Virus record (IMG/VR): IMGVR_UViG_3300031576_000236
Coordinates: 1 to 29,494 of that record
From: a virus
Strand: one strand, 5' to 3'
DNA length: 29,494 bases
Below the pieces are notes generated by a model. That model ran no database searches. It was not told where the DNA came from and worked only from the letters and a program-made list of their open reading frames with translations. Made by a program: the position numbers and the translations under genes. Numbering within the stretch: the first letter of the stretch is position 1; the number at the start of each line of letters is the position of its first letter. Below are positions 1 through 29,494 of the stretch, one piece after another.

Positions 1-141
1 ACGGAGCGCGGCATCAACTTCCATTTCAAGCAGAAGGGCGAAGTCCTTGCGCGCGAGATGGGGTGTCTGGACAGGGCGGGCAAGAAAGCGGAGGAGTGGC
101 CAGAGGAATTCCGCGTGCAGGAATTCCCGGCGCTTGCGTGA
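1..141 (+). CDS. C-terminal end of a possible DUF5131 (phage Gp37/Gp68-like) protein, partial
   Basis: The first base is already inside an open frame that ends at a TGA at 139-141, so only the last 46 residues are visible. They include FHFKQKGE near the start and a terminal stretch EEWPEEFRVQEFP. The family known as phage Gp37/Gp68 (DUF5131) tends to end in a similar way, with an aromatic-FKQ-G motif followed by a short segment closing on an EFP-like motif. That resemblance is from memory and rests on a short fragment, so the call is tentative. The next gene begins 26 bases downstream with its own ribosome binding site, which suggests the same transcription unit. Confidence 0.45.
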   Translation, partial: TERGINFHFKQKGEVLAREMGCLDRAGKKAEEWPEEFRVQEFPALA

Positions 142-167
142 ATCATGCAAATCGAGGGAGGTCGCCC

Positions 168-527
168 ATGAACTCGCTCGTCGAGATCCTGCGTCACAAC
201 GGCCACGTCGGGAAGGACAAGGCGCTCGCGCGCCGCGCGGCCGCGTCGCTCCTCGGCCGGCCGCTTCGCCGCATCCAGGAGATGGCGGAGGACAGCCGCC
301 TCGCCGGAGATCCTCAGTCGGTCGTCGGCTACAGTTCGCGCTGCGGGCTCGAGGGGCTCTATCTCTGCGTCGACGCCGACGAGATCATCGCGATCCGCGA
401 GAAGGTCGGCCGCGAATGTCGCCGGCGTCTCGCGCAGCTCTCCGGTCTCAACCGCGCCCTCACCGCGATCGGCCAAGCCGAGCTTCCGCTTGACGTGCCC
501 CGCACGAGTGGTACGATGATGACGTGA
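168..527 (+). CDS. Small winged-helix-like phage protein, function unknown
   Basis: This 119-residue protein starts at ATG 168 because GAGGGAGG lies just upstream at 154-161; an earlier in-frame start at 63 overlaps the preceding gene and has no such site. Residues 1-75 look like a winged-helix fold: two short helices with basic residues (GKDKALARRAAASLLGRPLR), a recognition-like helix, and a hairpin ending in GLYLCVDADEI. The rest is a helix rich in arginine that ends in LPLDV. Small winged-helix proteins of this kind are common in the early regions of phages and may bind DNA. No specific role is recognised. The following 139 bases contain no convincing gene. Confidence 0.6.
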   Translation: MNSLVEILRHNGHVGKDKALARRAAASLLGRPLRRIQEMAEDSRLAGDPQSVVGYSSRCGLEGLYLCVDADEIIAIREKVGRECRRRLAQLSGLNRALTAIGQAELPLDVPRTSGTMMT

Positions 528-666
528 CCAGCAGAGGCAACCGAACCCCACGGGCTGCGGCCCCGCGTTCTTCATCCAAAGCACGCCGGGTTGCGCCGCG
601 CTGGTCACTCTTCGCGATGCCTCCTTCAGGGGCCGCGGCTCGAGGGGTTCAAGCGAAGGAGAGAGT

Positions 667-1485
667 ATGGGATTCGAAATCCCGATCGACGTAGGATACG
701 GCGGTCATCGGAAAGTTGCCGACCTGAAGGCGCGCCTGAAAGATCCACAAGCCGATGTCTGGCCGATCCGGTTGTGGCTTTGGGCCGCTACAAACGCGCG
801 CGATGGCGTGATTAAGGTCACTCGGAGGACGCTCGAAGTCGCTCTGGACTGGCGCGGAAAGCGTGGAAAACTCGTTCAAAGCATGATCGGAGCCGGATGG
901 CTGGCAATACAGTCGACGAGCAGCAATTTGATCATCCACGACTGGATGGAGGGTATCGGGCGCGCGATCTTCCTCTATGAATGCAAGAAGCGGAAGCAGC
1001 GCGAGAAGTACGCATCATCGGAAGACTTCCATCAGTCTTCCGGAAGAATTCCACCTATCCGGGAGGGAGGGGAAACCCGGGAAACCCGGGAAACCCGGGA
1101 TATGAAATCCGGGAGGGAAGAACGCCCCCCCGCTGATCGATCAGGATCAGTGGCTGCTCTTCTTGGAGCCCGATGGAACAGCGCGAAGTCCGGAGCCGTC
1201 CTGAGTCAAGCGAAAGCGACGCGGCTGGTTCAGGAAGCGCTTGACCGCGGCGCCGACGCGCAGAAGATCGAGATCGCGTTCAACGACGAGAAGACATGCA
1301 AGGGCCGGAAAATATGGGAAGTGCTGGACTCACTCTGCGGAGGATCGAATGGCAAGTCCAAGTCCTCGGCCGCTGTCGGCCATTATGCCCTCGGTGATGG
1401 AGAGCTTGAAAGACAAGTGCGCGAGCGGATCGCCCGAAGAGACGGAACAGAAGAAGGCGCAGCGCCTCGCGTGGACGCGCGATAG
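667..1485 (+). CDS. Replication-initiator-like protein (lambda O / DnaD-like N-terminal winged helix)
   Basis: The product has 272 residues. ATG 667 is preceded by GGAGAG at 658-663. The N-terminal part (about residues 12-110) reads as a winged-helix domain like those of phage replisome organisers: it has an aromatic helix (VWPIRLWLWAATNA), a second helix near VTRRTLEVALDWR, and a wing ending in a basic KKRKQREKY stretch. A polar linker follows (about 115-165) with the tandem tripeptide ETR three times. The C-terminal region (about 170-225) is helical and ends in GRKIWEVLDSL. The next gene is a DnaC-like loader, so the pair resembles the lambda O and P arrangement. The role as initiator is inferred from this order and domain layout. 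The linker-coding DNA holds repeats described separately as a possible origin. Confidence 0.6.
   Translation: MGFEIPIDVGYGGHRKVADLKARLKDPQADVWPIRLWLWAATNARDGVIKVTRRTLEVALDWRGKRGKLVQSMIGAGWLAIQSTSSNLIIHDWMEGIGRAIFLYECKKRKQREKYASSEDFHQSSGRIPPIREGGETRETRETRDMKSGREERPPADRSGSVAALLGARWNSAKSGAVLSQAKATRLVQEALDRGADAQKIEIAFNDEKTCKGRKIWEVLDSLCGGSNGKSKSSAAVGHYALGDGELERQVRERIARRDGTEEGAAPRVDAR
1019..1042. repeat. Inverted repeat at the left edge of the putative origin
   Basis: CGGAAGAC at 1019-1026 and GTCTTCCG at 1035-1042 are perfect 8-base inverted arms around an 8-base loop. The right arm overlaps a second, 10-base palindrome, CTTCCGGAAG, at 1037-1046. Both lie inside the coding region of the initiator-like protein, just before its tandem repeats. 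Confidence 0.7.
1057..1118. other. Candidate replication origin: three tandem 9-base repeats inside a 12-base direct repeat
   Basis: The 9-mer GAAACCCGG occurs three times head to tail at 1072-1098. It is bracketed by two identical copies of ATCCGGGAGGGA, at 1057-1068 and 1107-1118. An inverted repeat sits to the left (1019-1042) and a perfect 12-base palindrome, CTGATCGATCAG, to the right (1133-1144). In lambda and related phages the origin consists of repeated initiator binding sites within the initiator gene itself, so this position is suggestive. The repeats themselves are directly visible; their use as an origin is inference. Confidence 0.5.
1133..1144. repeat. Perfect 12-base palindrome right of the putative origin
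   Basis: CTGATCGATCAG at 1133-1144 equals its own reverse complement, and GATCAG recurs directly after it at 1145-1150 (GGATCAG context). It contains two GATC sites. It closes the repeat cluster in the initiator gene on its right side and may be part of the same element. Confidence 0.6.
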
Positions 1486-2173
1486 TCTGCACGCGGACCT
1501 CGATGCGATCAAGAGGACGTTCGAACTCGACGTACGGATTCCGGCACGGTTCGTCGAGCGCGCGAAGTTCGAGAATCTCGGCTGGATCAAGAACAAGAAG
1601 GCCGTTTCGCATTGCGAGGCGTTCACGAAAGATCCGGCGAAGACGGCTCCGCCGATGCTCATGGGACAGACGGGCAGCGGCAAGACTCACCTGATATGGG
1701 CGACCGTCGGAGCACTGGTTGAAGCAGTGCGCACGGAGGTTGCAGAGTTCGCGCTCCAAGGTATGCGGACGATCTGCGAGAAGATGGCCGATGGTGGAGA
1801 CTTCGTCGCCGTGAAAGACGCCTTGAAGTGGCCGACGCACGTCCATCTCGTCGTCGCGACAGGCGCCGATCTCGCCCACGCAATGCGCCAGAGTGTCGCG
1901 CGCAACGGTATCGAGTCCGTCGTCGCCCGGCACGCGCAGAAGGATAAACTCGATCGCGGGACGAACGTGCTCGTCATCGACGACATCGAAGTGATGAAGA
2001 TGGGCGACTGGCTGAACGAGGAGCTCTACAGGATCTTTGATTTCAGGTACGCCGAGCTCCATCCGACGATGGTCGTCACGAACCTCGCGCCGACCGAACT
2101 GAAAGCGCATCTCGGCGACCGGATCACGAGGAGGATCATGGACATGACCGAACCATTCGAGTTGAAGCGATGA
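1349..2173 (+). CDS. DnaC-like helicase loader, AAA+ ATPase
   Basis: This 274-residue ATPase has a Walker A motif GQTGSGKT at about residues 106-113 and a Walker B motif NVLVIDDIE at about 206-214. A sensor-1-like segment, TMVVTNLAP, and a basic arginine pair near the end (DRITRRIMDM) complete the AAA+ pattern of DnaC/IstB-type loaders. Such proteins deliver the replicative helicase to the origin. ATG 1349 is chosen because GGAGG lies five bases upstream; ATG 1385 and 1397 are in frame but lack a good site. This start gives an out-of-frame overlap of 137 bases with the initiator gene. The gene ends in an ATGA overlap with the next one. Some 60 residues between Walker A and B are longer than in compact DnaC. 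Confidence 0.8.
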   Translation: MASPSPRPLSAIMPSVMESLKDKCASGSPEETEQKKAQRLAWTRDSLHADLDAIKRTFELDVRIPARFVERAKFENLGWIKNKKAVSHCEAFTKDPAKTAPPMLMGQTGSGKTHLIWATVGALVEAVRTEVAEFALQGMRTICEKMADGGDFVAVKDALKWPTHVHLVVATGADLAHAMRQSVARNGIESVVARHAQKDKLDRGTNVLVIDDIEVMKMGDWLNEELYRIFDFRYAELHPTMVVTNLAPTELKAHLGDRITRRIMDMTEPFELKR

Positions 2174-2385
2174 ATGATCGACGCCGTCGCCGCAAGGCCC
2201 GTCCGCAGCCGCTCCCCGGCTGTCTGGACTGCACGAACGGATGGGTGATCACGACGGACGATCGGGGGAGGACTGGTGCGTCGCCGTGCGCGAACTGCAG
2301 GCCGGTGGCATCGACAGCAACGTCCACGTCGATCGTGGTGGTGGACAAACCCGATCTGAAATCAAGAGCGGCTGGCGAACGTTAG
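2170..2385 (+). CDS. Small zinc-ribbon-like protein coupled to the helicase loader
   Basis: This 71-residue protein begins in an ATGA overlap with the loader gene, so it is probably translated by coupling. After a very basic start (NDRRRRRKARPQ) it has CLDC at about residues 18-21 and CANC at about 40-43, a pair of CxxC knuckles spaced like a zinc ribbon. The segment between them, GWVITTDDRGRTGASP, resembles the short hairpin seen in DnaJ-like or loader-associated zinc ribbons. It may assist the loader or bind nucleic acid, but this is inferred from position. The C-terminal 25 residues are low complexity. Confidence 0.65.
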   Translation: MNDRRRRRKARPQPLPGCLDCTNGWVITTDDRGRTGASPCANCRPVASTATSTSIVVVDKPDLKSRAAGER

Positions 2386-2437
2386 TAGCTGGCCGATTTG
2401 TCAACCCGTTTCCGATTTTACAACCGAGGAGGGAACG

Positions 2438-2785
2438 ATGCCGTCGAAGCAGGGGAGACTCGCGGGGATGCAGTCGAAGGAGATGATCGCCATCGAAGAG
2501 AAGGCGGTCGAGGTGAAGACCGCTGAGCGCGAGCGCATGGAGGCCAGCGAGCGTGAGGTCCAGGCGCGGGCGGAACTGCTCGTGCTGATGCGCGACGCGA
2601 AGGTCACGAAGGTCGACCTCGGCGAGAACCCGGACCTCGGCGAAGGCGAGTATGAAGCCGTGGTGAAGCGCCAGGAGGCGAAAGTCTACGTCCGTCCGAA
2701 GAAGCGGAAGAAGGAAGAGGCGGAGAAGGACGCGAAGGCGGCTGACAAGGAGGTCGATCCCGAAGCGAAGGAAGAAGTCGCGTGA
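2438..2785 (+). CDS. Charged, helical hypothetical phage protein
   Basis: This protein of 115 residues has a strong ribosome binding site, GAGGAGGG, just before ATG 2438. Residues 12-55 form a long helix rich in Glu, Lys and Arg that could be a coiled coil. A short central section (KVTKVDLGENPDLGEGEYEAVVKRQEAKVYVRP) looks like a few beta strands. The last 30 residues are almost all Lys, Glu, Asp and Ala. Phages often place a small protein of this type beside recombination or single-strand-binding genes, but no family is recognised. It ends in a GTGA overlap with the RuvC-like gene. Confidence 0.6.
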   Translation: MPSKQGRLAGMQSKEMIAIEEKAVEVKTAERERMEASEREVQARAELLVLMRDAKVTKVDLGENPDLGEGEYEAVVKRQEAKVYVRPKKRKKEEAEKDAKAADKEVDPEAKEEVA

Positions 2786-3252
2786 CACGCGATCGCTGGA
2801 CGGTCGGCCTCGATCCGGGAACGGAATACGTCGGCGTGTGCATCCTGAATCCGAAGGGACAGATGCACGAGATCGACGTGATCCACGCTCGCGGGTCGAG
2901 GCCGTTCCGGCTCGGCTGCATTTACGTCACGGTACTCCGCCGGCTGCGCAAGCTGCCGCGTGGGAAGATCGACGTGGCGATCGAGCACGCGCTTTTCGTC
3001 AAGAGCCAGAAGACCGCGATCATCATGGGCGAGGCGAGAGGCGCGCTTCTCGCCGCATGCGGCCGTGTCCAGGCGCGCGTCACGGATTACTTCCCGTCGC
3101 AGGCGAAGAAGGCCGTGACTGGCAAGGGCAACGCGACGAAGGAATACACCGCGACGATGGTGCGCAGGATGCTCGGGCTCGACGAAGACCCGCCACTCGA
3201 CGCCGGCGATGCGGGCGCGCTGGCCCTCCACCACTTCGGGAGGCGCGCGTGA
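2782..3252 (+). CDS. ruvC: RuvC-like Holliday junction resolvase
   Basis: The 156-residue product matches the RuvC layout well. The first catalytic aspartate lies in GLDPGT (D11), a glutamate in AIEHA (E68), and the C-terminal acidic pair in LDAGDAGALALHH (D140 and D143). E. coli RuvC has its four acidic residues at nearly the same places. The conserved basic loop KKAVTGKGNATKE (about residues 109-121) before the last helix is also present. The enzyme would cut four-way junctions during phage recombination or replication and debranch DNA before packaging. It starts with GTG in a GTGA overlap with the gene before and ends in a GTGA overlap with a micro-ORF. Confidence 0.88.
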   Translation: MTRDRWTVGLDPGTEYVGVCILNPKGQMHEIDVIHARGSRPFRLGCIYVTVLRRLRKLPRGKIDVAIEHALFVKSQKTAIIMGEARGALLAACGRVQARVTDYFPSQAKKAVTGKGNATKEYTATMVRRMLGLDEDPPLDAGDAGALALHHFGRRA

Positions 3253-3320
3253 GATTCGGTAGCCTCTTCGCCACAGTGCGCGCGAAGCTGCTCAAAGCAT
3301 GGGAGGACACCGATCCATGA
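3249..3320 (+). CDS. 23-residue micro-ORF coupled on both sides
   Basis: GTG 3249 overlaps the RuvC stop as GTGA, and its own TGA at 3318-3320 overlaps the next start as ATGA (3317). The encoded peptide, beginning VRFGSLFATVRAK, is 23 residues long, with a short amphipathic basic helix. The double 4-base overlap suggests it is translated and carries ribosomes from RuvC to the methyltransferase gene. The peptide may have no function of its own. An in-frame ATG at 3299 of the next gene lies within it. Confidence 0.4.
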   Translation: MRFGSLFATVRAKLLKAWEDTDP

Positions 3321-4705
3321 ACATCGAACGCGTTCCCCTCTCCAGCTTGCGCCAGGATCCTGCGAACGCGCGCCGGCATTCGCGCCGCAACGTCGACACG
3401 ATCATGGCCAGCCTCGATCGCTTCGGCCAGCAACGCCCGATCGTCATCGACGCGGAGAACCGGATCCTCGCCGGCAACGGCACCTACCAGGCGGCGCGCG
3501 AGCTCGAGTGGACCGAGATCGACGTGACGCGCACGAAGCTCGCTGGCGACGAGGCCAGGGCTTACGCGCTCGCCGACAACCGCACCGCCGAGCTGGCCGA
3601 GTGGGATCAGGAGGAACTGCGCCTCGCGCTGCGCGATCTCGAGGGCAGGAAGTTCGATCTCGCGAAGCTCGGCTGGACCCCCGGCGAGCTCGCGCAACTC
3701 CCGCGCTGGAACCCCGCAGCCGCCGAGCCGGATCCGTCCGAGCCCGTCCTCGCCGATCCCGTCGCGAAGCTGGGCGACATCTGGAAGTGCGGCGAGCACC
3801 GGGTCATGTGCGGCGACGCAACGGACATCGTCAATGTGAGCCATCTCGCGGACGGACAGGCCCCAGCGCAAGTTGTCTTCACGGACCCGCCCTACGGCGT
3901 CGACTACCAAGGCGCCGCCGGTTCGATCAAGAACGACGCCGAGGCGGGCAACAAGCTGGTCGCGCTTCTGCGCGCGGCGTTCGCCCACGCGATGAAGATC
4001 GTGCTGCGCTCCGCCGCGTGGTACATCTGGCACGCCAGCGCCACTCGCGAGGACTGCGCCCACGCGATGAAGATCTCCGGCCTCGTCGAGCGCCAGTACC
4101 TGATCTGGGTGAAGCCGACCTTCGTCCTCGGCCACGCCGACTATCACTGGTCGCACGAGCCCTGCTTCTACGCGCACCAGGCCGGCGAGAGCCCCGACTT
4201 CTTCGGCAACCGCGCGCAGTCGACCGTCTGGCGGGTCGGGATCCGCGCACCCGACGCGCACGCCGCGGCGCTCGGCAAGGGCGTTGTTCTCAACGACGGC
4301 GAGGCATCGCAGATCCACGTCACGCGCCGGCTGCCGCGCACGAAGCTGCCGGCCTTCCGCGTGCCGAAGGGCACGTTCATCACGATCGCAGAGCACCCCG
4401 GCGACAGCACGACGTGGGAGATCAGCCGGACCGAGCAGTCCGCGCACCCGACACAGAAGCCGAGCGAACTCGCGGAGATCGCGCTCCGGAACTCCAGCCG
4501 CCCAGGCGACACCGTGCTCGATCCGTTCCTCGGCGGAGGCTGCACGCTGCTCGGTGCCGAGAAGACCGGCCGGCGCTGCCTCGGCATGGAGCTCGATCCG
4601 CGCTGGGTGGACGTTTCCGTGGTACGCTGGCAGCGGCTGACGGGGCAGCACGCGAAGAACCTCAAGCGGCCCTCGGTCCAGCTCGGTGAAGGATCCGCGT
4701 CATGA
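3317..4705 (+). CDS. ParB-like domain fused to an N-4/N-6 DNA methyltransferase
   Basis: The protein has 462 residues from ATG 3317, chosen over ATG 3299 because it makes an ATGA overlap with the micro-ORF. Residues 1-95 are a ParB/Srx-like domain: the opening IERVPLSSLRQDPANARRHS, then LDRFGQQRPIVIDAENRILAGNGTYQAA, are typical. The methyltransferase follows: the catalytic DPPYG motif is at residues 190-194, and the AdoMet-binding motif DPFLGGG at about 402-408. Catalytic motif before AdoMet motif is the beta-class order. TQKP at about residue 378 is also typical of this class. It probably methylates adenine (or N4-cytosine) in phage DNA to evade host restriction or to mark it for packaging. 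ParB-methylase fusions are common in phages next to terminase genes, as here. Confidence 0.88.
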   Translation: MNIERVPLSSLRQDPANARRHSRRNVDTIMASLDRFGQQRPIVIDAENRILAGNGTYQAARELEWTEIDVTRTKLAGDEARAYALADNRTAELAEWDQEELRLALRDLEGRKFDLAKLGWTPGELAQLPRWNPAAAEPDPSEPVLADPVAKLGDIWKCGEHRVMCGDATDIVNVSHLADGQAPAQVVFTDPPYGVDYQGAAGSIKNDAEAGNKLVALLRAAFAHAMKIVLRSAAWYIWHASATREDCAHAMKISGLVERQYLIWVKPTFVLGHADYHWSHEPCFYAHQAGESPDFFGNRAQSTVWRVGIRAPDAHAAALGKGVVLNDGEASQIHVTRRLPRTKLPAFRVPKGTFITIAEHPGDSTTWEISRTEQSAHPTQKPSELAEIALRNSSRPGDTVLDPFLGGGCTLLGAEKTGRRCLGMELDPRWVDVSVVRWQRLTGQHAKNLKRPSVQLGEGSAS

Positions 4706-5238
4706 TGACGGAACGGAAGCGGAGATTCGCAGCGGCCTACATGCAGCTGGCGAATGCGACCCAGGCCGCGAAACAGGCTGGCTACAGCGAGAAGTCCGCC
4801 CATGCCTGCGGTCACCGTCTCGTAAGGGATGCTGACGTGCAGGCGATCATCTCCGCGAACTGCACGAAGCGCGACGTGCGGGCAGAGCAGACGTACCAGG
4901 ATCTGATCAAAGTGTCGCAGGTGGCGATCGACGAGCTCGTTCACGCGAAGGCCGGCAGCGACACCGACCGGATCGCCCGCGCGATCGAGAACGCCAGAAA
5001 GTGCCTTGAGACGGTCGGCAAAGCCGAAGGACTCTTCATCACCAAGCACGAGCACTCCGGACCGAAGGGCGTGCCGCTGCCATCCGCCGAGACGCATGTC
5101 ACGATCAAGCTCGACTTGTCGAAACTCGCCGATGACGAACTCGAACTATATCGCCGGGTTGTTGAACGCCGCGCGCAAGTATCCCCAGGAGACGGCAGCG
5201 GCCATCCTGCGGGAGGAAGCGCGCCGGCATCCGGCTAA
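4702..5238 (+). CDS. terS: Terminase small subunit (Terminase_2-like)
   Basis: This protein of 178 residues overlaps the methyltransferase stop as ATGA. Its N-terminus, KRRFAAAYMQLANATQAAKQAGYSEKSA in two blocks, followed by HRLVRDADVQAII, fits the helix-turn-helix domain of the Terminase_2 family, which binds the packaging site on phage DNA. Residues 65-110 form a helical oligomerisation region. A short C-terminal segment (LDLSKLADDELELYRRVVE) is typical of the end of such proteins. The last 20 residues are Gly/Pro/Ala-rich and overlap the large-subunit gene in another frame by about 107 bases. Confidence 0.85.
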   Translation: MMTERKRRFAAAYMQLANATQAAKQAGYSEKSAHACGHRLVRDADVQAIISANCTKRDVRAEQTYQDLIKVSQVAIDELVHAKAGSDTDRIARAIENARKCLETVGKAEGLFITKHEHSGPKGVPLPSAETHVTIKLDLSKLADDELELYRRVVERRAQVSPGDGSGHPAGGSAPASG

Positions 5239-6694
5239 CCTCGCGCAGTACGCGAGCGAAGGGCGTTGGAAGCCGTACCCGCACGTCGACCTGATCATGT
5301 CGACGCTCGAGGACGTCGCGGCCGGCAAGATCCGCCGGCTGATGATCCAGATGCCGCCGCAGCATGGGAAGTCCAGCTGCGCGTCGCAATACTTCCCGGC
5401 GTGGTGGATCGGCCGCAACCCGCACCTTCGGCTGATCCTCGCGAGCTACGAAGCCGAGTACGCGGCCAGCTGGGGCCGGAAGGTCCGCGATGTGCTCGAC
5501 GAGCACGGGCAGGAACTCTTCGGCGTCTCCGTCCGGCAGGATTCGAACGCCGCGCACCGATGGGATCTCAACGGCTTCGACGGCGGCATGATGACGGCCG
5601 GCGTCGGCGGCCCGATGACCGGCAAGACCGCGCACGGCCTCCTGATCGACGACGCGATCAAGAACGCCGAGGAAGCGGCGAGCGACAGCGACCGCGAACG
5701 CAAGTACGAGTGGTACATGTCGACGGCGCTCACGCGCGTCTCCGACGGCGGATGGATCGTGATGATCGCGACGCGCTGGCACGAAGACGATCTGCCAGGA
5801 CGGCTGATCCGCGACATGGATGCCGGCGGCGAGAGGTGGACGGTGCTCTCGCTGCCGGCCATCGCGGAAGAAGACGAGACGTGGCCGAACGGCTGGACGC
5901 GCGAGGTCGGGGACGCGCTGTGTCCGGAGCTCTTCTCGCTCGCGACCCTCGATGAACGCAGGGGCGCGCTCACGGACTACTTCTGGAACGCGCTCTACCA
6001 GCAACGGCCGCGTGCGCGCAAGGGCGGGCTCTTCCAGCGCGCGTGGTTCGGCGGGAAGTTCTGGCCCATCCCCGTCGGGCGTCTCCGCGCGCTGCGCTTC
6101 TGGGACAAGGCCGCCACGACGGACGGCGCCTTCACCGTCGGGCTGCGCATGTCGACTGCCAGCGACGGCTATTGGTACGTCGAGGACATCGTGCGCGGCC
6201 AGTGGACTCCAGGCGAGCGCGACCGGATCATCAAGGCAACCGCGGAGCGCGATGGGAAGCGCGTCGAGCAGGTCATGGAAGAGGAGGGCGGCTCGAGCGG
6301 CAAGACCGACACGATGCACTTCGTCAAGATGCTGGCCGGCTTCCGCGCGAGCGCCGTCCATGTCACGGGCGACAAGGAGGTCCGCGCGGGTCCAGTCGCC
6401 AGCCAGTGCGAAGTCGGGAATGTCCGGATCTGCGAGGGCATCTGGAACGAGACATTCATGCGCGAGCTCGAGTCGTTCCCGCGCTCGAAGTACAAGGATC
6501 AGGTCGACGCGCTCTCCGGGGCCTTCAACGAGATGCCGACGAGTGACGCGCGGCCGCCGCGAAGCGGAGGCACGCGGTATGATGTGGGCACGGGTCCGCC
6601 GACCGCGCTGATAGAAAACTGGAAACGCAGCCAAGGCAAAGGTAGCATCGGGCGGATCAGGCGGGACTTCGAAGGGCTCGGGCCGAAGGAGTGA
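5132..6694 (+). CDS. terL: Terminase large subunit: ATPase and nuclease
   Basis: The protein is 520 residues long from ATG 5132, the first plausible start that keeps the conserved N-terminal helices; no ribosome site is seen, so it is likely coupled to the small subunit. Walker A is MPPQHGKSS at about 74-82 and Walker B LLIDDA at about 171-176, followed by a coupling helix. The nuclease domain begins at RFWDKAA (D325) and ends at KYKDQVDALSGAF (D456, D459), the usual acidic residues of the RNase H-like fold. It pumps DNA into the procapsid and cuts it. The family resembles the terminases once called psiM2-ORF9-like. The C-terminal tail (about 470-520) is basic and poorly conserved. Confidence 0.92.
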   Translation: MTNSNYIAGLLNAARKYPQETAAAILREEARRHPANLAQYASEGRWKPYPHVDLIMSTLEDVAAGKIRRLMIQMPPQHGKSSCASQYFPAWWIGRNPHLRLILASYEAEYAASWGRKVRDVLDEHGQELFGVSVRQDSNAAHRWDLNGFDGGMMTAGVGGPMTGKTAHGLLIDDAIKNAEEAASDSDRERKYEWYMSTALTRVSDGGWIVMIATRWHEDDLPGRLIRDMDAGGERWTVLSLPAIAEEDETWPNGWTREVGDALCPELFSLATLDERRGALTDYFWNALYQQRPRARKGGLFQRAWFGGKFWPIPVGRLRALRFWDKAATTDGAFTVGLRMSTASDGYWYVEDIVRGQWTPGERDRIIKATAERDGKRVEQVMEEEGGSSGKTDTMHFVKMLAGFRASAVHVTGDKEVRAGPVASQCEVGNVRICEGIWNETFMRELESFPRSKYKDQVDALSGAFNEMPTSDARPPRSGGTRYDVGTGPPTALIENWKRSQGKGSIGRIRRDFEGLGPKE

Positions 6695-6698
6695 GGCA

Positions 6699-6899
6699 GT
6701 GGCCGACAAGACGACGCGGCGATACAAGGTGAAATACCACGCCGAGCACGCAGATGCGTGTCCCTGCTGCAGGACGAAGCGCGCGTCGCCCTCGATCCCG
6801 AACTGCGAGTGCTCCGCGTCGAGCTTCGCGATGACCGTGACGTGCGGAGAGTGCGGGCACTGCCCGGCCCACTGCGCTTGCGAAGTGAAGGTCGCATGA
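6699..6899 (+). CDS. Cysteine-rich miniprotein, probably metal-binding
   Basis: This 66-residue protein begins at GTG 6699 behind GAAGGAGTGA. Ten of its residues are Cys: C21, C23, C24, C36, C38, C49, C52, C55, C59 and C61, with four His nearby. The pattern CPCC, CEC and then CGECGHC suggests one or two structural zinc sites rather than disulfides, since nothing looks like a signal peptide. It lies between terminase and portal genes and overlaps the next gene as ATGA. No family is recognised. It might be a DNA- or protein-binding accessory in packaging. Confidence 0.65.
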   Translation: MADKTTRRYKVKYHAEHADACPCCRTKRASPSIPNCECSASSFAMTVTCGECGHCPAHCACEVKVA

Positions 6900-7240
6900 C
6901 AGATGTAATCCCGCGGATCAAGAAGACGATCGTGCTCGATCGCGATCCAGGCGTGCTCGCTCAGGTCTTCGTGAAGGCGTGCGTGGACATGGATCTTCGG
7001 CGCGTCGAGGGCGGCTACCGGCCGACCGTCGTGCAGGGCGCCGTGATGATCGGCTACCTCGACGGCGCGAAGCTCGATCCGAGCGGCCGAATCGTCCTCG
7101 ATCTTGATCTCGCGGCTGAACCTTCGCTGCCGATCCTCGCATCGGTCCAAGTCACGATCGAGCCCCCGAGGATCCTCTGCGTCGAACTCGGCGCCGGCGG
7201 CGCGAAGACCGTGCTCTCTGTTCCGTGGTGCGGAGTTTAG
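6896..7240 (+). CDS. Hypothetical protein between terminase and portal genes
   Basis: This 114-residue protein starts at ATG 6896 in an ATGA overlap with the cysteine-rich gene. It looks like a beta-rich fold: alternating strands such as KKTIVLDRD, GRIVLDLDLAA and ASVQVTIEPPRILCVELG, with one helix near the middle (PGVLAQVFVKACVDM). No catalytic motif is visible, and no family is recognised. The portal gene follows after three bases, so the gene probably belongs to the head operon. Confidence 0.55.
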   Translation: MTDVIPRIKKTIVLDRDPGVLAQVFVKACVDMDLRRVEGGYRPTVVQGAVMIGYLDGAKLDPSGRIVLDLDLAAEPSLPILASVQVTIEPPRILCVELGAGGAKTVLSVPWCGV

Positions 7241-7243
7241 GCG

Positions 7244-9157
7244 ATGGGAAACTTCGGCCAGCTGACGAGCGCGAACACTGCGGGGATTCAGTACGTCTGG
7301 ACCGTCGCGGCCGCCTACCGCCGCTTCGCGTGGCTGATCGATCCGGACTTCGCGACGCAGAACGAACCCGAGGCGTGGAATAAGATCCGCCGCGACGCCG
7401 ACATCGCGCACGCGATTATGAAGCGGCGTCAAGCCGTGGCCGGTCTCCACTGGAACCACGAGCCCGTCGAGGACAACGACGAGGACAAGATCGCCGCGCA
7501 GCTCATGGACTTCCTCGTGGGCCGGATCCGCCGCTTCCACTTCTCGCGCTACAACTTGGCCGAGGCGATCTTCCGCGGGAGCTCGTGGGCGTTCATCGAC
7601 GGCGACCGGCAGCCGCTCGTCTATCCCGGCGACCGCGTGCGGACGTGGTGGGCGCCGAACAAGCTGCGCCACGTCGACCGATTCCGCTTCCGCCTCGTGC
7701 GCGAGGACACCTACGAGGAGAACGAGATCGAGACGCGCTGGGAGTTCTTCTCGATCAAGCGGCAGGAATGGATCCCGCTCGAGCGGCCGGATCTTTTCGT
7801 GCGCCACGACTTCGAGCAGACCGAGGACACGCTCGGGTACGGCCACGGCCTCCTGCAGTCGATTTACTACTTCTGGCGCGCGAAGGAGATCGTGCTCTCG
7901 CAAGCGCTGAACGGCATCGAGCGCTTCGCGAACGGCACCGCGACGGTCGCCGTCGACGGTCTCCGCGCCGGCAGCACCGACCGGAACAACGACGAGATCG
8001 TCGACGAGTGGATCGACGAGTACACCAAGCAACGGACGCAGCACATCCTCGTCCACGACAAGCGCGACGAGGTCCGGATGCTCGACTGGCCGGCCACCGG
8101 CGCGCAGATGATCTGGGAGACCTACGACCGGCTCCAGCAGGGACTCGACCGGCTGATCCTCACGTCTACGTTGCCGACCGGCGGCGGCACGGAGAAAGGC
8201 TCCCTCGCGCGCTCGTCGACCGAGGAAGAGCAGATGGAGGCGACCTTTCAGGCGGACCGGCAGGGAATGTCCGAGACGATCGACGGCTCCGTCTCGTCGC
8301 TCGTCTGGATGCGGAACCTCGGCATCATCCGCGCGTTCTTCGCCGAGCGCGGGATGCGGATGCCGAACCGACCCCACTTCAAGATCAGCCAGCAGAAGAT
8401 CAACGATCCGAAGACGAACGTGGACGTGCTCGAGCGCGCGTCGCGCATTGGCCTTCCGATGCTGCTCAAGCAAATCTATACGAAGCTCGACCTGACGCAG
8501 CCGGCGCCGGACGATGAAGTGCTGGAGCCCGCGACGCCGGCGACGCCCGGACTCAGCCCCGGCTTCGGCGATCTCTTCCGAGGCCGGCGCGTAGTGCGCT
8601 TCCGCGACATCGGGCGCACGCCCGAGCGGATGATCGACACCTCCCCGATTCCGGTCTATCTCGAGGCGACCGTGCGCGGCAAGGCCGAATACTACCGGCT
8701 GCAGGGACTCGCGACGGCCGAGGCGGTGGCGCTCGCGATGCGCGAGGCACATGACGCACAGAAGCCGCCCCCGGCGGGAGACACGAACGTCAAGGTGCTG
8801 ATGCCTGACCAGCGCTTCGACATCCGACTGCCGGACGAGATCAAGATGCCGCAGCCGATCTTCCAAGTGCCGGTACCGTACGTCAACGTCGAGGCGGCGA
8901 TCATGCGGCTGCCGAACATCGATCTGCAGCCGATCTTCCAAGTCCCGCAAGCGCCGCCGGCCGCGCCCGCGGTGCCGGCCGCTATCGAGTTCAAGCCGAT
9001 GATCGTCATGCCGGAGCCGAAGATCGAGAAGGTCGACGTCACGGCGAACGTGGTCGCGAAGGTCGAGATGCCGAAGGCCGAGGCGAAGAAACTCGTCGTC
9101 ACGCGCGACGAACATGGCAACCTTGAGAGCGCGACGATCAAGCCTGTCAGCGAATAG
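7244..9157 (+). CDS. Portal protein, DUF935 / Mu gp29-like, with a long C-terminal extension
   Basis: The 637-residue product has the features of DUF935 portals: an N-terminal segment with DPDFATQNEPEAWNKIRRDADIAHAIMKRR, a wing region (WEFFSIKRQEWIPLERPDLFVRHDF), then GYGHGLLQSIYYFWRAKEIVLSQ and the long helix ending in STEEEQMEATFQADRQGMSETI. It would form the ring at the head vertex through which DNA passes. Residues after about 430 are unusual for the family: a Pro-rich stretch contains two copies of QPIFQVP 25 residues apart, and the end, VVTRDEHGNLESATIKP, resembles a tail-of-protein motif seen in other phage structural proteins. A strong ribosome site is absent; a GGAG lies about nine bases before ATG 7244. 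Confidence 0.85.
   Translation: MGNFGQLTSANTAGIQYVWTVAAAYRRFAWLIDPDFATQNEPEAWNKIRRDADIAHAIMKRRQAVAGLHWNHEPVEDNDEDKIAAQLMDFLVGRIRRFHFSRYNLAEAIFRGSSWAFIDGDRQPLVYPGDRVRTWWAPNKLRHVDRFRFRLVREDTYEENEIETRWEFFSIKRQEWIPLERPDLFVRHDFEQTEDTLGYGHGLLQSIYYFWRAKEIVLSQALNGIERFANGTATVAVDGLRAGSTDRNNDEIVDEWIDEYTKQRTQHILVHDKRDEVRMLDWPATGAQMIWETYDRLQQGLDRLILTSTLPTGGGTEKGSLARSSTEEEQMEATFQADRQGMSETIDGSVSSLVWMRNLGIIRAFFAERGMRMPNRPHFKISQQKINDPKTNVDVLERASRIGLPMLLKQIYTKLDLTQPAPDDEVLEPATPATPGLSPGFGDLFRGRRVVRFRDIGRTPERMIDTSPIPVYLEATVRGKAEYYRLQGLATAEAVALAMREAHDAQKPPPAGDTNVKVLMPDQRFDIRLPDEIKMPQPIFQVPVPYVNVEAAIMRLPNIDLQPIFQVPQAPPAAPAVPAAIEFKPMIVMPEPKIEKVDVTANVVAKVEMPKAEAKKLVVTRDEHGNLESATIKPVSE
8851..8943. repeat. 18-base direct repeat pair in the portal gene
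   Basis: GCAGCCGATCTTCCAAGT occurs at 8851-8868 and at 8926-8943, exactly 75 bases apart. Both copies are in frame and encode QPIFQV, so the unit is 25 codons. The identity at DNA level, including third codon positions, suggests a fairly recent duplication in the portal C-terminal extension. Confidence 0.75.
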
Positions 9158-9169
9158 GAGAGCAGACGC

Positions 9170-10180
9170 GTGTCCGCATCGCTCATCACCAGCAGCCCGG
9201 TCGCAGTCTCGCCCGGAAGTGGCTGGGAACGCAGCGGGACGCTCATCCGCCTCATGACGAGCACGGATGACGTGGTCGTGGGTGGGATAGTTTCGCTTGG
9301 GAAATTCGGCGTGGTGAGTGATACCGCTGGCGAGAAGATCGCGGTCTTTCGTGCAGCTGTCGTTCAGACGGCAAGCGTTTTTGTTATCCAGGATTCGGCA
9401 GGAATTGACCGGTTCGAAATGTCTGCTAAGTGTCTATCGGGGAATAATACCTGCCTCGGTCTCTCCGCTGGTGATTCGATTACCACGGGAACGGCGAACG
9501 TCGCCGTGGGAGGCGGCGCGCTCGATTCGCTCACATCCGGTGATAACAACACGGCCGTCGGGTTCGGATGCATGGACAGCCTCTTGAGTGGCGGATTTAA
9601 TTCGGCGCTTGGCACGTTCGCGCTCATGGCACTCTCGTCTGGTGGAAGCAACACCGGCGTCGGCTACAACGTGGGTGCGGCCCTCTCAACTGGCTCGGCG
9701 AACATCCTGCTCGGTAGGAATGCAAATGTGGACGCAGGGGCGGACTCGAATAATTTCGTGGCAGGATCAAGTGCTCAACCGATCAATAATGTCTGGTTCG
9801 GCAGGGGGATGTCCAACGCCACCCCGACCGCGTACACAATCAACGGCACTTCTGGAAACGCTGCTGGCATCACGGGAGCAAACATCCAGATAGCAGGAGG
9901 TAAGGGCGGCGCAGCCGCCGACGCGGGGGGCAACGTTACCTTCTTCACGGCTGCAGCCGGAAGCGGAACCACTCTCACGGAGCGCGTCAGGATCGCATCC
10001 TCCGGAAATGTGGGCATTGGAACGACCGATTTCGGCTCAGGAACGGGAGTCGTCGGACTGGCAAATGCGTCCGTCGTTCCGAGCGTGAATCCTGTGGGTG
10101 GTGGCGTTTTCTACCCGGAAGGGGGAGCGCTCAAATGGCGCAGTCCTGGCGGCCTGGTCACGACGATAGCGGTGAACTAG
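9170..10180 (+). CDS. Fibre-like protein with about five 18-residue beta repeats
   Basis: This protein of 336 residues starts at GTG 9170, with AGGAG nine bases upstream. Residues 100-185 hold about five imperfect repeats with a period near 18 and a consensus like SG-x-N-T-A-x-G-x-x-A-x-x-x-L; examples are SGDNNTAVGFGCMDSL and SGGSNTGVGYNVGAAL. This resembles the left-handed beta rolls of YadA-like head domains and of many phage fibre proteins. A Gly/Ala-rich section and the motif VRIASSGNVGIGTTDFGSGT follow, the latter common in trimeric fibres. No C-terminal intramolecular chaperone is present. The gene lies in the head module, so it may be a capsid-surface fibre. Its codons are richer in A and T than those of the neighbours, suggesting separate origin. 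Confidence 0.7.
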   Translation: MSASLITSSPVAVSPGSGWERSGTLIRLMTSTDDVVVGGIVSLGKFGVVSDTAGEKIAVFRAAVVQTASVFVIQDSAGIDRFEMSAKCLSGNNTCLGLSAGDSITTGTANVAVGGGALDSLTSGDNNTAVGFGCMDSLLSGGFNSALGTFALMALSSGGSNTGVGYNVGAALSTGSANILLGRNANVDAGADSNNFVAGSSAQPINNVWFGRGMSNATPTAYTINGTSGNAAGITGANIQIAGGKGGAAADAGGNVTFFTAAAGSGTTLTERVRIASSGNVGIGTTDFGSGTGVVGLANASVVPSVNPVGGGVFYPEGGALKWRSPGGLVTTIAVN

Positions 10181-10552
10181 ATGGCAACGAAAGTGCGAGA
10201 TCTGGCGAGTGCGACCGTTCAGACGGTCGATGCGACCGTAACTTCCATCATCACCTACGCGCTGCCGGACGCAACCGTCGCGAACTTCGTGGTCAACGTC
10301 GAAGCGCGTCGCCCATCGAACGGGGACAGCCACATGTTCCAGGTCGGAGTCGGAGCCAAGCGTCACGCGGGGGGCGCGGCGGCGCTCGTCGGCGTGGGCG
10401 TTGATCTGCTGAATCAGACGGACGCGGGAGCGGCGACGTGGGTGGTGGCATTCGCCGTCTCCGGCAATAACGTCCTCGTGCGCGTCACCGGGCAGGGGTT
10501 TGTTACCATCGAGTGGATGGCGATACTCAGCGTGGATCTCTACACGCCATAG
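10181..10552 (+). CDS. Small beta-rich accessory virion protein
   Basis: The 123-residue product begins at an ATG that directly follows the TAG of the fibre-like gene. It reads as a string of beta strands (TVTSIITYALPD, NFVVNVEARRP, MFQVGVGAKRH, WVVAFAVSGN, VLVRVTGQGF, TIEWMAILSVDL), the pattern of a single beta-sandwich domain. Domains of this type occur in phage fibres and head decoration proteins. Because it is coupled to the fibre-like gene, it is probably a partner of it, but that is inference. No specific family is recognised. Confidence 0.55.
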   Translation: MATKVRDLASATVQTVDATVTSIITYALPDATVANFVVNVEARRPSNGDSHMFQVGVGAKRHAGGAAALVGVGVDLLNQTDAGAATWVVAFAVSGNNVLVRVTGQGFVTIEWMAILSVDLYTP

Positions 10553-10568
10553 AGCGGAGACCAAATAA

Positions 10569-11090
10569 GTGCCCGACTTCCAAGTCAAAGACAACATCCG
10601 GATCATGTGCGAACCGATCGTCAACACGTTGGGCGTTCCTCAGACCGGCCTGACGGTTACGCTCCGCATCAAGCGGCGCAGCGATGGCTTCTATCTGGAC
10701 TTCTTCGACAACACGTTCAAGGCCGCAGGATGGACCACACTCAACGTCACGATGACAGAGCTCGACGCCACGAACGCGCAGGGGATCTACTTCAGGGACT
10801 TCCCGACGGTAGCGCACGGCGTCGGTGAATTTCTGACCTGGATCGACAGCGTGGCCGCAGCTGCTGAGAACGTGCCGCAAGTCGGCATCGCGAATGTCCG
10901 AGCGGTCGAGGCGGGCGCCACGAACTATTCGCTCGACGAGGTGCTCAGGATCGTCGCCTCTGCGGCGGCTGGCAAGTCGAGCACGGGCCCTGGCGGCTTC
11001 CGTACGCGGAATCTGAACGATTCTGGGAATGTCATCGACGGGACGGCCGACGCCTCCGGCAACCGCACGGCCGTGACTTACACGCCATGA
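10569..11090 (+). CDS. Beta-rich virion accessory protein with a conserved DEVLRIVAS-AAGK segment
   Basis: The 173-residue protein starts at GTG 10569, with GGAG nine bases upstream. Residues 1-100 resemble the Ig-like N-terminal domains of phage tail or baseplate appendages such as BppU: a strand-rich core, LTVTLRIKRRSDGFYLDFF, and a loop pattern ending in DATNAQGIYFRDFPTVAHG. Residues 117-150 contain YSLDEVLRIVASAAAGKSS and then FRTRNLNDSGNVIDG, a combination known from many uncharacterised phage proteins encoded near the portal. It probably attaches a surface structure to the head or neck. The end overlaps the next gene as ATGA. Confidence 0.55.
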   Translation: MPDFQVKDNIRIMCEPIVNTLGVPQTGLTVTLRIKRRSDGFYLDFFDNTFKAAGWTTLNVTMTELDATNAQGIYFRDFPTVAHGVGEFLTWIDSVAAAAENVPQVGIANVRAVEAGATNYSLDEVLRIVASAAAGKSSTGPGGFRTRNLNDSGNVIDGTADASGNRTAVTYTP

Positions 11091-11299
11091 ACTGGTGGGA
11101 AGCGAACTGGTGGTCCGCGCAATGGTGGTTCGCCCGGTGGTGGACCGGCGGCGAAGGCGGCGGCGACGCCGACCGGCCGGAGATCCGCGTCTCGACGCCG
11201 TTCGGTCCTGACGTCATTCAACAGGAAGTCGACCGTCGAAAGAAGCGCGCTGATGACGAGGCACTGATCGCAGCCTTCGTGCTCTCGGAGGATCGATGA
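11087..11299 (+). CDS. Trp-repeat miniprotein (four WWxAx units)
   Basis: This 70-residue protein lies between two ATGA overlaps. Its N-terminus has eight tryptophans in four pentapeptide units: NWWEA, NWWSA, QWWFA and RWWTG (residues 2-20). A Gly-rich hinge follows, then a segment IRVSTPFGPDV and a charged helix (VDRRKKRADDEALIAAFVL). Paired tryptophans every five residues could form a sticky aromatic face that binds membrane or a protein surface. The DNA beneath shows a matching 15-base pattern. No family is recognised. The tight coupling to the morphogenesis gene argues that it is translated. Confidence 0.65.
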   Translation: MNWWEANWWSAQWWFARWWTGGEGGGDADRPEIRVSTPFGPDVIQQEVDRRKKRADDEALIAAFVLSEDR

Positions 11300-12342
11300 A
11301 GCTGCGCGTGACGGTCGAGCAAGAGTTCGAGCGGCTCTCCGAGAAGTCCGTCCGTCTCTTCACCGAACGGATTCAGGCGATGGTGATCGCCGAGAAGTCG
11401 GGAGATCCGCGCGCCAAGCAGCGCGCAGCCTCCCAGCTGGCCGACCTGATCCGGCGGACGCAGGCGCTCGCGGATCTCTTGGGCAGGAAGAAGCTCTTCG
11501 AAGAGATGGACGTCGCGCTCGCGCGCGTTCCGCCCGGCGCGGTCGCCGCGATCTCGAGGCGCTTCGCCGCGCGCTTTGCGGCCGGCGCGGTGCCGGCGCC
11601 TGATCCCGGCGTGCCGACGCCGATTCTTCCGGATGTGCCTTTCAGCGAAGCGGTGCGAGACCTGATCCGCCGAGAGCCGCGGCTGGCCCCGAACGCGGAG
11701 CTTGTGGCCGAGGTCTACTCCCGCGTCCACGGCTTCGCACTGGCGAGATCCGCGAGCGAGAAGGTGACGGAGGCCGTCCAGCGCGTGATCACGAACATCC
11801 TCACCGAGAAGGTGCCGCCCGAGGAGATCCAGCGCGGGCTCGACCTCGATCGCGTCCGTCTCGATGGCATCGAGGCGATCCGCGATCAGGCGCTTCTCCA
11901 GCAGACCGAGCCCTTCGCGCGCAGCTACGCGGAGGTCGTCTACCGGACCAATCTCAATACCGCGTTCACGGCCGGCCGCTTCCAGCAGGCTTCCGACGAG
12001 GACGTGGCTGAGGTCATGCCGGCCTTCGAGTACGTCGCGATCGACGACGCGCTCGTGCGCCGCGGCCGACCCGAAGACAACGGCGAGAACCATCTCGCGA
12101 TCGACGGAGCGATCGCCGCGACTGAATCGAAGACGTGGCAGACGTTTTCTCCCCCATCCGGGTATTCGTGCAGGTGCTCGCTTCGCCTCGTTTCCGTCTT
12201 CGAACTCAAGCGCCGCGGGATCATCACGAATCTGACCGACCCGATCCCGGAGCCGAGCGGCCTCGATCCGTCGTGGGTCCATCCGAACTTCCGTAGAGGC
12301 CGACCCGACCACGCGATATACTTTGGCATCCAGTCGAGGTGA
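11296..12342 (+). CDS. Head morphogenesis protein, SPP1 gp7 / Mu gpF-like
   Basis: This protein of 348 residues begins in an ATGA overlap with the Trp-repeat gene. The N-terminal half is helical. The C-terminal region holds the motifs of the Mu gpF/SPP1 gp7 family (PF04233): YRTNLNTAFTAGRFQQ, then DNGENHLAIDGAIAATESKTWQTFSPP and the metal-binding-like end GYSCRCSLRLVS (about residues 216-300). Proteins of this family are minor head components that associate with the portal and act in DNA packaging or delivery. The order portal, gpF-like protein, protease-scaffold and capsid matches Mu and many related phages, although here four extra genes intervene after the portal. Confidence 0.87.
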   Translation: MKLRVTVEQEFERLSEKSVRLFTERIQAMVIAEKSGDPRAKQRAASQLADLIRRTQALADLLGRKKLFEEMDVALARVPPGAVAAISRRFAARFAAGAVPAPDPGVPTPILPDVPFSEAVRDLIRREPRLAPNAELVAEVYSRVHGFALARSASEKVTEAVQRVITNILTEKVPPEEIQRGLDLDRVRLDGIEAIRDQALLQQTEPFARSYAEVVYRTNLNTAFTAGRFQQASDEDVAEVMPAFEYVAIDDALVRRGRPEDNGENHLAIDGAIAATESKTWQTFSPPSGYSCRCSLRLVSVFELKRRGIITNLTDPIPEPSGLDPSWVHPNFRRGRPDHAIYFGIQSR

Positions 12343-12346
12343 GACG

Positions 12347-12526
12347 GTGGAGAAGAACGACGAGGATCTGCGCGAGGTGAAGCTGCGTCTGCCACGGACT
12401 TTCTATCAGGCGCTCAAGCAGGTGAGCTCGCGTGAAGCGCAACCGATGACGGGATGGATCAAGGGCCGCATCTGGCCGCATCTCGAAAAAGAGATCGAGA
12501 GGACCGAGATCGGAAAGCGAAAGTAA
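12347..12526 (+). CDS. Ribbon-helix-helix-like miniprotein
   Basis: GTG 12347 follows GAGGTGAG at 12337-12344; an in-frame ATG at 12323 overlaps the previous gene and lacks a ribosome site. The product is 59 residues. A short strand, EVKLRLP, is followed by a helix (RTFYQALKQVSSREAQ), a turn (PMTG) and another helix (WIKGRIWPHLEKEIE), the arrangement of Arc/CopG-type ribbon-helix-helix DNA-binding proteins, which act as dimers. A regulator inside a head operon would be notable; it could also be a structural binding peptide. The next 102 bases carry repeats. Confidence 0.5.
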   Translation: MEKNDEDLREVKLRLPRTFYQALKQVSSREAQPMTGWIKGRIWPHLEKEIERTEIGKRK

Positions 12527-12532
12527 CCCTCG

Positions 12533-12600
12533 CGAGTCCCCTTTCGAGTCCCCTCGCTGTCCCGATTTTCTCTCAAATACGATTCGACGCTTGCGAATCG
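12533..12600. repeat. Intergenic direct and inverted repeats before the protease-scaffold gene
   Basis: CGAGTCCCCT occurs at 12533-12542 and 12545-12554, a 10-base direct repeat 12 bases apart. Further along, CGATTCG at 12580-12586 and CGAATCG at 12594-12600 form an inverted repeat with a 7-base loop. The gap from 12527 to 12628 holds no gene and is richer in A/T in the middle. The repeats could be a regulatory site or a hairpin; no clear promoter is seen. Confidence 0.5.
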
Positions 12601-12628
12601 CGCGCCGCCGTCGCACGATTCCAATCTG

Positions 12629-14299
12629 ATGAGCCGACAGAACGGCGACGCGACGCATCTCGTCCGAGACTTCGGACTTGGACTTCTTCTGCAAGCGCAA
12701 GGCGCAAAGCTGCAGGAGTTCACAGACGACGAGCGTGAGTGCATCTCGAAGAGCATCGCCGAGAAAGTCAAAGAGGGCATGGATCAGGATCAGGCGGTCG
12801 CCGCCTCGATCGCGATCTGCGCGCCGTCGAAGTCGACGTCGCAGTCGAAGAACGCTGCGGCCGATGATGCCGCAGTGCCGAAGCCGGACCTGCCGGGCGG
12901 CAAGCACACGGCGCGGCAGAACCGCGACGGCACGTGGAACGTCGAGGACGTCGCGATCTTCGCGGAGCACCAGGTCGAGCTCGCCGAGCGTAACGCAGAC
13001 GGCGAGATCGAGAAGAAGCAGGTGAAGATCGGCAAGGACTGGATGGTGAAGGCCGCACAGAGGGCATTCCGGCGCTTCGAAGAAGACGAGTTCCTGCCGC
13101 CGCTTCACATCCACCATCACGACATGGGCAAGGACACCGAGCGCGCCGGCTTCTTCAAGGTGAAGAGCGTCCGGCAGGAGAAGCTCGAAGGCAAGGACGT
13201 CTGGACGATCATCGCCGATCTCGTCAACGTGCCGGCGGAAGTCTACCGGCTGATCCGCCAGGGTCAGCTGCCCTACCGTTCGGTCGAGATCCTCGACATC
13301 ACGAAGCCGGAGATTTCGAGCCTCGCGCTTTTGGACGACGAGGTTCCGTTCTTCCGGTTCAAGCTGCTGACGATCGGGCAAGAACTGCCGGCTGACGGCA
13401 GCGAGCTCGAGATCGGCCCGATCAACCGCTCCGCCTATCGTTCCGCGGCTCTGCGCGCCTACCAGCAGGTCGGCGCCGGCGCTCGGGTGCTCATGTACAT
13501 GGGAGGTTTCGTGAAGACGAAGCAGACGGGCTACGCCGAAGACGACAAGAACGAGGACGACAAGAAGAAGCGCGACGAGAAGATGGCCGCGGACGGCGGC
13601 GATGCGATGAAGATCGCGATGGAAGCCTTCCGGGGCATCTCCCAGCTGTCGGCGCAGGCAGCCGAGAAGCTCGCGGCGATGGCCGGCGGCGCCGAGCCCG
13701 CCGATGACAAGCCGCCCGCGCCCGTCGAGGAGAAGAAGAGCGCCGCGGCGAAGCAGGAACCGAAGGACGATGAGCCGTCGCCGTCGCCGTCGAAGAAGGT
13801 CGCCCTCGAGCTCGACTACACGGCCGGAGCGACGACGATGAAGCGCGCCGGCGCGACCGAGGTCGAGAAGCTGCGCGGCGAGGTCGACGGCATGAAGTTC
13901 GAGCGCGACCTCGAGCGGAAGGTCACGAGCGTCGCACGCGAGCTCACGACCTACGGGCTCGACGAGGCGACGACGTCGAAGAAGCTCTACGAGAAGGGCA
14001 AGAAGCACGGCCTCCGCGCCATCGACGAGTACGCCGAGGGCGTCAAGGAGGCGATGGAGAGCGATAACGACGCGCCGTGGAAGGCGGAGACGCGCGCCTC
14101 GAGCGCGTCCTCGAAGTGCGCCGCGAAGTTCGCCAAGCACGGCACGAAGGCCGTCGAGCTCGCCGAGAAGTACGCCGCGGAGTACGACGAGCAGGCGGCG
14201 CGCGGCCTCAAGTTCACGTTCACGAAAGAGCAGTACATCAAGGACAACCTCGTCGCCGAGGGCATCGAGATCCCGGAGGAAGAGGAAGCGAAGAAGTAG
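12629..14299 (+). CDS. Prohead protease fused to a scaffold domain
   Basis: The 556-residue product has a protease-like first half: a His cluster LHIHHHD (H160-H164), then a strand-loop region VWTIIADLVNVP, and PYRSVEIL (S218) as the likely nucleophile of a serine protease like Mu gpI and other prohead proteases. Its N-terminus contains a short motif KEGMDQDQAVAASIAIC seen in many phage proteins. Residues 330-555 are highly charged and helical, including KLRGEVDGMKFERDLERKVT, a coiled coil, and they look like a scaffolding region. Such proteins line the procapsid and then digest the scaffold, including their own C-terminus. ATG 12629 is the first start; it lacks a clear ribosome site. Confidence 0.75.
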   Translation: MSRQNGDATHLVRDFGLGLLLQAQGAKLQEFTDDERECISKSIAEKVKEGMDQDQAVAASIAICAPSKSTSQSKNAAADDAAVPKPDLPGGKHTARQNRDGTWNVEDVAIFAEHQVELAERNADGEIEKKQVKIGKDWMVKAAQRAFRRFEEDEFLPPLHIHHHDMGKDTERAGFFKVKSVRQEKLEGKDVWTIIADLVNVPAEVYRLIRQGQLPYRSVEILDITKPEISSLALLDDEVPFFRFKLLTIGQELPADGSELEIGPINRSAYRSAALRAYQQVGAGARVLMYMGGFVKTKQTGYAEDDKNEDDKKKRDEKMAADGGDAMKIAMEAFRGISQLSAQAAEKLAAMAGGAEPADDKPPAPVEEKKSAAAKQEPKDDEPSPSPSKKVALELDYTAGATTMKRAGATEVEKLRGEVDGMKFERDLERKVTSVARELTTYGLDEATTSKKLYEKGKKHGLRAIDEYAEGVKEAMESDNDAPWKAETRASSASSKCAAKFAKHGTKAVELAEKYAAEYDEQAARGLKFTFTKEQYIKDNLVAEGIEIPEEEEAKK

Positions 14300-14312
14300 C
14301 GCCGGCCGGCGC
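14299..14312. repeat. Perfect 14-base GC palindrome after the protease-scaffold gene
   Basis: GCGCCGGCCGGCGC at 14299-14312 starts on the last base of the stop codon and is its own reverse complement. No run of T follows, so it is not a standard intrinsic terminator. It may act as an mRNA-stabilising structure or have no role. Confidence 0.45.
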
Positions 14313-14365
14313 GAGGCGACGTTCGACAACGGACTCGAAACGAATTCCCCGAGGAGGGCTGAGAA

Positions 14366-14833
14366 ATGGCGAACCTGACCGGACCCCGCAGGGACGAGAT
14401 GCGTCCGAAGCCGACCTTGACCATCTCGATCAAGAGCGCCGTCGCGCTCTTCATCGGCGGCTATGCGTCGCTCGATCCCGTGGTCGGTCGCGCGGACAAG
14501 AACGCGGACACGGCGGGGTACCTGAACCTCGGGCGCGTGATCGAGTTTGACTCGCCGCTCCAGAGCGGAGGCACGGCCACCGGCAACGCCGGCGGGACCG
14601 TCAGGGCGATCATCGACCTCGAGGGCGGCATCGTCCGCGGCGTTCCCGTTACGGGCGCGGCGGCCGAGACGGACGTGGGCGACTTCGTCTTCCTCGCGAC
14701 GGACAACCTCGCGGACCTCAAGCTCGCGGTGAACGTGAACACGAAGGCGGTCGGGATGATCGTCAAGTTCAACACCGCGACGAGCTTCGACGTGCTGCTC
14801 TTCAACACGGAGACGATGAGGGCGCTGAACTAG
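14366..14833 (+). CDS. Probable capsid decoration protein
   Basis: This 155-residue protein has a strong ribosome site, GAGGAGGGC, before ATG 14366, which suits a highly made virion component. It contains a beta-rich central domain: GTVRAIIDLEGGIVRGVPV, then DVGDFVFLATDNLADLKLAV, then KAVGMIVKFNTATSFDVLLF. Small beta proteins encoded directly before the major capsid gene are commonly decoration or head-stabilising proteins, in the position of lambda D. The family resemblance to DUF2190 was considered but is weak, so the assignment rests mainly on position and fold pattern. Confidence 0.65.
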   Translation: MANLTGPRRDEMRPKPTLTISIKSAVALFIGGYASLDPVVGRADKNADTAGYLNLGRVIEFDSPLQSGGTATGNAGGTVRAIIDLEGGIVRGVPVTGAAAETDVGDFVFLATDNLADLKLAVNVNTKAVGMIVKFNTATSFDVLLFNTETMRALN

Positions 14834-14904
14834 ACGAGCGCGACGCGATCGACTGAAAGCAACCTGCGGTACAAGCCGCACGGATCAAGCAGGAGGACTA
14901 AGAC

Positions 14905-15882
14905 ATGGCACTCGCCGTACCGATCAGCGGAGAAGCGCTCGCGCGCGGCCTGCGCGGAGACTTCAAGCTCACATGGCAGCGCCGGTACAAGGGGCTCATC
15001 GACAGCCTCGGCCGGTTCATGGATCTCGCGATCGGGTCCGACAAGATCAGCGAGCTCTACGGCTACGGCGAGCCGCCGCTCTACCCGCGCCGCCGGCCGT
15101 GGGGCGACGCCGTGCAGACGAAGGGCTTCCGCTTCCGGAACTTCTCCGTCGAGAACGTCGCGTGGTCGAGCGCGGTGCAGTGGTACAAGCACCAGCGCCT
15201 CTTCGACCAGCTGAAGGATCTGCCCCGCCTCGCGCGCGAAGCCGGCGGCCACTACGCCACCCTGCCGGAGCGGGTCGGCATCCAGATCGTGACGGCCACG
15301 ACGGACGGCGATCTCCTCGAGACGATCCCGAGCGCCCCGGACGGTGCCTCTCTCTACAGCGCGACGGACGGGTCGGGCGCCGCGCGATTCGGCGTGACGG
15401 GCGGAAACATCTTCGCCGGCGGCGGCGTCGCGAGCTCCGACCAGATCCGCGCGGACATCTTCAACGCCCTCGAGCGCGTCGGCAGCTTCCTCGATCCGGA
15501 AAGCCAGCCGGCGATCGATCAGGGGCTCCTCTCCGACTTCACGGTTCTCTTCCCGATCGGGCTCTGGGAAGTGATGCTGGAGGCGTTCCGCCAGACGCGC
15601 ACGCTCGACGGCGGCGCGGCCGTCACGAACGTCATCCTCGAGGGCGGCCTCAAGGTGACGCTGCTCCCGAGCCCGAGGATCACGGGCGACGACTACTACG
15701 TCTTCCTCAACGGCTTCGAGCCGAAACCGATCTTCGAGCAGATCGCGCAGGCGCTCGACGAGCAGGTCCAGACCGAGGCGAACTCCGACGAGAGCCGCAA
15801 GCAGAAGGTCGAGGGCATCTACTGGGAGACGATCCGCGGCTACGGCGTGAACCTGCCTCTCGGGACCATCAAGATCACGTAG
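14905..15882 (+). CDS. Major capsid protein, Mu gpT-like
   Basis: This protein of 325 residues has a good ribosome site, AGGAGGAC, before ATG 14905. The N-terminal pattern (LARGLRGDFKLTWQRRYKGLIDSLGRFMDLAIGSDKI), the segment WGDAVQTKGFRFRNFSVENVAWSSAVQW, and the central beta-sheet region with VLFPIGLWEVMLEAF agree with the Mu gpT family of HK97-fold capsid proteins. About 325 residues is a usual length for that family (Mu gpT is near 300). The preceding protease-scaffold and decoration-like genes support the call. It would form the icosahedral shell. A stem-loop follows within 40 bases of the stop. Confidence 0.82.
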   Translation: MALAVPISGEALARGLRGDFKLTWQRRYKGLIDSLGRFMDLAIGSDKISELYGYGEPPLYPRRRPWGDAVQTKGFRFRNFSVENVAWSSAVQWYKHQRLFDQLKDLPRLAREAGGHYATLPERVGIQIVTATTDGDLLETIPSAPDGASLYSATDGSGAARFGVTGGNIFAGGGVASSDQIRADIFNALERVGSFLDPESQPAIDQGLLSDFTVLFPIGLWEVMLEAFRQTRTLDGGAAVTNVILEGGLKVTLLPSPRITGDDYYVFLNGFEPKPIFEQIAQALDEQVQTEANSDESRKQKVEGIYWETIRGYGVNLPLGTIKIT

Positions 15883-15902
15883 AGCACGAAAGACGGGTGA
15901 AG

Positions 15903-15921
15903 CGCCGGCATTTTGCCGGCG
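15903..15921 (+). other. Stem-loop after the capsid gene
   Basis: CGCCGGCA at 15903-15910 and TGCCGGCG at 15914-15921 form a perfect 8-base stem closed by TTT. No T tract follows. Stem-loops of this type after a capsid gene can stabilise its mRNA against 3' exonucleases. Confidence 0.6.
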
Positions 15922-15937
15922 ACATGGCGGAGGACAG

Positions 15938-16396
15938 ATGGATACGGCGACGGTGGAGAAGACCAAGGAAGTCTGGTTCGGGACGCTCACGGGGTGCCCG
16001 TTCCAGAACGTGACGATCGGCACGCAGACGTTCGCGCTCTTCACGGAGAACGTCGAGCATCCGAGCGGGGCGCTCATCACGAAGCGCTCGAAGAAGCCCG
16101 GCATGGTGCTCACGATGGGCGACGACGAGATCGCGAAGATCAAGACGCTCCTCGATCGCATGAAGCTGCGGAAGAACGGCGAGAAGCGGCACACGATCAT
16201 CGACCCGCAGGCGAAGACGCGCAATCCCCTCATGGGCTACCGGCCGATGGCGGGCGACCGCGATCTCGCCGAGTTCGTGTATTTCATCGAGACGTCGGAG
16301 GCGGTCGGGCTGCTGGGCGCGTCGTGGATGGCGAAGACGCCGCCGAGCTACGCCGAGATGAGGAAGGCGAAGCCAAAGCAGGGACAGAAGGACTAA
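15938..16396 (+). CDS. Hypothetical protein after the capsid gene
   Basis: This 152-residue protein begins at ATG 15938, preceded by GGAGGA. The N-terminal third looks beta-rich (EVWFGTLTGCPFQNVTIGTQTFALF), followed by a helical basic middle (DDEIAKIKTLLDRMKLRKNGEKRH), a segment with HTIIDPQ, and an acidic/hydrophobic end with ASWMAKTPPSYAEMRKA. It lies between the capsid stem-loop and a terminator, so it is probably made with the capsid. No family is recognised; head-tail joining or minor head roles are possible. Confidence 0.55.
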   Translation: MDTATVEKTKEVWFGTLTGCPFQNVTIGTQTFALFTENVEHPSGALITKRSKKPGMVLTMGDDEIAKIKTLLDRMKLRKNGEKRHTIIDPQAKTRNPLMGYRPMAGDRDLAEFVYFIETSEAVGLLGASWMAKTPPSYAEMRKAKPKQGQKD

Positions 16397-16414
16397 TCAG
16401 TCTTCACCGTCACG

Positions 16415-16456
16415 AACCCCGGTCCCCGGTCGCAGGATCGGGCGCCGGGGTTTTTT
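16415..16456 (+). terminator. Intrinsic terminator at the head-tail boundary
   Basis: An 8-base outer stem, AACCCCGG at 16415-16422 with CCGGGGTT at 16445-16452, encloses an inner 7-base stem, CCCGGTC at 16425-16431 with GATCGGG at 16436-16442 (one G-U pair, loop GCAG). A run of six T (16451-16456) ends the hairpin. This is a textbook rho-independent terminator on the + strand, 18 bases after the stop of the preceding gene. The ribosome site of the next gene (TTGGAGG) follows directly. Confidence 0.85.
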
Positions 16457-16469
16457 CTTGGAGGCCGGA

Positions 16470-16814
16470 ATGAGCAACGTCGCGACGATCCTGAGCGGCG
16501 CAGCGCTATCGGACGCGGTCGACTGCGGGCCGTCGCAGCGTGTGACGGGGATCGTCATGCCGGCCGGCTGGGATGCGGCGTCGATGACCTTCCAAGGCTC
16601 GCTGGACGGCTCGACGTTCCAGAACCTCTTCGACGGCGCCGGCGTGGAACTCGCGCTGGCGACGCCCGCAGCTTCTCGGAATCTCGTCTTGACGGAGGCG
16701 CAGATCCTCGCGCTGAAACCGTGGAGGCAGATCAAGGTCCGTAGCGGCCCGAGCAGCCTGCCCGTCAATCAGACCGCGAACAGGCTCATCACCTTGGCGC
16801 TCTCGAGGGCATAA
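16470..16814 (+). CDS. Small beta-rich virion protein, first gene after the terminator
   Basis: The 114-residue protein uses ATG 16470 with the site TTGGAGG; an in-frame TTG at 16458 would start within that site. Alternating strands (GPSQRVTGIVMPAG, SMTFQGSLDGSTFQNLF, RQIKVRSGPS, NRLITLAL) suggest a single beta-sandwich like small discoidin/carbohydrate-binding-like domains found in phage fibres. The phrase SLDGSTFQNLF is common to a family of uncharacterised phage proteins. It is three bases from the next gene. Its exact place in the virion is unknown. Confidence 0.6.
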   Translation: MSNVATILSGAALSDAVDCGPSQRVTGIVMPAGWDAASMTFQGSLDGSTFQNLFDGAGVELALATPAASRNLVLTEAQILALKPWRQIKVRSGPSSLPVNQTANRLITLALSRA

Positions 16815-16817
16815 TCG

Positions 16818-18110
16818 GTGGCGACTCCGACACAAGCGGAACTGATCCTGCAGCTGCAGAATCTCACGCGGCTCGCAGACGAGATGCGCCGCTACGGCGA
16901 ATCGAACGCGCAGAACTTCGTGTCCAACCAGGACACGCTCGAGCAGTCGCTCGAAGGCGATCACGACGACCAGATCACGGCCGCCGTCGCGGCGAGTCGG
17001 TCTAATCTCAACGACGCGATCCTCGTGCTGGGCGACGCCTACGTCGGGCACTTCCGAGATTGGGGACGTTTCATCGTCTCTGAATTCGCGGAAGGTTCGT
17101 TCCAGCGCCTCTTCTCGGATCTCTATGACTATTTCTTCGCGAACGCGCTGACTGTCCAAGGCCGCGCGATTACGTACGGAACGCCGGTTGCCGGAGGCGG
17201 CAATGCGGGCAACGGCGAGGTGCTGCGGCTCACGAAAGACGTCAACAACTTCAACATCGAGAACGTGACCCTCGAGGCGAAGCTCATCGAATGCCGTGGC
17301 GACCAGAACACAGGATTCGAGAAAGGTAAGGAGCTTTTCCGGATCTCCGGCGCTCCTAACGGCCGCGACATCATCGAGAGTCGCGGCAGCGGTTCGCCGA
17401 ACGCGGTGGAACTCCAGGCGATGCACTCGGCGTTTGCGTTGCTTCGGAATCCGAGCTTCGATCAGCTCGACGGCTCGTCGCTAACGGTGCTCACGAGCAT
17501 CCCGTCGTGGGACATCACGACAGGACTCATCGCGAACTTCGTGCTGCAGGAAGGCGCTGCGAGCGTCTATCTGCCTACTCCGAACGACAACACGACCGTG
17601 CGCTCGCTGCGCGGGACGACGGCGAACTTCAAGATCCGACAGAAGCTCGTCAACATCCGCCAGGGATTGAATCAAGATCTTCCGTACTATCTCCAGATCG
17701 CGTGGAATCGCGAGCTTGGAACGCCCGGGACGGGCACGCTCGTCATACGCATGGGCACGCGATCGGCCACCGTCGCGGTTGCCGCGCAGGTGGGCTGGCA
17801 GAAGCTCAGGATCACGCTCGACAACAACTCATGGTTCCGGAACTTCGACGAGCAGGATCTCGACATCGAAATCGAATGGACCCGAACGGCCGGCGATATC
17901 TCAATCGACGACGTGATCTTCGTCGCCGCCGTGCCGCACGACGGGAGCTGGTACATCATCGTGCCGGGATCGACATCGTTTCTCGTCGATGACAAGTTCA
18001 CATACAGCGACACCGGCACGATCACGACGGGCGAGATCCAACGGAACGTCGTGCTCTACACCGGGCGCTTCTTGCCGAGTGCTCTCGTTCCATCGATAGC
18101 GGATCCGTGA
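16818..18110 (+). CDS. Virion protein with coiled-coil N-terminus and beta-sandwich C-terminus
   Basis: This 430-residue protein starts at GTG 16818. Residues 5-70 form a probable coiled coil (AELILQLQNLTRLADEMRRY and QITAAVAASRSNLNDAIL). The middle has an aromatic region (LFSDLYDYFFANAL). Residues 210-370 form two likely beta-sandwich domains (FALLRNPSFDQLDGSS, YYLQIAWNRELGTPG, WQKLRITLDNNSWFRNF, LDIEIEWTRTAGDISIDDVIFV); the last pattern is like the carbohydrate-binding modules in fibre proteins. It may be a fibre or neck appendage. An antisense endonuclease gene follows directly. No family is recognised by name. Confidence 0.6.
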   Translation: MATPTQAELILQLQNLTRLADEMRRYGESNAQNFVSNQDTLEQSLEGDHDDQITAAVAASRSNLNDAILVLGDAYVGHFRDWGRFIVSEFAEGSFQRLFSDLYDYFFANALTVQGRAITYGTPVAGGGNAGNGEVLRLTKDVNNFNIENVTLEAKLIECRGDQNTGFEKGKELFRISGAPNGRDIIESRGSGSPNAVELQAMHSAFALLRNPSFDQLDGSSLTVLTSIPSWDITTGLIANFVLQEGAASVYLPTPNDNTTVRSLRGTTANFKIRQKLVNIRQGLNQDLPYYLQIAWNRELGTPGTGTLVIRMGTRSATVAVAAQVGWQKLRITLDNNSWFRNFDEQDLDIEIEWTRTAGDISIDDVIFVAAVPHDGSWYIIVPGSTSFLVDDKFTYSDTGTITTGEIQRNVVLYTGRFLPSALVPSIADP

Positions 18111-18116
18111 TCGGAC

Positions 18117-18596
18117 TTATAGATGGTTCCAAGTCAGACGCTTGCAGATCCGATAGATCGCTTGCGGCGTGACGCCGTAGCGTGCCGCGATATCTTTCAG
18201 CAAGCAGCCATGAGCACGCATCTTTCGTGCGGAAACGACTTGCGTGCGAGTCAGTACGGCCCGACCGTTGCGTTCACCCGTCCAGACCCGAAGAACTCGC
18301 GTGGCGTGTTCGGCGTTTTGCTTTCGCGTGACCCATTCCAGATTCTCGACGCGGTTGTCGCGTTTCTTGCCGTTCTTGTGATTGATTTGATGGTCCTGTG
18401 GTGCGGGACCAAGAAATGCCAGCGCGACGAGCCTATGGAGTGTCGTCGTCTTTCGATGTGGACGACGACCAAGCGTAACGGCCAAATATCCTCCGCTCAC
18501 GATGGCCGGCGAGAGGATACGAATTCGCCGGATGCGTCCTTCATTCGAAATTTGATAGTGAGCATCAAAGCTGGGTATCGTCCGCCATGCTTCCAC
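18117..18596 (-). CDS. Free-standing HNH homing endonuclease, NUMOD4 + HNH_3 type
   Basis: This is the only convincing gene on the minus strand. The 159-residue product begins at a GTG (complement of 18594-18596). Residues 1-47 match the NUMOD4 DNA-binding motif (WRTIPSFDAHYQISNEGRIR). The HNH region follows: LHRLVALAFLG (H54), then INHKNGKKRDNRVENLEWVT (H73, N75, N81, N85), the HNH_3 pattern. A C-terminal helix-turn-helix (about 108-155; DIAARYGVTPQAIYRICKR) would bind DNA too. Such enzymes cut phage DNA lacking the insert and spread by homing. The gene sits exactly between two structural genes and interrupts neither. Its base composition is less GC-rich than the surroundings, which supports recent arrival. 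Confidence 0.9.
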   Translation of the reverse strand: MEAWRTIPSFDAHYQISNEGRIRRIRILSPAIVSGGYLAVTLGRRPHRKTTTLHRLVALAFLGPAPQDHQINHKNGKKRDNRVENLEWVTRKQNAEHATRVLRVWTGERNGRAVLTRTQVVSARKMRAHGCLLKDIAARYGVTPQAIYRICKRLTWNHL

Positions 18597-18630
18597 GAAT
18601 CGAGTTTAGCTTAAATCGAAAGCGAATTCA

Positions 18631-19098
18631 ATGAGTCTGCTGGACGAATTCAACGCGCGCATCCCGCTCCAGCGCAGGATCGAGCTCTCGAACGCGACGG
18701 ACGCGGAGGATGCGGCCGTCCCGGACACCGCCAAGATCGGGAAGGCGATCGACGACGTGACCGGCGACTTCGTCACCTACGCGGGCGTCACGTTCGACTT
18801 CACGAACAAGGAGCACATCGCGCACGGCGTGATCGGCGTCGTGATCTACCTTGAGGCGTACAAGGGCGACTCCGTAAAGGCATGGGACAACGTGGATGAC
18901 TGGCGGGCAAAGCTCGACAACCATCTGCGGCTCACCCAAGGCAATAACCGGATCGTGCCGAAGTCCTCGAGCAAGCTCACGCCGGTCGACGAGAACCCGA
19001 GTGGCACGGACATTCCGCCGCCTTTCGACATCAACAACGAATTCGAGCCGTATATCCCGGATTCCAATAACAGCGGCGAAAGAAGGCTGTTCGACTAG
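18631..19098 (+). CDS. Head-tail connector-like protein (DUF1320/Mu gp36-like)
   Basis: This 155-residue protein begins at ATG 18631; only a weak ribosome site (GAAAGCGA) is seen. The N-terminal part has helical segments (DTAKIGKAIDDVTGDFVTYAGV and HIAHGVIGVVIYLEAYKGD) with the DUF1320-like order of two helices around a loop; that family includes Mu gp36 and adaptor proteins below the portal. The C-terminal 50 residues are acidic and Pro-rich and lack that resemblance. The next gene is Mu gpG-like, as in Mu. The match is moderate. Confidence 0.55.
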   Translation: MSLLDEFNARIPLQRRIELSNATDAEDAAVPDTAKIGKAIDDVTGDFVTYAGVTFDFTNKEHIAHGVIGVVIYLEAYKGDSVKAWDNVDDWRAKLDNHLRLTQGNNRIVPKSSSKLTPVDENPSGTDIPPPFDINNEFEPYIPDSNNSGERRLFD

Positions 19099-19719
19099 AT
19101 GGTATCGGAGGCGATCTTTGTTGGCATGTTCGAAAACGGCGTTCCGACAGGTCTCCTGAAGGCTATCGGAGCGCTCGCCGTCTCGGAATTTCAGCAGAGT
19201 TTCCGCACGGAATCCTTCGACGGCCAGCGATGGCCGGAACGCTATCCGAATCAGAGCGAGCCTTTCCTGAGTGTCGCAGGAGCCGTCCAGGATTGGCGGG
19301 CCGGCCGCGCGAAGCCGAAGGCGAATCGCTTCCAACGCCGCCCGGTGCTGCGCGACATCGGAACGCTCTTCAACGCGATCAACTCACAGGTGGTCGGATC
19401 GTTCTCGGTCGAAGCCGGCGTCGACGCATCGATCGCCCCATATGGGGCGATCCACAACTTCGGCCTGACATCGAAGCAGACAATCACCGACGACGTGCGG
19501 AAGCGCCTCGCGAAGTGGCTGAAGTCGAAGCAGGGCAAGCTCTATCGCGACAAGGTCGGCTTTCTTTTCCAGGTCGATGAACTCGAGACGCAGGTCGTCA
19601 AGCGGCAGTTCGTCGGCGTGACGAAGCAGCTCGAGAAGGACGTCGCCGAGTTGGTCAAACTCTGGGTCGAGCAGGGCGGGAAGATCAGGAGCGCGCCTCG
19701 CGCAGGAGGCGCCGCATGA
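19099..19719 (+). CDS. Phage virion morphogenesis protein, Mu gpG-like (tail completion)
   Basis: The 206-residue product starts at an ATG immediately after the TAG of the previous gene. It has the marks of the Mu gpG/phage_tail_S family (PF05069): FQQSFRTESFDGQRWPER early on, then RPVLRDIGTLFNAINSQVV, the segment IAPYGAIHNFGLTSKQ, and a final KRQFVGVTKQLEKDV. In P2 and Mu the related proteins act in tail completion and in joining head and tail. Together with the gene before, it marks a Mu-like neck. It overlaps the following gene as ATGA. Confidence 0.75.
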   Translation: MVSEAIFVGMFENGVPTGLLKAIGALAVSEFQQSFRTESFDGQRWPERYPNQSEPFLSVAGAVQDWRAGRAKPKANRFQRRPVLRDIGTLFNAINSQVVGSFSVEAGVDASIAPYGAIHNFGLTSKQTITDDVRKRLAKWLKSKQGKLYRDKVGFLFQVDELETQVVKRQFVGVTKQLEKDVAELVKLWVEQGGKIRSAPRAGGAA

Positions 19720-20285
19720 CGAACCCGATCGCGAGTGAGATCCTGAACATTCCCGGCCGGCTGATCGTCGATCCGACGACGCTCGCGCTGGCATCCGCCC
19801 CGAACTTCGGAGGCACACCGATCGGGAACGCCGCCGAGATCATCCTGCGGGTCGACCATACCGACTTCGAACACCCGGCCGAGGAGTACGGCAGCGAGAT
19901 CGTCGAGGTCACTCAGGGCGGCGACAACATCCTGATCGGGTGCTTTCTGCGCGGCTTCGACAAGGATGCGGTCACGAAGGTCTGGAAGGGCGCGACCGTC
20001 AGCACGCTGACCGGCAAGCCGATGATCACCTTCCCAGGAGCCGCCGGCGGGCTCGGGAGCAGCCGATCGGTCCGGCTCCTCTACGCTCCTGAGAACACTG
20101 AAGAGCATCCGGCGGTGCTGCTCTTCCGCGCGATCCCGCTTCTGGCCGAGGCGGCGCAGCTGCGCTTCAGCCGCTCGCGGTCGAACGAGTTCGGGACGCC
20201 CGCGATCTTCCGAGGGATCCGCGACACGTCCGGCCGGCTCGCACAGATAAGGCTTCTCGAGGATATGCCGCAGACGCTCCCATGA
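19716..20285 (+). CDS. Hypothetical tail-region protein
   Basis: This protein of 189 residues lies in two ATGA overlaps. Beta strands alternate through it: GRLIVDPTTLALA, AAEIILRVDHTDFEH, SEIVEVTQGGDNILIGCFLRGFD, ATVSTLTGKPMITF, VRLLYAPENTEEHPAVLLFRAI. The last part holds LRFSRSRSNEFGTPAIFRGIRDTSGRLAQI. The pattern of a folded strand-rich protein of this size next to the tail completion gene fits a tail tube-type protein, but this is only a possibility. No other clear tail tube gene exists nearby. Confidence 0.5.
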   Translation: MTNPIASEILNIPGRLIVDPTTLALASAPNFGGTPIGNAAEIILRVDHTDFEHPAEEYGSEIVEVTQGGDNILIGCFLRGFDKDAVTKVWKGATVSTLTGKPMITFPGAAGGLGSSRSVRLLYAPENTEEHPAVLLFRAIPLLAEAAQLRFSRSRSNEFGTPAIFRGIRDTSGRLAQIRLLEDMPQTLP

Positions 20286-20623
20286 AACTACTGAAGGCGC
20301 TGTCGATGGCCGTGATCCCCGATCTCGAGGAGCACGCCGAGACGCTCAAGGCCGGCGCGAAGATGATGCTCCGCGGCGGGGTCGTGCTGTCGGCTGACGA
20401 CTGGGTCGAGCTCGAGCCGGCGGAGCGCGACGCGTTCGTGGCGGCCGGCGATGAGCTCCGCGCGGAGCAGGCACTCACGGTCGCGGCAGCCGTGCTGTCG
20501 CCCGAGATTCAGTCGCAGCTCGCGATCGCAGCCGGCGTCGGCGCCGAGTTCGACCGCGGTCGTGCGTTGACGGAGCTCCAGTCGCTCATGGACAAGATCG
20601 CCGGGAAGGGAGTCGTCGCGTGA
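20282..20623 (+). CDS. Small helical protein in the tail block
   Basis: This protein of 113 residues is in ATGA and GTGA overlaps with its neighbours. It has an N-terminal strand/helix portion (KMMLRGGVVLSADDWVELEPAERDAF) and a long C-terminal helix (EQALTVAAAVLSPEIQSQLAIAAG, RALTELQSLMDKI). Size and position would suit a tail assembly chaperone, but the gene lies before the terminator-like gene and no slippery frameshift site was seen at its end. The function is therefore left open. Confidence 0.5.
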   Translation: MKLLKALSMAVIPDLEEHAETLKAGAKMMLRGGVVLSADDWVELEPAERDAFVAAGDELRAEQALTVAAAVLSPEIQSQLAIAAGVGAEFDRGRALTELQSLMDKIAGKGVVA

Positions 20624-21432
20624 ACGTTTGGCAGATGACGCGGCAGCTGCAATACATCCTCGAGGGCAAGCTCTGGCCCGGCGGGGCGTTCAAGGTCTTC
20701 AAGGTCGTGCGTATCAGCGTGGCGCCCGACGACGAGCTGCAGAACAAGGAACGCTTCCCATTCGTCGCGATCCGGCCGATGGGCGCCCAGGCCGATCCGA
20801 ATCAGAGCGAAGAACCGAGGCTGCTTGTCCAGAACTACGCGATGCGCGTCTTCGTGGCGCAGGACGGCGACGACGTGGCGGAGAGCGCGATCATCGGCGC
20901 GCACCGCGCCGGCGGCGCGCTGTCCAGCCGCGGCAAGGGGCTGCTCGAGGTGGAAGAGCAGCTGATCGACGCGGTCGGTCTCGTGACGGGCGCGAACGGC
21001 GCGAAGATCCTCAACTCGCTGCGGTCGGCGGTCGACATGATCCGCGAGGACGACCGGCCGCACATCGTGCTCCGCGATTACCTCTTTGAAGCGGTGGTGG
21101 GAAATGCTCGTTTCTATCATCCAGGCACGCGGCTGGCAGCCACGGCCCCCGGTGGCGGTGTGGTCAGTCTCACATGGAAGCTCCCGCCTACTCGTTTTGA
21201 TTTCGTCCGGATGCGCCTCCGTCGCGCGGTCGGATCGACGCCGCCCTCGTCACCCACGGACGGAACGGACGTGACGCTCGCGGCGCCTGCGACCGACACG
21301 TCGAAGACGGACACGCCAGGCGCAGGGACATTCTCGTACGCGCTGTTCGCGTTGTACGATGATCTGCACAACACGCCGACCGCGGAACTCACCGCCTCGG
21401 CGTCGGACACGGTTACCATCGTGGCGACGTAG
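20620..21432 (+). CDS. Tail terminator-like protein with a fused Ig/FN3-like domain
   Basis: The protein is 270 residues, starting at GTG 20620 in a GTGA overlap. The first 165 residues include PFVAIRPMGAQAD, RLLVQNYAMRVFVAQ, and DDRPHIVLRDYLFEAVVG, a layout seen in tail completion/terminator proteins of the Mu gp37 and DUF1834 type. Residues 170-270 form a separate beta domain (GVVSLTWKLPPTRFDFVRMRLRR, then GTFSYALFALYDDLHNTPTAEL) with the look of a fibronectin type III module. Such modules decorate many phage tails and bind cell-surface sugars weakly. The domain split is inference from strand pattern. Confidence 0.55.
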   Translation: MNVWQMTRQLQYILEGKLWPGGAFKVFKVVRISVAPDDELQNKERFPFVAIRPMGAQADPNQSEEPRLLVQNYAMRVFVAQDGDDVAESAIIGAHRAGGALSSRGKGLLEVEEQLIDAVGLVTGANGAKILNSLRSAVDMIREDDRPHIVLRDYLFEAVVGNARFYHPGTRLAATAPGGGVVSLTWKLPPTRFDFVRMRLRRAVGSTPPSSPTDGTDVTLAAPATDTSKTDTPGAGTFSYALFALYDDLHNTPTAELTASASDTVTIVAT

Positions 21433-22203
21433 ATGGTCGAAGAAGCAAAGATAAGGATCACGATCGACCCTTCGGAAGCGAAGCGTCAGCTCGCGAGCAG
21501 CAAAGAACTGCGTCAGAAGGAGCAGGCGATCGACAAGAGCGTCGACCGCGCCGTGAAGAAGATGGCGGCTGCGCGGGCGCGCGAATCGGTGCCGGAAGTC
21601 CGTTCGAAGCAAGCGATGGAACGCGGCGAGCTGCGCACGCTCGAGCTCATTGCGGCCGGCCGTCTCGGGCTCGCCGCGGCCATCACGGGCCGGATCAAGC
21701 AAGCGACCGAGACGGCGATCGGCAAGGAGCGCTTCGCGGCGCTGGCGACTTCAGCAGGACGATTCGCCGTTCGCGCGGCGGCCGTCGATACCGTTCTCAC
21801 GACGGGCTTCCCGCTTCTCGGAGCGCTCGTCGAAGAAGGGATCACTGCGGCAGGCAGGGACGCGAACATTCCGGGAGCCCAGAAGATCGCCGACGTCGTC
21901 GCCAACGGGCTGCGCACCATCACGGAGTTCGTTCAGACGGTGAAGGCGGAGATCAGCGGGACGCTGCGCACGGTCGCAGAAGGCGCGTCGCTCGCAAAGG
22001 GCTTCGCACTCACTGGCGCCGATTTCGGGAAACTGCCAGCACTTCTCACCTCGCTGCGATCGGTGAATGTGTACGAGGACAAGCTGGAACAGGACCTCTC
22101 CGAAGCGGCACTCGCCGAGGGCGCATCGAATCTCGGCCAGTTCATCAGAGAAGCTATCGCCGATCAGTTGACGCCGCTCTTCACGAAGTTCACACAGAGG
22201 TAG
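21433..22203 (+). CDS. Helical protein, short tape-measure candidate
   Basis: The 256-residue product begins directly after the previous TAG. It is helical almost throughout, with repeated Lys/Arg/Glu-rich segments (EAKRQLASSKELRQKEQAID), a hydrophobic helical stretch (VDTVLTTGFPLLGALVEEG, about 117-135), and a C-terminal part with TEFVQTVKAEISGTLRTVAE. Tape measure proteins look like this: helical with a hydrophobic segment. At 256 residues it is far shorter than usual ones; if it is one, the tail is short. No larger helical gene exists in the tail block. Confidence 0.45.
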   Translation: MVEEAKIRITIDPSEAKRQLASSKELRQKEQAIDKSVDRAVKKMAAARARESVPEVRSKQAMERGELRTLELIAAGRLGLAAAITGRIKQATETAIGKERFAALATSAGRFAVRAAAVDTVLTTGFPLLGALVEEGITAAGRDANIPGAQKIADVVANGLRTITEFVQTVKAEISGTLRTVAEGASLAKGFALTGADFGKLPALLTSLRSVNVYEDKLEQDLSEAALAEGASNLGQFIREAIADQLTPLFTKFTQR

Positions 22204-22206
22204 CCG

Positions 22207-23943
22207 ATGCCCGCCGTTGCGCGCGAACTCTTCCTGACCTACGGATCGCTCGAGGTGGCATCCGTCGCGGTCGGAGGCGTCTACACGCTCAAGGCCACGC
22301 CAACCCAGCCGTCCGGCTGGATCGTGATCGGCGCGGTCATTCACATCTACGGCTCGGCGATCGGTGCGAATAATGGCGTCTTCACGGTGACCGGCGTTGC
22401 GGGGCTCGTCATCACGACGTCGAACGCTGCGAGCGTCGTCGAGGGAGTGAGCGCCGCGCGCATCGGGTTCCCCGTGGCCGGCGTCACGGACCGCATCCTC
22501 GACTCTATCGTCGGATTTACTGGCAGCTCGGAACGGGCGGTGCTCGACTTCTCATTTTCGATCCACAAGACGACAGAGGCTGCTTTCGCGACCGAGGTGC
22601 GGCTTGTCGAAAACGCCTTCGCCGTGCCGTACCAGCGGTTCGTGCTCACCCAAGGCGCAGGCACGCTCGCGTCGTACGACCCGCTCGACACCGTCAATAC
22701 CGGGTTCAACACGAAGGCCACGGTCACGAAGCGCGAGGACATCGAGGTCAACACCGGCCGGTCGCGGCGGTTCTTCGTCTCGATCGAGATCGGGCTGCCT
22801 GCGGGCTTCTTCGCCTTGGCCGGCATCCGCAATCATCGCGCCGACGTGAGCTTCACGCCGAACGACCGGAAGACGATCACGCTGACCGGCGAATGCACGG
22901 CATTGACGACAGAAGGATCTGCGCGGGCGCAGTACGCCGTCGCGATCGCGCTCCTGCAGACGACGATCATCGCGCAGATCACGGGCGTCTACGAGAAGAT
23001 CGACGAGTCGGTCGAGCAGGACGAGACGGACAAGGTCGTGACGTTCCGTCGCGTGCTCCAGCAGGTGCGCTCGCCCCAGTCGGGAGCCGGCGCTCCGGAC
23101 GATCCAGAAGTGCAGGCCGTCGAAGTCGTCATCTCCGGCCGTAAGCCGGCACCAGGAGACACGCCGACCGCGCGGCGGCTGCGCGAGATTCAGGTACGGT
23201 ACACCGCATGGGTTGACGACGGAATCGAGCCGAGCACGAAGTACACCTCTTCCGTTCGCAATTGGATCATCACCCGTGCGCTGCAGCGCTTCGGATCGGC
23301 GGCCGGCGCTCTCGTCGACGAGACAGTCGAAACCGACGAGCAGGACAACCGCCTGATCGTGAATCTCACGCTGCTCGCGCAGATCGACGCCACCGCGCGG
23401 ATCCAGTTCACCGAAACGCTCACGCGCCGGACCGAGACGGGCGAGGCGCTGATCCCAGCATGGACGGGCGATCCCGACAGCTATTACCGCTTCCAGGGGC
23501 CGCGCGTCCGCTTGCGCACGCAAGTCAGCGTCGAGCGCGTGCTCGTGAGTGCCGGATCTGGCGGTGGGGCACCGGGCGGCTCTGTCGGCGGTTTCTTCAC
23601 CTTCAGCGGCGGGCAGACGTTCGGAGGCAGTCAGAGCGCGAAAGCGCTGGCGGCGTCGTTCGGAATCCCACAGTCGAGCGCGCCCGGCGCAGCGTTCGAA
23701 GATCCTGCAGGCGGAGCTGCGGGCGGCGGCGGCGGCGGCGGGGCAGGGCTTGTCCACGTCCTGCTGTCAGAAGAGACGGAAGAGACGCCTATCCGTCTCG
23801 GGTCTCCATCGCACAACCTTGACGTCATCGACCGGAAGACGACGCGCGTGTGGCAGCTGATCAAGCCGATCGCTGGTGGCGGCGGAGGTCCGACCGTCGC
23901 GACAGGACCGACCGGAGGCTTCCGCACCGGCGGCGGAGCGTAG
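22207..23943 (+). CDS. Large tail protein with two tandem beta domains
   Basis: This protein of 578 residues starts at ATG 22207, three bases after the previous stop. It is beta-rich up to residue 440 and appears to contain a duplicated unit: RADVSFTPNDRKTITLTGECTAL with ARAQYAVAIALLQ, and again LREIQVRYTAWVDDGIEPSTKYTSSVRNWIITRAL. Such strands and hairpins are found in baseplate or distal tail proteins. The last 120 residues are Gly/Ser/Pro-rich, including a run of Gly encoded by GGC repeats (about 23719-23741). The duplicated units are only seen by eye. It probably forms part of the tail tip. Confidence 0.55.
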   Translation: MPAVARELFLTYGSLEVASVAVGGVYTLKATPTQPSGWIVIGAVIHIYGSAIGANNGVFTVTGVAGLVITTSNAASVVEGVSAARIGFPVAGVTDRILDSIVGFTGSSERAVLDFSFSIHKTTEAAFATEVRLVENAFAVPYQRFVLTQGAGTLASYDPLDTVNTGFNTKATVTKREDIEVNTGRSRRFFVSIEIGLPAGFFALAGIRNHRADVSFTPNDRKTITLTGECTALTTEGSARAQYAVAIALLQTTIIAQITGVYEKIDESVEQDETDKVVTFRRVLQQVRSPQSGAGAPDDPEVQAVEVVISGRKPAPGDTPTARRLREIQVRYTAWVDDGIEPSTKYTSSVRNWIITRALQRFGSAAGALVDETVETDEQDNRLIVNLTLLAQIDATARIQFTETLTRRTETGEALIPAWTGDPDSYYRFQGPRVRLRTQVSVERVLVSAGSGGGAPGGSVGGFFTFSGGQTFGGSQSAKALAASFGIPQSSAPGAAFEDPAGGAAGGGGGGGAGLVHVLLSEETEETPIRLGSPSHNLDVIDRKTTRVWQLIKPIAGGGGGPTVATGPTGGFRTGGGA

Positions 23944-23946
23944 CGC

Positions 23947-26217
23947 ATGGCCCGCAGTCCGACGTTCGTTCTGCTCGGCTCCGGATCTTCCGCTCCGATC
24001 CTCTCGACCGGCGAGCAGGGTTGGCAGCTGACGCGCGGGGTTAAGCCGTTCATGGCCGCGTTCGACATCCCGCGTTTCGCGCTCGCGGGCTTCCTCTCGA
24101 AGAGCGGGCCAGCCAATCCGCTCACCCTGCGTATGGTCGGCTCGGATGCGAAGCCGAAGGACTTCAGCCTCGTCTACCTCGTGAAGAACGAGGCCGCGCA
24201 GAATCCGCACATGGCGCGCATCGTACTCGCTGACCGGCGGTTCTGGTGGCCGTACATCCTCGTCACGAAGCGCTATAACATGAGGCGGCGCGTCGGCAGC
24301 AAACGCCGCGGCGAGTTCCAGGACGAGCTGCAGCAGGACGTGGTCCCTGAAATCCAGTACGCCGCGTACTCGCTCGACGGCGGCAAACGATGGACCGCCC
24401 GCAGGATCATCGAGGACGTCTTTACGGGCTCGGACGGCCTCATGATCCCGAAGGCGCAGTTCTCGATCGACGCGAGCGTTACGACGCTCGACGGCCTGCC
24501 GATCGACACGCTGCCGCTCAACGACGAAGGGCACATGGCCGCCGCGCGAGCGCTCGCCGCGATCCCAGGCACGGACGTCACCGTCGACGAGAACGGCGCC
24601 GTGCGCATCTACAGCGTCCTCACGACATCGGAAGCTCAGACGACCGGCACGGGCAGCATGTCCGAACATGGTTCACTCGGGCCGGAGATTATCGGCGGCG
24701 GTCACGTCGAGTTCGTGTCCAACGACGGAGCGCGCCCAAAGTTCGTCGAGGTCTTCTTCGGCATGGAGGTCGAACTACGATGCGACTTCCTCCTGACGGT
24801 CGCCGCTGGAGCGACAGTCGTCGCGGGCGACACGCCGCTCCTGATGGACAACGTCGCGCCCATGCCGGACTTTGATCTCATGGTCGCAGGAAAGCGCCAA
24901 TATTTCGGCACGTACCTGCCGATCTCGCAGCTGCTCACGGCGTGGACGACGCAACTTCCGGCTGGCGCGCTCATCACGAACCTGACGACGGATATCGTCA
25001 ACAAGGCGATGGTGCCCGGCGTCAACTTCTTCGCCGCGCTCGACCTTATGGGACAGCTCGACGCGGACAATGCGCGGGCGCTGTGGAGCGCGCGGATCGC
25101 AGCCCTGCGCCAGCATTTCCGGCAGACATTCCGGCTCTCCGAAATCTGGCGGGACAATATTCTCACGCTCAAGGACTACCTCGTCGCCACGATCGATATC
25201 GCGAGCGGCCAGCGAGCACCTGCGCGGGCCTTCGCCGATCACTCGTACATCCCGTCCAGGAAAGCGCTGATCAAAAAGGGCAGGCGCAATGAGGACCTCC
25301 ACTTCGCCGTGAACGTGAGCGGCTATCCAGGCGACAAGGTCGAGTTCGGAAACACCCAGCCGTCGCCCGCGCACGTCAAGATCCTCGACTCCGACCAGGG
25401 CATCGTGCGCATCGAGTATCTCGTTGATCCGTTCGGCTACAAGGAGATGGTCTTGCCGGCGAAGATCCTTGGCGATATGTCGGTGCCGATTCATAGCTTC
25501 AGGAAGTCAGACGCCGACCATCCGATCGCGATGAACGCCGTCTCCGTCAAAGGCCATCGCGTGCCGCGACTCGATCCGAACCAGAGATCGGCCGTTCTTC
25601 TGACCGCAGTTCCCGCATCGCCAAATTCAAAGGCGCAGTATTACCGGATCGTGGTCACGCCCGAGGACATGCAGGGAATACTTCCGGACGGTCTCGTGAG
25701 ACAGCTCGCAAACGCGAAGGGGCCAACGCGTCAGGTCTTCGTCGGCCCCGGCATCGAGACTGCCCGTATTCGGTGGCAGGAGAAGGCGCGCTCGCTGCTC
25801 TCGAGCATCTTCGGCGTCGGCGGCCGACTCGAAGACAAGTTGAACGTCGATGCGAACGGTCTGCCGACCGACAAGCCGCAGACGCCGCGCGATCTGCTGA
25901 AGCCGCATTGCGTGAACGATTCCGACCAAGACGACATCGGGGATCTCAACGCCGCGTCGCTGCCTGCGATCGCGAAAGCCGTGGCCGCTTCCATCTGGGC
26001 GCAGACGCATGGTAGAGTTCAAGGCTCCATGACGGGATCGATGCGCGACGCGCGACTTCACGGGTCGATCGAGTCGTTGCGTTACTACGTCGATCCGACC
26101 GGCGCGACCTTGGTGCAGGCGAATCTTCCGGCCGACATCTCGGCGCTCGACTTCAACGCCTTCCTGCCGGCGTCCACGCGAAACGTCATCTTCAAGATTC
26201 CGCCGGGGGCCGTGTGA
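23947..26217 (+). CDS. Large tail-tip/baseplate protein
   Basis: This 756-residue protein begins at ATG 23947. Many beta strands run through the first half (FVLLGSGSSAPILSTGEQGWQ, LRMVGSDAKPKDFSLVYLV, VEVFFGMEVELRCDFLLTV), with a helical segment near 380-420 (DADNARALWSARIAALRQHF). A later part (LHFAVNVSGYPGDKVEFGNTQPS and PAHVKILDSDQGIVRIEYLVDPFG) resembles late-control/baseplate hub proteins of long-tailed phages, and comes before a region rich in GPTRQVFVGPG. The place after the tape-measure candidate agrees with a hub. No catalytic motif was recognised. The end overlaps the next gene as GTGA. Confidence 0.55.
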   Translation: MARSPTFVLLGSGSSAPILSTGEQGWQLTRGVKPFMAAFDIPRFALAGFLSKSGPANPLTLRMVGSDAKPKDFSLVYLVKNEAAQNPHMARIVLADRRFWWPYILVTKRYNMRRRVGSKRRGEFQDELQQDVVPEIQYAAYSLDGGKRWTARRIIEDVFTGSDGLMIPKAQFSIDASVTTLDGLPIDTLPLNDEGHMAAARALAAIPGTDVTVDENGAVRIYSVLTTSEAQTTGTGSMSEHGSLGPEIIGGGHVEFVSNDGARPKFVEVFFGMEVELRCDFLLTVAAGATVVAGDTPLLMDNVAPMPDFDLMVAGKRQYFGTYLPISQLLTAWTTQLPAGALITNLTTDIVNKAMVPGVNFFAALDLMGQLDADNARALWSARIAALRQHFRQTFRLSEIWRDNILTLKDYLVATIDIASGQRAPARAFADHSYIPSRKALIKKGRRNEDLHFAVNVSGYPGDKVEFGNTQPSPAHVKILDSDQGIVRIEYLVDPFGYKEMVLPAKILGDMSVPIHSFRKSDADHPIAMNAVSVKGHRVPRLDPNQRSAVLLTAVPASPNSKAQYYRIVVTPEDMQGILPDGLVRQLANAKGPTRQVFVGPGIETARIRWQEKARSLLSSIFGVGGRLEDKLNVDANGLPTDKPQTPRDLLKPHCVNDSDQDDIGDLNAASLPAIAKAVAASIWAQTHGRVQGSMTGSMRDARLHGSIESLRYYVDPTGATLVQANLPADISALDFNAFLPASTRNVIFKIPPGAV

Positions 26218-29120
26218 CGGACATCGTCGACATTTTCGCGCTGGGAATCCTGCCGCTCCAGCAGCATCGCTGGGACAAGGAGGATCTCGATCTCGATGAG
26301 CGGCACGTCCTGCAGGCGGTTCGCATCAAGGAACGCGATCTCACGGTCGAGAAGCTCGCGCACCATCAACCGATCGACGAGACGGGAGGCGACATCATCG
26401 GCAGCTTTGTCTGGTTGCCGGCGATCGAGGGCGCTCCGCCTCCGTACGGGCCAGCCATGCTCACGCGCTTCACATCTGCGTGGTCGATGGGCGGGTTCCC
26501 GAGCATCGTCTCGCGCAGGATCAGAAACCGCCTGAATCACGCGGAGGGCAATCTTCACGGCGGGGGAGGGCGCGGGGGAGGCGGAAGCGGCAACGAGTTC
26601 GCCCACGGGACTCCAGGGGCCACCTTCACGGATCCTGTCACCGGCGGCACGTTCGGCGCCACTACGGGAGGGATTCCGGGGGCGACCTTCACGGATCCGA
26701 CACCGCCGACCGGCGGCATGGGCGGAGGCGGGGCGCCGGATAAGGGCGGAGGCGGCACGCCGGTCGAAACAGCCAGCCCAGGCAGCACATCCTCACCTCC
26801 GTCGGTCCTGCCGATCTTCGACGGCTCGTACGTGCCGGACTCGCGCTTCGCAACCGAGATCCCGTTCGTGCCAGGCGATGACCGCTGCTATCCGAAGCTG
26901 GCCGGCGGCGCGATCGGCATGATCGTGCCGGCCACGCGCGAAGACTTCCAAGTGCCGCTCTGGATGCACTGCGATCCGCGATTGATTGCGGTCCATGCGG
27001 ACGGCGACTGGAAGATCGGGTCGATCATCGCGGATCTCAACTCGAAAGATGAAATCGATCCAGAGCGGTGCGCGCGGCTGCAGACGATCTTCCGCGTCAT
27101 CAAAGATCCGTCGAGCTGCGCGAACTTTCACAACGAGAACTCAATCGCGTGGAACATCACGGAGACGGGAAGGAAGGACGGACACGGCGGCATCGTGACC
27201 GACAAGCCGTTCGGCGAAGGCGCCGCCCCGAAGAAGCCGCCCAAAGAAGCGCCTCCCGTTCCGACGAAGAGCGGCGGTGCCGGATCTGCTGGAGCCGGCC
27301 TCGGATCGAGTACGCCCGGAGCCGCGGCACCGGCCCCAGGTGTGCAGGCATTCGGGCATCGTCACAACACGAAGACTGGTGTGCATGGCGAACAGGCCGC
27401 TCCGCTCGGCGGTCCGGGAACAGACGGAGCGGGCGAGACGATGGCCGAGAGCGATCGCGTCCACGCGATGATGAGTCAGCATCAGAGCGGGCCGTTCGTG
27501 ACTGGCGCGACGGACGATCAGCACAAACAAGGTGTAGATGCCGACGGGAATCCGATCAATCCCGGTCATCTGTCGACCAACTCTCTTTTCTGGCGTTCGA
27601 AGGAATTCGACGCTCCGCTTCTCTTCGAAGGCAAATTCGATTCGCCGGTCTTGCCTCCTCCTCCAGTGTTCCGCGCCGGGATCTACTGCACGCATGTCAG
27701 TCTCGAACTTTCCAATCTGTCGCACGCGACATGCAAGGGCGCGCACAAAGGCATGTGGAAATGGCGCAGCCAGCTCAATGACTACATGGTTTACGACGGC
27801 GAGCCTCCGCCTTCCGACGGTGTTCCTCCGCCGAAGGAACCGCCGGGCGTACCGACAGGCGGCGGCATACCGGGCGGAGGAGAATCTGGCGGCGGCACGT
27901 TCAGCAACGCCGGAGACTCAGGACCGATCCCAGGCTTTCCGCAAGGTCCTGGAAATCCGTTCGACCAGCCGAATCCGTTCGGTGATGGCGGGACCGCAGG
28001 AGAACCCGGCGGAGTTCCGCTGCCGCCTCAAGCTCTGCTCGCGCCTCTACCTCCGCCCCCCGTCCAAGGTCCGGTGATTCCGACCGATCCGGAAGAAACG
28101 AGTCTGCCGATCATCGCTTCGACGATGGAGCGGGCGTATCCGGCTCTCCTCGGGCGCCCGCAGTACATCGGCGAGAGATTCCTCGGATCGCAGTGGCACG
28201 ATCTGCGGCACTGGAGCGCACCGACCGAGAAGACAATCCGCATCCTCGACCACTTCACGCCGATCTCGTACCGCCTCGAGGCGTTCGCGAAACAGCGCGA
28301 CGACAGTTTCGTCTACACCGATCCGCCCGGGAACGCACGATACGTCGGAGGCACCGCAGACGGCGGCGGCTGCATCTTCCCCGCCGAACTCCAGATGGCC
28401 GACATCATCAACGGCGTGCTCGTCACGCCTGACGACATCGTGCCGTCGCTGACTGAACTCGGCGTCCTCGTCGGAAGCTACTTCGCGACCGGCACGCCCT
28501 CGACCCGCTTCGGGCAGATGATCAATGCGCATCGCTGGGGACGTGTCGGCGTGAATACGGTCGTGGAATCGGTCGACTCGGCGGCGGCCGTCGTCGCGAT
28601 CTCCCGTTGGACATCAGGCGCAGACTATCAATTCGAGACGCAACTCGGCCAGGGCGGCGCATATGCGAGCATGATCGGATCGCTCTTCGAAAATCTAACT
28701 ACCGTTGGAACGGACGCGAATCTGCTCGTCAAGACGCTTCAGACACGTACGCTTCCGGCGAACTCGCTCAACAACGTCGGGAAAGGTCTGCGCGTTCGGG
28801 CGTGGGGCACATTCGCGGCAGAAGGCAGCGCGAAAAACTTGCATCTGCTTTTCGACGCTGTAGTTCTCGCGACGAACGACATCGTCACCAATCCGAACGG
28901 TCTCAGCTGGGAACTCGAAGGGGTCATCGAAGCCACCGGCGCCGCTTCACAGACCGCAACCTTCCGTGGTAACGTGGGAGCGGTGAAGCAGGGCACGAAG
29001 GTCCAGTCTCTGGCTGGAGCGTTCGGATCGCCACACACCGTCAGCGTCACGGGGCAGAACAGCATTCCGGTTGCGAACGGCGTCGTCTGCAATGGCATGT
29101 TGATCGAGGCTATGACTTAG
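26214..29120 (+). CDS. Very large tail fibre-like protein with Gly/Pro-rich linkers
   Basis: This protein of 968 residues starts at GTG 26214 in a GTGA overlap. Folded pieces alternate with low-complexity stretches: a Gly-rich linker near 115-185 with PGATFTDP at 134-141 and 155-162, an acidic/basic domain (about 205-320), a second Gly/Pro/Ala-rich linker with many His afterwards (about 340-430), a folded part, a third Pro/Gly linker (about 525-620), and a C-terminal beta-sandwich of about 130 residues starting near TLPANSLNNVGKGLRVRAWGTFA. The last domain is typical of phage fibre ends, which bind the host surface. The linkers would make it flexible. Confidence 0.65.
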   Translation: MTDIVDIFALGILPLQQHRWDKEDLDLDERHVLQAVRIKERDLTVEKLAHHQPIDETGGDIIGSFVWLPAIEGAPPPYGPAMLTRFTSAWSMGGFPSIVSRRIRNRLNHAEGNLHGGGGRGGGGSGNEFAHGTPGATFTDPVTGGTFGATTGGIPGATFTDPTPPTGGMGGGGAPDKGGGGTPVETASPGSTSSPPSVLPIFDGSYVPDSRFATEIPFVPGDDRCYPKLAGGAIGMIVPATREDFQVPLWMHCDPRLIAVHADGDWKIGSIIADLNSKDEIDPERCARLQTIFRVIKDPSSCANFHNENSIAWNITETGRKDGHGGIVTDKPFGEGAAPKKPPKEAPPVPTKSGGAGSAGAGLGSSTPGAAAPAPGVQAFGHRHNTKTGVHGEQAAPLGGPGTDGAGETMAESDRVHAMMSQHQSGPFVTGATDDQHKQGVDADGNPINPGHLSTNSLFWRSKEFDAPLLFEGKFDSPVLPPPPVFRAGIYCTHVSLELSNLSHATCKGAHKGMWKWRSQLNDYMVYDGEPPPSDGVPPPKEPPGVPTGGGIPGGGESGGGTFSNAGDSGPIPGFPQGPGNPFDQPNPFGDGGTAGEPGGVPLPPQALLAPLPPPPVQGPVIPTDPEETSLPIIASTMERAYPALLGRPQYIGERFLGSQWHDLRHWSAPTEKTIRILDHFTPISYRLEAFAKQRDDSFVYTDPPGNARYVGGTADGGGCIFPAELQMADIINGVLVTPDDIVPSLTELGVLVGSYFATGTPSTRFGQMINAHRWGRVGVNTVVESVDSAAAVVAISRWTSGADYQFETQLGQGGAYASMIGSLFENLTTVGTDANLLVKTLQTRTLPANSLNNVGKGLRVRAWGTFAAEGSAKNLHLLFDAVVLATNDIVTNPNGLSWELEGVIEATGAASQTATFRGNVGAVKQGTKVQSLAGAFGSPHTVSVTGQNSIPVANGVVCNGMLIEAMT

Positions 29121-29141
29121 AGGAATCTTGAAGGAGGAATC

Positions 29142-29408
29142 ATGTCGAAAGAGAATCCGATCCTTTCCGCGGCGAAAGACGCCGCAAACGCTCCGACTCT
29201 GACGGAGCTCGAAGTCGAATTCAACCGTCGCAAGAACATCGAAGAAAGAGTGCGACTCGCAGCGGCGCAGAAGGAGATTCTGGCCGTTTGCGAAAAACAT
29301 GGCCTCGTTCTCGGAGCGCGTGCCATGCTTACGCCCGACGGACGCATCGCGACAGAAGTCATGCTGGCGCCCGCACCGAGAACGAACGGACAGGTGAACG
29401 GCGCGTAG
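29142..29408 (+). CDS. Small helical hypothetical protein after the fibre-like gene
   Basis: The 88-residue product has a strong ribosome site, GAAGGAGGAA, before ATG 29142. It consists of two helices (TLTELEVEFNRRKNIEERVRLAAAQKEILAVCEKH) and a strand pair (VLGARAMLTPDGRIATEVMLAPA). No family is recognised. Its TAG is directly followed by the next ATG. Small proteins here are often chaperones or parts of fibres. Confidence 0.6.
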   Translation: MSKENPILSAAKDAANAPTLTELEVEFNRRKNIEERVRLAAAQKEILAVCEKHGLVLGARAMLTPDGRIATEVMLAPAPRTNGQVNGA

Positions 29409-29494
29409 ATGTCCGTCATCACAGCGCACGCCGGGACCGACACAAGCACGCAGAAGGCGTGGCGGTTCTTCATCGTCGACACCGCTGTCGAACT
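29409..29494 (+). CDS. Start of a further phage gene, cut by the window end
   Basis: ATG 29409 follows the preceding TAG with no gap. The frame stays open to the window end and encodes 28 residues, beginning MSVITAHAGTDTSTQKAWR and continuing with FFIVDTAVE. Because only the start is visible, no function is given. The zero-gap junction suggests it is coupled to the previous gene. Confidence 0.5.
   Translation, partial: MSVITAHAGTDTSTQKAWRFFIVDTAVE

Follow-up and report, generated by a model that had tools for sequence, protein, structure and literature searches.

The question raised by this locus is whether a dense group of repeats lying inside a phage gene serves as an origin of replication. 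The window, i.e., the whole stretch of DNA analysed, is the complete IMG/VR record IMGVR_UViG_3300031576_000236 (29,494 bases), which is probably a fragment and was chosen on account of its repeats. The initial annotation had read the region as a possible origin within the gene of an initiator, followed by a helicase loader of the DnaC type.

The gene that holds the repeats (Table 1) was compared with profile collections. By its sequence, the encoded protein is a member of PHROG 9474, as both a profile match in the N-terminal part and an adjoining loader gene were found. The loader ORF matched phrog_50 (E 4.5e-17) and Bac_DnaA (E 9.4e-8), and a RuvC gene lies downstream of it at 2782 (Pfam match). 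The 272-residue initiator matched no Pfam family at E <= 1, and membership in RepA_N (PF06970) by profile was therefore rejected. The profile PF04492 (Phage_rep_O), which recovered lambda O itself at 5.7e-36, did not match the window protein, and hhalign of the window profile against lambda O gave a probability of 0.1%, in an alignment that is shallow on the lambda side. Membership in the lambda O family was ruled out by the missing PF04492 match and the lack of detectable homology.

Just downstream of the replication genes, positions 3299-4705 encode a fusion of a ParB-like nuclease domain with a DNA methyltransferase (phrog_498, phrog_620). A lone minus-strand ORF of 159 aa (18117-18596), which resembles NUMOD4/HNH homing endonucleases by eye, is surrounded by plus-strand structural genes. 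No DnaA boxes (TTWTNCACA) were found in the 29,494-base record. Cumulative GC skew, which the initial annotation had suggested computing, showed no extremum at the cluster; the measure is uninformative for a probable fragment whose genes almost all share a strand.

In the AlphaFold2 model of the initiator, confidence is limited to residues about 11-90 (pLDDT 83-92), where helices and strands make up a winged helix, and the invariant residues of the family alignment, K16, W37, G47 and HDW 91-93, are in this N-terminal domain. The linker is predicted to be disordered: between residues 121 and 179, which include the part encoded by the repeats, pLDDT is mostly 31-45. A Foldseek search of the model against the PDB returned nothing significant, and the top rows were MarR winged helices. 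Among 786 structural alignments of the model, the best three were those with the plasmid-type initiator domains 4pql, 5kbj and 4pt7 (Z 5.8-6.2, rmsd 3.2-3.6 over 81-85 residues, which is the range of a common fold), the last of which is staphylococcal RepA (PMC7145576). At Z about 6, this likeness may reflect no more than a shared fold. No relative of the initiator profile or of lambda O was found among the sequences of solved structures.

Table 1. Features of the initiator locus, in window coordinates
Feature	Positions	Strand	Remarks
Initiator gene	667-1485	+	272 aa; PHROG 9474 replication initiation protein, residues 8-145 matched, E 1.2e-12
Predicted N-terminal winged-helix DNA-binding domain	667-960	+	about residues 1-98; AlphaFold2 model, family alignment, fold comparison
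Least stable 60-mer of 601-1500	1003-1062		99.7th percentile of record; weak candidate unwinding region
Inverted repeat CGGAAGACT-N6-AGTCTTCCG	1019-1042		9-bp arms at 1019-1027 and 1034-1042
Dyad TCTTCCGGAAGA	1036-1047		L025 has two copies of its 17-nt context GGAATTCTTCCGGAAGA, each in another frame
Near-palindrome GGAAGAATTCC	1042-1052		second copy of GGAAGACTTCC (1020-1030), in other frame
Flanking repeat ATCCGGGAGGGA, copy 1	1057-1068	+	frame 0
Iteron 1 GAAACCCGGGA	1072-1082	+	core GGGAAACCC, inverted arms around A-tract
Iteron 2 GAAACCCGGGA	1081-1091	+	
Iteron 3 GAAACCCGGGA	1090-1100	+	
Iteron 4 GAAATCCGGGA	1104-1114	+	near-identical copy; frame differs from iterons 1-3
Flanking repeat ATCCGGGAGGGA, copy 2	1107-1118	+	frame 2
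12-bp palindrome CTGATCGATCAG	1133-1144		not seen in nearest relative
DnaC/DnaA-like AAA+ helicase loader	1385-2173	+	start uncertain (ATG 1349 or 1385); overlaps initiator gene

The elements that the initial annotation had noticed, namely an inverted repeat, three tandem copies of one unit, a flanking pair and a 12-base palindrome, were all located (Table 1). The arms of the inverted repeat are longer by one base than the 8 bases given there, and the fourth, out-of-frame copy of the iteron had been overlooked. The three tandem GAAACCCGG units span 1072-1098, and iterons 1-3 share one frame, in which they code for Glu-Thr-Arg. Other frames are used by iteron 4, by copy 2 of ATCCGGGAGGGA and by one member of the GGAAGAMTTCC pair. 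When up to one mismatch was allowed, GAAACCCGGGA had four copies in the cluster and one elsewhere in the record. The 12-bp palindrome was left out of the proposed origin, since it was not seen in the nearest relative and is probably due to chance. Another palindrome, GGGATTCGAAATCCC, of 15 nt, covers initiator codons 1-6 (669-683) and is similar to iteron 4 plus flank (GGGATATGAAATCC, 1097-1110). It is a possible operator, though relatives retain only the peptide MGFEIPID.

The excess of repeats over coding needs was estimated by synonymous codon permutation, in which the protein and the codon usage are fixed, and pairs of 8-mers, direct or inverted, were counted within 150 nt. With 300 shuffles, the floor of p is 0.003; the p-values are those of single genes, uncorrected for how many genes were compared. 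The window initiator had 34 pairs in its best 150-nt stretch, as compared with 5.4 expected (z 12.4, p 0.003), and the peak was at 0.51 of the gene. Lambda O, used as the positive control, gave 23 pairs versus 3.8 expected (z 11.3 at 0.48 of the gene), and HK97 O was also positive (z 4.7 at 0.50), while p <= 0.01 was reached by 0 of 39 control genes. The cluster at 1019-1144 has the highest repeat density in the 29.5-kb record. The only stretch that comes near it is made up of glycine codons (23.6-23.75 kb), and its p is above 0.01 after codon shuffling. The least stable 60-mer adjoins the iterons and is no weaker than its codon-shuffled versions (p 0.585); thus, unlike in several relatives, no AT-rich tract beyond the codon-imposed level was found in the window.

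The repeats were then compared with those of close relatives. L001, the nearest one (60% protein identity over residues 1-149), has two GAAACCCGGGA, each in another frame. Within a 44-nt block (window 1090-1133, L001 1091-1134), 38 of 44 nucleotides are identical, and the two genes differ in the frame that they use for it, which is 0 in one and 2 in the other. Just past this block, the identity falls to 0.33-0.53. In L025 (45% identity), the 18-mer GGAATTCTTCCGGAAGAA occurs twice, 106 nt apart and in two frames, and 17 nt of it are common to the window. Because copies stand off-frame and the block is kept by L001 in another frame, the cluster appears to be a DNA element and not a protein repeat. 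Judging from these alignments, protein-level selection is an unlikely cause of the off-frame conservation in L001 and L025.

Besides the window, 14 relatives were gathered by protein search, not by their repeats. A significant cluster (p <= 0.01) was detected in nine of them (L025, L026, L031, L033, Mx9, Harrison, Lagaffe, Mwe-Yong1318-1 and Sc-Yong805-2), with peaks at 0.41-0.65 of the gene, so that clusters occupy a like gene position in phages of unrelated hosts. Shimadzu was borderline (p 0.027), and L001, nd4, Dfl-JY45 and Brigit were not significant in the codon-shuffle peak test. Relatives that keep the protein and lack repeats, which the initial annotation would have counted against an origin, were found in part: the very distant Dfl-JY45 and Brigit have no repeats, whereas L001 and nd4 have short, non-significant ones. 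The repeat sequence mostly differs between relatives, being ATTCTCCGSGGAGAAT in L026, TGTAACG/CGTTACA in L033, CCTAACC in Harrison, CCCCCCTGAAACCCC in Mx9 and GGACGACC in the Firmicutes group, and in Mwe-Yong1318-1 AACCGTTCA is read in all three frames. Many relatives have direct rather than inverted repeats. In most relatives, as well as in lambda, the minimum of duplex stability is near mid-gene. Instability beyond codon usage was found in nd4, Shimadzu, L025, L033, Mx9, Mwe and HK97 O.

The linker motif GGACGACC is also present just upstream of the initiator gene in nd4, Shimadzu and Lagaffe (L027 2901, L028 2879-2942, L036 2839), which hints at autoregulation or at an origin in two parts. 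Purine-rich AGAGTAGA repeats (L027 about 3405, L028 3376-3408, L036 3343-3380, L034 about 3440) immediately follow the putative sites, and those of Shimadzu and Lagaffe are in more than one frame. They coincide with the least stable DNA of the gene or are close to it, and are perhaps an unwinding element. Residues 168-260 of the Shimadzu (L028) initiator resemble lambdoid O (HK97, P22-like phages) and its N-terminal domain belongs to PHROG 9474; as read from these matches, this initiator is a domain swap. Other initiator-like genes, on the minus strands of L010 (about 8100-8270) and L012 (about 6850-7000), have palindromic GTCCCGGAATTCCGGGAC-type linker repeats, seemingly in more than one frame, and possibly represent the same design in another family.

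A search for two GAAANCCGGGA within 30 nt gave 22 viral-contig matches. Of these, L001/L007 alone is a relative, and the rest are coding repeats with no relation to the family or belong to different initiator-like genes, among them those of L010 and L012. Since most of the matches are not relatives, this pattern alone was rejected as a family marker. One relative was found by a scan of genome contigs, and the plasmid search gave no match. The PHROG 9474 search of 291 class-level genomes yielded mostly C-terminal matches, which were left out, and the 11-member alignment proved too heterogeneous to be used in another viral scan.

In lambda, the iterons, which carry an A-tract, and an AT tract both lie mid-gene in O (PMC7466680). 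The window resembles lambda ori/O in its mid-gene iterons (O nt 349-433; window cluster at initiator nt 353-478), its predicted N-terminal DNA-binding domain and its adjoining helicase-loader gene (P in lambda). On the other hand, it has no clear AT-rich tract, and its iterons start 9-14 nt apart, while the 18-bp lambda iterons start 20-24 nt apart. The repeat sequence, too, differs from that of lambda, as the initial annotation had remarked. In SPP1, gp38 binds direct repeats inside gene 38, and the loader gp39 and the helicase gp40 act with gp38 (PMC6316719). By this description, the window is like SPP1 gp38/oriL in having direct repeats, as putative sites, within its own initiator gene. A point of difference is that SPP1 possesses a second origin as well as an AT-rich unwinding element.

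In pSK41, the Rep boxes are central in rep, the DNA-binding residues are 1-120 and the linker is dispensable (PMC5703833), and RepA_N iterons have inverted arms converging on an A-tract (PMC7145576). The window shares with RepA_N plasmids (pSK41 Rep, pTZ2162 RepA) an N-terminus that is predicted, in the window protein, to be a winged helix, and linker-coding repeats central in the gene, and its core GGGAAACCC likewise consists of inverted arms around an A-tract. However, RepA_N is described as a plasmid replicon without an adjoining loader gene. Four PHROG 9474 phages, Lagaffe (Faecalibacterium), Harrison (Paenibacillus), Shimadzu (Roseburia) and Mx9 (Myxococcus), have the N-terminal family in common with the window, and they have repeats after the DNA-binding domain and a gene for a DnaC-type loader or DnaB next to it, but each has its own repeat sequence, and the C-terminal domains vary.

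From these results, we consider it probable that the cluster at about 1019-1118 is a replication origin embedded in the initiator gene, or the initiator-binding half of one. The reading of the initial annotation is supported by the PHROG 9474 match, the loader, the mid-gene position close to that in lambda, the frame-independent conservation and the clusters in nine of 14 relatives. It becomes the leading hypothesis because the protein belongs to PHROG 9474 and is lambda- and RepA_N-like in architecture, though not by profile. The mechanism proposed here is modelled on lambda, SPP1 and pSK41. The N-terminal winged-helix domain, which probably acts as a dimer, would bind sites within its own gene. 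The candidates for the actual site are the GAAAYCCGGGA iterons and, close to them, the TTCCGGAA dyads. The bound complex would bend and open nearby DNA, and the C-terminal region together with the adjoining DnaC/DnaA-like loader would deliver the host DnaB helicase for theta replication. The peptide encoded by the repeats may be tolerated because the proposed job of the linker is to be DNA.

The same repeats could be initiator binding sites for autoregulation, i.e., an internal operator or roadblock that tunes the expression of the initiator and the loader, and not an origin. The copies of GGACGACC upstream of the gene in nd4, Shimadzu and Lagaffe stand where an operator would sit, and the 15-nt palindrome over the first codons is also compatible with this idea. 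However, the window iterons are inside the gene only, with none upstream, and their mid-gene position matches that in lambda, SPP1 and pSK41, whose internal sites are the origin. We regard regulation without origin function as unlikely.

Repeats may also arise by slippage, which would have expanded low-complexity linker DNA, and the (ETR)3 peptide or neutrality would then account for them with no protein bound. The predicted disorder of most of residues 121-179, the tandem and in-frame arrangement of three copies and the differing repeat sequences of most relatives are as expected from slippage, but the excess of repeats persists with the protein held fixed, and in-frame slippage would not yield dyads or off-frame copies. 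The 17-nt dyad context common to the 45%-identical L025, the frame-shifted conservation with L001 and the matching gene position of the repeats across phages whose hosts are unrelated argue in the same direction, and make this explanation very unlikely. Inverted repeats at 1019-1047 could form RNA or DNA hairpins, as would suit some other DNA or RNA signal, for example for recombination, packaging or an mRNA structure that couples the initiator with the loader. Such a signal is highly improbable, since a family-wide association with the DNA-binding domain of an initiator and tandem direct repeats would be unexpected for it, and many relatives have direct, not inverted, repeats.

The design of an origin embedded in an initiator gene, which we prefer for the window, is itself already known from lambda, SPP1 and pSK41; here it would be extended to a separate initiator family. 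For PHROG 9474 as a whole, the chances are about even that these winged-helix initiators, unrelated in sequence to lambda O, carry their cognate sites in linker-coding DNA, that most phages have a site of their own, presumably in co-evolution with the DNA-binding domain, and that domain and origin can be swapped as a cassette onto different C-termini. No description of this family-wide pattern was found in the literature searched, which consisted mostly of abstracts. Sequence alone predicts origins in the uncultured phage and in the cultured phages Mx9, Harrison, Lagaffe, Shimadzu, Mwe-Yong1318-1 and Sc-Yong805-2. If site and domain do co-evolve, the origin and its recognition code would be readable from one gene. 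Because each protein adjoins its own putative sites, the family may provide ready pairs of domain and site for learning DNA recognition and for testing the modular exchange of origins.
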